Below, piece after piece: positions 1-62,172 of a stretch of 62,172 bases of DNA. Where the stretch lies: positions 1-62,172 of the forward strand of contig CANJRV010000004.1 of NCBI GenBank assembly GCA_947476825.1, written 5' to 3'. Source of the stretch: Bacteroidota bacterium. GTDB taxonomy: Bacteria; Bacteroidota; Bacteroidia; Chitinophagales; Chitinophagaceae. Each line of letters starts with the position of its first letter. Position 1 is the first letter of the stretch. A program made the translations under genes and the position numbers. The notes under the pieces were generated by a model that saw only the letters and a program-made list of their open reading frames with translations, was not told the DNA's origin and made no database searches.

Positions 1-1058
1 CCACTTCAAATTACAATTACAGAAACAATCCCCGAACTTCGATCACTTCAACGCAAGCATGGTGAACTGATCGGTAAACGTCTTCTTGTACTTATCGAAA
101 TTAAGAAACATGAAAAAACTGGTATTTCTAAAAGAGATTTATCAAAACTAACAGGTGTGAATCATAATAGTATAGTGAAATGGCGCAAACTTTATATGGA
201 TCAAGGTATTGAATCCTTATTGGTTCATGGTCGCATGGGAGGGTTTAAAAAAAGTGTTGTTTCCCTAGAAGAACATAAATTGATTGAAAAAAAACTAAAG
301 GATCCTAAGAATGGTATTAGAGGCTATGTAGAGCTATTAGAGTGGGTAAAGAAGGAACTCTCCAAAGATATGAAGTATATTACTTTAGTAAAATATACAG
401 AACGCCATTTTGGGAGCAAAATTAAAGTTGCCAGAAAGAGCCATGTAAAGAAAGATGATTTACAGGTCGAATCTTTTAAAAAAACTTCAGTCAGAAATGC
501 CAAGAAGTAATTCTACAATCTGATATCCAATACACTTCCGTAAACTTATATTTTCAAGATGAGAGTAGGTTCGGGTTATTCACTCGAAACGGCAAGGCAC
601 TAACGGCAAAAGGAATTAAACCCATTTGCCCTTTTCATCAAGTCTTTAAATCGCTCTATTTATTTGGCGCCTTCTCGCCAATCAATGGAGATAGTTTTCT
701 TTTAGAGATGCCTGAATGCAGTACCACTACATTTCAAATTTACTTAGATGAATTTTCAACACAAAATCCGAATGAATTCAAAATTATTGTTTTGGATAAT
801 GGGGCGTTTCACAAAGCTAAAGCACTTCGTATACCCAATAACATTAGACTTATATTTTTACCTCCATATAGCCCTGAGCTAAATCCAGCAGAAAATATGT
901 GGCAAGGATTTAAAAGAAATTTTACAGGTAAACTTCATAAATCACTGGATGAAGTAAGCCAATTCATATCTAATGAAATCAAAACCCTTACCAAAGAAAG
1001 CATTAGAACTACTTGCGCATTTAGTTATATTTTTGCAGAACTAAATTGGACCATGTAA
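1..1058 (+). mobile_element. IS630-family insertion sequence, right part
   Basis: The window opens inside an IS630-family element: the reading frame is already open at base 1, so the left end and left inverted repeat lie outside. The recognisable content is the transposase, which ends at 1058. IS630 elements normally insert at TA dinucleotides. I could not define the right terminal repeat without its left partner. A REP-like hairpin pair follows 47 bp downstream. Confidence 0.8.
1..1058 (+). CDS. IS630 transposase, N-terminus cut by the window, two overlapping frames
   Basis: This is a DDE transposase that cuts and pastes its own element. The first frame (1-510) carries a helix-turn-helix region (ISKRDLSKLTGV, then WRKLY). 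The second frame, read one base back, carries the catalytic core: DESRFGL (first Asp, about 560), VLDNGAFH (second Asp, about 795) and NPAENMW (Glu, about 890). The first frame is open to the stop at 508-510 and the second is open from about 480, so the two join at the A7 run at 478-484 by a -1 shift. This may be programmed slippage, which IS elements use, or an inactivating indel. The fused protein would have a normal IS630 length and all three acidic residues are intact. Confidence 0.85.
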
Positions 1059-1104
1059 TAAATATAATTGGTATTAATGATTGCATATAACTTGCACATT
1101 ACAC

Positions 1105-1151
1105 AAGGATTATTAATCCTTCGATATTGGTTCGGGATTGCAAATCCCGAA
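1105..1151. repeat. REP-like double hairpin, copy a
   Basis: There are two short palindromes in tandem: 1105-1121 (AAGGAT/ATCCTT) and 1131-1151 (TTCGGGATT/AATCCCGAA), separated by nine bases. The same architecture recurs near 5.5, 17.3, 19.2, 21.3 and 32.8 kb. It lies between the IS630 element and the convergent TraB gene and could act as a bidirectional transcription stop. Confidence 0.6.
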
Positions 1152-1185
1152 CAGCAGATTCCCCTAGGCATGTAAATTCTACCTC

Positions 1186-2079
1186 TTACCTCACCGCCTC
1201 AACAGTATATCCTTTCTTTCTCAATAATTCCAATACACCTTTTTCGCCTGCTAAATGACCAGCACCAACGGCTACAAAACAAGCGTTCTGGTGCATGCTG
1301 TTTTCTAAAATAGGAACCCATTTTTTGTTGCGATCAAATAGCATGGCATCTTCATGCCCTTTAAATTCGGGCGAGGAAATAATGGTGTTGTACAATGAAT
1401 CTATGTTTTGTGCTTTGTATAATCTAATCATTGCCTCTTGTTCTTTGTTGCTGACCACATCGTTTTTTACACTTTCTAACAACATCAAACGCATGTCGGC
1501 ATCACTCATTTTTTCAAATATTTCTAATTGGCTAGTTGTTGTTTCTAGTCCTTCTACTTTCATCTGCAATGGTTTGCTTTTGTCTACCAATGTCATTTCG
1601 TAAGAAGTTTGATCGGCGCAGGTATCGGCTTTCATGGCAAACATCGACAGCAAAAGAAATGGTTTTAATTTGGTGAATGGCTCTATATCCATGCCCAATA
1701 ATTTGGTGGCATCGTGTACAAATGTCTTGTACTCCTCCTCCGATTGAAAGAAGTTTTTAAGTTCTTTGCCTTCCGGTAACATCATGTGTTCTTGGTATTC
1801 TTCTATCATGGAAGGAGAAGTGAGATCAATTTCGAGTATTAGTTTTTGACAGCTTTGCAATGCATTGTCCATCTTGGGTGTAAAGAAAAAATCTTCATTG
1901 CAAATGGCATGAATGGTTCCGAAAAGATAAGATGGATGTGTAATTTTTTTACCCGATATTCTCCATAAAAGACTATTAGAAGCTGTATGTTCATTGCTGC
2001 TTTTTGGAAGGTTTGTTTGGGCAGATAGATTAAATAGTTGGGCAATAAATCCAAGGAATAGAATCAACTTTTTTTTCAT
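1186..2079 (-). CDS. TraB/GumN family protein (TIKI-like putative metalloprotease)
   Basis: 297 aa with an N-terminal signal peptide (MKKKLILFLGFIAQLFNLSAQ), so it is exported. The body matches the TraB/GumN family: an N-terminal GTIH motif following SYLF (about residue 55) and a C-terminal GAGH motif (about residue 272). These are the paired GxxH motifs that, in TIKI proteases, bind the catalytic metal. An acidic ILEIDL segment lies between them. It probably forms a unit with the ZIP transporter gene 30 bp upstream on the same strand; a metal-dependent enzyme beside a metal transporter is suggestive but unproven. The substrate is unknown. Confidence 0.8.
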   Translation of the reverse strand: MKKKLILFLGFIAQLFNLSAQTNLPKSSNEHTASNSLLWRISGKKITHPSYLFGTIHAICNEDFFFTPKMDNALQSCQKLILEIDLTSPSMIEEYQEHMMLPEGKELKNFFQSEEEYKTFVHDATKLLGMDIEPFTKLKPFLLLSMFAMKADTCADQTSYEMTLVDKSKPLQMKVEGLETTTSQLEIFEKMSDADMRLMLLESVKNDVVSNKEQEAMIRLYKAQNIDSLYNTIISSPEFKGHEDAMLFDRNKKWVPILENSMHQNACFVAVGAGHLAGEKGVLELLRKKGYTVEAVR

Positions 2080-2109
2080 AGCTATTTTTTTTACGCTACA
2101 ACAAATGCA

Positions 2110-2844
2110 TTACACTGCATGTTCATGTAGTAGCAAAGTAGCAAACGCAAATCCTAAGCCAAGTAGTACTGCAATGACTTTTTGTCGGCTGAGTTGATGG
2201 TGCTTGGTCCCGCTTTCGTAGAGTATGGTAGTAGATATATGCAGGAAAGACCCAATAACCACTGGAATAATATAAACGAGAAGATGAGACACGAAAGCAA
2301 ATTTTTGTCCATACACCATTGCCAATATGCCGGATATTGGCGACACAAAAGCAAATAATAGAATGAGTATATACTTATTGGACTTTATTGGAGAGGTCAA
2401 TAGTAAAATGCTGAGGGTAATAGCTTCTGGTATTTTGTGCGCAGCCACACCCAGAAAAATGGATGGTGCAGTACTTTCTGATTGGTAATTGAAGCCCAAT
2501 GGAATGCCCTCCATAAAGGCATGTATGCATAATCCAATGATGATAGGCGTTAAAGAATGTGCATGCGTATCTTGTTCGTGTATATGCCCATGTTCAACAC
2601 CGTGGGAAAGTCTTTGTAAGAGCAATTGTACAAAAAAACCAAAGAGAATATAGATCCCAGCCTTTTCGCCCAATTCATGAAACGACTCCGGCATTAAATG
2701 TAAAGCAGTGATGCCAAATAAAAAGGCGCCAGAAAAAGCGAGCAATAGGGTGATGGAGGCTTCTTTAATCTGTTTAAAAAAAATGGGAATACATCCACCA
2801 ATCAAAGTCAGGGTAAATAATAAAAGTAAGTAAAGCCAAATCAT
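2110..2844 (-). CDS. ZIP family divalent metal transporter
   Basis: 244 aa, strongly hydrophobic with about eight predicted membrane helices. It carries the family hallmarks: a His-rich cytoplasmic loop (HGVEHGHIHEQDTHAH, about residues 82-97), HAFMEGIPLG in helix IV and HKIPEAITL in helix V, whose His and Glu residues form the metal site in ZIP proteins. The expected role is uptake of zinc or a related divalent cation across the inner membrane. It lies upstream of the TraB/GumN gene and diverges from atpD. Confidence 0.88.
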   Translation of the reverse strand: MIWLYLLLLFTLTLIGGCIPIFFKQIKEASITLLLAFSGAFLFGITALHLMPESFHELGEKAGIYILFGFFVQLLLQRLSHGVEHGHIHEQDTHAHSLTPIIIGLCIHAFMEGIPLGFNYQSESTAPSIFLGVAAHKIPEAITLSILLLTSPIKSNKYILILLFAFVSPISGILAMVYGQKFAFVSHLLVYIIPVVIGSFLHISTTILYESGTKHHQLSRQKVIAVLLGLGFAFATLLLHEHAV

Positions 2845-2963
2845 AAGGAAGCCAAAAGTAAAGAAAAAATGATTAAATCCGCCAGACTTGCCTTGTTGGG
2901 CCTAGAAGGGGCTTGTATTTTTAGGATTCTGTGTATTATCTGGAAAAACACTTTGACATATAG

Positions 2964-2995
2964 TTGGATTTTTACGTTTTCAATCCCTACCTTTG
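2964..2995 (+). promoter_or_regulatory. Putative Bacteroidota promoter of atpD
   Basis: TTG at 2964-2966 is followed after 21 bases by TACCTTTG (2988-2995), matching the Bacteroidota TAnnTTTG -7 element with a TTG -33 element. It lies about 50 bp upstream of the atpD start. Confidence 0.5.
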
Positions 2996-3029
2996 CGCAA
3001 AATTTAACGAGAGGTCATTTCCTTTTTAA

Positions 3030-4553
<1,524 letters not shown>

Positions 4554-4635
4554 TTAGCCAATTAGCCAATTAGCAAATGTGCCAATTAGCAAATGAATTC
4601 AAATTATTTTCAAATTGCCAAATTTTCAAATTAAA
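4554..4635. repeat. Low-complexity AATTAGCC / AAATTGCC repeat tract
   Basis: This is a string of near-identical 8-12 base units: AATTAGCC three times, AATTAGCAAATG twice, then CAAATT-type units. It fills the whole atpD-atpC gap. A related but distinct tract (TTTGAAGATTTGAAAATG units) lies at 56008-56106. Such tracts expand and contract by slippage. This one sits within an operon and does not interrupt coding sequence. Confidence 0.7.
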
Positions 4636-4640
4636 AAAAC

Positions 4641-4895
4641 ATGCATTTAGACATACTTACTCCCGAAAGAAAAATATTTAATGGCGATGTGTACGGCGTA
4701 TTCTTGCCTGGTGTACAAGGATATTTTGAATTGCTTGATAACCATGCACCAATTGTAGCTGCATTGGGCAAAGGGCAAATGAAGATATTGAAAGATAAAA
4801 ACACCAGTGAAATTTATACCATTGAAGGTGGTTTCGTGGAAATGAATAGCAACAAAACTATCGTATTGATAGAAGGTGCCGAGACGGTAAAATAA
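4641..4895 (+). CDS. atpC: F1Fo ATP synthase subunit epsilon (short form)
   Basis: 84 aa covering only the N-terminal beta-sandwich of subunit epsilon (begins MHLDILTPERKIF; contains the FELLDNHAPIVAALGKG region near residue 30). The C-terminal helical hairpin, which in longer homologues inhibits ATPase activity, is absent; this is usual in Bacteroidota. The protein links F1 to the central stalk. It is cotranscribed with atpD and ended by the hairpin at 4916-4951. Confidence 0.95.
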   Translation: MHLDILTPERKIFNGDVYGVFLPGVQGYFELLDNHAPIVAALGKGQMKILKDKNTSEIYTIEGGFVEMNSNKTIVLIEGAETVK

Positions 4896-4915
4896 ATTTA
4901 TAAAAACTAATTTTG

Positions 4916-4951
4916 AAATTGCGATTTACGTAAAGTGAATCGCAATTTTTA
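4916..4951 (+). terminator. Rho-independent terminator after atpC
   Basis: A 10-bp perfect stem (AATTGCGATT at 4917-4926 with AATCGCAATT at 4938-4947) is followed by a T run. It lies 20 bp after the atpC stop. Confidence 0.8.
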
Positions 4952-4983
4952 TTTTATGGTGATATATTTACAAAAATAATTGA

Positions 4984-5433
4984 ATGGAAAAGATTTTTGA
5001 TAAAGCCAAAGGTAAACTCTCTGACCTGTCTTCGAAAGGCGCAAATTTGTTAGAGAAGGAAGTACTGCAAAATATTAAAGATGCCAGCATAGACAAAATA
5101 AATGCAGCTTGGCAACAGATAGAATCAGCCTCTGCTGTTTTTCAAAAATCTGGATATAGCGTAACAGAAATCATCATCAATTTAGGATTATCACCGACAC
5201 TAACGATTGAACTAGACCAGATAGAAAACATCAATGATGAAATGGAAGAAGCTCAATTAGAAGAATACAAAGGCAAGACATTTTTGTATACGATATTGAT
5301 TGCTATATTCAAAGCCAATGCGATTCAAAAAAGTATAAACTCTGTGCAATATAAATTTGTAGGATTGACTATTGGGTTGGGCCTTACACCGAATATTGAT
5401 ATGAAGTTTAAGAAGGTAGATGGGGTGGTGTAA
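4984..5433 (+). CDS. Conserved hypothetical protein, amphipathic helix then compact domain
   Basis: 149 aa; no family recognised with confidence. Residues 1-55 look helical and charged (DKAKGKLSDLSSKGANLLEK). The rest contains two similar segments (INLGLSPTLTIELDQ near 65 and IGLGLTPNIDMKFKK near 135), suggesting an internal repeat of a beta hairpin. There is no signal peptide or membrane helix, so it is probably cytoplasmic. It stands alone, 33 bp after the atpC terminator. Confidence 0.6.
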   Translation: MEKIFDKAKGKLSDLSSKGANLLEKEVLQNIKDASIDKINAAWQQIESASAVFQKSGYSVTEIIINLGLSPTLTIELDQIENINDEMEEAQLEEYKGKTFLYTILIAIFKANAIQKSINSVQYKFVGLTIGLGLTPNIDMKFKKVDGVV

Positions 5434-5458
5434 GGGAAGTAAAGAAGGTGTTTAATAT

Positions 5459-5521
5459 TTATTCGATGATTACTTTTTTTACAGCATTTTCAATTTGAAT
5501 AAAATACAATCCGTTTGCATA
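5459..5521 (-). pseudogene. Orphan T9SS C-terminal tail
   Basis: On the minus strand this stretch reads YANGLYFIQIENAVKKV, then IIE and a stop, with an in-frame stop immediately upstream. That is the last part of a type A T9SS sorting domain with no gene in front of it. At DNA level it is very close to the end of the T9SS gene at 19404-20903 (AKGMYFIQINNAVKKIIIE). It abuts a REP-like element (5531-5595). It is probably debris of a deleted secreted-protein gene or a recombination product. Confidence 0.7.
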
Positions 5522-5530
5522 TCAGTCTGA

Positions 5531-5595
5531 TCAAGAATTTAAATCTTGAACTGCTATCCTAAAATTTGTAATACTTGCTCAATACGCTTTAATAT
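5531..5595. repeat. REP-like element, degenerate copy b
   Basis: This is a decayed copy of the element at 17313-17402 and 21264-21350. It has a TCAAGAATTTAAATCTTGA palindrome, the CTGCTATC linker, a worn second palindrome, and the shared tail (CTTTAATATCTTG). Confidence 0.55.
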
Positions 5596-5604
5596 CTTGC
5601 TAAT

Positions 5605-5686
5605 GAAAGTCAAAAGTCAAAAGTTAAAAACCATAAGTAGAAGTTAGTCACATCCCATCTAACTACTAAATGCTAACTACTCCTAG
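5605..5686. repeat. Low-complexity AAAGTCA / AACTACT heptamer-like repeats
   Basis: Units such as AAAGTCA, AAGTTA and TAACTACT are reiterated with small changes. Similar tracts occur at 13596-13631 and 21469-21606. All three are intergenic. This one directly follows the stop codon of the DUF4175 gene on the minus strand. Confidence 0.6.
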
Positions 5687-8600
5687 CTACTTTATCTTTT
5701 TGAAATATTCTTCTACCAATTGTTTGTAATAAGGCTTTAATTCGGCAGGGACGGTTTTGTAATAATCAATGATGGATTGCTTATTTTTTAACACGTCTTT
5801 TAGCTGTTGCGGAATTTCTTTTACGCCATCTTTACCAGCATTGGATTCTCTTTCATCGCCTTGTTCTTGTTGGCGAATGGCATCTTTTGCTTCCATTAAT
5901 CTGGTCATGATTTCGGATTGGCGACGAAGCATATCTTGTGTCATTCGCTTGTTCACAATTTCGGTTTCGTTGCGATCCATATCGGCTTGTATTTTGGTTA
6001 AGTTTGGATTGCTTTTACCATCTTTACGAAGTTCATTATTGATATCATTCAATTGCTTTCTCAAGGCAGCTTGTTGTGCTGCTATTCTAGCCATTTGTTC
6101 AGACTCTCCACCGCCTTCTTCACTTTCACCTTGATCGCCAGACTTGCCATCTTTCCCATCTTTGCCCGGTTTGTCTCCAGGTTTTTGACCCGGTTTATCT
6201 CCCGGTTTATCACCCGGTTTATCACCAGATTTTTGCCCTGGTTTCTGTCCCATTTTTTTGAGCAGTTGCTCCATCGCACTTCCCAATTTTTGTTGTTTAC
6301 TCATAATGTCACCCAGTTGCATACCAACGCCTTTGCCTGGTTTTTTAGATGGTTTGCCACCAGGTTTCTTGCACGATTTGCTTCCTTCCCCTTCCTTCAT
6401 TTGTTCGGCTTGTTGTTGCATCAATTGTTGCAATACTTCATTCAACATCAAGGCTAAATTATTTGCACCAGTCATTACATACTGCTGGTTCACGCTAGCT
6501 TGTGGGGTTTGTCTTTGTTCTAAACTCGCAATGGCGCCATCCATATTTCTATTGATGCCATCAATTTCTTTATTGACTGTTGACGACAACATAGATAATT
6601 TTTTGCTCAATGCAAATAAACTATCGGCTATCATATTGCCATCTGTTTTTAGCTTTTGTTGCGTTTGAATATTGGCAACAAAATTTGGATCGGCTATTCC
6701 TGTAGTTTGCACCAAATGAATTAAATCTTCTTGCGAGAAAGACATACGAATTAAATTCTGAAGTATTTGTCTTACCGCTTTAATATTAATATCCAATTCA
6801 TCTTCATCGCCACCTGCAGCTTCTTCTTCCATTTTTTTTGCTAACTTTTCCAAACTTTCTTTCGCTTTCTTTTGTGCTTTAGAAGCTTTATTGCTATTCC
6901 CACTTTTTAATTCATCCGAACTGTTGTTCATTTCTTTTTCCGCATTTTGCTCTTCTTCTTTCATCTCCTTCAAGTCCGCCTTATTCTCCATTTGTTCATT
7001 CACTTTTTCCATCTCCGCAATGTCCTTTTTCAAGGCATCCATTTCTTTATTCAAATCATCTTGCTTCTTCTTCAATTCCGCTTCTGGCTTGGTATGCGCA
7101 TCCGTTTCTTTATTTAAATCATCTTGCTTTTTTGCTAAGTCTGCTGCTTTTTTAGCAATGTCTTCCATACGCATGTCACGTTCCAATTGCTTCATCAATT
7201 CTACCATTCTATCCAAATCTTTTTCCATCAACTTGTCATCTTGCTCCATTTGTTTGAGCTTCTCAAATAGCTTGTCTTTATCCAACAATTTCATGAGCTC
7301 TTCCATTTTTTTCATGCGCTCATCTAATTGTTTATCTTTTAATTCATCTAATAAATTTTCTAAATTTTCCTGTTTGTCTTTTATCTCTTCTGAATAGTTT
7401 TTATCCTTAGATTGTTTGTTGTTTTGTTCAAATTTCTTTTGGACATTTTCTATTTGCTTTTGCAAATTATCATTCCGCTCTTTCATCTCTTCCATCACTT
7501 TCTTGTCATTAAAATCTAACTCATCTTTTTGCAATAATTTTTCTTGCAATTTTTTAATGTCTTTATCTACTTTATCATTGTCTTTTGCAACATTGTTTAA
7601 ATCTTTGGTTACTTCTTCTTGCTTTTTCTCAATCAAAGAATCTAATTTTTTCGCACTTGGTTTTTCATAATTGAAGGTTACACTTTTGGTGCATTTGCTA
7701 CCATTGACAGCATCATTATCACAAACCGAAAAATTGTAAGTAAGCATATCGCCAGCCTGTAAATTCAATTCATCTATTTGTAGAAATTGATTAAACTGAG
7801 CGAATGTGCCACCTGTATTTGGAACAGGAATTGAACCATTTTTTACTGGTCCAAGTGCATTGCCATTTTCATTGGTATGTTGAATCGCATAATTTAAAGA
7901 GATGGAACGAATGCCATAATCATCGCCTGCTTCACCAACAAAAAGTACATATTCACCAGTTAAAGAATCATTGTATTGTTGCACATTGATGGAAGGCATT
8001 TGGTCAGGAATAATCGACACATTGTAATGCAATGAATCCATTTTTTGAACTTGTTGATTGGAAATTAATACGCTGTACGTTGTATCTCTCATAAAACGGT
8101 AATTGTAAAAAAACTGATTGCCTGTATGTATCATGGAAGTTGGCGTTCCATTGCCCAAAGCAAATTGCATATTGTCAGTATGATCGGTATTAAAAGCCCA
8201 TCGCAATGTGGTGCCTTGTGGTGCAATGATGTCGCCAATATTGTCTAGCATTTCATCTTTACGGCCAGTATAATCAGGATAGTCAACAGATACTTTGAAT
8301 TGTTTGATAACTGGTTTTTGTAAGGTTTTTATTTTATATTTTGTACTACTGAATCCGCTAGAAGTAAAATTAAAATCAACGTCTTTAGCTACTTTGTAAA
8401 AGGTGTGTGTGAATGTATTTTTTTCTTTATGCTGCATCACCACTTGTTGCCCATTGTATTCAACCATCACTTGTTCCGGAATTATTTTTCCTTGTGTACG
8501 TGTGATAATTTCAATATCATCAAACTGCGTGACATTCAATTTTTTGGTAAGTAATTCAAACGTAAATGGTGCAGGAGGAATAAATTGATGGGAAGGAGAA

Positions 8601-9154
8601 AGTAAGCGAAACGCTGATTCTTTAAAGATGTTTGGCGCGATTAAAAGTATAGCGGCAAATAATATGGCAGGCGGTAGTAGGTAAGGTAAGTATTTTTTAT
8701 TTTTAGAAAAATTAATGGCTGATTGAAATGGAAGTGGCGATAATTCACTGGTCCTTTGATCAATACTGGCAAGCAATAAATCTTGGCTTTTGGTTTCATT
8801 GATTCTTTGTTTGAGTTGCAATACATTGAGTAATTTATCTTGCACATCCTGAAAGTGAATACCAATAATATGTGCAGCCTGTTCATGCGAAATGGTCTTG
8901 CCTAATTTTTGCATTTGTAAAAAAGGAAGTAAGACAAGTTGTACGCCAGCAAAGCCACCAATAAGAATAAAAATGCCCAGTAAAGTATATCGCAACCATG
9001 AAGGAAAATAAAAGTAGTATTCACCAACACTCACCAAAATATAATAGGCAATGGCGCAAGCTAAAAAAATAAGAATACCTCTAATTAATTTATTGGCATA
9101 GTACTTTCTTATGAAGGCATCTAATTTACTAATCAACAAGTCGTAATTGTTCAT
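5687..9154 (-). CDS. DUF4175 family membrane-anchored coiled-coil protein
   Basis: 1155 aa. Two hydrophobic helices near residues 25-85 and one near 155-175 anchor it in the inner membrane. Residues about 180-495 are beta-rich and presumably periplasmic. Residues about 495-800 are a very long, highly charged coiled coil dominated by Lys, Glu, Asp and Met. A Gln/Met-rich section follows, then a low-complexity linker of KPGDKPG units near 985-1015, and a final charged helix. This architecture matches the Bacteroidota DUF4175 proteins, often labelled ATPase without a nucleotide-binding motif; I see no Walker A. Function unknown; a structural or surface-scaffold role is inference. Confidence 0.75.
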   Translation of the reverse strand: MNNYDLLISKLDAFIRKYYANKLIRGILIFLACAIAYYILVSVGEYYFYFPSWLRYTLLGIFILIGGFAGVQLVLLPFLQMQKLGKTISHEQAAHIIGIHFQDVQDKLLNVLQLKQRINETKSQDLLLASIDQRTSELSPLPFQSAINFSKNKKYLPYLLPPAILFAAILLIAPNIFKESAFRLLSPSHQFIPPAPFTFELLTKKLNVTQFDDIEIITRTQGKIIPEQVMVEYNGQQVVMQHKEKNTFTHTFYKVAKDVDFNFTSSGFSSTKYKIKTLQKPVIKQFKVSVDYPDYTGRKDEMLDNIGDIIAPQGTTLRWAFNTDHTDNMQFALGNGTPTSMIHTGNQFFYNYRFMRDTTYSVLISNQQVQKMDSLHYNVSIIPDQMPSINVQQYNDSLTGEYVLFVGEAGDDYGIRSISLNYAIQHTNENGNALGPVKNGSIPVPNTGGTFAQFNQFLQIDELNLQAGDMLTYNFSVCDNDAVNGSKCTKSVTFNYEKPSAKKLDSLIEKKQEEVTKDLNNVAKDNDKVDKDIKKLQEKLLQKDELDFNDKKVMEEMKERNDNLQKQIENVQKKFEQNNKQSKDKNYSEEIKDKQENLENLLDELKDKQLDERMKKMEELMKLLDKDKLFEKLKQMEQDDKLMEKDLDRMVELMKQLERDMRMEDIAKKAADLAKKQDDLNKETDAHTKPEAELKKKQDDLNKEMDALKKDIAEMEKVNEQMENKADLKEMKEEEQNAEKEMNNSSDELKSGNSNKASKAQKKAKESLEKLAKKMEEEAAGGDEDELDINIKAVRQILQNLIRMSFSQEDLIHLVQTTGIADPNFVANIQTQQKLKTDGNMIADSLFALSKKLSMLSSTVNKEIDGINRNMDGAIASLEQRQTPQASVNQQYVMTGANNLALMLNEVLQQLMQQQAEQMKEGEGSKSCKKPGGKPSKKPGKGVGMQLGDIMSKQQKLGSAMEQLLKKMGQKPGQKSGDKPGDKPGDKPGQKPGDKPGKDGKDGKSGDQGESEEGGGESEQMARIAAQQAALRKQLNDINNELRKDGKSNPNLTKIQADMDRNETEIVNKRMTQDMLRRQSEIMTRLMEAKDAIRQQEQGDERESNAGKDGVKEIPQQLKDVLKNKQSIIDYYKTVPAELKPYYKQLVEEYFKKIK

Positions 9155-9285
9155 ATAAGTCGCAATTTAAGACATAGCTAAATGGAAACTGTTTTTTAAA
9201 GTTAAATTTTGGAAAATTGTTGTTGTTTGCCAGCATTTGGTAAGGTTTGTGGAGACACAAACCTAGGGTGAGCAGATATAAGCTG

Positions 9286-10835
9286 CTAATTACGTTTTGG
9301 TTTATAAATACCAATAATCGGAAAATTATCGACCATAAATAATTTTACCACTTGCAAATCGCTTGGTGGTTCTTCAAATCTAAAATTACTAATGAAATAA
9401 TCGTAACCTACAATATCCCGAGGATAGAGCACAAATCGCTCTCTATCTTCTTTTGTGTGCACAATGAAATTTAATTCACCAGGGAAATTCGCGACAGCAA
9501 TTTTAATTTTAGCATCTTTAGGCACGGTTTGCAAAAGATATTCTTCTGCTTGTTTGTAAGTAAGTCCCCAATAATCTAATTCAAATCGATGGGGCATGTC
9601 ATTGGTTGTAAGGAGCGTCAATTCATTGAAAAATGTATTCTGAAAAGGGTGATTTTTTATCATCCAAAAAGAAACACATAAGAGGTTGATAGCGACTAAA
9701 CTACTTATAATCCTAGTTCTCCATTTGTATTTTTTACTCCATATCCATACTGTTTGTAAACCGAGTGTTGCAATCAGTATAAACATGGGATTAATAGAAT
9801 AGACATGTCTCCATCCATCATAAACAATCGATTTCATGGCGATGATTGCAATTAAGGGGACAAAAAATAATGTCACTACACTATTGATGTTGGTATTATG
9901 CAGAAAAGAGGTAATGCCATTCATGAAGGAAGATTTGATAAACTGTCCTGAGCCAACAAAAAATAAAAATAGATAAAGAAGAGGTGTTGAAATGAGTATC
10001 TACAAAATCAAATAATGCCATGGAAGCTTAGATGCTGGCATACGATGACCTGCATAGAGAACACCAGAATCCCAATTGTATTTTTTCATTTCGAGGAAGG
10101 CTTGTTTAAAATGGTAGATGAGACCTTCCCATAATATGGGCCAACAGAGTATGATGAATGCAACAGAAACGCAGAGATAAATCAGCAGTTTTAAACCATC
10201 TTTTTTTGAATCGTATTCGTGCAAGTAAGCACTATCCAATAGCCGCAAGTAAGAATTGGTATGAGTAATCCTAGAATTCGGATAGCGATCAGAAATGCGG
10301 TAAGAATGCCGTGTAGAATAGCCCAAAGCCAATTTTGTTTTTCAAAGAATTGAATAAATGAATACAAGTTGAACATGAAAAAAGACATAAATACGAGGTC
10401 TTTAGAATTATAAAAGGATTCGGCAAATAATCGCGGGGAGAGTACTAAAAATAAACAAGCCATGAGAGCATATTCTTTGCCAAGTATTTTAATTGCTGTT
10501 TTATAAAATGCAATTATCGCCATGAAAAATACAAGAAATAGTACAAGATGTCTCATTCTATAGATGTTGGCAGTATCCGTCATCTTGAATCCTCTCTCCA
10601 TACAGGCCAATAGTATTTCAAAAAATGGGCCATGGTATTTTTCCGCGACAAACAATAAAGTTGTTTTATCTAAGTTCGTGATGTAGTTTAAATTCACTCG
10701 TCCGGTAAGCACTCTAGCTAATTCATCATCCCAGCCAATTCCGTAATCTTGAAATACCAACATCCCACACAAAAAGAAAAGGGCAAAGAAGATGTAAGGC
10801 AATTAGGGAGAAAAAATTTTGATGAGTTTGGCCAT
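9286..10835 (-). pseudogene. Broken GT-C (family 39-like) membrane glycosyltransferase
   Basis: This is a multi-membrane-helix protein of about 515 codons resembling GT39/ArnT-type glycosyltransferases. It has an acidic GWDDELAR motif in the first loop and the PWHY motif late in the protein. The frame carries three lesions. A TAA (10803-10805) follows MAKLIKIFSP. A frameshift lies at a T7 run (10201-10207). An in-frame TAG (10000-10002) occurs in the stretch HYLIL-stop-ILISTPLLYL, where relatives have Trp. After the TAG the same frame continues uninterrupted to 9286. An intact enzyme would move a sugar from a lipid carrier in the periplasm. It is probably non-functional. Confidence 0.8.
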
Positions 10836-11009
10836 GCATTTATTTGAATGTCAAATGTAATCATGAAATAGGAATGTCGAATATGGATTAGAATAAGCTT
10901 GTTATTAATTCTTTGAATACCATAACCTGTTGCATGAATAATTATAGGAAGTTGTCTAGTCAGCGAGCATTACTTTTTAAAAACTCTAGCATCTTCCAAT
11001 TTAATAAGC

Positions 11010-11017
11010 TATTTTCG
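11010..11017 (+). promoter_or_regulatory. Possible -7 element of the desaturase gene
   Basis: TATTTTCG lies only 4 bp before the ATG at 11022. It resembles TAnnTTTG with a final CG. If used, the transcript would be essentially leaderless. Weak on its own. Confidence 0.3.
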
Positions 11018-11021
11018 CGTA

Positions 11022-12134
11022 ATGGAACCTATCAAACGAATTAAATTTGTCAATAAAGACAAAACACAGTTTTTGAAGACCCTGAAACATCGCGTGGACG
11101 CCTATTTTGAAGAACGAAATTTGGATAAGAAAGGCAATGCTGCAATGGTTGTAAAATCAATTGTTTTATTGTGTATGTATATCTTGCCAATTGTTGCCAT
11201 CTATGTTTATCATTTGCCATGGTGGGGAGTTTTAGGGTGTTTTACACTTTCTGGCATTGGCGTTGCAGGTGTGGGAATGAGTGTAATGCACGATGCAAAT
11301 CATGGCGCCTATAGCCACAATAGATTTGTAAATATGATTATGGGAAGCACCCTTAATTTATTGGGTGGTTTTGATGTGAATTGGCGATTTCAGCATAATA
11401 TTTTGCACCATACATACACCAATATTACCCATGTAGATGAAGATATTAATCCTCGTGTGAAGATGCGATGGTCGCCCCATTTTAAATGGCATCCAATCCA
11501 GAAATACCAACATGTGTATGCATTTTTCGCTTATTGTTTGGCAACTTGGAGTTGGACTTTTATCAAAGATTATAAGCAGTTTTATACCTATTCAAAAAAT
11601 GGTTTAAATAAGAACGATAAAAAATCTAGAACTTTTGATTTATTCAAATTAATCGCGACAAAATTATTTTATTATCTATACATGCTTGTTCTGCCAATTT
11701 GGTGGCTAGGATATGGCGGTGGATTAATTGTTGGAGGATTTATGTTGATGCATGCCATTGGTGGATTTACATTGTCTACCGTGTTTCAATTGGCGCATGT
11801 AGTAGAAGGTCCAAAATTTCCTTTGCCAAATGAAAAAGGTGAAATAGAAAATGAATGGGCTATCCATCAAATGGAGACTACTGCTGATTTTGGACACAGC
11901 AATAAATTATTAACTTGGTATGCTGGTGGATTAACCCATCAAATTGAACACCATCTTTTCCCAGATATTTGCCATATTCATTATCCGAAAATTGCGCATA
12001 TTGTAGAACAGACTGCCAAAGAATTTAATGTGCCATATCATTACAATGATAGTTATTGGTCTGCTTTGGCATCTCATGTAAAATTGTTGAAGGAGTTTGG
12101 CTTGCAAAGCGATTTTGATTTGGCGAATGCTTAG
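11022..12134 (+). CDS. Acyl-lipid / acyl-CoA front-end-type fatty acid desaturase
   Basis: 370 aa integral membrane di-iron enzyme that inserts a double bond into a fatty acyl chain. All three histidine boxes are present: HDANH (residues 90-94), HNILHH (125-130) and HQIEHH (about 308-313, the Q-type box of delta-5/6 and linoleoyl-CoA desaturases). Two pairs of hydrophobic helices surround the boxes. There is no cytochrome b5 domain, so electrons must come from a separate ferredoxin or cytochrome. It is a single-gene unit. Regiospecificity cannot be read from sequence. Confidence 0.92.
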   Translation: MEPIKRIKFVNKDKTQFLKTLKHRVDAYFEERNLDKKGNAAMVVKSIVLLCMYILPIVAIYVYHLPWWGVLGCFTLSGIGVAGVGMSVMHDANHGAYSHNRFVNMIMGSTLNLLGGFDVNWRFQHNILHHTYTNITHVDEDINPRVKMRWSPHFKWHPIQKYQHVYAFFAYCLATWSWTFIKDYKQFYTYSKNGLNKNDKKSRTFDLFKLIATKLFYYLYMLVLPIWWLGYGGGLIVGGFMLMHAIGGFTLSTVFQLAHVVEGPKFPLPNEKGEIENEWAIHQMETTADFGHSNKLLTWYAGGLTHQIEHHLFPDICHIHYPKIAHIVEQTAKEFNVPYHYNDSYWSALASHVKLLKEFGLQSDFDLANA

Positions 12135-12274
12135 TTTTTATAGCCATTAAATAGTATCCTTCTTCGATAATATGTCAAACCTGTGTAGTAGGATTTGAAA
12201 AAGGTTGGGTTATTTTATTTTTTTTGTTCGATTTTTATTGTATACGTTTGTTATTCATTAAAAAATTTAAACAA

Positions 12275-13123
12275 ATGAAAAAAACATTATTCTCTTTAGC
12301 ACTTGCATTTGCTGCATTTACTACGCAAGCACAATGGCAAGCAGACGGCTCCACACTTTCTGGAACTTTTACAATGACTGATTTAAATGCCACAAGCTAT
12401 GATGCATTCACTATGCTTAACCAAGGTAAGCATGTGGTGATAGATCTTTCAGCTACATGGTGTGGACCATGTTGGGCATATCATAATACTAACGTGTTAG
12501 ATAATTATTATGATGATTATAATGCTGGTACTGGAACTTTAAATAAAGATGCGCAAGTATTTTTATATGAAGTAGATGGCAGCACTAATCTTGCAGATTT
12601 ACAAGGTACAGGTACAAATACGCAAGGCGACTGGATTACAGGCACTACACATCCTATTTGTGATCCTTCAAATTCTTCTTCTGTATTGTCTAAATTTTTA
12701 ACACCTGGTACTACTTCTTACGGTGTGCCTGCAGTATTTGTTATTTGCAATAACAAAAAGTTTTATAAAATTAGCACCAACATTACAGATGTAACTTCAT
12801 TGCGTTCTTATATTGGCAGTAAATGTCCATTAGCACCATTAAGTACTACAGAAGTAATTGGAAAAGCTTTCAATTTTGATGTTTATCCTAATCCTTCAAA
12901 CAACTTGGTAACATTGCATCTTCAATTAGATAAATCAAATTCGGTTTCTTTCAATTTATTTAATTCAGTTGGTCAAATTGTTTATTCAAGTGCTACACAA
13001 AACATGAACAGTGGTAATCAAGATATTGAAATCAATACAGCTAATCTTTCGAATGGCATGTATATTTTAGATCTTCAAGTTGGTGATGAAAAAGTAAATA
13101 CTAAAATTGCTGTAAGTCATTAA
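12275..13123 (+). CDS. Secreted thioredoxin-fold protein with T9SS sorting domain
   Basis: 282 aa. I prefer the ATG at 12275, which gives a clean signal peptide (MKKTLFSLALAFAAFTTQAQ); a start 51 bp upstream would add an unlikely extension. Residues about 40-180 form a thioredoxin-like domain with the redox motif WCGPCW (about residues 65-70). Residues about 205-282 are a type A T9SS domain (VYPNPSNN, then NGMYILDL and a basic end), so it is exported and attached to the cell surface or released. It is expected to reduce or isomerise disulfides in surface proteins. It stands alone with its own terminator. Confidence 0.9.
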   Translation: MKKTLFSLALAFAAFTTQAQWQADGSTLSGTFTMTDLNATSYDAFTMLNQGKHVVIDLSATWCGPCWAYHNTNVLDNYYDDYNAGTGTLNKDAQVFLYEVDGSTNLADLQGTGTNTQGDWITGTTHPICDPSNSSSVLSKFLTPGTTSYGVPAVFVICNNKKFYKISTNITDVTSLRSYIGSKCPLAPLSTTEVIGKAFNFDVYPNPSNNLVTLHLQLDKSNSVSFNLFNSVGQIVYSSATQNMNSGNQDIEINTANLSNGMYILDLQVGDEKVNTKIAVSH

Positions 13124-13140
13124 TACATCGTTTCTTTTTA

Positions 13141-13181
13141 AAAAACCGTCGTGATCAATTAAGATTCACGACGGTTTTTTT
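13141..13181 (+). terminator. Rho-independent terminator
   Basis: The stem AACCGTCGTGA / TCACGACGGTT is followed by a T7 run, 17 bp after the thioredoxin-fold gene. Confidence 0.85.
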
Positions 13182-13199
13182 ATTTTAATAGCCTTTTAA

Positions 13200-13560
13200 A
13201 AGGGCTTATAGAAAATTGTCGCTATACATGGACTTTTGTTCTTTTGTCTTGATACAAAAGAACCAAAAAATCAAGGCTGTGGATAGTTTATACCGATGTG
13301 AAAAATAGAAAGTCCGTCCACTTTTCAATCGGCATAATACCATCTAAGATTTATAAAATAGCCCTTCAGCCTATTTTATAAATCAAGATGGTATTAGCTA
13401 AAAAATGTTCGTGCTCGACGCAAATCGGCCAAACTCACCAGCTGCCTGCGGCTCGCTGGCTCGAACAGGGACGATTTGTTCGCCGACCACTCCATTTTTT
13501 TACGCCAAACTATACAAGGCCATTTGCAAGTGCATTGCCACCAACTGCAATTAGGAATAG
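13200..13560. repeat. Intergenic repeat island with two strong hairpins
   Basis: No convincing gene lies in the 596 bp between 13123 and 13720. The island holds a 10-bp perfect hairpin (GTTCTTTTGT / ACAAAAGAAC, about 13237-13262) and a 25-bp near-perfect inverted repeat (13336-13361 and 13371-13395) with a 9-base loop. A GC-richer stretch follows (about 13410-13500). The TTTTGTCTTGATACAAAAG motif resembles a dispersed repeat I associate with Bacteroidota genomes; that link is from memory. Confidence 0.6.
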
Positions 13561-13595
13561 CCTAGCTTTCATGATTTTTTTATTTGTCAATTAAT

Positions 13596-13631
13596 TAGTC
13601 GTAAGTAGAAAGTAAAAAGTCGCAAGTCGTA
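13596..13631. repeat. AAGTCGTA low-complexity repeats
   Basis: A short run of TAGTCGTAAGTAGAAAGTAA-type units, related to the longer tract at 21469-21606. Confidence 0.5.
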
Positions 13632-13645
13632 TTCAATTAAATCAC

Positions 13646-13653
13646 TATTTTTG
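13646..13653 (+). promoter_or_regulatory. -7 element before tmk
   Basis: TATTTTTG (TAnnTTTG) lies 66 bp upstream of tmk. The trailing GTCG is shared with the element before korB. Confidence 0.45.
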
Positions 13654-13719
13654 TCGCATGTGCAGGAATGAAATCTATTTTTGTTTTGAAAATTTATATA
13701 AAGGAAATTTATTATTCTA

Positions 13720-14346
13720 ATGGCTAAAACTCCTTTATTTATTGCGTTTGAAGGTATTGATGGTAGTGGTAAAAGCACGCAAGCAAAATTATTAGCAGCT
13801 CAATTTCAAAGGGAAGGTTTGCCAATCTACGAAACCTTTGAGCCAACCAAATCGGATATAGGAACTATCATTCGACATATCCTACAAGGAAAGAGACAAG
13901 CAGATGAAAGAACCATTGCTGCATTGTTTGCTGCAGATAGACTAGACCATATCTTAAACGCCGATAATGGCATATTGAAACAACTCGAACTAGGATTCCA
14001 TGTCATTAGTGATCGATACTATTTTTCATCTTATGCTTACCATAGTGTACACATGGATATGGATTGGGTGATTCAAACCAATGCACAAAGCGCAAATATA
14101 TTAAGGCCGCATGCAACGATTTGTATTGATGTACACCCCCAAACTTGTATGGAGCGCATTCAGCAAAACCGCGACAGTACAGAGTTGTATGAAACACTAG
14201 ATAATCTGAATCGAGTGCGTGACAATTATGAGCAGGCATTTTTAACTTTGGAAAACGTAGAAAATATCATTCGAATAGATGGTAATAGAAGTGTTGAAGT
14301 AGTAGCGGCAGACGTATGGCAAGCTGTTCAAAATCTATTGAAATGA
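13720..14346 (+). CDS. tmk: Thymidylate kinase
   Basis: 208 aa; phosphorylates dTMP to dTDP for DNA synthesis in the cytoplasm. The P-loop FEGIDGSGKST is at residues 10-20, the DRYYFSSYAYH motif near residue 97, and a short lid region follows near 140-150 (RIQQNRDSTELYE). Length is that of a normal bacterial enzyme. It is followed by korB on the same strand after 95 bp that contain a fresh -7 element. Confidence 0.95.
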   Translation: MAKTPLFIAFEGIDGSGKSTQAKLLAAQFQREGLPIYETFEPTKSDIGTIIRHILQGKRQADERTIAALFAADRLDHILNADNGILKQLELGFHVISDRYYFSSYAYHSVHMDMDWVIQTNAQSANILRPHATICIDVHPQTCMERIQQNRDSTELYETLDNLNRVRDNYEQAFLTLENVENIIRIDGNRSVEVVAADVWQAVQNLLK

Positions 14347-14384
14347 TGTCGAAAAATAATTCAAAATCATTTGTTATTTCACCT

Positions 14385-14392
14385 TATTTTTG
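14385..14392 (+). promoter_or_regulatory. -7 element before korB
   Basis: TATTTTTG followed by GTCGGCATC, 49 bp before the korB ATG. It is nearly the same octamer and flank as in front of tmk. Confidence 0.45.
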
Positions 14393-14441
14393 TCGGCATC
14401 ATTACAAAAGTATAAAATTGTAAACGAGTAAAATTTATCAA

Positions 14442-15452
14442 ATGAGTACATTAACTGCAAAAGATTTTGTCACCGATCAAGAAGTAAGATGGTGTCCGGG
14501 ATGTGGAGATTATAGTATCTTAAAACAAGTACAAACCGTACTGCCAACACTTGGCATTCCAAGAGAAAATATTGCCATCATTTCTGGTATTGGTTGTTCT
14601 TCTCGTTTTCCATATTATATGAATACCTATGGTATGCATTCGATACATGGTAGAGCTACTGCGATTGCCAGCGGATTGAAAGCTTCTCGTCCCGACTTAA
14701 GTGTATGGATAGTAACAGGAGATGGAGATAGTATGAGTATTGGTGGAAATCATTTAATCCATTTGCTACGCAGAAATTTTAATGTACAAATTCTGTTGTT
14801 TAATAACCAAATTTATGGCCTTACGAAAGGTCAATATTCACCAACCAGTGAAGAAAATAAAATTACAAAATCAACACCATTTGGTAGTTTAGATCATCCA
14901 TTTAATCCTGGTGCTTTGGCATTAGGTGCTGATGCAACTTTTATTGCACGTAGCATGGACCGTGATCCTAAGCATTTACAAGAAATGTTGCGTAGAAGTC
15001 ATGCGCATCAAGGCACTTCCTTTTTAGAAATTTACCAAAACTGCAATATTTTCAACGATATGGCATTTGAAGTATTTACAGAAAAGGGAAGCAAACCAGA
15101 AGAAGCTGTTTTTGTTGAACATGGCAAACCACTTCTATTTGGTGCCAATCAAGATAAAGGTATTCGTTTAGATGGATTCAAACCACAAGTTGTAAGCATG
15201 AGTGATTACTCAGCCGATGATCTTTGGATACACGACGAAAAAGATATTTACAAAGCGCAAATATTAACTCGTCTATTTGATAACCCAACTTCAGATAATC
15301 ACTTACCTCGACCATTTGGTGTGTTCTATGCTATCGACAGACCTTGCTATGAAGAGCAATTACATGCCCAAGTTGCGCATGCACTCAGTGTAAAAGGTAA
15401 AGGCGACTTAGACAAACTCATAGCTGGAAATGAAACATGGACAGTGCTCTAA
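14442..15452 (+). CDS. korB: 2-oxoglutarate (2-oxoacid):ferredoxin oxidoreductase, beta subunit
   Basis: 336 aa thiamine-diphosphate-binding subunit. It starts with the signature VRWCPGCGDYSILKQVQ (about residues 15-31, Fe-S ligand cysteines). The ThDP/Mg motif GDGDSMSIGGNH is near residue 95, followed by NNQIYGLTKGQYSPTS. The complex oxidises 2-oxoglutarate to succinyl-CoA and reduces ferredoxin. The alpha subunit is not adjacent: tmk lies upstream and unrelated envelope genes downstream. It overlaps the next gene by 16 bp. Confidence 0.93.
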   Translation: MSTLTAKDFVTDQEVRWCPGCGDYSILKQVQTVLPTLGIPRENIAIISGIGCSSRFPYYMNTYGMHSIHGRATAIASGLKASRPDLSVWIVTGDGDSMSIGGNHLIHLLRRNFNVQILLFNNQIYGLTKGQYSPTSEENKITKSTPFGSLDHPFNPGALALGADATFIARSMDRDPKHLQEMLRRSHAHQGTSFLEIYQNCNIFNDMAFEVFTEKGSKPEEAVFVEHGKPLLFGANQDKGIRLDGFKPQVVSMSDYSADDLWIHDEKDIYKAQILTRLFDNPTSDNHLPRPFGVFYAIDRPCYEEQLHAQVAHALSVKGKGDLDKLIAGNETWTVL

Positions 15453-15961
15453 AGCCAGTACGCACAAGACTAGCATTAAGTACCTATTTTATTTTTCTAC
15501 TTGGGTGCTGGACTATAATTAATTCTTGCAAACAAAATAATACTTGTACACAGCCCCAAACGCTTGCTTTGCGTGGAGGGTTTTATATTGCCGATACTGC
15601 CAATACTTTTCGTGATACGGTTCTCGTCAATGCGAATTTATTTTTTGGTTCTTCATCTCAGTATATGCAATCGATTAAGAAAGCAAGAAAATTTTCATTT
15701 CCATTGGCTCAAAATGAGGATAGCATCACAGTATTTTTTCAATCCGATTCTTTAACGAATAGTCCAAATACAATCGATACTTTTTCCATTTATTATACCA
15801 AAGAATTGCATTTTATTTCGGTTGCTTGTGGGTATCAAAATTATTTTACCATCACACATACTGCCTGCACCAAGCATGTTTTAGACACAATGATTACCAC
15901 CACAGCACTCGTCAATAATGATGTAAATAAAGAACATATAAAAATTGTACTTAAGAAATAA
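15437..15961 (+). CDS. DUF6452-like exported protein
   Basis: 174 aa. A hydrophobic N-terminal segment ends at NSC (about residue 31), a plausible lipoprotein cleavage site. The rest is a beta-rich domain with a few cysteines. Its position directly before a DUF6048 protein, with overlapping ends, matches the DUF6452-DUF6048 pair that travels together in Bacteroidota; the identification leans on that context. It starts inside the end of korB and overlaps the next gene, so the three are probably translationally coupled. Function unknown. Confidence 0.6.
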   Translation: MDSALKPVRTRLALSTYFIFLLGCWTIINSCKQNNTCTQPQTLALRGGFYIADTANTFRDTVLVNANLFFGSSSQYMQSIKKARKFSFPLAQNEDSITVFFQSDSLTNSPNTIDTFSIYYTKELHFISVACGYQNYFTITHTACTKHVLDTMITTTALVNNDVNKEHIKIVLKK

Positions 15962-16661
15962 TCAATATCGACCTTGTTACTTTACTGTCAATCGCATCCT
16001 TTGCTATTGCTTACTATTTTTTATTTCTACAACTACAAAAGCGCAAACAGATAGTGCTGCAACAAACAAAACTAAGGAAGAAAAATTTAATTATTTCCGG
16101 ATAGGTATTGATGCTTCCAAATTCATTTCATCTGCCATCTCTACAGAATACGATGCTTATGAGATGCAGATGGATATTCATTATAAGAAGCAAATGTTCT
16201 TGGTTTCTGAATTTGGATTTGGGCATTCCATTGTAGAAAATGATTATTTGAAATATAATTGCAATAATATTTTTATTCGTGTGGGGATGGACAAAACCTT
16301 GTTCGATGCTGAATTTAAAGGCGATTACAGCAATGGATTAATTGGCTTACGTTATGGACTTGGTATGGTGCAAAGGGGCGCAGCTACTTATGCTATTCAA
16401 GATCCCGTTTGGGGAAATACAACAGGTGCCATTCCAAGCGCTTCTTTTTTAGCGCATTGGATTGAACTAAGTGGAGGATTCAAAATGGAAGTTTTCAAAA
16501 ATATTTTTGCTGGTTGGAATATTCGTTTCAAAACATTTTTGAATCCCAAAAAGTTTGAAAAGCTGCCACCATCCTACCTTGCAGGTTATGGCAAGGCAGA
16601 TAAAAATACAGCCTTCGGTTATAATTTTTATGTGCTTTTTGGTTTTGGTAAAAGAAAATAA
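15945..16661 (+). CDS. DUF6048 family outer-membrane beta-barrel protein
   Basis: 238 aa. The start is taken as TTG at 15945, which overlaps the previous stop; there is no upstream ATG in frame. A signal peptide ends near TTTKAQ (about residue 34). The mature part alternates hydrophobic and polar residues as in a small barrel (FRIGIDASKF, FLVSEFGFGH, GLIGLRYGLGM) and ends in an aromatic GFGKRK, typical of barrel termini. The pattern fits DUF6048. It acts in the outer membrane, probably with the lipoprotein encoded just upstream. Confidence 0.65.
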   Translation: MYLRNNQYRPCYFTVNRILCYCLLFFISTTTKAQTDSAATNKTKEEKFNYFRIGIDASKFISSAISTEYDAYEMQMDIHYKKQMFLVSEFGFGHSIVENDYLKYNCNNIFIRVGMDKTLFDAEFKGDYSNGLIGLRYGLGMVQRGAATYAIQDPVWGNTTGAIPSASFLAHWIELSGGFKMEVFKNIFAGWNIRFKTFLNPKKFEKLPPSYLAGYGKADKNTAFGYNFYVLFGFGKRK

Positions 16662-16697
16662 AGAGCCCGAATAATTTGGCAAGCTGGGTTTGCGGTT

Positions 16698-16705
16698 TAT
16701 ATTTG
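16698..16705 (+). promoter_or_regulatory. -7 element of the small lipoprotein gene
   Basis: TATATTTG matches TAnnTTTG, 20 bp before the ATG at 16726. This implies a leader of about 14 bases and supports the chosen start. Confidence 0.5.
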
Positions 16706-16725
16706 AACAATTAAAATTTAAAAAC

Positions 16726-16935
16726 ATGAAAAAATTATTTATTCTGGCAATCCTAGCTGGTGCGTTCAGCTTAACATCTTGTAAAAAAGATTACACTTGT
16801 GAGTGTAAAGACAATACTACTGGAATAGTAGATATTACCTATACGCAAAAATCTACTAAATCTAAAGCTAAAACATGGTGCAGTGCATTTAATACACAAT
16901 GGGCTATTTTAGACAGCTCTTGTGCCTTGAAATAA
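16726..16935 (+). CDS. Small lipoprotein
   Basis: 69 aa. The ATG at 16726 gives a lipoprotein signal (MKKLFILAILAGAFSLTSC) with the lipidated Cys at residue 19. The mature 50 residues have four cysteines (DYTCECKDN, TWCSAF, SSCALK), suggesting two disulfides. It has its own -7 box and terminator, so it is an independent and possibly well-expressed gene. No family recognised. A longer start at 16690 would lie upstream of the -7 element and is unlikely. Confidence 0.75.
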   Translation: MKKLFILAILAGAFSLTSCKKDYTCECKDNTTGIVDITYTQKSTKSKAKTWCSAFNTQWAILDSSCALK

Positions 16936-16952
16936 TCATAGAAAATATTTTC

Positions 16953-16989
16953 AAAAAAAACCGATTCTAATGGAGTCGGTTTTTTTTAT
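16953..16989 (+). terminator. Rho-independent terminator after the lipoprotein gene
   Basis: The stem ACCGATTC / GAGTCGGT (one G-T pair) is flanked by an A8 and a T8 run. Confidence 0.8.
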
Positions 16990-17090
16990 TTACGCTTGGT
17001 CGAAATTCTTTAATTCAGAATTTAGGTATGACATTTTTTTGGCGTAACCCCGAATGCAAAAACTTAGGTTCCTAACACATATTCTTTCTT

Positions 17091-17166
17091 GGCATCGGGG
17101 TCGGGCTGTCCGTTTCAATCTTTTGCTTGAGGCAAGCAAAAGGATTTTCACTACCATCCCTTACGC
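17091..17166 (+). repeat. GGTCGGGCTGTCC dispersed repeat, copy 1
   Basis: The core GGTCGGGCTGTCCGTTTCAA is followed by a strong hairpin (AATCTTTTGCTTG / CAAGCAAAAGGATT) and ACTACCATCCCTTACGC. Relatives: 21384-21463 (reverse), 58993-59060 (reverse, decayed) and 61914-61990. Confidence 0.7.
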
Positions 17167-17180
17167 TAATGCAGTGCATC

Positions 17181-17258
17181 TTACTCAATAATTATTTTCT
17201 TTGTTTGAAAACCGCATCATAAATAATAAATACCTTTTGAATAATTGGAAACATCTAT
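17181..17258 (-). pseudogene. Orphan T9SS C-terminal tail with in-frame stop
   Basis: Minus-strand reading gives IDVSNYSKGIYYL, a TGA (17217-17219), then CGFQTKKIIIE and a stop. This is the end of a type A T9SS domain, resembling EIDVSKYAKGMYFI of the gene at 19404-20903. The body of the gene is missing. A REP-like element (17313-17402) lies just upstream in the same orientation as at 5.5 and 21.3 kb. Confidence 0.7.
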
Positions 17259-17312
17259 TTCATTTTGAAAGTGGAGAAAATTAACTGCCCAATACTATTA
17301 TACAACACCTAC

Positions 17313-17402
17313 TGTTCGAGATTTGAAATCTCGGACTGCTATCGGAGGATTTGTAATCCTTGCACAAGACTCGTTCATATCTTGACTTATAAAATTGAAA
17401 GA
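17313..17402. repeat. REP-like element, copy c
   Basis: Palindrome 1 is TTCGAGATTTGAAATCTCGG (17315-17334). A CTGCTATCG linker and palindrome 2, AGGATTTGTAATCCT, follow. The tail (TTGCACAAGACTCGTTCATATCTTGAC and beyond) matches copy d at 21264-21350 almost base for base. Confidence 0.75.
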
Positions 17403-17439
17403 TAAAGCCTTTTCTATATTTACTGCATCTGCACTGTTT

Positions 17440-17530
17440 GAGATGTTAGCGCAGCGCATCTCGAATAGCAGATAAAAAGCGATTTTTAATCGCAAACAAG
17501 CAGATTGAAAATCAGCCATTATCAATAGTT
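17440..17530. repeat. Cluster of short hairpins
   Basis: Successive palindromes: GAGATG...CATCTC (17440-17463), GCGATTTTTAATCGC (17479-17493) and GATTGAAAATC (about 17503-17513). They resemble REP arms with other stem sequences. No gene seen. Confidence 0.4.
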
Positions 17531-17562
17531 CGACATGGCATTCGAAATATCGAAGACTCTTA

Positions 17563-17640
17563 AATCATGTCATCCCTACGGGATTTTGCTTTCGACCTAT
17601 AATATTATTTCTATAATCATGTCATCCCTACGGGATTTTG
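17563..17640. repeat. Pair of 26-bp direct repeats
   Basis: The 26-base unit (17563-17588, core CATCCCTACGGGAT) recurs exactly at 17615-17640 with 26 unrelated bases between. The core is itself a short palindrome. With only two copies it is not a CRISPR array; it looks like another dispersed repeat. Confidence 0.6.
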
Positions 17641-17760
17641 AAGTTCATTGAATTGGCTGGCGCAAGAATGGCGCGTTGCCTTTTGCGTTTGCCTTCTTGT
17701 GCCTTAGTGTTCGAAGTGTTTCTCTGCACGATGTCACCAACCGATATTGTGCAGTAGACA

Positions 17761-17777
17761 CGGGTTTCAAACCCGCG
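17761..17777. repeat. Single REP-like hairpin
   Basis: CGGGTTTCAAACCCGCG followed by CCAGCATA: one arm of the REP-like design with a different stem. It lies about 40 bp before the terminator at 17820. Confidence 0.45.
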
Positions 17778-17817
17778 CCAGCATATATCGATCTTCTGTT
17801 TATTGAATATAAGTAAA

Positions 17818-17848
17818 CAAAAATGCCCCAATGAAGGGGCATTTTATC
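17818..17848. terminator. Bidirectional rho-independent terminator ending the repeat-array transcript
   Basis: The hairpin AAAATGCCCC / GGGGCATTTT has a 6-base loop and T runs on both strands. On the minus strand it follows the 21-bp array that trails the gene at 18287-19018. It therefore marks the probable 3' end of that unit. Confidence 0.75.
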
Positions 17849-17853
17849 TTGTA

Positions 17854-18273
17854 GGGTGTTTCTTTTCTGTTAGCAGTTCGCATTTCACTTATTGTAGACT
17901 TGCTTTGCGCGGTATGGAAGACAACTTGCATTTGTAATGTACCTTGTTTACTTGCTCTGGAAGCTCGATTTTTTGCTCAGGATGCTCGTAGCGTTATTAC
18001 AAAGTTAAGAAGTCTTTTACAGGATGCTCGTAGCGTTATTACAAAGTTAAGAAGTCTTTTGCAGGATGCTCGAGGCGTTATTGCAAAGTTAAGAAGTCTT
18101 TTGCCGGATGCTCCATTTCCTTTTACGGATGCGAGATGCGTTATTATAAAGTTAAGAAGTCTTTTGTCGGATGCTCCAAGTCTTTTACCAGATGCTCCAT
18201 TTCTTTTTGTGGATGTAAGATTTCTATTAACGAATGCAAGATGCACTGTACTGGCTAAATGATTTCTGCATTT
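17854..18273 (-). repeat. 21-bp-period tandem array, about 20 units
   Basis: In register every 21 bases. The clearest units run 17980-18168. Type A is GGATGCTCGTAGCGTTATTA plus C; type B is AAAGTTAAGAAGTCTTTTAC plus A; they alternate A-B. Unpaired A-like variants (GGATGCTCCATTTCCTTTTA plus C) occur at 18106, 18169, 18190 and 18211. Units below 17959 and above 18232 are degenerate. Because 21 is divisible by three, both strands are open: the minus strand would give heptads such as CKRLLNF-VITLRAS. The array starts about 14 bp after the stop of the upstream gene and runs to within 10 bp of the terminator, so it is probably a transcribed 3' region. Whether it is translated is unclear. Confidence 0.85.
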
Positions 18274-18286
18274 GCTAATGGAATTC

Positions 18287-19018
18287 TTATGCTTTCGGCT
18301 TCGTAAACCTAATATTGCTAATTTGTTTATACTCGGGGGCGGTAGTTCCATAAATTGACTTTACATAGTCTTTAACAGCTGCGGTTATATCATATAATCC
18401 TGTTTTGTCTTTATACAATGTTTTATCTCTTGCTATACGAGCATTGGATACTGCGGTGTAAGCGTTAGATACATTTGTATTGGCGGTTTTGAGTGCTGCT
18501 AATTGGGTTGTAAGGGCTGCAATTTTAAGATCTACTTCATTTGGCGCATAATTGGCTTCGGGTGTTTTGAGTAGTTCTATTATTTTAGTAAAATGTTCTA
18601 TGAGTTGGTCGAAAGATTGTTGAGATGAGCTGATGGTTTTTGGAGCGGGCGTATTAGGGTCGGTAGATTCTTGCACTGCTTTTGCTCTTTTGCCTTGTAT
18701 TTTTCTGTTGATGGCTTTAGCATCTTTTATCATTTCGGTGGTGGCGTCGGTGGCGGAGAATGCGTTTACTAAACGGGTAGTGAGTGGGCGAAGTGGTTCG
18801 AATAAAAGTGCTCGTGCATTGGTAGCATTATTGTATGCTACAGATTTGGTGGTAACGTTGAGGAGGTCGGCTTTGGCAGTGGTGAACAGTGTGTTTAATG
18901 ACACTAGCTTGATGGGAACTTTTGTGGGGTTGTAGGTGGCTCCATAACCTGTGATGAACGAAATAAAATCTTCAAAGTTTGCTACGTTTTTGGCGTGGCC
19001 GGTTTCTGTGTTTTGCAT
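18287..19018 (-). CDS. Conserved Bacteroidota hypothetical protein preceding a repeat array
   Basis: 243 aa, no signal peptide or membrane helix. It is almost entirely alpha-helical with Ala-, Asn- and Thr-rich helices (LKTANTNVSNAYTAVSNARI near 185) and opens with GHAKNVANFEDFISFITGYG. A basic helix INRKIQGKRAKAV lies near 105. No catalytic motif is visible. I recall similar proteins starting with the NVANFEDLI phrase in other Bacteroidota, without known function; this is memory, not a search. It is followed at once by the 21-bp array and a terminator, and is flanked upstream by a worn REP-like element, so the locus looks like a self-contained accessory unit. Confidence 0.7.
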   Translation of the reverse strand: MQNTETGHAKNVANFEDFISFITGYGATYNPTKVPIKLVSLNTLFTTAKADLLNVTTKSVAYNNATNARALLFEPLRPLTTRLVNAFSATDATTEMIKDAKAINRKIQGKRAKAVQESTDPNTPAPKTISSSQQSFDQLIEHFTKIIELLKTPEANYAPNEVDLKIAALTTQLAALKTANTNVSNAYTAVSNARIARDKTLYKDKTGLYDITAAVKDYVKSIYGTTAPEYKQISNIRFTKPKA

Positions 19019-19156
19019 AATATATTTGTTTTTAAAAGTGAAAAGGAAAAGTAAAAAGCTTCTTTGAAAAATCCAAATTTGGGGGATGGGAAAATTTAGC
19101 GCGCGCTATAGGTGCAGCTTTATAAAGAGATTGATTATTACATTCTGCTGATTATA

Positions 19157-19199
19157 CGGTTTGCAAAACCGCCGATACTAGTTAGAGATTACAAATTTA
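19157..19199. repeat. REP-like element, copy e (decayed)
   Basis: CGGTTTGCAAAACCG (19157-19171), a CGATACTAG linker and a worn second arm TTAGAGATTACAAATTTA. The intact GGTTTGCAAAACC arm is shared with the copy at 32764. Confidence 0.55.
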
Positions 19200-19403
19200 G
19201 AATAGATTCGATTTTGTAATTTGAACATTAGGAATAGATGGTACGTGTGTGCTTCATAAGCTACTGTCATTCAACAAACTTATTTGTCTATCAAGATAAT
19301 TTAATTTCCCAACTATGCTTGGATTTCATTTTGCCTGAACTGAGATACTACGGCTGCGCTCAGCACAGGTCAGTGTGAGTAATAGGAGAATTATAATTTT
19401 CAT
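19200..19403. other. Intergenic, no gene seen
   Basis: About 200 bp of AT-rich DNA with one short GC-richer stretch (about 19349-19375, containing CTGCGCTCAG). I see no coding sequence. Confidence 0.5.
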
Positions 19404-20903
19404 TTATTCAATGATTATTTTTTTTACAGCATTATTAATTTGAATAAAATACATACCCTTTGCGTACTTGCTTACATCTATTTCATCTTTTGTTGTTGAT
19501 GAAATTATTTGTCCGCTCAAATTATACAATGTTTTCTTTTTGCCTCTTGCATTATTAATATAAATATTTTGATACGCTGGGTTGGGATAAACAACCCAAT
19601 CTTTTTCTTTCTCTTTCACATTCTCACTTTGTAATGGCCAACACACAACACTCGTATCAGCACCTAAGCCATAATTAGGCATATTAGGTGGGCTTCTCAA
19701 ACCTGTGTAAGATTGTGTAACACCTCTTGGTATAAAACTACAGCCCAAGCCTTTAACATTGGGGCTATCTATATAGCTTATCGAATATGAACCTATATCA
19801 CTACCAATATATATTTTGCCATTAGGTGCTAAGCCCATAGAAGCGTACCAATTGAACCCAGCTATGGAAGTATCTGGTCCATGTATGAATATAGCATTAT
19901 ACCTATTGGTATCTTCTAAATCTATTTGATAAATGGTGTACATATTACTCATATACAAAAGCTTCCCATTGGGCGAAAAACAAATGCCAGCTTTGATGTC
20001 GTAGTTAGGGTAGCTACTTGTATCATAAGGCACTCTATACTGTTGCTTATAAGTAAGTGTGCCATAGCATCTATCAAAATCAAATAAATCTACTCGATTG
20101 AAATCGTAAAAAGCATTACCATTGATGGTATCAATATTGCCATACATAGTGCTTGCCATTTGCTTACCATCTTCACTAAAAAAAAGTTCACTTTGCCAAG
20201 GACGAAAACCTCCAATATTAGCAGTAGGGACATATTGATAGTAAGGACCTAGAATAGTATCTGCTAACACTAAATATTCTTGATAGCGGTTATTTTTTGC
20301 ATCTGCTTTTACAAGCCACCAATCTTTGCCATTGGCGTGTTTCACAGCCTGCAAAGCACAATCTACAAAGTGTTGATTATCGGCTAGCACCATATTTTTT
20401 TGAATCACTTTTCCTTTGCCTGCATTGCTATCCATATCCACTATACTATAATTGAGTACATCAAATTCGGTTTTAATGTTATTCAAATAATTATTTGCCA
20501 CACTATCACTCATGCCCGTGCTAAACACATAATAGGTATTGCCTTTTTTTGGGAGGATGATGGAGGTTTGGTCGAAGAGGCTAGAGCCTCCATAATGATT
20601 GCATAATATTTTACCATAAGGACAGTTTATATAATAACCACTATCTATTGCATAACTATCATAGCTGTACAAGATAAATCCATTAGAGAAAAATAATAAA
20701 TTGCCGTTAGTGTCTGAAATAGCTGCTGACGATTCTAAGCCACAAAAATTATTTGGTAAAGCACTAATGCCTAGAGAAGAATTAAAATTAAAATTTATAG
20801 CTGGAGCAAATCCAATTGGCCAATTGTTCAATCTTTTTAATTCTTGAGAATAGCAAATTATATTAGAAATGGTTGATAATAAAATCAATATTATTGTTCT
20901 CAT
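19404..20903 (-). CDS. T9SS-exported beta-propeller-like surface protein
   Basis: 499 aa with a signal peptide (MRTIILILLSTISNIICYSQ). Residues about 25-410 contain repeated beta-propeller-like blades with phrases such as AAISDTNGNLLFFSNG, FSEDGKQMASTMYGN, GICFSPNGKLLYMSN and MGLAPNGKIYIGSD. Residues about 430-499 are a type A sorting domain (VVYPNPAYQNIYINN, then KGMYFIQINNAVKKIIIE). It is exported through the T9SS and probably attached to the surface. Function unknown. A decayed second T9SS tail lies immediately upstream with a 2-bp gap, suggesting a former tandem pair. Confidence 0.85.
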   Translation of the reverse strand: MRTIILILLSTISNIICYSQELKRLNNWPIGFAPAINFNFNSSLGISALPNNFCGLESSAAISDTNGNLLFFSNGFILYSYDSYAIDSGYYINCPYGKILCNHYGGSSLFDQTSIILPKKGNTYYVFSTGMSDSVANNYLNNIKTEFDVLNYSIVDMDSNAGKGKVIQKNMVLADNQHFVDCALQAVKHANGKDWWLVKADAKNNRYQEYLVLADTILGPYYQYVPTANIGGFRPWQSELFFSEDGKQMASTMYGNIDTINGNAFYDFNRVDLFDFDRCYGTLTYKQQYRVPYDTSSYPNYDIKAGICFSPNGKLLYMSNMYTIYQIDLEDTNRYNAIFIHGPDTSIAGFNWYASMGLAPNGKIYIGSDIGSYSISYIDSPNVKGLGCSFIPRGVTQSYTGLRSPPNMPNYGLGADTSVVCWPLQSENVKEKEKDWVVYPNPAYQNIYINNARGKKKTLYNLSGQIISSTTKDEIDVSKYAKGMYFIQINNAVKKIIIE

Positions 20904-20905
20904 AA

Positions 20906-21136
20906 TTAATCAATTAAAATTTTACCATAATATTTTGAATTATCTTGTTTGATTACTTTATATAGATACACACTTGTTGTTAGTTTGTTTATTTCTATTC
21001 TATTTACCTCTTTGCTTTTATTCAATGTAGATTTAAAAACCACATTACCCAATAAATCCATTATCTCTATTTGTTTAGCATTTTTACAAACTACATTCAA
21101 GTAGTTTGTTGCAGGGTTAGGAAATACTATAATACC
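20906..21136 (-). pseudogene. T9SS sorting-domain remnant, body replaced by repeats
   Basis: The last 76 residues of the local frame are a good type A sorting domain (GIIVFPNPATNYLNVV, then SVYLYKVIKQDN and GKILID). Upstream the frame stays open to 21340 only by reading through two REP-like repeats (21138-21205 and 21264-21350), giving nonsense rich in Cys and Arg. The domain is probably all that survives of a secreted-protein gene. Confidence 0.75.
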
Positions 21137-21137
21137 T

Positions 21138-21205
21138 CGCTGTTCGACATGTTCGGCTTTGCGGCATGTCGAACTACAGATAAATGTGGTTCTCCGAACC
21201 ATTTC
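21138..21205. repeat. REP-like element with GTTCGACATG arms, copy i
   Basis: A long hairpin TTCGACATG ... CATGTCGAA (21143-21173) is followed by ACTACAGATAAATGTGG and a second hairpin GGTTCTCCGAACC (21188-21200). A close relative is at 33414-33475. Confidence 0.65.
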
Positions 21206-21263
21206 AATGACGTTATAAACCTTCCACATGTAATATTCCTTTTTGTAAAGGTAAATAAATCTA

Positions 21264-21350
21264 CTGTTCGAGATTTGAAATCTCGAACTGCTATCGTAGG
21301 ATTTGCAATCCTTGCACAATACTCTTTCATATCTTGACAAATAAAATTTA
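21264..21350. repeat. REP-like element, copy d (best preserved)
   Basis: Palindrome 1 is TTCGAGATTTGAAATCTCGA; a CTGCTATCG linker follows; palindrome 2 is AGGATTTGCAATCCT; then the TTGCACAATACTC tail ending in CATATCTTGAC. It shares about 85 bp with copy c at 17313. Confidence 0.75.
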
Positions 21351-21383
21351 AATATAAACTAATGTTTCTATCTTCACTGCATT

Positions 21384-21463
21384 GCGTTAGGGATAGAACG
21401 GAAATCCTTTTTTTTCTTCAAAAAAAAGATTGAAGTGATAGCCCGACCCGAAGGGGAACGCCA
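21384..21463 (-). repeat. GGTCGGGCTATCAC dispersed repeat, copy 2
   Basis: Reverse-oriented and nearly identical to the copy at 61914-61990: GGATAGAACGGAAATCC, an imperfect poly-T/poly-A hairpin, then GATTGAAGTGATAGCCCGAC. Confidence 0.75.
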
Positions 21464-21468
21464 CAAGA

Positions 21469-21606
21469 AAGTCGTAAGTCGTAAGGCGTAAGTTAAAAGT
21501 CGAAAGTAAAAAGGCGTAAGTAGAAAATAGTAAGTCGTAAGGCGTAAGTAGTAAGTAAATAGTAGAAAGTAAATAGTTAAAAGTCAAAAGTCGAAATCCG
21601 AATTCC
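21469..21606. repeat. Low-complexity AAGTCGTA / AAGTAGAAAGTA tract
   Basis: About 135 bp of reiterated AAGTCGTA, AAGGCGTA, AAGTAGTA and AAAGTCA units. Any reading frame across it is an artefact of the repeat. Confidence 0.7.
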
Positions 21607-21711
21607 AAAATTCAAATAGTACGTTCAGTATATAGTATGAGCTTAGGCACGCTATTAAAAATACTGCTTCCGATTTTCTAGATGCAAAGCAATGAAATAC
21701 AAACAAGCTGC

Positions 21712-23070
21712 TTAAACTATAAATTGGATCAAGTCTGGCATTACCAGTTGCACTTGCTCGCCTGTTGCAAAATTCTTAATGGTAATCAGGTTCTTATTTA
21801 TTTCATCTTCACCCAACAAAATCACAAAAGGAATATGGCGCTTATTGGCATATTTTAATTGCTTGTCAAACTTACTTGGCTCTGGATATAATTCACAAGA
21901 GATGCCATGTTCGCGCAGATAAGCAAGAAGTTTAAAATTAGCTATATCAAATGCTTCCCCAAAATTGACCAGCATCACCTTGACCGAAGCTTCACTTATT
22001 GCATTTGGAAATAAAGCCAATTCGTCCATCACATCATAGATTCTATCTACACCAAAAGAGATACCAACACCGGGCATATTGGGTACACCAAATAGTCCAG
22101 TCAAATCATCGTATCGACCGCCGCCGCCAATACTTCCCATTTGTATGCCCAAAGGTTTTACTTCTAAAATAGTACCTGTATAATAATTGAGACCTCGCGC
22201 TAAAGTCACGTCTATACTGAGTTTCGGATGATGCTTTACTATACATGTAAGTTCGTCAATGCCTTGCTTGCCGATCGTAGATTCGGTAAATAAAACAGAT
22301 AGTTGCGACAGTATATTGTCATTACCCAAATCACTTTGTGCAATTTGTAAATAGTTATTGATGATGACTATCGCCTCGGCCTGAATGCCTCTTTGTTGTA
22401 ATTCTTCGTTTACTTTCTCGATCCCAATTTTATCTAATTTGTCAATGGCAATCGTAATGGAAGTCATGTGTTCGATGCCACCACAAAGCTCAGCAAGTGC
22501 AGCAAGTATTTTTCGATTATTTACACAGATGTTGACGTTGATATGCAGTTTGTCAAATACGTTTTGATACAACTGAATCAAATCCATTTCATTCAATAAA
22601 GATTTGCTCCCAACTATATCGGCATCGCATTGATAAAACTCTCTGTAACGCCCACGCTGCGGACGATCGGCACGCCATACGGGTTGTATCTGGTAGCGCT
22701 TGTATGGAAAAGTAAGTTGCCCGTGGTTCATGGCAATATAACGTGCGAATGGAATCGTAAGGTCATATTTTAATGCCCTTTCTGTAATACCTTTTGTATT
22801 TTTTCCTGCCAATACTTTTTCAAAATCTGCTTTGGCTGCTTCGTGTTTCTCTGCCCGATCCAAACCATTATTGAGTATTTTGAAAATCAATTTATCGCCT
22901 TCTTCGCCATACTTTCCCATCAAGGTTTCTATATTTTCAAAGGCAGGTGTTTCCAATGGCTGAAACCCAAATCGTTCAAATTCAGTACGGATAATTTGAA
23001 AAATATAATTTCTCTTTTTTACAATGTCTGGTCCAAAATCTCGAGTGCCTTGCGGTATAGATGGTTTCAT
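21712..23070 (-). CDS. hisS: Histidyl-tRNA synthetase
   Basis: 452 aa class II enzyme that charges tRNA-His. It begins PSIPQGTRDFGPD (the motif 1 region is near residues 45-70). Motif 2 contains the RADRPQRGRYREFYQCD stretch (about 133-149), the histidine-A motif reads LARGLNYYTG (about 305), and motif 3 is VGISFGVDRIYDV (about 355). The C-terminal anticodon-binding domain follows. Length is normal. It is a monocistronic unit with a -7 box just upstream. Confidence 0.97.
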   Translation of the reverse strand: MKPSIPQGTRDFGPDIVKKRNYIFQIIRTEFERFGFQPLETPAFENIETLMGKYGEEGDKLIFKILNNGLDRAEKHEAAKADFEKVLAGKNTKGITERALKYDLTIPFARYIAMNHGQLTFPYKRYQIQPVWRADRPQRGRYREFYQCDADIVGSKSLLNEMDLIQLYQNVFDKLHINVNICVNNRKILAALAELCGGIEHMTSITIAIDKLDKIGIEKVNEELQQRGIQAEAIVIINNYLQIAQSDLGNDNILSQLSVLFTESTIGKQGIDELTCIVKHHPKLSIDVTLARGLNYYTGTILEVKPLGIQMGSIGGGGRYDDLTGLFGVPNMPGVGISFGVDRIYDVMDELALFPNAISEASVKVMLVNFGEAFDIANFKLLAYLREHGISCELYPEPSKFDKQLKYANKRHIPFVILLGEDEINKNLITIKNFATGEQVQLVMPDLIQFIV

Positions 23071-23089
23071 GGGTAATGTGTGTGAGGCG

Positions 23090-23097
23090 CAAAAATA
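23090..23097 (-). promoter_or_regulatory. -7 element of hisS
   Basis: Read on the minus strand this is TATTTTTG followed by CGCC, 19 bp before the hisS ATG. The same TTTGCGCC extension occurs before pheT. Confidence 0.5.
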
Positions 23098-23227
23098 GGG
23101 AAATGAAAATTACAATATTGCATTTACAAATTGAATAATAGGCCGCTTCGAAAATATTATTTTCAAAAAATAAATGAAGAAGGACAGAATCAAAATTTTG
23201 AAAAGGATAAAAGTATATATTTGTTCG

Positions 23228-25507
23228 ATGAAAAAAATATTCCCTCTCTTTCTACTCTTATTCTGCACCGCTATTGCCAATGCACAGCTAGGCACTTTAA
23301 AAGGTTTTATTTATGAGAAGGAAAATGGCGAATCCTTGACTGGCGCAACTATCGTCATTACGGGTACCAAAAAAGGAGCTCAATCGGATGTGAATGGGTT
23401 CTTCAATATCCCAAAAGTACCAGTTGGAAAATATACCATCAAAATCACTTCGCTTGGTTATGAAAGTTTGGAAAAACAAGTGACTATTTCGGCAGATGAA
23501 ATTACCTCTGTAAAAATTTATTTAGTCAAACGTTCGCGCGAATTGAAAGGCATTAGTATTTCTGCCAAAAAAGAAGATAAGATTTATGAAACCAAAGTAG
23601 GTGTAACACGCATCACGCCGAAAGAATTAAAACTCATGCCTAGCATTGGTGGAGAAGCTGATATAGCACAGTTTTTGCAGGTTATGCCAGGTGTTATTTC
23701 TACAGGCGATCAAGGTGGTCAATTGTATATTCGTGGTGGTTCGCCAATTCAGAATAAAATTCTATTGGATGGCATGACCATCTACAATCCTTTTCACTCT
23801 ATTGGTTTGTATTCTGTTTTTGAAACGGATGCTATTCGTAGTGCAGATGTGATGAGTGGTGGCTTTGGTGTGGAATATGGTGATAGAACTTCTGCGATTG
23901 TAAGTGTAACCACAAAGGATGGTAACAAAAAACACCAATCTGGGAAAATTGCGATTAATCCTATTTTGGCTAAAATATTTTTGGAAGGCCCAATTTTGAA
24001 AATGAAAGGGGATAGCACTACTTCTATTACTTATTTGGCATCCATCAAACACAGTTACCTCAAATCGTCTGCTAATGCGCTGTATGGCTCTATGGGCGAA
24101 CCCTATAAATCTAAATTGCCGTATACATTTACCGATGCGTATGGTAAAATAAATATTAGCTCCACCAACGGTAGCAAGTTTAATTTATTCGGATTTAGTT
24201 TTAATGACCGTGTCAATTATACGGGCACTTCCGATTTGAAATGGAATAGTTATGGTGCGGGTTCTAATTTTGTGATTACTCCAGGCGCGTCTTCTTCTTT
24301 AATTTCTGGAGGCTTTTATTATTCCGATTATAAAATTAGTTTGGCTGAGGCAGACAATAAGCCAAGAGAAAGTGCCATCGGTGGATTTGATGCGAATATC
24401 AAAGTCACTTCTTATTTTCCGAATCATAGCGAATTTAATTATGGTGTAGAATTTACTGGATTTAAGACTGCTTATCAATACTATAATTTTTTAGGTATTC
24501 GACAAGAGCAAAATGATTACACTACGCAGCTCGGTGGATTCTTAAAATTGAAAAAAAATATAGGCGATAAATTGGTTATAGAACCTGGTATACGTGCGCA
24601 ATATTATGCCTCGCTTCCTGTAGGTAGATTTGAACCTAGAGTTGCAATGAAATTTAATGCCACAAAAAATATCCGCATCAAAGGCGCCGTGGGTATGTAT
24701 TCACAAAATTTATTGTCGTCTAAATCAGATAAGGATATTGTCAACTTTTTTACTGGCTTTTTAACTGCACCCGATTTTGAAATTAAAAAGCCAAATGGCA
24801 GCATTGCAGACAATAATATCCAAACTGCTTATCATGTGGTGGGTGGTTTAGAAGTGGACGTGAAGGATTTTGAATTCACGGGCGAACCATGGTATAAATA
24901 TTTTGGGCAAATCATCACCATCAATCGATATAAATTATTGCCAACAGATCCTGATTATTCAATTGAAACAGGAAAGGCTTATGGTGTAGATTTTACGATG
25001 AAATACAGTAAAGGTCGTAAGTATTTTTGGGGTGTATATTCTTATGGTTATGTGGATCGTAATGATGGCAAACAAACTTATCCAACGCCATTTGATCGTC
25101 GCCACAATGTGAATCTATTGGCATCTTATGTTGCAGGTAGAAAGTGGGATTGGGAATTATCTGCTCGTTTCAATTATGGTTCTGCTTTTCCATTTACACA
25201 AACCCAAGCCTTCTATGAAAAAATGGATTTTAGTAATGGCATAAGCACCAACTATGTTGCGCAAAATGGAAATATGGAAATACTCTATGCAAATAAAATT
25301 AATGGTGGTCGTTTGTCTGATTATCATCGCTTAGATATTTCTGTGAAAAAGAAATTCTACACAGGCAATCGCTCTGTTTTAGAGGCTTCAGGCAGTGTAA
25401 GCAATGCGTATGATCGTAAAAATATTTTCTATATTGATCGAGTTCGTAATACAAGAGAATATCAATTACCAATATTTCCAAGTCTAGGTTTGGCTTGGAA
25501 TTTTTAA
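23228..25507 (+). CDS. TonB-dependent outer-membrane receptor with carboxypeptidase-like N-domain
   Basis: 759 aa from the ATG at 23228, which gives a proper signal peptide (MKKIFPLFLLLFCTAIANAQ); an upstream ATG at 23174 would add 18 charged residues. Residues about 22-105 are a CarboxypepD_reg-like beta sandwich (GFIYEKENGESLTGATIVI). The plug domain follows (GGEADIAQFLQVMPGV, LYIRGGSPIQNKILLDGM), then a long 22-strand-type barrel ending in an aromatic (LAWNF). It imports an unknown nutrient using TonB energy. No SusD partner is present, so it is not a classic Sus pair. The next gene starts 18 bp later and may encode its partner. Confidence 0.9.
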   Translation: MKKIFPLFLLLFCTAIANAQLGTLKGFIYEKENGESLTGATIVITGTKKGAQSDVNGFFNIPKVPVGKYTIKITSLGYESLEKQVTISADEITSVKIYLVKRSRELKGISISAKKEDKIYETKVGVTRITPKELKLMPSIGGEADIAQFLQVMPGVISTGDQGGQLYIRGGSPIQNKILLDGMTIYNPFHSIGLYSVFETDAIRSADVMSGGFGVEYGDRTSAIVSVTTKDGNKKHQSGKIAINPILAKIFLEGPILKMKGDSTTSITYLASIKHSYLKSSANALYGSMGEPYKSKLPYTFTDAYGKINISSTNGSKFNLFGFSFNDRVNYTGTSDLKWNSYGAGSNFVITPGASSSLISGGFYYSDYKISLAEADNKPRESAIGGFDANIKVTSYFPNHSEFNYGVEFTGFKTAYQYYNFLGIRQEQNDYTTQLGGFLKLKKNIGDKLVIEPGIRAQYYASLPVGRFEPRVAMKFNATKNIRIKGAVGMYSQNLLSSKSDKDIVNFFTGFLTAPDFEIKKPNGSIADNNIQTAYHVVGGLEVDVKDFEFTGEPWYKYFGQIITINRYKLLPTDPDYSIETGKAYGVDFTMKYSKGRKYFWGVYSYGYVDRNDGKQTYPTPFDRRHNVNLLASYVAGRKWDWELSARFNYGSAFPFTQTQAFYEKMDFSNGISTNYVAQNGNMEILYANKINGGRLSDYHRLDISVKKKFYTGNRSVLEASGSVSNAYDRKNIFYIDRVRNTREYQLPIFPSLGLAWNF

Positions 25508-25525
25508 AATTATCTGTGAATATTT

Positions 25526-28500
25526 ATGCAAAAAAAAGGGTATTTAGTTATTACATTTTTCATTTTATTTCACGCCTCCTTTGGGCAAAAAACTATTCAT
25601 TTTACCGACAAAAATGCGAAGCTTAGAACAGCGATTGAGCATATTGAATATGGTCATTATCCAGAAGCAGCAAGCTTATTGACGGCCTATTTAAAAGCCA
25701 ATACTTCCATTCGTCATGGTGGCAATGATTTTGATATTGCCTTAGCAAATTATTATATTGATGTTTGTGCATTACATCTTGCAAAACCAAATGCCGCAGA
25801 AAATTTTCAGACTTTTTTAGCACAAACCGTATTCAAACAACTACAAGAAATTGGCAATTTTGAATTGGCAAAATATTATGTGGATAAGGGAAATTACCCC
25901 ATGGCGATTCCATGTTATGAAAAATCGGGCATCAACTTTTTAACCAATCAAGAAATATCCGAAAGGAATTTTCAATTAGCATACGCTTATTTGGTTACCC
26001 AACGTTTGGATAAAGTAGATCCATTGTTTGCTTCTGTCAAAAATATACATGGCGATTATTTTAAACCAGGAAATTATTACTATGGAATTTTAAGTTATTA
26101 CAAAGGAGATTATCCTACGGCGAAAGAAAGTTTTTTGAAGGTAGCTGAAGATGAAAAATATAAAAATATTGTACCCTTTTATTTATTAGAGCTAAGCTAT
26201 CTCACTGGTCATGCACAAGAAGTGTTGGACAATGCAAAAGATTATCTTGACCATCCTGAAAAATTATATTACAGCAATGAATTGAATCAACTCGTTGGAC
26301 AAATATATTTGGAAGAAGCCCAATATGCGAATGCAGAAACTTATTTTAAAAAGTATATTGAAAAATGTTTGAGCCCACGAAAGGAGGATTATTTTAGATT
26401 GGCGTATGCGCAATATCAACAAAAAAAAGTAGCAGACGCAATTACTAATTTTGAAGTGATGTCAAAGGATACGGATAAAATTTCGCAGCAGGCATATTAT
26501 CTTTTGGCAAAATCTTATTTAACACAAAGCGAAAAGCAAAAAGCATTCAATGCCCTGCAAGCATGTATAGCAGTGCCTTTGCATGCGGATATTGTGGAAA
26601 TTGCCGAATATAATTTGGCTAAATTAAGTTATGATATCGAAGATGAAATTACAGCAGAAAAGCGCTTGAATCAGTTCATGGACAAATATCCAAAATCGGA
26701 TGTCAAGGAAGAAGTAGCTGAGTTAATTACCTTTCTACATTTGAAAAATGACCGTTTTGATGATGCCATGATTATGATGAATAAATTGGTCAACATGTCC
26801 GATCGTATCAAGAAAATTTATCAACGAGCCAATTATGCAAGAGGCGTGCAATTATTGATTTCTGGCAATTCTGATTTGACAATTCCTTATTTTAATGAAG
26901 CCATGAAATATCCAATGGATGAAAGTATAAATAATCTCGCTTCCTTTTGGCATGCAGAGGCTTTGTATCGTTTGGGACGTTATGACGAAGCCATGAGTTT
27001 TGCGGATTATTATTTAGATCATTCCACCTATAATGCAGATGCCGACAATCGCAGCAAAATGCATTTAATGAAGACCTATATTTATTTTCAAAAAAATGAT
27101 AAAGAAAATCAAGATGCGGAATTTCAATTGGTAAATGATTTAGATAAAAATATGGATTCTCTACAAGTATTGGATTCCGTGAAACCAAATTTTGTTCCAG
27201 ATAGAATACCCATTATTGATAATGATCCTTATGTGTTAACGTATAATATGCCTGAGGAGGAATTTAAATTTCAGTACACGCCAGTACCTTTGAAACCACT
27301 TGCTATGGATAAGGTAAATGAAATTAAAATTTGCCCGAATTACGCAAAAATAGGAATAGGTAATTTGTCTACGATTTCCTTAGAAGCTGGTGCTGATATT
27401 TCAGACCTAATTAAAATGCCTTGGTATGTCAACTTTAAACATACTTCATCGAAAGGAAAAATAAAAAATCAACAAGTTGGAGAAACGCATTTTGGCATTT
27501 ATGATCATCGGGTATTTCAAAAAAATGCAATAGAAACTTCATTTACTGTTGATGAAAATAAAGTATTCTATTATGGTTATGATCATGATGCATTTAGCTA
27601 TGCTAAAAGCGATGTAAAGCAGCGATTCTTGAGCATTGGGGTGCAAACAAACATCAAACCTTTGCATCCAAAAAAATATCACTTCGACTATGAAACGCAT
27701 GTTTATCTTGGCTTGTACACCGATAGTCGTGAAGCTTCCGAAACAAATTGTGAAGTAGATATGCCCATTTCAAAAGAAATAAATAATGAGGTGAAAGTGA
27801 ATACAGGCTTTGCCTTAAATGCCAATTTTTATCATGTCGGCGGATATCAAAGTCAATCGAATTCGATGTTGATGTGGAAACCAAGTATTGCCAAAACTAT
27901 GCATGGTATCGATTTTGCTATAGGACTTTATCCTGTAGTAGCACAAAAATTTCATGTATTGCCAGATATAACGGCAACAAAAAAAATGCCAGCAACTTCG
28001 GCCATGCTGATCGTAGGTTTGCAAAGTAAATTGGTCCTAAATACGTTTAAGCAAATGACCACACTGAATCCATTTCTCTTTAATTATTTTTCGGTCAAAC
28101 AATCCAAAAATACGGAACTATTTGCAGGGCTAAATGGCAACTTGAATAGAAATTGTAGCTATACCTTAAAAACAGGCTTTGCTACGTTTAGAAATTTGCC
28201 ATTATTCTTACAAGATACCACATTGGATGGAAAACAATTTAGCATTTTGTATGCATCGAAAATAACAGCAGGAATTATTGACGCGTCCATAGATTATACT
28301 TTACATAAAAATTTTCGTGCAGGCGCTAGTATCCAAAGCAGACCAATTTTATCCTTGTCCTCTTCTAATAAAGCATGGCATTATGTGTCGTCCGAAATGA
28401 GCATGTATGGCGAATACAGAGCGAGTGATAAAATTGTTTTACGTTCTGATCTATTTTGGCGTTCAGGCTATTCTTGGATACAAAAAAGTATGCAAGGCAA

Positions 28501-28708
28501 TGCGCCATTTACAAAAATGTCTAAACCAGGATTAGATATGAATATTGCAGGACTCTTTGAAATCAAGCAACAATGGAAAGCTTATTTGGATATACATAAT
28601 TTATTCGGTTCAAAGTATCAACAATGGCATGGATATTCGATGTTTGGTCCAAATTTGCAGCTTGGAATTATTCATTCTTTTGAAAACCCAAGATTTGTGC
28701 AACATTAA
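25526..28708 (+). CDS. Large TPR protein with C-terminal beta-barrel-like region
   Basis: 1060 aa with a signal peptide (MQKKGYLVITFFILFHASFGQ). Residues about 30-560 contain many TPR-like helical pairs (EYGHYPEAASLLTAYLKAN, YANAETYFKKYIEK, RYDEAMSFADYYLDH). Residues about 610-1060 change to alternating beta strands (YHFDYETHVYLGLYTD, CSYTLKTGFATF, GLDMNIAGLFEIKQQW) ending ... FENPRFVQH, resembling the barrel part of a TonB receptor. The likely arrangement is a periplasmic TPR scaffold and an outer-membrane barrel. It is the second gene of a two-gene unit with the TonB receptor; joint function is inference. Confidence 0.7.
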   Translation: MQKKGYLVITFFILFHASFGQKTIHFTDKNAKLRTAIEHIEYGHYPEAASLLTAYLKANTSIRHGGNDFDIALANYYIDVCALHLAKPNAAENFQTFLAQTVFKQLQEIGNFELAKYYVDKGNYPMAIPCYEKSGINFLTNQEISERNFQLAYAYLVTQRLDKVDPLFASVKNIHGDYFKPGNYYYGILSYYKGDYPTAKESFLKVAEDEKYKNIVPFYLLELSYLTGHAQEVLDNAKDYLDHPEKLYYSNELNQLVGQIYLEEAQYANAETYFKKYIEKCLSPRKEDYFRLAYAQYQQKKVADAITNFEVMSKDTDKISQQAYYLLAKSYLTQSEKQKAFNALQACIAVPLHADIVEIAEYNLAKLSYDIEDEITAEKRLNQFMDKYPKSDVKEEVAELITFLHLKNDRFDDAMIMMNKLVNMSDRIKKIYQRANYARGVQLLISGNSDLTIPYFNEAMKYPMDESINNLASFWHAEALYRLGRYDEAMSFADYYLDHSTYNADADNRSKMHLMKTYIYFQKNDKENQDAEFQLVNDLDKNMDSLQVLDSVKPNFVPDRIPIIDNDPYVLTYNMPEEEFKFQYTPVPLKPLAMDKVNEIKICPNYAKIGIGNLSTISLEAGADISDLIKMPWYVNFKHTSSKGKIKNQQVGETHFGIYDHRVFQKNAIETSFTVDENKVFYYGYDHDAFSYAKSDVKQRFLSIGVQTNIKPLHPKKYHFDYETHVYLGLYTDSREASETNCEVDMPISKEINNEVKVNTGFALNANFYHVGGYQSQSNSMLMWKPSIAKTMHGIDFAIGLYPVVAQKFHVLPDITATKKMPATSAMLIVGLQSKLVLNTFKQMTTLNPFLFNYFSVKQSKNTELFAGLNGNLNRNCSYTLKTGFATFRNLPLFLQDTTLDGKQFSILYASKITAGIIDASIDYTLHKNFRAGASIQSRPILSLSSSNKAWHYVSSEMSMYGEYRASDKIVLRSDLFWRSGYSWIQKSMQGNAPFTKMSKPGLDMNIAGLFEIKQQWKAYLDIHNLFGSKYQQWHGYSMFGPNLQLGIIHSFENPRFVQH

Positions 28709-28772
28709 TTTTTTCCTACAAGCTTAAGTAGCTACTTTTACAGTCCAGCATTAATATAATAACAGCACTTCT

Positions 28773-29684
28773 ATGGATATTGTCAAATACATTGGTCAAT
28801 TTTTAATTAAAAATAAGTATTGCAGCCTGTCCGGTTTGGGTGTCTTCGATTTGAAAAAAAATTCAGCTTCCATTTCGAATCAAGAGGCGATTTCCCCTTC
28901 AACTTATCATATTACTTTTACTTCTGTTGGTAGTATCGACGATACTTTCGCTTCGTTTATTGCTACTATGGAAAATGTTAGCATCAGTAATACATCCAAC
29001 AATATTAAGAATTATTGCATTGCTGTGAAGGAGGAATTGAATACTACTGGTAAATTTAAATTGGATTCAATAGGTGAGTTATACATGCAAAATGGTAAAA
29101 TTACTTTTAAACAAAGTGATGATTTTGACTTAGGCCTACAACCTGTGCCTATTCCTATTGTAGAAATAAAATCCAATGTCAACGAGCAAGGAGGTATACC
29201 TAAATTAGATTATAGCTATCCACCTGCCTCTACACATTATGGCAAAAAATCTTTTGTTTCTGCGAAGGTATTAGTACCAATAATAGTGGTTGCATTGATT
29301 GGTGTATTCATGGTATTTCGTTTATTGCAATCACCTACAACTAGTGCAAATCCAAGTTCAACTACAGACTTAGAAGCACTTGAATTAAATAGTTCTTCCA
29401 CGCATGATACTGCTGCATCTACAGATGCAAATACTACAGCTAGTGTGGATGCAAATGGCGAAACAATTTATAAGGTCGTAGTACTGACCAGTGCTAATGA
29501 GGCGCTTGCAAAAACCAAAGCTGCTAAGTGGAAAAATTATGGCAATATTACCAATGTGATTCAACGTGATGGCAATTTCTTGGTGACTATGGATGCGAGT
29601 TATCCGAAGAATGATACAGTGAGATTAGTAGATTCCTTACGTCATTTTTTTGATTTGAAAGGAGCAGTATATATTTTGAAATAA
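28773..29684 (+). CDS. HU-CCDC81 and SPOR domain membrane protein
   Basis: 303 aa. Residues 1-60 and about 60-125 match the paired HU-CCDC81 domains of Bacteroidota (begins VKYIGQFLIKNKYCSLSGLG). A membrane helix lies near 170-190 (VLVPIIVVALIGVFMVFRLL). A Ser/Thr/Ala-rich linker follows, and residues about 230-303 form a SPOR domain (YKVVVLTSANEALAKTKAA), which binds denuded septal peptidoglycan. The likely role is linking a cytoplasmic HU-like domain to the division septum; the ligand of the HU part is unknown. Confidence 0.82.
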   Translation: MDIVKYIGQFLIKNKYCSLSGLGVFDLKKNSASISNQEAISPSTYHITFTSVGSIDDTFASFIATMENVSISNTSNNIKNYCIAVKEELNTTGKFKLDSIGELYMQNGKITFKQSDDFDLGLQPVPIPIVEIKSNVNEQGGIPKLDYSYPPASTHYGKKSFVSAKVLVPIIVVALIGVFMVFRLLQSPTTSANPSSTTDLEALELNSSSTHDTAASTDANTTASVDANGETIYKVVVLTSANEALAKTKAAKWKNYGNITNVIQRDGNFLVTMDASYPKNDTVRLVDSLRHFFDLKGAVYILK

Positions 29685-29785
29685 GTTAAACAAAGGATAG
29701 GATTTTTCTTTTGCATAAAAGAGAAAAACTAAAATTTGTATTTTTAATAGAATAAAAAATCGGCAGTTGCCGAACCCGTTTTTGT

Positions 29786-31870
29786 ATGTTGAACCCGTTT
29801 TGGAAACAATCCCCTTTTGTGCGATTTATTTTGCCTTTTATTCTTGGCATCAGTCTTTTTAATTATTTTCCTATTGTGCGTGTAATGCCTGTGCTGTATG
29901 CCATTGCTCTAGTTTTGGTTTTATATGCAATCCCCTTTTTTCTGGCGGATTATAAAAAATATACATTTCGTTACTTGCATGGTATTGGATTATTTCTTGT
30001 AATTGGATGCAGTGGATATGCCATCTGTGTATTGCATTCGCCATTCGTTTCTAGCAAATTTTATTGTTCTCATGTAAAGGAATATGCTTATGCCTTAGTA
30101 AGAATAAATGCGGAATTGGAAGAAAAGGAGAAGACGTATAAAGCAACTGTGGATGTAAAGCAATTGCTTCAACAGAAAGAGTCTATACCGACTAATGGGG
30201 AAGCGATTATATATTTTCAAAAGACAGATAAGTTGCTTAATCTGCATACTGGAGATTACATTTTACTGAAAAATAAATTTACAGATTTAAAGTCAAGTGG
30301 CAACCCTGGAGCGTTTGATTATGCAAAATATTGTCATCGAAATAATGTGTATCAATCCGCTTTTGTGCGAGAATCTGAATGGCGAAAAACTACTTGGCAT
30401 ACAGAAGATCTTGCATCTTATTTTGAAAAACTAAATAAAAAAACGAGAGTTATTCTGCAAAGTTATATCCGTGATACTGTTGCTGCTAGCATTGCAGAGG
30501 CCTTGCTTATCGGCTATCGAAAAGATATTGACAAAGATATTTGGCAATCGTATTCTAATACCGGCATTGTCCATATCATCGCTATTTCGGGTATGCACAT
30601 GAGCATGATTTATATGAGCATTCGCTATCTACTTCTTCTATTGCCGTTTTTTAAGAAAAGGAAAAATATGGCGCTGTGGTTTGCTATTATTTTGATGTGG
30701 TGTTTTGCCATTTTAACTGGTGTACCACCATCTGTGAATAGAGCAGCGGTGATGTTTACTTTTTTGGGTGTCGGTGAAATGATCAATAAAAAAATGCCTG
30801 TGTATAATAATTTAGCCGCAAGTGCATTTGTCTTATTGTGCTGTAATCCTTCATGGTTGTGGGATGTAGGTTTTCAATTGTCGTATTTGGCAGTATTGAG
30901 TTTGGTTATTTTTTATAAACCCTTTGTCGATAAAATGGTTATCACGAATAAAATATTAAATGCCATTTGGGAAATGATAGCCATTACCATTGCTGCGCAA
31001 ATACTCACATTTCCATTTTGTATTTATTATTTTCATCAGTTTCCATTGTTATTTATTTTGACGAATTTGGTTGCTGTTCCTGCAACAACCATTATTCTGT
31101 ATGCCGAAATAATATTGGTTGCTTTCCATTGGATACCACCTCTTGCCCATTGGATTGGATTTGCCATATCTATTTCTATTCAAGGTTTGAATCAGTTTGT
31201 ATTTTTTATTGGACATATACCCTATGCGGTTTGGACGGGCATTGGCATTACAGAATGGCAACTCTTAGTATTGGTTATTTTTATTGTTTGTATTTCTGTT
31301 TGGCTTTTCTATAAGAGGATAATTTACTTTGTATATGCTGTTTGTTGCATACTGTTTTTTATGTTCAGTGTGGATTATGCATTCATGAAAAGTTTTCAAA
31401 CCCATCGAATGATTGTTTACCAAATGCCTAAACAAAAAAGTATAGAATTTAATTACGGCAACGAATTTTATTCGCCAGACGAAAAGGAAATACTATCCAA
31501 TCCGAAAAATAGTAATTATGTTTCGGCACCGTCACGAAGAGAATATCATGTCACAAAAATGGATAGTTCTATTGTAGAACTTGCGAAAAAACATGCTATA
31601 GAATTGTATTTTTTTGGCGGTAAAAAAATGGCGAGAATACATAGCGAAGCTTTCAACTGCAAAACGCCAATGCCCATCGATATTTTGATTGTCAGCGAAA
31701 CCAACGCTATACATGCATCTTGGATTAAAAGAAATTTCGATCCTAATCAAATTATTCTGGATAGTAGTATTCCTTTTTGGAAAACAGAAAGTATCAAAAC
31801 AGAATTAGCGGCACTGCATATACCCATTTATGATGTGCAAGCAAGTGGAGCGTGGGTGATGAATTGGTAG
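29786..31870 (+). CDS. comEC: ComEC/Rec2 family DNA-uptake channel protein, no lactamase domain
   Basis: 694 aa polytopic membrane protein. Residues 1-85 have three helices; about 85-215 are the soluble OB-like DUF4131 region (NPGAFDYAKYCHRNNVYQSA near 172). The competence domain runs about 230-510, with the hallmark SNTGIVHIIAISGMHMSMIY near 255 and PPSVNRAAVMF near 313. The C-terminal metallo-beta-lactamase domain of longer ComEC proteins is missing; the final 170 residues look unlike it. This short form is common in Bacteroidota. Expected role: passage of single-stranded DNA across the inner membrane. No other competence gene is in the window. Confidence 0.88.
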   Translation: MLNPFWKQSPFVRFILPFILGISLFNYFPIVRVMPVLYAIALVLVLYAIPFFLADYKKYTFRYLHGIGLFLVIGCSGYAICVLHSPFVSSKFYCSHVKEYAYALVRINAELEEKEKTYKATVDVKQLLQQKESIPTNGEAIIYFQKTDKLLNLHTGDYILLKNKFTDLKSSGNPGAFDYAKYCHRNNVYQSAFVRESEWRKTTWHTEDLASYFEKLNKKTRVILQSYIRDTVAASIAEALLIGYRKDIDKDIWQSYSNTGIVHIIAISGMHMSMIYMSIRYLLLLLPFFKKRKNMALWFAIILMWCFAILTGVPPSVNRAAVMFTFLGVGEMINKKMPVYNNLAASAFVLLCCNPSWLWDVGFQLSYLAVLSLVIFYKPFVDKMVITNKILNAIWEMIAITIAAQILTFPFCIYYFHQFPLLFILTNLVAVPATTIILYAEIILVAFHWIPPLAHWIGFAISISIQGLNQFVFFIGHIPYAVWTGIGITEWQLLVLVIFIVCISVWLFYKRIIYFVYAVCCILFFMFSVDYAFMKSFQTHRMIVYQMPKQKSIEFNYGNEFYSPDEKEILSNPKNSNYVSAPSRREYHVTKMDSSIVELAKKHAIELYFFGGKKMARIHSEAFNCKTPMPIDILIVSETNAIHASWIKRNFDPNQIILDSSIPFWKTESIKTELAALHIPIYDVQASGAWVMNW

Positions 31871-31908
31871 GAGAAAGTGTTCAATCTATTTTTCTTGAAT
31901 AAATTATT

Positions 31909-32763
31909 TTGCAAGTGAAATACAAACTTCCATTTGTACATTTGGATATTAACCAACAAGTCGTGCATTCAGTTCAAGCATTAAAAATACAATCAGGGAT
32001 TGCTTCAGAAGTAGAAGATTTTTTGACGGTGGAAGAAATTTTATCCATTAGTATCAATGGCGAATCGTATACTATGACGATGCGAACACCAGGCAATGAA
32101 GAGGCTTTAGCCAGAGGTATTTTGTTGAGTGAAGATGTGTATAATGACCTTCATACAAATCCAATATTTTCTATTATAGAAAAAAATGAATTCAATTATA
32201 TCACGAAAGTGAATGTAGACATTCCTGAAGGGAAAATTGGGAAAGGGATATTGACGAAACGAAATTTAGTTTCTGTTTCTAGTTGTGGTATGTGTGGTAA
32301 GGATGAAATGGATTTGACATGGGTTGGTGAGAAAATTATTTGCCATCAAAAACTGAATACAAAAGTTTTGCATCAATTATTTCAGAAGATGAGTGCGCTT
32401 CAAGAGAACTTTAAATATTCGGGTGGTTCGCATGCTTCGGCTGCATGTACGGTAGACGGTGAATTGCTGGTGATGCATGAAGACATTGGTCGACATAATG
32501 CGGTAGACAAAGTAATAGGGAGTTTGTTGTTGGAAAATAAATTAGAACGAGCACAAATTTTATTGGTCAGCGGACGAGTATCCTACGAAATAGTCAACAA
32601 ATGTTACAGAGCATGTATTCCTTTTCTAGCAGCCGTATCAGCACCTTCTAGCATGGCAGTTCTTTACTGTCAACAAATGGGAATTACCTTATTGGCATTT
32701 TGCAGGGAAGATAAAATGACGGTGTATACGCAAGAGGAGAGAGTGGAAATGGGCTTTCTCTAA
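31909..32763 (+). CDS. fdhD: Formate dehydrogenase accessory sulfurtransferase
   Basis: 284 aa. FdhD passes sulfur to the molybdenum cofactor of formate dehydrogenase. The conserved CGMCG motif (SSCGMCGKDEMDL, about residue 125) holds the catalytic cysteine. GGSHASAACTVDGELLVMHEDIGRHNAVDKV (about 172-200, quoted in part) and LVSGRVSYEIV are family signatures. The start is TTG at 31909; a GTG at 31915 is an alternative. No formate dehydrogenase or cofactor gene is nearby, so the client is elsewhere. A REP-like element begins directly after the stop. Confidence 0.92.
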   Translation: MQVKYKLPFVHLDINQQVVHSVQALKIQSGIASEVEDFLTVEEILSISINGESYTMTMRTPGNEEALARGILLSEDVYNDLHTNPIFSIIEKNEFNYITKVNVDIPEGKIGKGILTKRNLVSVSSCGMCGKDEMDLTWVGEKIICHQKLNTKVLHQLFQKMSALQENFKYSGGSHASAACTVDGELLVMHEDIGRHNAVDKVIGSLLLENKLERAQILLVSGRVSYEIVNKCYRACIPFLAAVSAPSSMAVLYCQQMGITLLAFCREDKMTVYTQEERVEMGFL

Positions 32764-32811
32764 ATGGTTTGCAAAACCGCCGATAGCAGTTCGAGATTGC
32801 AAATCTCAAAC
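32764..32811. repeat. REP-like element, copy f
   Basis: GGTTTGCAAAACC (32766-32778), CGCCGATAGCAG linker, then TTCGAGATTGCAAATCTCAA. It sits one base after the fdhD stop and could serve as its terminator. Confidence 0.65.
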
Positions 32812-33041
32812 AAATTTACTTTTTTATTTTTGAAGATCTCGGATAGGTGTGAGAGGCAGCTTTTCATTCTTCTTTATCATTAATCATCTTTGGATTCTTC
32901 ATTCATGCAAACTACTTTTATCTCAACCCAGCCCAGCGCAAGCAAACTACCTTTAAGCGCGATAGCTAGATGTAATAATATTGAGTATATTTAGTTGTCA
33001 AAAAATAAATTTGTAGTAATGCTTAATTTATCAATAAACAT
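32812..33041. other. Intergenic, no gene seen
   Basis: About 230 bp without a convincing open frame or repeat beyond the adjacent REP-like element. Confidence 0.4.
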
Positions 33042-33398
33042 ATGACAAAATATCGAAAAACGAGGCTTGCAATCGTAAGCATTTTAGTATTAGTTCTATT
33101 ACTCGTTACTGTTTACGTTTACTCAACGCCGCCAGGTCTGCACTATTTATTAGTAGTGTAGGATTCAATTGGAATTTTACTTTTATCTATTATTTTCTTG
33201 GCTTCGGTTTCGGGACTAAAAAATTTTTGGAAGATAGGTGCGTCTTTATTAATTAGTTCATTCGTAACCGCAATTCCTGCAATAGCAACAAGCAGTGAAA
33301 GTGCAAGTGCAGCTGCTAAAGCTGGAGTTGTAATTACATTGCTTTGTATTGTTGTTACATCGGGGCTGCTATATTTTTACTGGATTCGAGACAAGTGA
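33042..33398 (+). pseudogene. Small membrane protein interrupted by one in-frame TAG
   Basis: From ATG 33042 the frame encodes a basic start and a hydrophobic helix (LAIVSILVLVLLLVTVYVY), a short loop STPPGLHYLLVV, then TAG at 33159-33161. It continues in the same frame with two more hydrophobic segments (IGILLLSIIFLASVSG; VVITLLCIVVTSGLLYFYW) to TAA at 33398. Removing the TAG gives a coherent three- to four-helix protein of 118 aa. It is therefore probably a recent nonsense mutation. TAG is used as a normal stop elsewhere here (desaturase, comEC), so code reassignment is unlikely. Family unknown. Confidence 0.6.
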
Positions 33399-33413
33399 AA
33401 ATAACTATCATCT

Positions 33414-33475
33414 GCTGTTCCACATGTTCGTTGCGGCATGGCGAACTATAGATAAAAAAGGTTCCGTGAACCTTT
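33414..33475. repeat. REP-like element with ACATGTTCG arms, copy j
   Basis: CTGTTCCACATG ... CATGGCGAAC, then TATAGATAAA and a hairpin AAGGTTCCGTGAACCTT. It is related to the copy at 21138-21205. Confidence 0.6.
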
Positions 33476-33547
33476 GCTATATAATTGGCATTTACGCCGT
33501 TTTCTGCTGTTCACATTTTCGACTCAGAGGCATGTCCAAAAGTGGAT

Positions 33548-33820
33548 CTATTCGTAATGAAATCTACATTGAACAATATAACATTTTTGATTTACTCCTT
33601 TTTTACCTTCTACTTTATATACTAATCTATGTTCGCCAGTTATTCGTCTTGACCAATATCCTTTTAGCTCGAATTTTAATGGCTCAGGTTTTCCCAATCC
33701 ACTGAAAGGAGTTTTGCTAATATCATTTAATAGCTCTTTGATTTTATGCGTTAATGAAATATCTGTTTCTATCCAAAATTGAAAATCATGCCATCCATTT
33801 TCTGTAAATTCAAAATTCAT
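33548..33820 (-). CDS. yoeB: Txe/YoeB family mRNA-interferase toxin
   Basis: 90 aa with the YoeB layout: FTENGWHDFQFWIETD at the start, the acidic/basic centre KPEPLKFELKGYWSRRI (Glu near 47), ITGEHRLVYKV near 62, and the C-terminal catalytic pair HY (CRFHYE, residues 88-89). YoeB cleaves mRNA at the ribosomal A site until bound by its antitoxin. It begins 11 bp after the stop of the antitoxin gene, so the pair is one operon. Confidence 0.92.
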   Translation of the reverse strand: MNFEFTENGWHDFQFWIETDISLTHKIKELLNDISKTPFSGLGKPEPLKFELKGYWSRRITGEHRLVYKVEGKKGVNQKCYIVQCRFHYE

Positions 33821-33831
33821 CCGACTATTTT

Positions 33832-34080
33832 TTACAGCTTATATTTTATAGTCTTACCCTCTTTAATTTGATGGATTGATTCAGTTAGTCTCTTTCTGTT
33901 CGCAGGAGAAGATAATAAATAACTAGTCTCAGTTAATGAGTTATATTCACTCATTGAAAGGATGACAACTGCTTCTTCATCTGCAGATCTAGATACTACG
34001 ATTATATCGGAGGATTTGGAAACATCATCTAAATATTTTTTCATGTTGCTTCTCAATTGTGTTGCTGAAACTGCTTGCAT
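33832..34080 (-). CDS. yefM: YefM/Phd family antitoxin
   Basis: 82 aa. It starts MQAVSATQLRSNMKKYLDDV, the Phd/YefM DNA-binding fold, with EEAVVILSMSEYNSLTET near 45. The Lys-rich C-terminal tail is the toxin-wrapping part. It neutralises the YoeB-like toxin encoded just downstream and is expected to repress the shared promoter together with it. Confidence 0.92.
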   Translation of the reverse strand: MQAVSATQLRSNMKKYLDDVSKSSDIIVVSRSADEEAVVILSMSEYNSLTETSYLLSSPANRKRLTESIHQIKEGKTIKYKL

Positions 34081-34168
34081 AATTTTACAATTTGAAACGA
34101 AAGTACATTATTCCGTACATAATAAAGTCACAAAATATTCTGATTTTTGGTAAACAAATCCCAAAAAA

Positions 34169-34558
34169 CTACTCCACTCTCTTTCTCAAATTTTTTATTT
34201 CTCCTTTACGCTTTTTACTATCCAATCTTTTTTGAATTTGTGCTTTAGATACTTTGGTTGCTAATCTTTTTTTAGGTTGGTGTAATGATTTGATAATTAA
34301 GGCATGTAATTTTTCAATAGCTATTTCTTTATTGCCAAGTTGAGTGCGTGTAGTATTACATCGCACGATCAGTATATCTTCTTGCGCTAATCTGGAGGCA
34401 AGTTTTTGTTTCAGTAATATTTTTTGTTCAGGTGTTAATAGCGCAGAATTTTCAATAGAAAATCGTACTTCTACTTGCGTTTCTACTTTGTTTACATTTT
34501 GCCCGCCTTTGCCTCCACTCCTCGAAGTTCGTATTTCTATTTCTTTACTTAAGTTCAT
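34169..34558 (-). CDS. arfB: Ribosome-rescue peptidyl-tRNA hydrolase ArfB (YaeJ-like)
   Basis: 129 aa class I release-factor-like protein. It frees stalled ribosomes by hydrolysing peptidyl-tRNA: the GGQ motif sits in TSRSGGKGGQNVNKVET (residues about 12-28), and the Lys/Arg-rich C-terminal tail (RLDSKKRKGEIKNLRKRVE) enters the empty mRNA channel. Length and tail match ArfB rather than full release factors. It lies 45 bp before lysS on the same strand when read on + coordinates (downstream of lysS in transcription). Confidence 0.92.
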   Translation of the reverse strand: MNLSKEIEIRTSRSGGKGGQNVNKVETQVEVRFSIENSALLTPEQKILLKQKLASRLAQEDILIVRCNTTRTQLGNKEIAIEKLHALIIKSLHQPKKRLATKVSKAQIQKRLDSKKRKGEIKNLRKRVE

Positions 34559-34602
34559 CAGCTAATCTTATAAGTGTTTATTCTTGTACAAAATAGTGTT
34601 GC

Positions 34603-36120
34603 CTATTCATGTGTTTTTTCAGGGCGCATTTGCGGAAAGAAAAGCACATCTTGTATACTCGATTGGTTGGTCATGAGCATTGCCAAACGATCTATACCAA
34701 TGCCAATTCCAGAAGTTGGTGGCATACCATATTCTAAAGATCGTAAAAAATCATGGTCTATAAACATGGCTTCATCATCACCTTTTTCCAGAAGTTTAGC
34801 TTGCTCTTCAAATCGAGCACGTTGTTCAATAGGGTCATTCAATTCACTATAGGCATTTGCTACTTCTTTGCCATTAATCATCAACTCAAATCTTTCTACC
34901 AAACCTTGTTTGCTTCTGTGTTTTTTTGTCAATGGACTCATCTCCACTGGGTAGTCAATGATAAAGGTTGGTTGTATATAATGCGCCTCACATTTTTCGC
35001 CAAATAATTCATCAATGATTTTGCCTTTACCCATTGTTTCATCTACATGTAAACCCAATTTTTTACAACAGGCTCTTAGTTCTTCTTCATCCATATTTCG
35101 TACATCAATGCCTGTATGTTCTTCAATAGCATCATGTATACTGATACGTTTGTAAGGAGCTTTAAATTCGATATGATTATTGCCAACTTGTAATAAAGTT
35201 TGACCATTACTAGCTAGTGCAACTTGCTCCAACAGTTTTTCTGTTTGATCCATCATCCAGAAATAATCTTTATAAGCGACGTAAAATTCCAATACGGTAA
35301 ATTCAGGATTATGGGTTCTGTCCATTCCTTCATTTCTAAAATTGCGACTGAATTCATACACAAAATCAAAGCCACCCACAATGAGTCTTTTCAAATATAA
35401 TTCATTGGCAATGCGCAAATAAAAAGGAACATCCAATGCATGATGATGTGTGATAAATGGACGAGCAGCAGCACCGCCAGGGATGTTTTGTAAAACCGGA
35501 GTGTCTACTTCTAATGCACCAAGTTCATTCAAATAAGTACGAATGCTATTCATCATTTTTGTTCGCTTGATGAATGTTTCTTTCACATTTGGATTCACGA
35601 TTAAATCAGCATATCGTTGGCGATATCTAAATTCAGGATCCGTTACTTCGTCAAAAGCTTCTCCATCTTTTTCTTTTACAATTGGCAATGGATGTAAGGC
35701 CTTTGTAAGCAGTGTTAATTCATTGACATGGATAGAAGTCTCGCCAGTTTTGGTAGTAAATACATAGCCTTTCACGCCAATGATATCGCCTATATCCATT
35801 AGTTTTTTCCAAACGATATCATACAAAGATTTGTCTTCACCTAAGCAAATGGCTTCTCGTTTAATATACAATTGAATACGACCAGTAGCATCTTGCAATA
35901 CACAAAAATTTGCTTTGCCCATATCCCGTACACTCATGATGCGACCAGCGATGCAAACCTCAGCAAAATCACTTTTGTTTTCTTCTCCTTTATAATTTGT
36001 TTTGATGTATTCTGCATTTGTGTTTACAGGATATAATGGCGCAGGGTAGGGGTCTATACCCATTTGAATAAGCTCGCTTAATTTTTCTCTTCGAATGATT
36101 TCTTGTTCCGACAAATGCAT
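34603..36120 (-). CDS. lysS: Lysyl-tRNA synthetase, class II
   Basis: 505 aa. The N-terminal OB-fold anticodon domain (residues about 60-160; VCIAGRIMSVRDMGKANFCV) is followed by the class II core: motif 2 FRNEGMDRTHNPEFTVLEFY (about 265) and motif 3 GIGIGIDRLAMLMTN (about 475). It charges tRNA-Lys. It lies downstream of pheT with a 31-bp gap and upstream of arfB, so the three may form a translation operon. Confidence 0.97.
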   Translation of the reverse strand: MHLSEQEIIRREKLSELIQMGIDPYPAPLYPVNTNAEYIKTNYKGEENKSDFAEVCIAGRIMSVRDMGKANFCVLQDATGRIQLYIKREAICLGEDKSLYDIVWKKLMDIGDIIGVKGYVFTTKTGETSIHVNELTLLTKALHPLPIVKEKDGEAFDEVTDPEFRYRQRYADLIVNPNVKETFIKRTKMMNSIRTYLNELGALEVDTPVLQNIPGGAAARPFITHHHALDVPFYLRIANELYLKRLIVGGFDFVYEFSRNFRNEGMDRTHNPEFTVLEFYVAYKDYFWMMDQTEKLLEQVALASNGQTLLQVGNNHIEFKAPYKRISIHDAIEEHTGIDVRNMDEEELRACCKKLGLHVDETMGKGKIIDELFGEKCEAHYIQPTFIIDYPVEMSPLTKKHRSKQGLVERFELMINGKEVANAYSELNDPIEQRARFEEQAKLLEKGDDEAMFIDHDFLRSLEYGMPPTSGIGIGIDRLAMLMTNQSSIQDVLFFPQMRPEKTHE

Positions 36121-36151
36121 ATGTAGTTTTTTTTATGTAGAATTTTAATGC

Positions 36152-38548
36152 TTAGTTACTTCTGATAACAGCACCTGTTTTTTGTTCTAAGGTTAATATT
36201 ATTTTTTTTATTTCATCTTCCACTTCAACATCTGTTAATGTTTTTTCAGCATTGTAAAAAGATAAATTAATGGCGTAAGATTTTTTATCTGCGCCTATTT
36301 TTTCACTTTCAAAAACATCAAATAATTGTATCGATTGTAACAATTTACTCTTCGCTTGCTTCACTGCAATCTGCACATCTTTATATTGGATTTGTGTATC
36401 TAATATCATGGCTAAATCGCGTTGCACAGTTGGGAATTTTGGAATTTCTTTATAATGAACTTTTGGATTCTCATAGAAGTTTTGAATAGTTGACCAATCC
36501 AATTCTACAAACCAAACTGCTTGTTTAATATCAAAGGTTTTTAATTTGGACATTGCAACATTTTCTATGTATCCAATTTTTTTATTTTGAAATAAAATGT
36601 GCATGAAAGTTTCCTCTGCATCAAAGGACAATTGCATTTTTTCAAATACACTCTCCAATATTCCTTTTACAAAATAGATAGTTGCAGGTTTCGCTTTTTC
36701 AGCCCATGAATTACTTTTTGCATTGCCACTGATATATAAGGCAAGTTTATTGGTTTCCAAAAAGCCATCAGGTTTCATCAAATAGGTTTTGCCAAATTCG
36801 AAAAAAGCCAATTGATTATTTCTTCTATTTAAGTTATGCGCGATTGCTTCTAATCCTGTTTCCAGCATAGAAGGTCGCATCACGTCTAAATGAGAAGACA
36901 AACTATTCAACATTTTTACAACCGGAATTTCTTCGCCAAAATAAGCAGCATTAGTGATAGAGTTTGTGAACAATTCATAGAAGCCTTTTCCTACCAGTTG
37001 TTGAGCAAAATATTTTTTTACATCTGGAATGAAACCCTTTGTATTTGTTGGTAGCGAGAAAGCAATTTTTCCAGTAAATGGAATATTATCCAAACCGTCG
37101 ATACGCATAATTTCTTCCACTACATCTGCTTGCATGGTGATGTCAGGTTTTGCAAATGGAACTTGCACCGTTAAACCTTCTTCTGTTTCATCCAGGATGG
37201 AAAAACAAAGTTGAGTTAGTATATTTTTTATTTGGGTAGTTGGATAATCTTTGCCTGCAAGGTTTCTGATTTTTTCATATTTCAATACAATTGTATTTGG
37301 CGTAAATGGGGTAGGATATAGGTCTAGCATATCAGAGCTAATGGTTCCATTGGCCAATTCGCAAATGAGTTGTGCGGCACGAGCTAAGGCATAAGGTACA
37401 TTGCTAATATCAGATCCTTTTTCAAAACGAATAGCCGCATCTGTTCGTAAATTAAGGCGCATTGAGGTTTTGCGAATGGTATCAGGTTTGAACCATGCAC
37501 TTTCTAAGAATATATTTTTTGTATTGCTACTCACGCCTGAGTGTAAACCACCATAAATGCCAGCAATACACATCGGTTCTTTTTCATTGCAAATCATTAA
37601 ATCTTCTTCATTTAATACTTGTGTTTTATTATCCAAAGAAATAAAGTTTGCTTTGTTCTCTGCTGTCTTTATGATTATATGTTGACCTTCAATTTTATCT
37701 AAGTCAAACGCATGCAAGGGTTGACCGCATTCGTGCAAAACAAAATTGGTAATATCTACAATATTATTGATTGGGTTGACGCCAATACTTTTTAATCTTT
37801 GTTGTAACCACGATGGGGATTCACTCACTGTTATATTTGAAATACTAACACCGGCATATCTTGCGCAACGAACTGAGTCTTCAATGGTGATTTTAATATT
37901 TTGTGGAGTAGTCGCTGGTTCAAGATTTGTTGTTGGGACTTTTGAAACAACCCGATTGCCAGTTTTATTAGAAAGGTAAGCACAGACATCTTTCGCTACA
38001 CCAAGATGGCTCATCGCATCCATTCTATTTGGTGTTAATCCTATTTCATAAATGATATCCGCTTTTGGAATGGAATAATAAGTACTAGCTAATGTGCCAG
38101 CTTCAAGATGATCGGGTAAAACAATAATACCAGAGTGACTTTCGCCCAATCCAATTTCATCTTCAGCACAAAGCATTCCTTCACTTTCTTCACCTCTTAT
38201 TTTTGCATGTTTAATTTCAAATTTTTCACCATGCGTAGGATGTATCGTAGTGCCCACAGTAGCGACTACCGCGGTTTGTCCTTCTGCTACATTGGGTGCA
38301 CCACAAACAATGTTCAATAACTTTTCACCACCAATATTGACCTTAGTTATTTTTAATTTATCTGCGTTTGGATGTGGTTCGCATGCCATTACTTTGCCAA
38401 TGATCAAACCGGACAAACTACCTTTTACAAATTCATAAGTCTCCATATTTTCAACTTCTAAACCTACAGAGGTTAGGATATGTGATAATTCATCTGCGGG
38501 AATAGCTTGCTCAAGGTATTGGCTAAGCCAATTATAGGAAATCGTCAT
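36152..38548 (-). CDS. pheT: Phenylalanyl-tRNA synthetase beta subunit
   Basis: 798 aa from the ATG at 38548 (MTISYNWLSQYLE), the normal start of PheT; an in-frame codon 51 bp upstream lies beyond the -7 element. Domains in order: B1 and tRNA-binding OB fold (about 40-150), B3/B4 editing domain (about 210-390), B5 (about 400-470), the class II-like core (about 480-690) and the FDX-ACB anticodon domain (about 705-798, with FPTVQRDLAMILD). With PheS, encoded elsewhere, it charges tRNA-Phe and edits Tyr. Confidence 0.96.
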   Translation of the reverse strand: MTISYNWLSQYLEQAIPADELSHILTSVGLEVENMETYEFVKGSLSGLIIGKVMACEPHPNADKLKITKVNIGGEKLLNIVCGAPNVAEGQTAVVATVGTTIHPTHGEKFEIKHAKIRGEESEGMLCAEDEIGLGESHSGIIVLPDHLEAGTLASTYYSIPKADIIYEIGLTPNRMDAMSHLGVAKDVCAYLSNKTGNRVVSKVPTTNLEPATTPQNIKITIEDSVRCARYAGVSISNITVSESPSWLQQRLKSIGVNPINNIVDITNFVLHECGQPLHAFDLDKIEGQHIIIKTAENKANFISLDNKTQVLNEEDLMICNEKEPMCIAGIYGGLHSGVSSNTKNIFLESAWFKPDTIRKTSMRLNLRTDAAIRFEKGSDISNVPYALARAAQLICELANGTISSDMLDLYPTPFTPNTIVLKYEKIRNLAGKDYPTTQIKNILTQLCFSILDETEEGLTVQVPFAKPDITMQADVVEEIMRIDGLDNIPFTGKIAFSLPTNTKGFIPDVKKYFAQQLVGKGFYELFTNSITNAAYFGEEIPVVKMLNSLSSHLDVMRPSMLETGLEAIAHNLNRRNNQLAFFEFGKTYLMKPDGFLETNKLALYISGNAKSNSWAEKAKPATIYFVKGILESVFEKMQLSFDAEETFMHILFQNKKIGYIENVAMSKLKTFDIKQAVWFVELDWSTIQNFYENPKVHYKEIPKFPTVQRDLAMILDTQIQYKDVQIAVKQAKSKLLQSIQLFDVFESEKIGADKKSYAINLSFYNAEKTLTDVEVEDEIKKIILTLEQKTGAVIRSN

Positions 38549-38566
38549 TATATGATTTTGAAGGCG

Positions 38567-38574
38567 CAAATATA
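38567..38574 (-). promoter_or_regulatory. -7 element of pheT
   Basis: On the minus strand TATATTTG followed by CGCC, 18 bp before the chosen pheT ATG. It supports that start over the upstream one. Confidence 0.5.
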
Positions 38575-38579
38575 GTTTT

Positions 38580-39127
38580 TGAAGCGGGATTGATGGCAAT
38601 CTTATTGGAGTTTATATTTCTAGATTTGAACTACAATTCTTCAAGCTTCGTTCAACTACTTTATTTATATGATAACAGTTTTAATGTAGAAATTTTGGAA
38701 GGAAGCTTTATGATGTGTTTAATTTTTAGCAATAAGAGATTTTTTTTAAGTGTAAAAAATGATTTTATGTGAAAATAGTTACGAGATGGTTAGGTTTAAT
38801 AGGAGAAAAATCAACATAAGATAGGTATACAGTAAGTGTAACAATAAAATAATAGTCATTTTTCTATATTGTAATATCCTTCCTTTTTCCTATCGTTTTT
38901 CTATTTTTATTTTTACACAGATGTTGTGCATTACAATGGACTTTATTTTATAACTTTGAAAGAATGTGTAAAACATAGAAGAGAATGCTAGAAATATGTT
39001 AGTAAACATGTGGATAGCATCTGAATTCTGTTGGATAAAATATTGTGGACGGATTATGACGAACACAAATTTTTTGAAATTACATTCGTTTACTTTCCAA
39101 TCATAACTCTAAATTTTTTAATATATA
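38580..39127. other. AT-rich divergent gap with DnaA-box-like 9-mers
   Basis: No gene is convincing in this 580-bp gap between the divergent pheT and dnaB. It is very AT-rich and contains four 9-mers resembling DnaA boxes: TTTTACACA (38911), TGTGTAAAA (38965), TGTGGATAG (39009) and TGTGGACGG (39044). Their significance is untested. Confidence 0.4.
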
Positions 39128-40729
39128 ATGGCTATTTCATCGAAATTAAATTCACGAACTAAAAAACCAGACCTTTCTCCTTTATTATATGGGAAAATGC
39201 CTCCACAAGCTCCTGATCTTGAAGGAGCAGTGTTAGGTGCAATTATGTTGGAGCCACAAAAGTTAGCCGAGGTTTTAGAAATTATCCAATCGGAAGAGTG
39301 TTTTTATGCAGATGCTAATCAACGAATTTATGGCGCTATACGCCGCCTTTTCGATAAAGGTTCTCGTATTGATTTTATGACGGTTTGTGAAGAGTTGCGA
39401 AAAAATAGTGAATTGGAAATGGTTGGCGGAAGTTATTATGTTACAAGTTTAACTCGTGACATAGTAAGTAGTGCGAATATTGAAGAGCATGCACGTATTG
39501 TGATGCAAAAATATATTATGCGTGAATTGATTCGAATGAGTGGGGATGTGATTAGCGATGCGTATGAAGATACAACGGATGTATTTGATTTGTTGGACAA
39601 AGCAGAAACAAATTTGTATGAAATTACAGATAAGCATCTTCGCAAAAATTTTTCCAGCATTAATTCTATTCTTGCAAAAACAATTCATGAAATAGAAGCA
39701 CAGGCTGGCAAAAATGATGAATTAACAGGCACGCCTTCTGGCTTTGTAGATTTAGATAGAGTAACTTCAGGTTGGCAGAAGACGGATTTAATTATATTGG
39801 CTGCTCGTCCTGCTGTTGGTAAAACAGCCTTTGCTTTAAACCTAGTGATGAATGCTGCATTTAGCAAAAATCAACCGACAGGTGTTGCATTTTTCTCTTT
39901 GGAAATGAGTGCAGGTCAATTGGTAAAAAGGATGCTTTCAGCAGTTACAGAGGTTCCATTGGGTAAAATAACAAAAGGTGCATTGGCAGATCATGAAATC
40001 GTTCAACTTCACCAAAGGATGGGGAAGTTGGCTGCAGCCTCTATCTTTATTGATGATCAAGCAGCATTAAATATTTTCGAGTTAAGGGCAAAATGTAGAA
40101 GGCTCAAACAAAAACACAATATTGGTTTGGTAATCATAGATTATTTGCAATTGATGCAAGGATCTGTAGATAAAGGTGGTAATCGTGAACAGGAGATTTC
40201 TAAAATTTCTCGAGATTTAAAAGGCTTAGCAAAAGAATTAGAAATTCCAATTATTGCATTATCTCAATTGAATCGTTCTGTGGAGAATAGAAAAGATGGA
40301 GCTAAAATGCCACAACTAAGTGACTTGCGAGAATCGGGCGCGATAGAGCAAGATGCGGATATGGTTATGTTTTTATATCGACCTGAATATTATGGTTTAG
40401 ACAAAAATCCAGAAGGAGAACCAGTCGCAGGTGAAACTTGGATAAATATTGCAAAGCATCGTAACGGCAAAACAGATGTAGTAAAAGTAAGAGCTAATTT
40501 AGAATATCAGAAATTTGAGGATATGCCACAAACTAATGGTTTCGGTATTTTGCCAGAAAATATTGCAGATCCTAAAGTAGGACTAAAAACTAATTATGGT
40601 GATGGACCGAAGTTGTCTATTCACGAAGGGTTTGAACGTAGAAGTTCTAAAGCAAATGGACTAGATATCCAAGATGATGAATTTGGCACATCCAATTTGC
40701 CAGGTGATAGTGGTTCAGTACCTTTTTAA
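39128..40729 (+). CDS. dnaB: Replicative DNA helicase DnaB
   Basis: 533 aa hexameric helicase that unwinds DNA ahead of the fork. The N-terminal primase-contact domain covers about 25-130 (PPQAPDLEGAVLGAIML). The RecA-like domain has Walker A ARPAVGKTAFALN (about 225), Walker B GLVIIDYLQLMQG (about 345), and the arginine-finger region near SQLNRSVENR and SDLRESGAIEQDADMV. The 70-residue acidic tail after the core is variable. No intein. Confidence 0.97.
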   Translation: MAISSKLNSRTKKPDLSPLLYGKMPPQAPDLEGAVLGAIMLEPQKLAEVLEIIQSEECFYADANQRIYGAIRRLFDKGSRIDFMTVCEELRKNSELEMVGGSYYVTSLTRDIVSSANIEEHARIVMQKYIMRELIRMSGDVISDAYEDTTDVFDLLDKAETNLYEITDKHLRKNFSSINSILAKTIHEIEAQAGKNDELTGTPSGFVDLDRVTSGWQKTDLIILAARPAVGKTAFALNLVMNAAFSKNQPTGVAFFSLEMSAGQLVKRMLSAVTEVPLGKITKGALADHEIVQLHQRMGKLAAASIFIDDQAALNIFELRAKCRRLKQKHNIGLVIIDYLQLMQGSVDKGGNREQEISKISRDLKGLAKELEIPIIALSQLNRSVENRKDGAKMPQLSDLRESGAIEQDADMVMFLYRPEYYGLDKNPEGEPVAGETWINIAKHRNGKTDVVKVRANLEYQKFEDMPQTNGFGILPENIADPKVGLKTNYGDGPKLSIHEGFERRSSKANGLDIQDDEFGTSNLPGDSGSVPF

Positions 40730-40747
40730 CTTCAAAGCAAAATAAAA

Positions 40748-42505
40748 TTAAAAACTTCGGATTGCTCTAACATTGGCAATTGAACTTTTTAAAACAATCT
40801 GCTGTAAACCTGATAAGAAATCTTGCCTCCAAGCATTATCTAGATTGTCTTCCACTGAACACCAGTAATTGGTTTGGGCGAATCCACCAATAAGACCTTG
40901 GTATTGGAACATTAAATCCAATTCATATTTTGAAGGAAGATACCAATCGCCAAAGTTGTCATTTGTGTAATTTGAACACAGTTGGGCAGGATTATTACCA
41001 ATCCCGATTTTTGAAATGATTCGCTCTGTATTCATTAATCCAGAAAAAAGGCCGTCTCGAATAGCATTTGTAATTGTCATAGTTTGATTATTATCCCATC
41101 TAATTCCAACAGCTTGATCTGCAAGAGAAGCAATTAATCCATGTTCCTTTTTGTCGTCCAAAGCAAAAATAACTCCACCATCGAAGAATTCACCAATAAA
41201 ATGAGGTGTAATCAAAGGGTCTTGCCAAGAAGCGAATCCTGAAGCATCACTTGTCAATATTTTTCCGGTTGCTTGTGTTCCATCTACAATTTTTATGGAC
41301 CCTTGTATTTCTAATTTTGAAGTTGGATTAGTTGTTCCTATACCAATATTACCTGTATTAGATATTCTTAATCTTTCTAAATTATTGGTACCCAAGGATA
41401 ATATATCATTTTCTCTATTAACAATACTAGCTGCATTTCCAGTTGTTCTTATATCTAGTCCGTCAGAAATTAATGCACCAGTTGTCGTATTTGTGATTTT
41501 AAGTGTATCTCCAGTGGATGGATAATTGAATTGAACATGCGCAACTGGCATTACAGCGTTATTTGTATTAAACCCGATTCGACCTGTTGAGCTATCAATA
41601 TGCATTCTAACCGTTACTGTTGAGGTTGATTGATTGTAATACCCAAATCCAATATTACCCCCAGTAGAAAACAACAAGCTCCCCTGGCTATTATTGAATC
41701 CGAATAATTTAGATACTTTATAACCTGCTGAAACTGGATTGCCGCCTATACCTTCTGCATATTTGTTCATAATTGCATAATTAGCAGTTGCTGTAAATCC
41801 AGTATTAGCGTCATTAAAAAAAGAAAGTCTAGATGCACCTGCTGTTGCATTGGTATGTTGTATTCTTAATTCTGTATTATTAGTTGTGGCATCAAAAATA
41901 TGAAATTTTGCTGAAGATACAGGAGAGGTGGTTCCGATGCCAATTGAACTTCCGTTATCGTAGAGTATAGATTTGCCAATCGTATTTAAAGCTGTAAATT
42001 TAGATAGGTAATTAGCATCACCCGCCACGTGCGCAGCACTGGAATTAACTGCACCCGTTCTAGTATTGTTGTTTCCCGTACTAGAAGTTGATCCAGCCTT
42101 ATCGGCGTAGATAGCATATGGAACGGATAGCAACTGAGTTGTACCAATTACCAGAAAATTATTACCGCCAGTTGGATCAATTGCAACTTGTATATATTTA
42201 TTTCCTGTTTCCCATTTAATTGATTTCATTTCTCCGCTAATAGGAGTTCCATTGCCAATTTGAAGAGTATACAATCCAAATTCATTTGTGATAATATTTT
42301 GGGTCTCCTCATATTCTGCAGCTGTTGCGTCATCAGTTGGTAAAACTGATAATTTTAATGTCATTTTTTGATTTGCTAATGGAATTCCTTTTGCGTCACG
42401 GGCTATTCCTTGGTAATTAAATTTTTGCGGAACTTGGGCGAATAAATTAAAATGAATCATACTACATGCGAACAAAAAGATGGTTAAAAAGTGATTTTTA
42501 TTCAT
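40748..42505 (-). CDS. Exported surface protein with C-terminal DUF1566 (Lcl) domain
   Basis: 585 aa with a signal peptide (about residues 1-23, ending LFAQ). Residues 24-150 are the N-domain typical of Bacteroidota surface proteins (VPQKFNYQGIARDAKGIPL, LSVPYAIYADKAG). The middle (about 160-430) is made of Gly/Asn-rich strands with recurring IGIGTTSP / NIGIGTTNPTSKLEI phrases. Residues about 440-585 form a DUF1566 domain (GDWYLPSKYELDLMF; YWCSVEDN). There is no T9SS tail. It is convergent with dnaB with 18 bp between stops. Function unknown; adhesin-like. Confidence 0.8.
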   Translation of the reverse strand: MNKNHFLTIFLFACSMIHFNLFAQVPQKFNYQGIARDAKGIPLANQKMTLKLSVLPTDDATAAEYEETQNIITNEFGLYTLQIGNGTPISGEMKSIKWETGNKYIQVAIDPTGGNNFLVIGTTQLLSVPYAIYADKAGSTSSTGNNNTRTGAVNSSAAHVAGDANYLSKFTALNTIGKSILYDNGSSIGIGTTSPVSSAKFHIFDATTNNTELRIQHTNATAGASRLSFFNDANTGFTATANYAIMNKYAEGIGGNPVSAGYKVSKLFGFNNSQGSLLFSTGGNIGFGYYNQSTSTVTVRMHIDSSTGRIGFNTNNAVMPVAHVQFNYPSTGDTLKITNTTTGALISDGLDIRTTGNAASIVNRENDILSLGTNNLERLRISNTGNIGIGTTNPTSKLEIQGSIKIVDGTQATGKILTSDASGFASWQDPLITPHFIGEFFDGGVIFALDDKKEHGLIASLADQAVGIRWDNNQTMTITNAIRDGLFSGLMNTERIISKIGIGNNPAQLCSNYTNDNFGDWYLPSKYELDLMFQYQGLIGGFAQTNYWCSVEDNLDNAWRQDFLSGLQQIVLKSSIANVRAIRSF

Positions 42506-43076
42506 TGGATGTTAATTTAGTCTTATTTTTTATGAAGAAATGAATTAATATACAAACTTAATGCATACTATAATTAAATTATATAAAATATCAAAAAAAA
42601 GGTAACGGACATTCTCTATCACACATTTCTGAATGTATGTGTTAGTAGCAATGAAATATTTAAAGATAGAGATATTAAATTGTTACTATCCTTGCTGGTA
42701 TATAAAAGTTCAATTCTCGGCATGTATTTTTTATTTGTACTTTGAAAGGGATGATACAAATCTTGCTCAACAAATTGAAAAGAGGCAAAATTGACTAGTG
42801 TATTATTACATAAAATTAAGAAAAGTTAAATTTTGAAAGGAAAAAGAGGAAATTTTATCATTATATAAAATGAGAATTATATCCAATCCATTTTTTTATT
42901 AAGAATTTTATTTTCTTTGACTTTGTAGGAAATGAAAATGAGATTACAAAGAATGGAATAGAATTGCCTTTCATGCTATTTGATGTTAAGTTATGACGAC
43001 TTTAATCTTAGAGTAGCAAATGTAGGTAAGTAGGTTTTTCGATGGTTTTAGGATTGCTTTCAAAAAGCAAATAAAG
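42506..43076. other. AT-rich intergenic region, no gene seen
   Basis: 570 bp between a divergent surface-protein gene and the recombinase relic. I looked for a copy of the tRNA-Arg 3' end (an attachment-site partner) and did not find one. No strong hairpin or repeat seen. Confidence 0.45.
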
Positions 43077-43364
43077 ATGAAACCATCAACATTGAAAGAT
43101 GCAAATGAAAAGAAAACCAACATCATTCCATTTAAAAAAACAAACCCGATTACCGTCAATGACATTAAACAAACGATATGCAAACGAAGAACCCTAACAG
43201 ACGAACAATGTATTTTAGTCAAAGACTGGCTGAACAACTTTTTAGAATTGAGTTATAAAACTTGGAAGCAAAAACAAACACAACTATCATTTACAATAAA
43301 CCAAACAGAACAAGATGAAGAAAGCAATATTATATATCTGGGTGATTACAGACGAGCAAGCTGA
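43077..43364 (+). CDS. Small basic protein overlapping the recombinase
   Basis: 95 aa, highly charged, no membrane segment (VNDIKQTICKRRTLTDEQCILVKDWLNNFLELSYKTW). Its last 50 bases overlap the start of the serine recombinase in another frame, so the two are probably translationally coupled. It may be an accessory protein of the element. Family not recognised. Confidence 0.55.
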   Translation: MKPSTLKDANEKKTNIIPFKKTNPITVNDIKQTICKRRTLTDEQCILVKDWLNNFLELSYKTWKQKQTQLSFTINQTEQDEESNIIYLGDYRRAS

Positions 43365-44830
43365 ACGAGGACATTCATTAGCCTATCAAGAAGATAAACT
43401 AAGAAAGTATTGCGGGTTGAAAAATATTGAAGTCGTGCAATTATACAAAGACGACCATTCGGCAAAAACATTTGACCGACCCGAATTTGCAAAACTATTG
43501 GCTCAGATAAAAAAGAATAAACAAGATGCAGACCTATTACTTTTTATTAAGTGGGATAGATTTAGCCGAAATACTGGAGATGCTTATCACATGATAAATA
43601 TACTTAACAGATTAGGAGTAGAGCCACAAGCCATTGAACAGCCGTTGGATTTAAACGTACCTGAGAACAAAATTATGTTGGCATTTTATTTGGCTTCCCC
43701 TGAAGTTGAAAATGACAGACGTGCTTTAAATGTAATTTCAGGAATGCGAAGGGCAAGAAAGGAAGGAATATTTTTAGGCGTGGCTCCCAAAGGATATTTA
43801 AACCAACGAAATGAAAACAATAAACCTATCATTGTTCCCGACACCATTTCATCTCCACTTATTCGGGAAGCATTTGAGGAAGTAGCGAAAGGAGTAAAAC
43901 CTGTGTTTACTATTTTAGAAGAATTGCAAAAGAAAGGTTTGAAGTGTAGTAAGTCAAATATGTGGCATGTTCTCACAAATCCAGTTTATTATGGTGGTGT
44001 AGAGGTTTCTACATACAAAGATGAACCTTATGAAATTATACAAGGTAAACATGAACCCCTTATTACAAGAGAATTATTTGAAACTGTGCAAGATGTTCTT
44101 TTCAATAGAAAACGAAAAGTGCCTGAAAAGAATACCAAGAACAAAGAACTCCCATTGAGAGGATTATTGCAATGTAAAATATGTGGTGGGAATTTAACAG
44201 GGAGCGCATCCAAAAACAGATTGAAGCAACCATACTTCTATTATCATTGTCGTTTAAAATGTAATGAACGATTTAGAGCTAAGTTGGCAAATGACTGGAT
44301 AGTAGATGAACTTCTTAAATTTAAAATATCTAGAGAGGATGCGGAAGCAATTAGAAGAGTTAGCAAAGAAGTATTCACCTCAAATGAAGAGGATAGAAAA
44401 AAGGAAGTTCAAAAGAAGAATGTAGAAATTGAACGCAATCAAACTCGAATTGCAAAGGCTCAACAAATGATGTTAGATGGCACATTAGATACACAGGATT
44501 ACAAAGAAATCAAGGCAAGATATGAGCCTGAAATTTTGAAAATTAAACGGGAATTATCGGTATATAATTCATCCAATAGCAAAATGGAGGAATATGTAAA
44601 CTATGCCGTTGATGTATTACAAAACATAGACACACTCTTTGATTAAGCGGATTTGGACACAAAACAGGCAATTGTGTGTTCGGTTTTTGCTGAAAAGTTA
44701 GTTTATGACAAAAATGAAAGTCGAACACCGAAATTGAATAAAGCTGTTTCTCTATTACTCAATATTAGCAAGGATTACAGCCCAAAGAAAAATGGGACTT
44801 TTCAACAAAATCGTGAAAAGTCCCATCCTG
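43315..44830 (+). pseudogene. Large serine recombinase relic, catalytic Ser lost and C-terminus cut
   Basis: The frame from 43315 encodes a resolvase domain (about 1-145), a recombinase domain (about 160-260) and a zinc-ribbon domain (about 280-330; CKICGG ... YHCRLKC). Active enzymes have YxRVSTDEQ; here it reads YIWVITDEQ, so the nucleophilic Ser is Ile (codon at 43345) and the Arg two before it is Trp (43339). The other active-site arginines (KWDRFSRN) remain. A TAA at 44644-44646 truncates the protein at 443 aa, yet the same frame continues with ADLDTKQAIVCSVFAEKLVY up to the tRNA gene, which is the usual C-terminal end of this family. It is almost certainly inactive. Confidence 0.85.
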
Positions 44831-44904
44831 TGATCCCGCTTGGATTCGAACCAAGGACCTACAGCTTAGAAGGCTGTTGCTCTATCCAACTGAGCTACAA
44901 GACC
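44831..44904 (-). tRNA. tRNA-Arg (anticodon UCU)
   Basis: The minus strand folds into a 74-nt cloverleaf. The acceptor stem GGTCTTG pairs with CGGGATC with three G-U pairs. The D arm is AGCTCAGTTGGATAGAGC. The anticodon arm ACAGC-CTTCTAA-GCTGT gives UCU, which reads AGA. The T arm is CTTGG-TTCGAAT-CCAAG, with discriminator A. CCA is not encoded. Its 3' end directly abuts the end of the recombinase frame, as expected if that element integrated there. Confidence 0.95.
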
Positions 44905-45028
44905 ATTGTTGAAGGGCGCAAATATACAATTCATTTCCACAAAATAAAATTACATTCTGGAACTGAATTAAATTATAAAAATTGGAATTGTTGTACATTG
45001 GGCAACTTATTATTCAATTCACTTTCTG

Positions 45029-45454
45029 TTGCAAATACGTAGAACATATCTTACCTATTTTTTGTTGTTGCTATTTTATACTTCTGTTGGTCAGCAAGAG
45101 AATAAAATTCATGTGCAGATATTGAAAAATTATTTTCAGGAGCCTCACAATGGTATACAAAAAAAGAGAGCCATGATGCATAAGAAGGATACTCCAAATG
45201 CATTGTATTTTTTATCTGGAGCTATGATTTACTTTTACCAGAATTGTATTTCTGAACAGATTCAGGCTACCTGTACTTACCAAATTTCTTGCTCTGAGTA
45301 TATAAAATTATGCATACAACAATATGGCTTCTTTCATGGCACATTAGCAGGTTTGAATCAATACATGAAGTGTTCCCCTAACAACTTCAAAAATCATTTG
45401 GCATTCACCTTAAATGAAGACAATAAAATTATTAATTCAATTAAGGATGAGTAA
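45029..45454 (+). CDS. YidD-like protein with signal peptide
   Basis: 141 aa. Residues about 60-115 match the YidD/DUF37 domain (membrane protein insertion efficiency factor): GAMIYFYQNCISEQIQATCTYQISCSEYIKLCIQQYG (quoted in part) and a final MKC, with the conserved C..SCSEY and terminal Cys. Unlike classic YidD (about 70-85 aa, cytoplasmic) it has an N-terminal export signal (LTYFLLLLFYTSVGQ). The start is taken as TTG at 45029, as no ATG precedes the signal. Its end overlaps the next gene (ATGAGTAA). It is the first of three coupled genes. Confidence 0.75.
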   Translation: MQIRRTYLTYFLLLLFYTSVGQQENKIHVQILKNYFQEPHNGIQKKRAMMHKKDTPNALYFLSGAMIYFYQNCISEQIQATCTYQISCSEYIKLCIQQYGFFHGTLAGLNQYMKCSPNNFKNHLAFTLNEDNKIINSIKDE

Positions 45455-46244
45455 AAAAAGCATCAGCCTCATATTCTTTTTTGTTACAATATCTAAATTG
45501 ATTGTATCTCAAGACAAACAAGATTTTATAAAGCACTTATTTAAGGAGAAACAAAAAATTGAATTGCTCCAGTTTATTCAACAGAGTTATTTGAATAATG
45601 ATTCCTTGGATTATTTATTAGCAAAATATAATTTAGGTTATCAGCAAGATAGTAGTTTTTTATTTTTTGTACAAAAAAGTAAAATACTGTTTGTCACAGA
45701 TACAATTGCTACGGGTTATGCATCTTGTTATTTTTTAAAGTCTGATCAATTGGAACAAGATAGAAAAGAATGGTTTCGAGAAATGCAAAAAAATAAAAAA
45801 GTTGAAGGTGTGAATAGAATGTCGGATATTTTTTTTCTGAATGGAACAAAACCAAATCTTATTCACGAATCTAATTATCCCAATTTACTACAAGCTAGCG
45901 TGAATCAATATAAACAAGCTGCTTTAAAAAATCCAATCAAAGCGGCATGTCTATCTGCTATAGTTCCAGGGCTAGGCAAAATGTATATTGGTAAATACCG
46001 AATTGGCTTAAATGCGATGTTTATGAATGGCGTATTTGCTGCGCAAACGTATGAAAGCATTCACAAGTTGGGTGTCAAACATCCATTGAGTATTGTAAAT
46101 ATTATTTTATCCTCCTTGTTTTATGCGTCCACTATTTATGGCAGTTATCGAGATACCGAATATTATAAAAAAGAAAATTTGCAACAATTATATCATGATG
46201 CTTCGAACTATTATTCTACTGTGTACTATCCTGATCTGTATTAG
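45447..46244 (+). CDS. DUF5683-like exported membrane protein
   Basis: 265 aa. The start at ATG 45447 overlaps the stop of the YidD-like gene and gives a signal peptide (MSKKSISLIFFFVTISKLIVSQ). The C-terminal third has the phrase ACLSAIVPGLGKMYIGKYRIGLNAMFMNG, resembling the glycine-rich membrane hairpin of DUF5683/TM2-type proteins. The next gene encodes a protein with a similar SYIVPGSGIMLKGYITKGSTA segment, so the two are distant relatives. It is probably part of an envelope complex with the YidD-like protein; function unknown. Confidence 0.65.
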   Translation: MSKKSISLIFFFVTISKLIVSQDKQDFIKHLFKEKQKIELLQFIQQSYLNNDSLDYLLAKYNLGYQQDSSFLFFVQKSKILFVTDTIATGYASCYFLKSDQLEQDRKEWFREMQKNKKVEGVNRMSDIFFLNGTKPNLIHESNYPNLLQASVNQYKQAALKNPIKAACLSAIVPGLGKMYIGKYRIGLNAMFMNGVFAAQTYESIHKLGVKHPLSIVNIILSSLFYASTIYGSYRDTEYYKKENLQQLYHDASNYYSTVYYPDLY

Positions 46245-47010
46245 TAGTGCAAACGCACAACAATCTGATAGTATTGGAGATGCATTATTGCGGCTCGAAA
46301 AACAATATTATGTTAGTCATTCAGCAGAAGAAAAAGTACAACTCAGTTTGCAAAAAATGGATACTTATATCCAATATCATTCGGAACATGACGAGCAGTG
46401 TTTGAATGAATGTAAAAGAATAAATCCAGACTATTTACATGCAGAAGAGAAGCAACGTTATTTATGGAATGCTGCTATTCTTTATTTTTTACATAATGAT
46501 TTTGCAAACAGTGTTGATGCAATACGAGCATATCAATTAATGACGAAAGACACGAGCTCAGCTTGTCAATTGTTACATATATTGGCAGTAAATTCATCGC
46601 CTTATGATAGCTTATCAGAAATAGATTTATCTCCAGAATTGAAAGAATTATATAATTGCCTTGCTACAGAAAAAATAAATTTAGCCAAGCAAAATACCAT
46701 ATATAATTGGTGTTCTTATATAGTACCTGGTTCAGGGATAATGTTGAAAGGCTATATTACAAAGGGTTCTACGGCATTGTTGTTGAATGCAGGTAGTGGA
46801 TTGTTAGTCTATAGTCTTTTTAAGCATGCACTTTATTTTAATTCATTTGGATATGCATTACTCACTATTTCTAAATTTTATGTTGGAAATAATGTGTATA
46901 CCAGAAAGTTAGTACCAAAGAAAAAATATGAATCGCAAAAAATAAAACTTTCGATTTGTCATGCGCAATTGAATGAATTCTTAACGCAACATCCAATTGA
47001 TTTTCGTTAA
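46195..47010 (+). CDS. Exported membrane protein, relative of the preceding one
   Basis: 271 aa from ATG 46195 (or 46198), which overlaps the upstream stop by 50 bp and starts a signal peptide (MLRTIILLCTILICISSANAQ). The middle is helical and TPR-like (QRYLWNAAILYFLHNDFANSVDAIRAYQL in part). The C-terminal third has the membrane hairpin IVPGSGIMLKGYITKGSTALLLN. Its end is 10 bp from the convergent gene at 47021. Family not recognised. Confidence 0.6.
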   Translation: MMLRTIILLCTILICISSANAQQSDSIGDALLRLEKQYYVSHSAEEKVQLSLQKMDTYIQYHSEHDEQCLNECKRINPDYLHAEEKQRYLWNAAILYFLHNDFANSVDAIRAYQLMTKDTSSACQLLHILAVNSSPYDSLSEIDLSPELKELYNCLATEKINLAKQNTIYNWCSYIVPGSGIMLKGYITKGSTALLLNAGSGLLVYSLFKHALYFNSFGYALLTISKFYVGNNVYTRKLVPKKKYESQKIKLSICHAQLNEFLTQHPIDFR

Positions 47011-47020
47011 ATAAACTATT

Positions 47021-48637
47021 CTATTTGTCTATTTTGATAGAGCCTAAACTACCACCACCAGTGAGTGCTGAACCGTTTTTCATTTTAATTAAAAAATAGC
47101 CGCAACCGAAACCGCAAAGTGGCATAGTTAAGCAAGTGACCGCTTTGAAGCCAGTTTTAGCACGTAATTGAAAACCATCTAAATAAAGCACATTGTCAAT
47201 TTCTGAAAGTGCTGTAGCATTCACATATTTCATTTTGCTTTTTTCTGTATTAGACTTATTTAATTTTAAAGTTTGTGCAGATGCTGTCCCTGAGGCTGTA
47301 TTGATTTTATAATAAGTCAATATGTCTCTCATTTCTTTCGATGATTTTCGATTAAAGAAATTTCTTCTACCTGACTTGTATCTATCGGCATAAGTAATAT
47401 ATGAGTTCTCGTTATTGCAGATCACTTGTACATCTCTTATGTATAATTGATCATATGTGATACTACGATTAATTGTATTTTGCCAATTCAGACTTCCATC
47501 TCTATTCAGATTAACTGCCAAGATATCTCCTTTGATATTTTTATAAGTGGTAGTGGTACCATTTTTCGTTTGGGTAGTAATCACGATATTTTCATCTTCA
47601 GTAGCATAGAGTGTAATATTTCCATCTTTATTTTGTTTGATTCGTTCAAGATATAATAGTCCAAAATTTATTTTTGGGGCTTTGATTTCCGTGAATTTTG
47701 TATTCTCTAATTCACCAGAACTTACATTGAGAACAGATACAAACACGCCATTTCCTCGTTCTGAATATTTACCTTCACTTTCTTTGTAAAAGCCTGCTAC
47801 GTATAATTTGCCGCTATTGGAAAAATATTCAAAATCATTAATATGCTTTCCAGATGCTTTAATTGGTAATGATTTTATTGTTTGTTTTGACGGGTCTATA
47901 ACAGATAGGATAGCATAAGAAAATATCTTTTCTTCTTTTCTAGTTTCACGATCAGCCTTGATGGTATTCTTGCAAAGAATGTTACCATCATCACTGATAG
48001 AAAAATTAGATAAATTGTAGGATGTATTTCTTAAACTAATAACAGGTAATGTGATTTGCCCGGAGTTAACCTGATTTAATTTGCTATCGATTGTACAATA
48101 TTCAATTTGTACATTTTCATTTTTAGCAGCTGGTTTTTCTGCCACGATATAGAGATTGTCATTCGCGTCTTTATTCACTATAGTCTGAGCAGAAGTGACA
48201 TGTCTTGAGGCAATAGAGTTACTAGTAGCAACCTGATAAATTTTTCTTTTCGCACTAATAACTTCTAATGTTGGTGTATATGATTGTGCGTATAAAATTT
48301 CCTTGCCTTTTTGGTTGTCAATAGACAATACATAAACAACATTTTTTGTGATGCGGACATTTTTAAAATCTACAGAAGATTGTATATGTAATTTACCAAC
48401 TTGCCTCATTGTATTTTTATCATAAACAACTAAGGTTCGTTCATTTTTATCCAACTTTTTATAGGTTGGCGAAAAAAGAGAATAAACATATTTGTCATTC
48501 GCACCTGCAAACTTAGTCATGTTACCAGTGGACATTCTATCATAATTAACATAAGGCGACCAGTCAATAGCCAATTCCTGAGCTTGAGTCAACATTGGCA
48601 TTAGGAAACAAAGAATAAGAAGTAATCGTTTTGTCAT
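47021..48637 (-). CDS. Exported beta-propeller-like hypothetical protein
   Basis: 538 aa with a signal peptide (MTKRLLLILCFLMPMLTQAQ). The rest alternates short beta strands with phrases recalling a propeller (YVYSLFSPTYKKLDKNERTL, NSGKLYVAGFYKESEGK, NIVITTQTKNGTTTTYKN). It ends with a hydrophobic Gly/Cys segment (CLTMPLCGFGCGYFLIKM) and has no T9SS tail. It is the last of four same-strand exported-protein genes that begin with the protease at 52046. Function unknown. Confidence 0.6.
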   Translation of the reverse strand: MTKRLLLILCFLMPMLTQAQELAIDWSPYVNYDRMSTGNMTKFAGANDKYVYSLFSPTYKKLDKNERTLVVYDKNTMRQVGKLHIQSSVDFKNVRITKNVVYVLSIDNQKGKEILYAQSYTPTLEVISAKRKIYQVATSNSIASRHVTSAQTIVNKDANDNLYIVAEKPAAKNENVQIEYCTIDSKLNQVNSGQITLPVISLRNTSYNLSNFSISDDGNILCKNTIKADRETRKEEKIFSYAILSVIDPSKQTIKSLPIKASGKHINDFEYFSNSGKLYVAGFYKESEGKYSERGNGVFVSVLNVSSGELENTKFTEIKAPKINFGLLYLERIKQNKDGNITLYATEDENIVITTQTKNGTTTTYKNIKGDILAVNLNRDGSLNWQNTINRSITYDQLYIRDVQVICNNENSYITYADRYKSGRRNFFNRKSSKEMRDILTYYKINTASGTASAQTLKLNKSNTEKSKMKYVNATALSEIDNVLYLDGFQLRAKTGFKAVTCLTMPLCGFGCGYFLIKMKNGSALTGGGSLGSIKIDK

Positions 48638-48679
48638 TAGTAATTATTTAGGGGTGTTTAGTAAAATAAGGAAATAATA

Positions 48680-49447
48680 TTAAAAGGAAATGCCATATAA
48701 AATGCCTATTGTAATCAAAAATTTATTCAAGTGTGTTTTATCATTATCATAAACATATCCATTGCTATTAGCATTGTAAGTATACCCATGATAGGATGTA
48801 GTTAATTTACCAAATCCTAAATAGTATTCTAAACTTGCCCCTGACTCTCGATAAACCATTTGCCCCAACACTAAGCTTGTTGCAAAATTTTGAATAGGTA
48901 AATCAGTAACATTAGCTGGTGTAGAATCATCTGCCAAAGGGAGGAATGTTTGTTTGTAATTACGAATCGATAAACCAACATAAAATTTATATTCTACATC
49001 ATAATAATCTGCAAGCATTAGATTGGTATACATTTTTCCTGTAGCATCAAAATAGTAATTGGTCTTTTGAGCGAATTCATTCTCATCGGAATATTTGAAT
49101 ACCCCTTTGTGTAGTTCATTTCCAGAATAACTATTATCGTCTATAGACATATAAGTTGTCATTAAATCTTTTCCGAAGCAATAGCCAACAGAACCTTTTA
49201 CAGCAAATCGGTTTGATAAACTTCTTTCATAACTGAACACAACCATTTGTCTAAATAGATGCCCAGCACTTAATCCGATCAAATTTTGATACTCACCTGA
49301 GTTATCATTTTTCTTTTTTGATTTTTCGTCTTTAGAGTTTTTAGGTGTATACTTTCCGCCATCTAAGCCACTTGGTATATATCCACTTTGGGAGAATGCT
49401 GTATGAATAAATAGAATACAACATGACAACAATATCATTTTTTTCAT
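48680..49447 (-). CDS. Outer-membrane beta-barrel protein, paralogue 1
   Basis: 255 aa from ATG 49447 (signal peptide MKKMILLSCCILFIHTAFSQ). A short Lys/Asp-rich linker (KNSKDEKSKKKNDN) precedes a barrel of about 200 residues (LIGLSAGHLFRQMVVFSYERSL in part; ends ITIGILYGISF). It is clearly homologous along its length to the neighbour at 49588-50361, including LFRQM, YCFGKD and SIRNYKQTFLP. The pair arose by tandem duplication. Confidence 0.7.
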   Translation of the reverse strand: MKKMILLSCCILFIHTAFSQSGYIPSGLDGGKYTPKNSKDEKSKKKNDNSGEYQNLIGLSAGHLFRQMVVFSYERSLSNRFAVKGSVGYCFGKDLMTTYMSIDDNSYSGNELHKGVFKYSDENEFAQKTNYYFDATGKMYTNLMLADYYDVEYKFYVGLSIRNYKQTFLPLADDSTPANVTDLPIQNFATSLVLGQMVYRESGASLEYYLGFGKLTTSYHGYTYNANSNGYVYDNDKTHLNKFLITIGILYGISF

Positions 49448-49587
49448 AATGTAGGCCGTAGTTTTGATTGGTTTCAAATGTACTATTTCACTTTTATTCG
49501 TGCAATGTATTCTCTTATTTTTTTAATTTAATGTTCGAATAAATACTTGGTCTGTTTACAATGGTTAGGATATTTAGTAATAATTAC

Positions 49588-50361
49588 TTAAAAAGATATG
49601 CCATATAAAATACCAACCGTAATCATAAATTTATTGGATGTGATTTTATCATTATCATAAGTATATACATAGTCAGTCGAATGCTGTGTATATTTAGGAA
49701 AAGAAGTATGTATTCTTCCAAATCCGAGATAGAATTCTGAAGCCAAAGTGGATTCGCGGTATGTCATTACGCCTAGAACTACACTTGCTGCAATACTTTT
49801 GACAGGTAATTCAGTTACGTCCGAAGGTGTAATATCTTGATTGCTTGGTAAAAAAGTTTGTTTGTAATTTCGAATAGATAAGCCGCTATAGAATTTATAT
49901 TCTAAATCTATAAAATCAGCAGACAATAAATTAGTACAAATTTTGCCAGCCGCATCCACATAATAATTGAATTTGTGATCGAATTTATTCTGATCCACAA
50001 AATCATATAGTTCTTTAGTTTGTCCTGTTGCGCCAGAAACAAGCGCTCTAGCAGGTGAAATATAATGACTGAAATAATCCTTGCCAAAGCAATATCCTCC
50101 AGAAAATTTTAACGCAAATCGAGAGTTTACATTTCGTTCATAACTAATAACTAGCATTTGTCTAAATAAATGAGTTGCACTTATTTTAATTGAATTTTTA
50201 TATTCATTATTTTCGTCATTCTCTTCCTCCTTCGATTTATCCTCCTTGCTAATCTTGGTTTTATATTTATCGAGATCCAAGCCATTTGGCGTATTCCCAT
50301 TTTGTGCAAATACTAGGGACGTAACTAGAAAGCAAATGAGGAACAATATTATTTTTCTCAT
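49588..50361 (-). CDS. Outer-membrane beta-barrel protein, paralogue 2
   Basis: 257 aa from ATG 50361 (signal peptide MRKIILFLICFLVTSLVFAQ). Same layout as the next gene downstream: charged linker (KISKEDKSKEEENDEN), LFRQMLVISYERN, YCFGKDYF, SIRNYKQTFLP, and the identical terminal TVGILYGISF. It lies 35 bp downstream of the protease gene, so the two are probably cotranscribed. Confidence 0.7.
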   Translation of the reverse strand: MRKIILFLICFLVTSLVFAQNGNTPNGLDLDKYKTKISKEDKSKEEENDENNEYKNSIKISATHLFRQMLVISYERNVNSRFALKFSGGYCFGKDYFSHYISPARALVSGATGQTKELYDFVDQNKFDHKFNYYVDAAGKICTNLLSADFIDLEYKFYSGLSIRNYKQTFLPSNQDITPSDVTELPVKSIAASVVLGVMTYRESTLASEFYLGFGRIHTSFPKYTQHSTDYVYTYDNDKITSNKFMITVGILYGISF

Positions 50362-50396
50362 AATTATATCCATTATTTTAATTGTGTTCCTAAATA

Positions 50397-52046
50397 TTAT
50401 TTCACCTTAATTAGCACAATATATTTCTTCATTTTTTTAATTTTATCTTCTAATGAATAAGTAGAAATTAAATTGGTTTTGGATAATTCAACATTGTCTG
50501 GAAGGGATTGAATGAGATTAATCAAAAAATTATTTTTAATGCCATAGGATACATTATCGGCTTTCGCCACTTTAGAATTGATGATGCCAATCAGTTCGCC
50601 GGCAGAATTAAAAATAGGACCACCACTATTGCCAGGTTGTACTGCAATGGTAGTTTGGAAACTATTCAAAGCGCCTTCATAGCCTGTCTTTGCGCTGATT
50701 TTTCCATCCGAAAATTTAACTTCTCCGCTGCCCATTCCCGATAATGCCAGAGGGAATCCGAGGGTGAATGCATTGCTACCTAACTCAAAAGAATTCGTTG
50801 TAGCAAAGGAATAATCCATTACATCAAATTTAGGTTTGAATGCCTCGTCTGCTATTTTCAGAATCGCCAAATCATTATCCATGTCTTTCATGAGTACAGT
50901 TGCTTTGTAAGCCCTGTAGGTTGAAGAAATCGTATCTAAAACTTCTACTATCAATTGTTTTTGGTTTTCAATAACATGAAAATTAGTTGCGATAATACCA
51001 GATGGATGAATGAAAAATCCAGTACCAGTTGCTTTAACATCTTCATTTTGTTGATTATGCGATTCGGTGCCTTGACCCATCACACTATAACTCACTTGTT
51101 TGAAAGTGAGTTGATCTGCGTTCATGGTGTATTTGCCTAACACGGCAACACCGAAATTATTTCCATAGAATGGGAATTTGGTGGACTTGTAAACAATTTT
51201 TCCATTTATAGAATACAACGCATCGCTGCCATTAGAAATGATTTTAATTGCATTATATCCCTTCTCATTTATTGCATTGGAAAACATGTCATTAATGGCA
51301 TAACTTTTTAGACCTTCATACACAGATCCGATGAATAGATTTTCCTTGTTAATGAAGAAGAAATTATAATTATTCCAATCTTTAAATCCATAGATGATGC
51401 CACCTTGGTCGTCCTTTTTACTTTTTAAAAATTCAATTTTAGCTTCTAGGATAAAGTCTTCTTTATTGAATTTTAAATATTTAAATCGGGATATTCCTTC
51501 TTTATTTTTGGCAGTTAATACTAAGTTGCCGTTTGTAATTTGTACATCCTGATCTTGATTTTGTATGAGTTCCCAATCGGAGGTATTGTCGTTGAAATTA
51601 TCTTCGAAAATACTGTAACGTTGCCCATCTTCCAGATATTCAGAATAAGTATTATCGTCTAAGGAATTGTGCGAATAATTAAATTCTTTCCAAAGACTAC
51701 CACTTTCGTAAAATTCTTTACTACTACCATGTAGCTTTCCATCTTGGTCATAGTTTCGTGCAAATTTTCTGTTCCCATTTTTATAGAACCAAACACAAGA
51801 ATCTTTATAGATATTGAGGTTACTGTTTGCAGTATCTATGCGAATTATTTTTCCGGTAAAAAACAATTTTTCATTCACATAGAACCCTTGGTAATTGTCA
51901 TTTCCTTTATTGGTCAAATAATATTGTGCTTTTTGTGGATCTGCTTTTTTGCCTTCCATGTCATAGTAAAATTTGACAGAATTTTGTCCAAACATTTGTA
52001 AAGACAATAGGGTAGTGGCAATGATGAAAATGATTTTTATTCTCAT
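50397..52046 (-). CDS. Exported trypsin-like serine protease with MORN-like N-terminus
   Basis: 549 aa with a signal peptide (MRIKIIFIIATTLLSLQMFGQ). Residues about 70-150 are MORN/toxin-variant-type repeats (WFYKNGNRKFARNYDQDGKL; EFYESGSLWKEF). About 155-310 look like a concanavalin/LamG-type beta sandwich (GIIYGFKDWNNYNFFFINK). Residues about 335-520 are a trypsin-like domain with the full triad: His in IATNFHVIE, Asp in DMDNDLAILK, Ser in VQPGNSGGPIF. No PDZ domain follows, so it is not a canonical DegP. It leads a four-gene run of exported proteins. Confidence 0.85.
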   Translation of the reverse strand: MRIKIIFIIATTLLSLQMFGQNSVKFYYDMEGKKADPQKAQYYLTNKGNDNYQGFYVNEKLFFTGKIIRIDTANSNLNIYKDSCVWFYKNGNRKFARNYDQDGKLHGSSKEFYESGSLWKEFNYSHNSLDDNTYSEYLEDGQRYSIFEDNFNDNTSDWELIQNQDQDVQITNGNLVLTAKNKEGISRFKYLKFNKEDFILEAKIEFLKSKKDDQGGIIYGFKDWNNYNFFFINKENLFIGSVYEGLKSYAINDMFSNAINEKGYNAIKIISNGSDALYSINGKIVYKSTKFPFYGNNFGVAVLGKYTMNADQLTFKQVSYSVMGQGTESHNQQNEDVKATGTGFFIHPSGIIATNFHVIENQKQLIVEVLDTISSTYRAYKATVLMKDMDNDLAILKIADEAFKPKFDVMDYSFATTNSFELGSNAFTLGFPLALSGMGSGEVKFSDGKISAKTGYEGALNSFQTTIAVQPGNSGGPIFNSAGELIGIINSKVAKADNVSYGIKNNFLINLIQSLPDNVELSKTNLISTYSLEDKIKKMKKYIVLIKVK

Positions 52047-52080
52047 TGTTTAAATTTAAATAGCTAGTAATGTTTATTTA

Positions 52081-52587
52081 TTAATTGTTGATGATGCGCT
52101 GCCAAAGCCAACTCTTGTTGAGCGGCACTAACCATTCATTTTCTAATTTTTCTTTTGTATCAACTACATTATTAAAAAGCGGTGTGTCGGTTTCTATATA
52201 ACCCTTTTCCAATGCGTATTTTACTTGTTGCATCGGCAAGGGTTGTGCTTTATTATCTACTAAAAAAGTAATGGTCAATCGGTCAAATAAATCAACTTGA
52301 TATTGACGTTCTACACTTTTCATGATACGAACCATGCTATCTGTACTGCATCCACTTACACCACTTTGTTTTTCATCAGCCATCACAACAATAAATTGTT
52401 TGAAAACAACTTTCGCCCATCCCTTAACTGCTGCACCATGTGAAGTCCATTGCACATAAAAATTATGCAGTTGCTCATTTATCTCTAATTCCTCTTGGTC
52501 CCCAAAAGAACGACTGCTTTGGTATATCCAAACTTTGGAAGAAGGGGAAAAGTCGCTGGGTAAAATATGTTCAAGTTCTTTTATCAT
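52081..52587 (-). CDS. Conserved Bacteroidota protein, often mislabelled ABC transporter ATPase
   Basis: 168 aa, no signal or membrane segment. It starts with LPSDFSPSSKVWIYQSSRSF and contains HGAAVKGWAKVVFKQFIVVMADE and SGCSTDSMVRIM. I recognise this as a Bacteroidota family sitting after Fe-S CCG-domain genes; databases often call it ABC transporter ATPase, but I see no Walker A or signature motif. It follows the Fe-S gene by 65 bp. Function unknown. Confidence 0.65.
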   Translation of the reverse strand: MIKELEHILPSDFSPSSKVWIYQSSRSFGDQEELEINEQLHNFYVQWTSHGAAVKGWAKVVFKQFIVVMADEKQSGVSGCSTDSMVRIMKSVERQYQVDLFDRLTITFLVDNKAQPLPMQQVKYALEKGYIETDTPLFNNVVDTKEKLENEWLVPLNKSWLWQRIINN

Positions 52588-52652
52588 GTAAGTGTCTTCA
52601 GTGAATAGTGGTGTAATTTTTGTGGGTTCCGAATTTTAAAATATTCAAATTA

Positions 52653-53429
52653 TCAAATGGATTTTGCAATTATTTCTGCAATATCCAAAGTTTGAATTTC
52701 ATTTTCTTTCTCGTGGTTTTTGATGCCATCTTGTAGCATGGTTAAACAAAATGGACAATTGCTGGCAACCACACTAGCCCCACTTTCTAATACATCATTT
52801 GTGCGTTCCAAGTTAATTCGACTATTGCCAGGTTCATCTTCTTTAAACATTTGTGCACCACCAGCGCCACAACATAATCCGTTTGTCTTACATCGTTTTA
52901 ATTCTACCAACTCTGCATCAAGTGATTGTAAAACTTCGCGAGGAGCTTCATAGATTTGATTGGCTCTACCTAAATAGCAACTATCGTGGTAGGTGATTTT
53001 TTTACCTTTAAATTCTCCACCACCTTTCATTTTTAATTTGCCATCTTGTATTAATTGTTGCAAATAAACAGCATGAGAAATTACTTCATAATTGCCACCC
53101 AATTCAGGGTATTCGTTTTTCAAAGTATTGAAGCAATGTGGGCAAGTAGTCACTATTTTTTTTACTGCATACATATTCATGGTTTGAATATTATTATATG
53201 CCATCATCTGAAATAGAAATTCATTACCCGCTCGTCGCGCAGGGTCGCCTGTACACATTTCTTCTTTGCCCAATATTGCAAATTGAATACCAACATGGTT
53301 CAATATTTCTACGAAGGCTTTCGTTACTTTTTGTGCTCGCTGATCAAAGCTGCCAGCGCATCCAACCCAAAAAAGTATTTCTGGCGTTTCGTTATTTGCT
53401 TGATATTCGGCGTATGTTTTTACTTGCAT
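52653..53429 (-). CDS. (Fe-S)-binding CCG-domain protein (heterodisulfide reductase B-like)
   Basis: 258 aa with two CCG (cysteine-rich) domains. The first has WVGCAGSF (about 22) and TTCPHCFNTLKNEYP (about 95-108). The second has YHDSCYLGR (about 150), LCCGAGGAQMF (about 186) and SNCPFCLTML (about 222). Such domains bind a noncubane Fe-S cluster and take electrons from 4Fe-4S partners such as the membrane protein at 54087-55403. The two are usually adjacent; here a toxin-antitoxin pair lies between them. The electron acceptor is unknown. Confidence 0.85.
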   Translation of the reverse strand: MQVKTYAEYQANNETPEILFWVGCAGSFDQRAQKVTKAFVEILNHVGIQFAILGKEEMCTGDPARRAGNEFLFQMMAYNNIQTMNMYAVKKIVTTCPHCFNTLKNEYPELGGNYEVISHAVYLQQLIQDGKLKMKGGGEFKGKKITYHDSCYLGRANQIYEAPREVLQSLDAELVELKRCKTNGLCCGAGGAQMFKEDEPGNSRINLERTNDVLESGASVVASNCPFCLTMLQDGIKNHEKENEIQTLDIAEIIAKSI

Positions 53430-53432
53430 TTA

Positions 53433-53777
53433 TTAAAATTTATTTTCGTTTATAATTTGTAGAATAGTTTTTTCAAGCAACGGAATTTTGTTATCTAAAA
53501 TATCCCAAATGATTTTATAATCAACTCCGAAATATTCATGCACAAGAAAATTTCGGAATTGGGTGATTCTTCTCCATTCTATTTCAGCATATTTAATTTT
53601 CAATTCGTCTGATAAAAAATTAGCAGCTTCTCCTATAATTTCTAGTTGACGTTCCATCGCAAACCTTAATACAAGGTCGTTGAGTAAAGTTTCATCGATG
53701 GATATTTTCTTGTTCTGTTGAATGAATTCGATAGCATCTTTGATATGTAATATTCGCGCCTTATCCTTTTCGTTCAT
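53433..53777 (-). CDS. hepT: HepT-like toxin (DUF86, HEPN domain)
   Basis: 114 aa from ATG 53777, which overlaps the end of the upstream nucleotidyltransferase gene by 17 bp. All-helical HEPN domain with the Rx4-6H motif RNFLVHEYFG (about residues 82-91), the RNase/toxic site of HepT. It begins KARILHIKDAIEFIQQN, typical of DUF86. Its partner is the MntA-like protein encoded just upstream. It ends 3 bp before the CCG gene start. Confidence 0.9.
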   Translation of the reverse strand: MNEKDKARILHIKDAIEFIQQNKKISIDETLLNDLVLRFAMERQLEIIGEAANFLSDELKIKYAEIEWRRITQFRNFLVHEYFGVDYKIIWDILDNKIPLLEKTILQIINENKF

Positions 53778-54063
53778 ACACAAGTTCTTTTTTGTGATCT
53801 ATGATTGGTCTTATGTAATTCGATATGCCGTTTGAACTTACTAAGTCAATCTTTCTTTTTGTTAGAATGCAAAGTTCATCCTGCATCTGTAGATAATTAA
53901 AAAAATCTGCACCACCTTGGTTATAATCCAATTCCACCAATATATCAATATCACTTTCGTTTGTAAAACTAGATTCAAGGATAGAGCCAAAAAGATATGC
54001 TTTTAAAACTGGCTTATTTAAAAAATAACGCTGAATGGATTCGATATATTGTTGTTTATTCAT
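53761..54063 (-). CDS. mntA: MntA-like minimal nucleotidyltransferase antitoxin
   Basis: 100 aa. The nucleotidyltransferase fold signature GSILESSFTNESDIDILVEL (GSx10DxD) is at about residues 25-44. In characterised HepT/MntA pairs this enzyme AMPylates a Tyr of the toxin to neutralise it; here HepT has HEYF at the matching place, so the same mechanism is plausible. ATG 54063 is preferred over a TTG two codons upstream. The pair sits inside an Fe-S operon. Confidence 0.9.
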   Translation of the reverse strand: MNKQQYIESIQRYFLNKPVLKAYLFGSILESSFTNESDIDILVELDYNQGGADFFNYLQMQDELCILTKRKIDLVSSNGISNYIRPIIDHKKELVYERKG

Positions 54064-54086
54064 CTTCAAATTCTAACATTTTCTAA

Positions 54087-55403
54087 TTATGCATTCACCC
54101 AAGCATCTCTATCATCAGGACTAAATTTCCAAGGCGCCATATTATTTTCAATATTACTAAACATGCTATTCCATTCCTGCGGTGCATTGCTTTCTTCCAT
54201 GACCAAATTTCTACGTAATTGTAGTATGATGTCCAAAGGAGAAATACTTACTGGACATTCTTCGACACATGCATTACAAGTAGTACAAGCACGTAATTCT
54301 TCTACTGTAATATAATCGTGTAAAAGTGTTTTGCTATCGTCTTTGAATTCTTTGTTTACATTGATATTTCTGCCAACTTCTTCCAATCTATCTCTTGTGT
54401 CCATCATGATTTTGCGAGGAGATAATTTCTTGCCAGTTTGGTTGGCTGGACAAGCCGCAGAGCAACGTCCACACTCGGTGCAACTATATGCATCCATCAA
54501 ATTTTTCCAACTCAAATCTTGTACATCTTTAGCCCCAAATTTAAGTACAGCATTCGCATCCATATTTGTAGGCGCTAATTCGGGTTGCATCATGTAAAGA
54601 ACTTCATTTTGAATATCTTTCATGTTTGACATTTTGCCTCTGTTATCTAGTTTGGCATAGTAGGCATTAGGGAATGCAAGCAATACATGTAGGTGTTTGG
54701 AATAAGGTAAATAATTCATGAAAACAAAGATGCCAACGATATGTGCCCACCAACAAAAACGCTCTATCGCAATTAAGCTTGTTTCATTCATGCCAGCAAA
54801 AATGGGTTGAAAAAATTGACTAATCCAAAATGGAGAAGTGATGGTGTAATGTTCTGATCCAAGCATTTGTAAATTTAAATCCACTGCATTCATGGTCAAA
54901 AATAAAGTCATCAAAACAATTTCAAATAGCAAGATATAATTGGCATCACTACGTGGCCATCCACCCAAGAGTTCGCCCATATTCAAACGTTTTACTTTCG
55001 TGATATTTCTTCGTACTAAAAAAATGATACATGACACTAAAACTAAAAACGCCAAAATTTCAAATATACCGATGAAGACATTGTACAAACTGCCTAGCAT
55101 GGTAGCAAACAAACGATGATACCCACTAATGCCATCCAATATGATTTCTATAATTTCGACATTGATGATGATAAATCCAACATAGAGAAAGATATGCAAC
55201 ACAGCAACCATTGGATTCTTGAACATTTTTTTTTGCCCTAAAGCATTCAATAGGAGATTACGCCAACGAATATTTTTTTGATCGTTTAAATCCTCGTCTT
55301 TCCCTAATAAAATGTTTCGTCTAATTTCATTTACTTTTTTTGCAAAAAGGAAAACAGCGAGCAAGGACAAAAGGGTAAAACAAATTTGTTGAAGAATATG
55401 CAT
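54087..55403 (-). CDS. Membrane 4Fe-4S protein (HdrE/NarI-like helices plus dicluster ferredoxin domain)
   Basis: 438 aa. Residues 1-250 contain about five or six membrane helices, resembling the quinone-facing cytochrome-like subunit of heterodisulfide or nitrate reductases. Residues about 290-400 carry two 4Fe-4S motifs: CTECGRCSAACP (about 300) and CTTCNACVEECP (about 365). It probably passes electrons between the quinone pool and the CCG-domain protein encoded downstream. Substrate unknown. Confidence 0.85.
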   Translation of the reverse strand: MHILQQICFTLLSLLAVFLFAKKVNEIRRNILLGKDEDLNDQKNIRWRNLLLNALGQKKMFKNPMVAVLHIFLYVGFIIINVEIIEIILDGISGYHRLFATMLGSLYNVFIGIFEILAFLVLVSCIIFLVRRNITKVKRLNMGELLGGWPRSDANYILLFEIVLMTLFLTMNAVDLNLQMLGSEHYTITSPFWISQFFQPIFAGMNETSLIAIERFCWWAHIVGIFVFMNYLPYSKHLHVLLAFPNAYYAKLDNRGKMSNMKDIQNEVLYMMQPELAPTNMDANAVLKFGAKDVQDLSWKNLMDAYSCTECGRCSAACPANQTGKKLSPRKIMMDTRDRLEEVGRNINVNKEFKDDSKTLLHDYITVEELRACTTCNACVEECPVSISPLDIILQLRRNLVMEESNAPQEWNSMFSNIENNMAPWKFSPDDRDAWVNA

Positions 55404-55463
55404 AGTGATTGCTTAAAGTAGTAATGCTACAAAAATAATTGGAATGTTTACATTTTAGTATAG

Positions 55464-55492
55464 TTGTTTACAAATTCTAATAAGTATTTTTG
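55464..55492 (+). promoter_or_regulatory. Promoter of the phosphoribosyltransferase gene
   Basis: TTG (55464-55466), 18 bases, then TATTTTTG (55485-55492), 17 bp before the ATG at 55510. One of the best matches to the Bacteroidota consensus here. Confidence 0.55.
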
Positions 55493-55509
55493 TCACCTAA
55501 CAATTGTGT

Positions 55510-56007
55510 ATGACTACCAAAATAGAATTATTGAATGCCCATGAAGCCGATTTGCGATTACATCGTTTGGCGTATGAGATTTATGAAAACAATATGGACG
55601 CAGTTGAAATTGTATTAGCAGGTATCATCGATAGGGGATTGGACATCGCCAAGATTTTAAAAAAGAAGATTGAAGAGATAAGCGCTTTGCAAGTGACACT
55701 CATTTCAGTATATATTAATAAAGCAAACCCAATAGAATGCCATATAGTAGAAGAATTTTCGCCAACGAATAAGCATATAATTTTAGTGGACGATGTGGCT
55801 AATTCGGGTAAAACGGTACTCTATGCTTTGAAACCTTTTTTGGATAGTATTCCATCAAAAATTCAAGTGGCGGTGTTGATAGATCGAAAACATAAAAGAT
55901 ATCCTATAGCATCGGATTATATAGGACTTCAACTTTCCACTACTTTACAAGAAAATATTTTAGTTGAAGTGGAGAAGGGAAAAGTGAAGAGTGCTTTTAT
56001 TAATTAG
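55510..56007 (+). CDS. PyrR-like phosphoribosyltransferase family protein
   Basis: 165 aa from ATG 55510. A type I PRTase with the PRPP loop HIILVDDVANSGKTVLYAL (about 96-114; the acidic pair DD is present) and an early LAGIIDRG near 38. The short length and LIDRKHKRYP segment fit the PyrR group, which can be a uracil PRTase or pyrimidine regulator. No pyrimidine gene lies nearby, so the role cannot be fixed. The repeat tract at 56008 begins right at its stop. Confidence 0.78.
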   Translation: MTTKIELLNAHEADLRLHRLAYEIYENNMDAVEIVLAGIIDRGLDIAKILKKKIEEISALQVTLISVYINKANPIECHIVEEFSPTNKHIILVDDVANSGKTVLYALKPFLDSIPSKIQVAVLIDRKHKRYPIASDYIGLQLSTTLQENILVEVEKGKVKSAFIN

Positions 56008-56106
56008 ATTTGAAAATGAGTTAATTCGAGAATGGGGGTAATTTGAAGATTTGAAAATGAGGACTAATTTGGAGATGAGGGAATTTGAAGATTTGAAAAT
56101 GGGCGT
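56008..56106. repeat. TTTGAAGATTTGAAAATG low-complexity tract
   Basis: About 100 bp of GATTTGAAAATGAG and AATTTGAAGATTTG units with small changes, starting at the stop codon of the previous gene. Same style as the tract between atpD and atpC. Confidence 0.7.
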
Positions 56107-56159
56107 AATATTTTATAGATGCGTAAACTCATTATGTAGACCAAGACTACTTTTATGCG

Positions 56160-57233
56160 ATGAATACTACTTTAAACACCAAGGAAATGGTTAAAGGCAG
56201 AGGGGCACAACTCAATCCTACAAATAAATTCTCGATATCAGCCTATGCAGTAGAGCATCCAGAAGCGATTGATGATTGGGAAAAAGAAAAAATAAATACA
56301 CAATATTTTCAAGAAGACGGCAAGACTATTCTGAATAAAGTAGACAGTCCGGATATACCCATGTCTTATTCATTGAATCCTTATCAAGGTTGTGAGCATG
56401 GCTGTGTTTATTGCTATGCACGTAATTCGCATGAATACTGGGGTTTCAGCGCAGGTGTTGATTTTGAAAGTAAGATAGTAGTAAAAAAAAGAGCCCCTGA
56501 ATTATTGCGCGATTTATTTAGCAGTAAAAAATGGCAACCGACGCCAATTTCATTATCTGGTAATACAGATTGTTATCAGCCCATTGAACGCAAACTAGAA
56601 ATCACTCGAAAAATTTTAGAAGTGTGCTTGGAGTATCAAAATCCAGTTGGCATTATAACAAAGAATGCCTTGGTGCTTCGCGACATAGACTTGCTGCAAG
56701 AATTGGCGAAAAAAAATTTAGTAAGTGTCTATACATCCATTACTTCTGTGGATGAAGATTTGCGTAGAAAGCTTGAGCCACGGACCTCTAAGTATGCAGA
56801 TCGATTGAAAATTATTGAAACACTGTCAAAAGCAAATATTTATACTGGCGTCATGAATGCGCCTATTATACCAGGACTCAATGACAGCCACATGCATGAA
56901 GTATTGCGCCGAAGTGCCTTGGCAGGAGCGCAGGCTGCGGGTTATACCATCATCCGATTGAACGGTGCTATTGGTCCCATATTTAAAGATTGGTTGAGTA
57001 TGGCTTTCCCAGATAGAGCACAGAAAGTTTGGAACATGATAAGCGATTGCCATGGCGGTGCGGTGAATGATAGTCGAATTGGCACACGTATGAAAGGAGA
57101 AGGAATTATTGCAGATATAATTTACCAGCAGTTTCAATTGTATTGTAAACAGTTTCATTTGAATGAAACGAAATATACCTACAATACTTCTGATTTTATT
57201 CGCCATAAACCAGGACAGCTCAGGTTATTTTAG
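56160..57233 (+). CDS. PA0069 family radical SAM protein
   Basis: 357 aa. The radical SAM cluster motif [10 protein letters not shown] (CxxxCxxC, about residues 81-90) sits in [20 protein letters not shown]. It is followed by [13 protein letters not shown] (about 140) and [10 protein letters not shown] (about 233), features of the spore-photoproduct-lyase-like PA0069 group. The reaction is unknown; relatives are predicted to act on nucleic acid. Its end overlaps the untranslated lead of the peptidyl-prolyl isomerase gene by nothing; the gap to that ATG is 97 bp. Confidence 0.85.
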
Positions 57234-57330
57234 CAAATCGTATTTGCTGACACGAGAAGTCTGGCAAAATATATTTCTTGATTGTCCTTCGTCATTAATA
57301 ATTATCTTCGCCGCCAAAATAAAAAAAACA

Positions 57331-57768
57331 ATGACAAATACTACAGGCGAAATACATACATCGAAAGGGATTATGAAAGTTAGTTTTTATGATCAAGATG
57401 CACCAAATACAGTGGCTAATTTTGTAAAACTGTCAAAGAGTGGATTCTATGATGGGCTTACTTTTCATCGTGTACTTGCTGATTTTGTAATTCAAGGTGG
57501 CTGCCCAGATGGTACTGGCGCTGGCGGACCTGGTTATAAAATCAATTGCGAATTGGACGGCAATAATCAATATCATGATAGAGGTGTACTTTCAATGGCA
57601 CATGCTGGCCGCAACACAGGTGGCTCTCAATTTTTCATTTGTCATAGTCGCAACAACACTTCTCACCTAGATAGAAACCATACTTGTTTTGGTAAAGTAA
57701 CGGATGGATTAGAAGTAATAGATGCCATACAACCTGGTGATAAAATTGAAAAGATAATTATCAACTAA
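57331..57768 (+). CDS. Cyclophilin-type peptidyl-prolyl cis-trans isomerase
   Basis: 145 aa from ATG 57331 ([13 protein letters not shown]). A longer frame back to 57163 exists but overlaps the radical SAM gene and adds no domain. Cyclophilin core: [21 protein letters not shown] (about 46-66, catalytic Arg and Phe), GGSQFFICH (about 99-107) and the [10 protein letters not shown] motif (about 118-127). No signal peptide, so it is cytoplasmic and speeds proline isomerisation during folding. Confidence 0.93.
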
Positions 57769-57884
57769 CAATTTAGTTTTCAAGTTGATATTTTATTATT
57801 GATGGAGAGCGGATTTTGTTTGGATTATTTACTTATGTATTAAGGTCTGTGCATTCAAATGCAATGCTCTATACCAAAAAAAAT

Positions 57885-58889
57885 CTATATCAATCCTTCC
57901 CTTAATAAATCATGAATATGCACGATGCCTGCATATTTACTTTCGTTCAGAACTAGAAGTTGTGATATGTTGAAGCTGCGCATTTTCTCAACAGCATTGA
58001 CTGCTAATTCATCCTCTTGAATATTTTTTGGAGATGTGTTCATGATGTCTTTGGCTTGCAAATGATTCCAAGTATCATGCGCTTCCAACATGCGACGAAT
58101 ATCACCATCTGTTATAATGCCAGCGAGGGTTTCGTCCTCATTCAACACAGCAGTTGCACCCAATCTTTTACTTGTGATTTCAAGTATTACTTCTTTGATA
58201 TTGGCATGAATATGTACTTGTGGTTTTGCATGTAAGTTGCTTAGGTCAGACACTTTCATATACAGTCTTTTACCCAATGCACCACCCGGATGAAACTTTG
58301 CAAAATCGGCTGGGGTAAATCCTTTTAATTTGAGTAAACAAACAGCCATGGCATCGCCCATAACCATTTGTGCAGTTGTGCTGCTGGTAGGGGCGAGGTT
58401 ATTCGGACAAGCTTCTACCTCTACGGTACAATTGATAAAATAGTGAGCATGAGTTGCTAAAAAGGAAGTGTCTTTTCCGCAAAGTGCAATGGTTGTATTC
58501 CCAAAATTTTTAATCAAAGGCACGAGTACTTTTATTTCTGGGCTCTCTCCACTTTTTGAAATGATCATCACGATATCATTCGTTTGTATCATGCCTAAGT
58601 CGCCATGTATCGCATCGGCAGCATGTAAAAAAGTGGAAGGTGTGCCTGTACTATTGAGTGTGGCAACTATCTTTTGGGCAATGATGGCGCTTTTGCCAAT
58701 ACCACTAATAATCAATCTACCAGTGCTTTTATGGATTTCTTCTATAGCCTCAATGAATGCATCGTTGATGTAAGGAAGGAGATTTTCGATGGCTATTTTT
58801 TCAATGGATAAAGTGTCTACTGCGGTTTGTAGAATGAGATCTTTTTGCAAGGTGTAGTTTTTTGTAAAAGTAAAAAATATGTTGAACAC
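57885..58889 (-). CDS. kdsD: Arabinose-5-phosphate isomerase (KpsF/GutQ type)
   Basis: 334 aa. An SIS sugar-isomerase domain (about 40-180; SGIGKSAIIAQKIVATLNST, SKSGESPEIK) is followed by FHPGGALGKRL (about 210) and two CBS domains (about 220-334). It makes D-arabinose 5-phosphate from ribulose 5-phosphate, the first step to Kdo of LPS. The start is uncertain: the longest frame uses GTG at 58889, and a TTG 14 codons in is possible. The last CBS domain ends at the stop, normal for the family. Monocistronic. Confidence 0.92.
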   Translation of the reverse strand: MFNIFFTFTKNYTLQKDLILQTAVDTLSIEKIAIENLLPYINDAFIEAIEEIHKSTGRLIISGIGKSAIIAQKIVATLNSTGTPSTFLHAADAIHGDLGMIQTNDIVMIISKSGESPEIKVLVPLIKNFGNTTIALCGKDTSFLATHAHYFINCTVEVEACPNNLAPTSSTTAQMVMGDAMAVCLLKLKGFTPADFAKFHPGGALGKRLYMKVSDLSNLHAKPQVHIHANIKEVILEITSKRLGATAVLNEDETLAGIITDGDIRRMLEAHDTWNHLQAKDIMNTSPKNIQEDELAVNAVEKMRSFNISQLLVLNESKYAGIVHIHDLLREGLI

Positions 58890-58992
58890 AGCGCATTATT
58901 CTGAAACAATAAGCAAATGAGAGTTTTGTCATTGACATCGCAAAACGTTATTCGAATTCCATTGCCGATTTGTTGGTGTATTGCGGCAACGA

Positions 58993-59060
58993 TAGTAGTG
59001 GAAATCCTTTTTGCTTGCTCTGACGCAAAAAGATTGAAACGAATAGCGTGTGTGCCGCCC
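58993..59060 (-). repeat. GGTCGGGCTATC-type repeat, copy 3 (decayed)
   Basis: On the minus strand: ATTCGTTTCAATCTTTTTGC, an imperfect hairpin with CAAGCAAAAAGGATT, and TCCACTA. Related to 17091-17166 and to the near-identical pair at 21384 and 61914. Confidence 0.55.
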
Positions 59061-59127
59061 TATTTTTTTTCAATAAAATTTCAGACACCTTATTTTATTT
59101 ATCTTACTTTCCATTACACAAGTGCCA

Positions 59128-59157
59128 AAAAAAAGAGTCACTCTGCAGTGACTCTTT
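59128..59157 (-). terminator. Rho-independent terminator of pnp
   Basis: A 10-bp perfect stem AAAGAGTCAC / GTGACTCTTT with a 6-base loop, followed on the minus strand by a T run, 7 bp after the pnp stop. Confidence 0.85.
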
Positions 59158-59163
59158 CTGATT

Positions 59164-61281
59164 TTAATTATTGCCTTCTGGTTTAGGCATCAACACTTTA
59201 CGCGACAATTTGAATTTGCCTGTCTTAGGATCTGTACCAGTTAATTTTACTTTTACTTGATCGCCTTCTTTTAAAATGCCATCTAAGTTTTCCAAGCGTT
59301 TCCAACTTACTTCACTGATGTGGAGTAAACCTTGTTTGCCTGGCATAAATTCTACGAATGCACCAAATGGCATAATCGTTTTTACAACACTATCATATTC
59401 AGCACCTATTTCTGGAACAGCTGTAATACCACGTATCCATGAAGCTGCTTTTTCTACCGATTCTTTATTGCTAGAGAATATGCTCACTTCACCAGTATTG
59501 CCAACTTCAACTAAATTAATTGTTGTACCAGTTTCGCGTTGTATTTCTTGAATGATTTTTCCACCTGGCCCGATTACCGCACCAATAAATTCTTTGTCAA
59601 TAATCAATTTCAACATACGTGGTGCATGTGGTTTCACTTCTTCTCTATGGGCAGGTATTGCTGCATACATCGCATCCAAAATATGCATACGACCTTGCTT
59701 GGCTTGGTTCAATGCTTGACGCATAATGTCCATACTTAAGCCATCTACTTTGATATCCATTTGTACACCACAAATACCATCGCGAGTACCTGTTACTTTA
59801 AAATCCATATCGCCTAAATGATCTTCATCACCAAGGATATCTGTTAATATCGCAAACTTATCTTCCTTTGTAATCAAGCCCATCGCCACACCACTTACGT
59901 GTTTTGGAATAGGTACACCAGCATCCATCAATGCCATACTACCAGCGCAAACTGTAGCCATAGACGATGATCCATTACTTTCTAAAATATCACTTACCAC
60001 ACGAACGGTATATGCATAATCGCCAGTAGGCATCATTTGTTTCAAAGAACGCATGGCAAGATTACCATGTCCAACTTCACGTCGACTTTGACCTCTCATC
60101 ATCTTCACCTCACCGGTTGAGAATGGTGGGAAATTATAGTGTAAATAGAATTTACTGTAGTTAGATACTTGCGCAGATTCAATTAATAATTCATCTAAAG
60201 GCGTACCCAAAGTTACAGATGTCAAGGATTGTGTTTCTCCTCTTGTAAATAAAGCGCAACCATGTGGAGACGGTAATAAATCTACCATCATATCCAATTG
60301 ACGAACATCTTCTAAGCCACGACCATCAAGTCTTGTACGGTCATTCAACATCATATCACGAACTACATCATATTGCAAATCATGGTAATAATGTCCTACT
60401 AATCCTTTATCTGCATCAGGTAATTCGCCTAAATGTTCAACCAATTCTGCTTGTATTGCTTTGAATGCATCGCTACGTTCGTGTTTGCCAGAAGCTGATT
60501 TGGCGATGGCATATACTTTATCTTTAGCAAAAGCATATACTCTTTCTTGTAATTCTGCATTGCGATAAGGTTTAGTGTATTCGCGTTTAGCAGTAAGTCC
60601 AAGCATATCGCGAAGTTCACGTTGTGCTTGCACTTGTAATTTAATCGCTTCGTGACCTACTTCAATAGCTTGAATCAAATCCTCTTCGCTACACTCTTTA
60701 CTTTCACCTTCTACCATCATGATATTTTTTTCGGTAGCGGCTATGATAAAGTCCATGTCCGAAACTTCCATTTGCGAGCGAGTTGGATTAATGATGAATT
60801 TTCCATCGATACGAGATACACGAACTTCACTAATCATTTCTTGAATAGGAATATCGGAAACAGCAAGTGCTGCAGAGGCTGCTAAACATGCCATGGAATC
60901 AGGCATAATTTCCGCATCGCTCGATACTAAGGAAATCAATACTTGCACATCGCATAAATAATCCTCTGGAAATAATGGACGCAAGGCGCGATCTATTAAT
61001 CGGCTAGTCAATATTTCATAATCATTTAATCGTGCTTCTCTTTTGAAGAAAGAACCTGGTATACGACCAGCGGCACCAAATTTTTCTTGGTAATCAACAG
61101 ATAATGGGAAAAAGTTTTGACCAGTTTTTGGTTCTCTATTGGCAACAACGGTTGCGAGAATAGCGCAATTACCTGCTCTAACAAGTACTGCTCCATCTGC
61201 TTGACGTGCCATACGACCTGTTTCAATGGAGATCATTCTCCCTTCACCAATGTCGAAAGTTTTTGTGTGAATGTTAAACAT
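59164..61281 (-). CDS. pnp: Polyribonucleotide nucleotidyltransferase
   Basis: 705 aa from ATG 61281 (MFNIHTKTFDIGEGR), the usual start; an upstream codon 42 bp earlier is not conserved in style. Two RNase PH domains (about 10-215 and 305-535; FFPLSVDYQEKFGAAGRIPGSF; GDYAYTVRVVSDILESNGSSSMA), a KH domain (about 550-610, GAVIGPGGKIIQEIQ) and an S1 domain (about 620-690). It degrades RNA from the 3' end using phosphate. It follows rpsO as in many bacteria. A terminator lies just after. Confidence 0.97.
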   Translation of the reverse strand: MFNIHTKTFDIGEGRMISIETGRMARQADGAVLVRAGNCAILATVVANREPKTGQNFFPLSVDYQEKFGAAGRIPGSFFKREARLNDYEILTSRLIDRALRPLFPEDYLCDVQVLISLVSSDAEIMPDSMACLAASAALAVSDIPIQEMISEVRVSRIDGKFIINPTRSQMEVSDMDFIIAATEKNIMMVEGESKECSEEDLIQAIEVGHEAIKLQVQAQRELRDMLGLTAKREYTKPYRNAELQERVYAFAKDKVYAIAKSASGKHERSDAFKAIQAELVEHLGELPDADKGLVGHYYHDLQYDVVRDMMLNDRTRLDGRGLEDVRQLDMMVDLLPSPHGCALFTRGETQSLTSVTLGTPLDELLIESAQVSNYSKFYLHYNFPPFSTGEVKMMRGQSRREVGHGNLAMRSLKQMMPTGDYAYTVRVVSDILESNGSSSMATVCAGSMALMDAGVPIPKHVSGVAMGLITKEDKFAILTDILGDEDHLGDMDFKVTGTRDGICGVQMDIKVDGLSMDIMRQALNQAKQGRMHILDAMYAAIPAHREEVKPHAPRMLKLIIDKEFIGAVIGPGGKIIQEIQRETGTTINLVEVGNTGEVSIFSSNKESVEKAASWIRGITAVPEIGAEYDSVVKTIMPFGAFVEFMPGKQGLLHISEVSWKRLENLDGILKEGDQVKVKLTGTDPKTGKFKLSRKVLMPKPEGNN

Positions 61282-61439
61282 ACATTTTGTTTTATTAGTT
61301 TTTAAAATAGAAAAAATATTCAAGCGATATCGTTTGAATAGAAAAAGAAAATGTAACGATTAAATTAATTTCCGTGGGTATTGGAAATCGAAGTGTTGAA
61401 CCTTACGAAATGTCTATAAAAAATTATGCCTTATAAAGA

Positions 61440-61470
61440 GCAATTCCCAACGGTTTGCGTTGGGAATGCT
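61440..61470 (-). terminator. Terminator or attenuator between rpsO and pnp
   Basis: On the minus strand GCATTCCCAAC / GTTGGGAATTGC with a 7-base loop, 10 bp after the rpsO stop. The T tract is weak, so read-through to pnp is likely. rpsO-pnp junctions are known RNase processing sites in other bacteria. Confidence 0.7.
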
Positions 61471-61479
61471 TTTGTAAGA

Positions 61480-61752
61480 TTATTTTCTTAAGCCTAATGT
61501 TACGAGCAGTGCTCTATAACCAGCTAGATTCGTTTTGGATAAATAGGTAAGCAAACTTTTACGTTGACCTACTAGTTGAATTAAACCACGATTAGAACTG
61601 AAGTCTTTTTTGTTTGTTTGCATGTGACCAGAAATATGTTTAATTCTTTCTGTTAACATAGCAATTTGAGCTTCTGTTGAACCTGTGTTAGTTGCACTAC
61701 CACCGTGGGTTTGAAATAATTCTTTTTTGCGTTCGATTGTTAATACTGACAT
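61480..61752 (-). CDS. rpsO: 30S ribosomal protein S15
   Basis: 90 aa from ATG 61752 (MSVLTIERKKELFQTHGGS). The S15 signature covers TGSTEAQIAMLTERIKHISGH, KDFSSNRGLIQLVGQRKSLLTYL and ends in LGLRK. It binds 16S rRNA early in small-subunit assembly. It heads the rpsO-pnp unit; a TACTTTCG box at 61790-61797 is a possible promoter element. Confidence 0.97.
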   Translation of the reverse strand: MSVLTIERKKELFQTHGGSATNTGSTEAQIAMLTERIKHISGHMQTNKKDFSSNRGLIQLVGQRKSLLTYLSKTNLAGYRALLVTLGLRK

Positions 61753-61913
61753 CTTTAAAGTATTAGGGTTTTCTTTTTTTATTCGGGGGCGAAAGTAGTA
61801 CAATCTATTTGATAATCCTACTTTGATTGCTATTTATTCAAAAAAAAATTTGAGCAACCCCGAAAGAATGCCTACAAAGTACTGTATTTACTGCATTCTA
61901 CAATTTTTATTTT

Positions 61914-61990
61914 GGCGTGTCCCTTCGGGTCGGGCTATCACTTCAATCTTTTTTTGAAGAAAAAAAAGGATTTCCGTTCTATCCCTCACG
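61914..61990 (+). repeat. GGTCGGGCTATCAC dispersed repeat, copy 4
   Basis: CTTCGGGTCGGGCTATCACT, then CAATC and a poly-T/poly-A hairpin, GGATTTCCGTTCTATCCCT. It is the inverse of 21384-21463 with only a few changes. Confidence 0.75.
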
Positions 61991-62001
61991 TAGATATCAG
62001 A

Positions 62002-62172
62002 GTGAGAGCGAAGAGAGGAAGCGATGTTAGCATCACGGATGAAGAGGATTGCACGGATGGCACGGATGTTAAAAGGCATAGTGAGATCGAAGAGAGGAAG
62101 CGATGTTAGCATCACGGATGAAGAGGATTGCGCCGATGGTACGGATGTTAAAAGGCATAGTGAGAGCGAAGA
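62002..62172. repeat. 79-bp tandem repeat running off the window
   Basis: Units start at 62002, 62081 and 62160 (GTGAGAGCGAAGAGAGGAAG). Each contains GATGTTAGCATCACGGATG, then GCACGGATG- and ACGGATGTT-type motifs. The two full copies differ at only a few bases. The array continues past the window end; no gene seen. Confidence 0.8.

Follow-up and report, generated by a model that had tools for sequence, protein, structure and literature searches.

A Bacteroidota gene family without annotation and its adjoining 21-bp tandem arrays: a candidate module of a protein and its own DNA array

The window, i.e. the whole stretch of DNA analysed here, comprises 62,172 nucleotides of contig CANJRV010000004.1 (assembly GCA_947476825.1), from a member of the family Chitinophagaceae in the phylum Bacteroidota. 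On its minus strand an open frame for a 243-aa protein is followed by a tandem array with a period of 21 bp and then by an intrinsic terminator (Table 1). A sequence-only reading of this DNA had described the gene, the array and the terminator as one unit, and the open minus-strand frame, the 21-bp register of the array and the strong terminator at its end were all found as described.

Table 1. Features of the gene-array locus in the window
Feature	Position	Strand	Basis or remark
5' flank common to both genomic copies	19019..19096	-	BLAST block starting 78 bp ahead of the start codon
Gene of the 243-aa protein, stop codon included	18287..19018	-	Open frame; family alignment, AF2 model
Array of 14 clear units of 21 bp; partial alternation of two unit types (42-/63-bp higher order)	17951..18244	-	TRF; in-register scoring
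Degenerate stretch from the clear units to the terminator	17846..17950	-	Five units, one weakly positive (17908)
Intrinsic terminator, strong hairpin and T-run GCCCCTTCATTGGGGC-ATTTTT	about 17819..17841	-	Sequence

TRF reports arrays within positions 17978-18215 of the window, with periods of 21, 42 and 63 bp. In-register scoring finds 14 consecutive positive units, so that the earlier count of about 20 was generous, and the first of them starts about 42 bp beyond the stop codon of the gene and not about 14 bp beyond it, as had been read. The two unit types that had been noticed alternate strictly from 18118 to 17972, and this alternation over part of the array accounts for the higher-order periods of 42 and 63 bp. 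The lag-21 scores of the two copies of the array in this genome are 39 and 57, while the far-flank control segments have a 99th percentile of 17.3 and a maximum of 25.6 (n=135); the local array exceeds chance. An overlapping reading frame (17977-18351) crosses the array. Two further tandem repeats were observed elsewhere in the window, a 7/14/28-bp array at 21466-21596, just past the 3' end of a gene that resembles histidyl-tRNA synthetase by eye, and a 79-bp repeat at the contig end (62001-62172), perhaps an assembly break point.

The second copy of gene, array and terminator is located on contig C6 of the same genome and encodes a protein with 98% amino acid identity (dN/dS 0.06 between the copies). 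The block shared by the two copies measures about 1.3 kb; it begins some 78 bp ahead of the start codon and ends a little beyond the terminator (about 17804), in surroundings that are otherwise unlike. Neither terminal inverted repeats nor a target duplication were seen by eye at the ends of the block, and the array DNA has no further match in the genome beyond the two copies (E≤0.001). The two arrays differ by a clean 63 bp, i.e. three units. The claim that the array is modular and not simple slippage is only half right in view of this difference.

In a genome of the same genus (L002/L021) two stretches correspond to the window locus, one from -223 to +130 and the other from about +1286 to +1455; the part between them, which holds the gene beyond codon 43 together with the array and the terminator, is missing. 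The farther flanks have no match at the same level, synteny with the window locus being likely, and from this gapped locus the module is probably dispensable. The gapped locus (L002:3779-4423, apparently the same DNA as in L021) is followed by a 52-bp tandem array containing CCCGTAGGGATGACA, which is also present at about 17560-17640 of the window.

Searches of Pfam, NCBIfam, PHROGs, PADLOC and PDB sequences gave no convincing cover of the 243-aa protein, which is, as far as sequence comparison can tell, a member of an unannotated Bacteroidota family. A family profile built from 22 homologues matched 28 of 394 genomes in the set of the taxonomic family, 34 of 298 in that of the order, 36 of 345 in that of the class and 9 of 395 in that of the phylum, these sets overlapping. 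The distribution is patchy, some genomes have at least five matches, and the tree of the family often groups the copies of one genome together. Purifying selection is indicated by dN/dS values of 0.05-0.31 in nine pairs, one of which is saturated at silent sites. The protein of the window is basic (pI about 9.6), as are the members of the family in general (median pI 9.5, n=123). Its AF2 model (mean pLDDT 89) is all-helical with two successive helical bundles, the predicted helices comprising residues 8-24, 38-73, 76-88 and 94-108 of the first bundle and residues 131-150, 166-202, 208-223 and 228-234 of the second.

With the family model as query, Foldseek searches of PDB and BFVD gave nothing at E≤0.001. 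Among the fold matches listed there are only generic helical bundles and no recombinase, Nop-fold, ParB or Rep chain. A known DNA-binding domain was not found beyond chance-level matches in Pfam and in other profile, sequence and fold searches; HTH_Cmi2_C was touched by one of the 22 members (E 0.042). Stray matches of single members to phrog_4103 (E 0.0011), PDC-S06 (0.0021), Csx1 (0.0022), the TssA-like TIGR03362 (0.0045) and MAP65 (0.0047) were read as helical-protein noise. The window protein has no match in curated plasmid (72,556 records, E 1e-5) or phage collections, and a single match among the viral contigs of IMG/VR (L162:1317-2033).

Clustering of 835 neighbouring ORFs yielded one cluster that recurs in 21 dereplicated loci and resembles PKD/T9SS secreted proteins by eye; every other cluster recurs in at most three, and no conserved operon partner was found among these ORFs. 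In the loci L009, L010, L100, L023 and L120 (about -330 to +1410 from the gene start) a frame with an XRE-type HTH, recognized by eye, lies directly before the gene; such HTH-like neighbour frames cluster in just 3 dereplicated loci. In L009-like loci the block they share has a sharp end at AAACGTT, behind a conserved tail, and this could be the end of a gene cassette. The homologue frame of L007 (G005:C1:3611660-3612379) extends to 286 aa, into the array region, and upstream of one family gene lies a CRISPR-like array with a 66-bp period and the repeat GTTGTCAAAGATACAATTTTAAAAGCTTTTCACAAC (L024:3-1094).

For a survey of the linkage between gene and array, 142 frames covering at least 150 profile positions were reduced to 128 that are distinct by gene sequence, similar genes being kept. 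The fetched loci are a part of all profile matches, with many contig-end fragments and weaker matches left out. Among periods of 10-40 bp, the best period in the 700 bp downstream was 21 in 105 of the 128 genes and 22 in three. A best period of 21 was found upstream of 15 of 126 genes, in 11 of 135 segments at a distance of 1.0-1.7 kb, and within the gene bodies themselves in 30 of 128.

With 20 as the minimum score for calling an array, and with up to 900 bp downstream and 700 bp upstream of each gene covered, arrays lay downstream of 107 of the 128 genes (103 at 21 bp, three at 22 and one at 20) and upstream of 13 (12 at 21 bp, one at 20). Eight genes remained below the threshold, three of them with 42-bp arrays; five genes are array-less (L013, L014, L026, L028 and L064), one of these with just 485 bp of downstream sequence. 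Seven positive calls are weak, namely the downstream calls in L007, L010, L022, L093, L116 and L127, whose scores of 25 or less lie inside the far-flank maximum of 25.6, and the upstream call in L159. The 22-bp units belong to one clade (L153-L155). In the family median the array starts 73 bp after the stop codon, is 247 bp long and comprises about 12 units.

In the 243 kb lying no more than 1 kb from the gene there are 108 strong period-21 segments, versus three in the 241 kb farther off. These three are an inserted run of N, a coiled-coil-like stretch of a long ORF and a 7-bp array, and none of them is a 21-bp DNA array. The ORF stretch, at 6903-7626 of the window, lies within a coding sequence for 1155 aa, and its 21-bp periodicity resembles coiled-coil heptads and not a DNA array. 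The upstream position of the array requires six changes on the family tree, the weak call in L159 accounting for one of them; the array thus stays with its gene while its side can change. Whatever the mechanism, the linkage of gene and array extends over many genera. The proposed union of gene and array has accordingly withstood the comparison with homologues: nearly all of them in this sample keep an array, arrays that occur freely without the gene are rare away from it, and the linkage recurs in Bacteroidota loci with unit sequences that differ between loci.

Tests of unit motif and harmonics were confined to the 106 arrays with scores of at least 35, which selects well-kept arrays. Conservation along the units has a power of 0.203 at 10.5 bp versus 0.100 (103 arrays, z 6.7), and of 0.178 after dereplication at 60% protein identity (76 arrays, z 4.7). 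The 10.5-bp harmonic exceeds both neighbouring harmonics (p 7e-5 and 4e-4; 103 arrays, not dereplicated) and is the largest harmonic in just 22 of 76 arrays. The G+C profile of the units has no 10.5-bp peak (power 0.087), so that the 10.5-bp conservation is not simple phased bending; intrinsically bent DNA was rejected on this ground. Half-repeats of 10-11 bp were likewise rejected, the excess match at lags 10-11 being negative, as was a dyad in the 21-bp units that is seemingly visible in the consensus (z -0.7).

Circular alignment of 76 unit profiles gives a weak common motif on the strand of the gene, about AAAyTnGC..yyGCAA, with 2.96 bits versus a mean of 2.09 and a maximum of 2.21 in 25 column-permuted nulls. 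The excess similarity of units on the same strand is 0.211 for proteins above 85% amino acid identity (5 pairs), 0.072 at 70-85% (20 pairs), 0.037 at 60-70% (24 pairs) and 0.003 at 20-30% (1300 pairs), and between L153 and L154, a pair of close paralogues from a single genome, the units are unrelated. The spacing is kept across loci while the letters of the units turn over. With such a fast turnover, sequence-specific recognition would need either frequent re-evolution or looseness. In one locus (L011:930-1447) approximately 25 similar 21-bp units were observed; three or four neighbouring positions in them are freely variable, and most of the others are nearly fixed.

A second family with arrays is DUF6261 (PF19775), which matches 3 of the 22 family members weakly (best E 0.0035) and has no match at E≤0.001 in the genome of the window; hhalign of the family against DUF6261 gives a probability of 12% with an E of 0.0025. 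The DUF6261 model has eight helices in two successive bundles (mean pLDDT 85). Foldseek found no PDB match at E≤0.001 for it, and its top PDB matches overlap those of the family and include the same sensor bundles. VIA Z reaches 8.7 and 9.9 against helical sensor bundles for the family and DUF6261 models, which may reflect just a common arrangement. The fold matches listed for DUF6261 include a chain of a DGR ribonucleoprotein (8ub7_B, Z 8.9 over 100 residues), and a match of the DUF6261 profile to PDCD6IP (E 0.00062, 90 residues) was read as helical-protein noise.

Of 43 DUF6261 loci, four without a usable frame were dropped and 39 counted, mostly from one genus and not dereplicated. The best period (10-63) is 41 or 42 bp in the 700 bp upstream of the gene in 36 of the 39 loci, and downstream in one of 39. 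In the 29 loci with an array score of at least 30, which were used for the dyad and RNA tests, the units have strong dyad symmetry (z 14.5). Mismatches in these dyads comprise three G-U and six A-C, a pattern that fits DNA dyads over RNA stems, the numbers being small. Folding of these arrays is also stronger than that of permuted controls (z -2.75 sense, -2.26 antisense). DUF6261 is possibly related to the 243-aa family, to which it is similar in length, in the eight-helix, two-bundle model, in the overlapping PDB matches and in having a helically phased array beside the gene; it differs in the upstream position of the array, in the 41/42-bp dyad units, in its proteins, which are not basic (median pI 5.9, n=35), and in that the sequence link is weak. 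The periods of 21, 22, 41 and 42 bp are all near whole helical turns. In the open-licence PMC literature DUF6261 was found in a single paper.

The reading preferred here, to which we give slightly better than even chances, is a module composed of a DNA-binding protein and its own multi-site DNA array, a helically phased row laid out like sopB-sopC. The array would offer roughly twelve sites of weak conservation, each exactly two turns of the helix from the next, and because of this spacing the bound proteins would line up on one face of the helix, where they might form a cooperative nucleoprotein row beside the gene. We infer that the family protein binds the array, as DNA; among the options raised earlier for the array, DNA bound by the protein remains the best. 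In favour of this reading are the tight linkage with arrays on either side of the gene, the 10.5-bp rhythm, the common motif in one orientation, the basic charge of the protein, the lack of promoter motifs before the arrays, the changes of side and the dyad-bearing DUF6261 arrays. Weighing against it are the lack of a known DNA-binding domain beyond chance-level matches, the fast turnover of units, the minority of arrays with 10.5 bp as largest harmonic, the absence of this rhythm from sopC, the gene bodies with 21 as best period, the weak sequence link to the non-basic DUF6261 proteins and the features shared with guide-RNA arrays. Such a nucleoprotein cluster could, speculatively, act locally in autoregulation, in tethering or in the positioning of DNA. 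As the role of the module our first choice, again a speculative one, is self-maintenance as an accessory module, because there is no recurrent partner, the gene is patchy and multicopy, the module was duplicated in one piece (and probably lost), and its layout is that of sopB-sopC.

Like the family, sopB-sopC of the F plasmid has a tandem array close downstream of a gene, the binder role being presumed in the case of the family. Applied to sopC as a control, the same measure counted 11.6 copies of 43 bp, placed their start 79 bp past the end of the ParB-family gene located after sopA, and detected no 10.5-bp rhythm in this array, the only known one tested. Twelve 43-bp repeats with ten 16-bp inverted repeats are given for sopC in an excerpt of PMC6238139. 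The DUF6261 arrays, with their 41/42-bp periods and dyads, resemble sopC more than the family arrays do. Unlike sopB-sopC, the family has several copies in some genomes and a fast turnover of units; the Pfam scan of 22 members (E≤0.1) found no ParB domain, and the non-exhaustive clustering of neighbouring ORFs brought out no partner ATPase as a recurrent neighbour. Iterons are direct repeats of about two helical turns beside the gene of their binder, and the family arrays, with their presumed binder, are similar in both respects; a Rep domain is absent from the Pfam matches of the 22 members.

In ToxIN the repeat RNA is encoded upstream of the toxin. This antitoxin is an RNA made of repeats, according to an excerpt of PMC8860590. 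ToxIN shares with the family short tandem repeats beside one protein gene, whereas most family arrays are downstream and without promoter motifs or RNA structure. With regard to a ToxN-like fold, the predicted model is all-helical and only generic helical bundles are among the matches listed. In TIGR-Tas, as far as described in an excerpt of PMC12045711, a protein gene is accompanied by a tandem array upstream or downstream that ends in terminators, with units that vary between loci; the position on either side and the locus-variable unit sequence are shared with the family. The family differs in a period fixed near 21 bp, as against a TIGR dual-repeat unit processed to 36 nt. A Nop domain is absent from the Pfam matches of the 22 members, and PF01798 has no match in the genome of the window, while the control matched 4 of 14. 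Hypervariable 9-nt spacers are absent, with a mean excess match of 0.351 at both lags 21 and 42, and unit conservation peaks more at 10.5 bp than at 21 bp.

Judged by its sequence, the module is not a member of ParABS or of TIGR-Tas nor, by its protein, an iteron replicon, and it is regarded as categorically new because it has the full defining features of none of the systems tested. No description of it was found in the open-licence PMC literature, as judged from titles and abstract openings, and we judge it to be undescribed so far. A wider reading is tentative, with the chances rather against it: a new chromosomal class of modules in Bacteroidota, in which double four-helix-bundle proteins (the family and DUF6261) would have private helix-phased sites, replaceable in sequence but not in spacing, would read spacing and helical face more than sequence and would build a nucleoprotein cluster next to their own genes.

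Several other explanations of the array were considered. It is unlikely that the units act as RNA, either transcribed and processed or as a multi-site RNA bound by the protein, in the manner of type III toxin-antitoxin systems or TIGR-Tas. The array of the window precedes the terminator and lies in the probable transcript of the gene, the motif has a consistent strand orientation relative to the gene, and the folding of the DUF6261 arrays is in favour as well. TIGR arrays, too, lie upstream or downstream and end in terminators, and since they also switch side, side switching alone does not decide against RNA (excerpt of PMC12045711). However, an intrinsic terminator stands between gene and array in at least 44 of the 107 downstream cases, sometimes directly abutting the array; the finder allows loops of up to 21 bases, and some terminators are missed. 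As 13 of the 128 genes moreover have the array upstream, one transcript for gene and array, as proposed from the window, is not the rule. The core of Bacteroidota promoters is TAnnTTTG, whose enrichment upstream of the genes (21.9% versus a null of 8.8%, n=128) validates the promoter test; the motif is not enriched before the arrays (1.4% versus 4.6%, n=71) or antisense after them (1.9% versus 4.9%, n=104). The earlier suggestion of a structured RNA finds no support in the family arrays, which fold little better than column-permuted ones on both strands (z -0.28 sense, -0.23 antisense, n=76). The DUF6261 dyads have no more G-U than A-C mismatches, and neither a hypervariable spacer nor a Nop domain accompanies the family. 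Least probable by far is a heptad peptide reached by a frameshift, for which it can be said that 21 is a multiple of 3, that the overlapping frame crosses the array of the window, that the frame of L007 runs into the array region and that stop-free frames are slightly above the null. This option was rejected because a 3-bp period of conservation is absent (power 0.086 versus 0.101), a stop-free sense frame exists in 45 of 102 arrays with a null of 37.6 (either strand 62, null 51.1), the 22-bp units of the three loci L153-L155 cannot keep a reading frame, and neither can the 41-bp arrays of DUF6261.

Somewhat less probable than an RNA is a substrate for mobility or recombination, the protein acting through the array to mobilize, amplify or integrate gene and array together. 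Gene, array and terminator were indeed duplicated as one block in unlike surroundings, some genomes have five or more matches that often cluster by genome on the tree, and partial matches occur at contig ends. Against this, the ends of the block bear no terminal inverted repeats or target duplication by eye, no recombinase is among the fold matches listed, and matches of the window protein are limited to a single viral contig, with none in the plasmid or phage collections. We consider it less probable again that the arrays are an unselected satellite, made and turned over by slippage, whose linkage to the gene reflects a fragile or slippage-prone site. The rapid unit turnover between close paralogues and the fact that the two local copies differ in length by exactly three units would be expected of such a satellite, but slippage leaves unexplained the fixed period across classes, the placement by the same gene on either side, the shared motif and the rarity of arrays farther off.

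If the module is indeed a DNA-binding protein with its own array, an unnamed Bacteroidota gene family would be tied almost obligatorily to a DNA partner, and a testable biochemical role would be at hand for two uncharacterized families at once. Keeping the spacing of sites while their sequence drifts would be an unusual mode of recognition. With its small size (about 1.3 kb) and self-contained make-up the module lends itself to simple binding and deletion tests; if binding holds, it may become a new branch of protein-plus-array modules.
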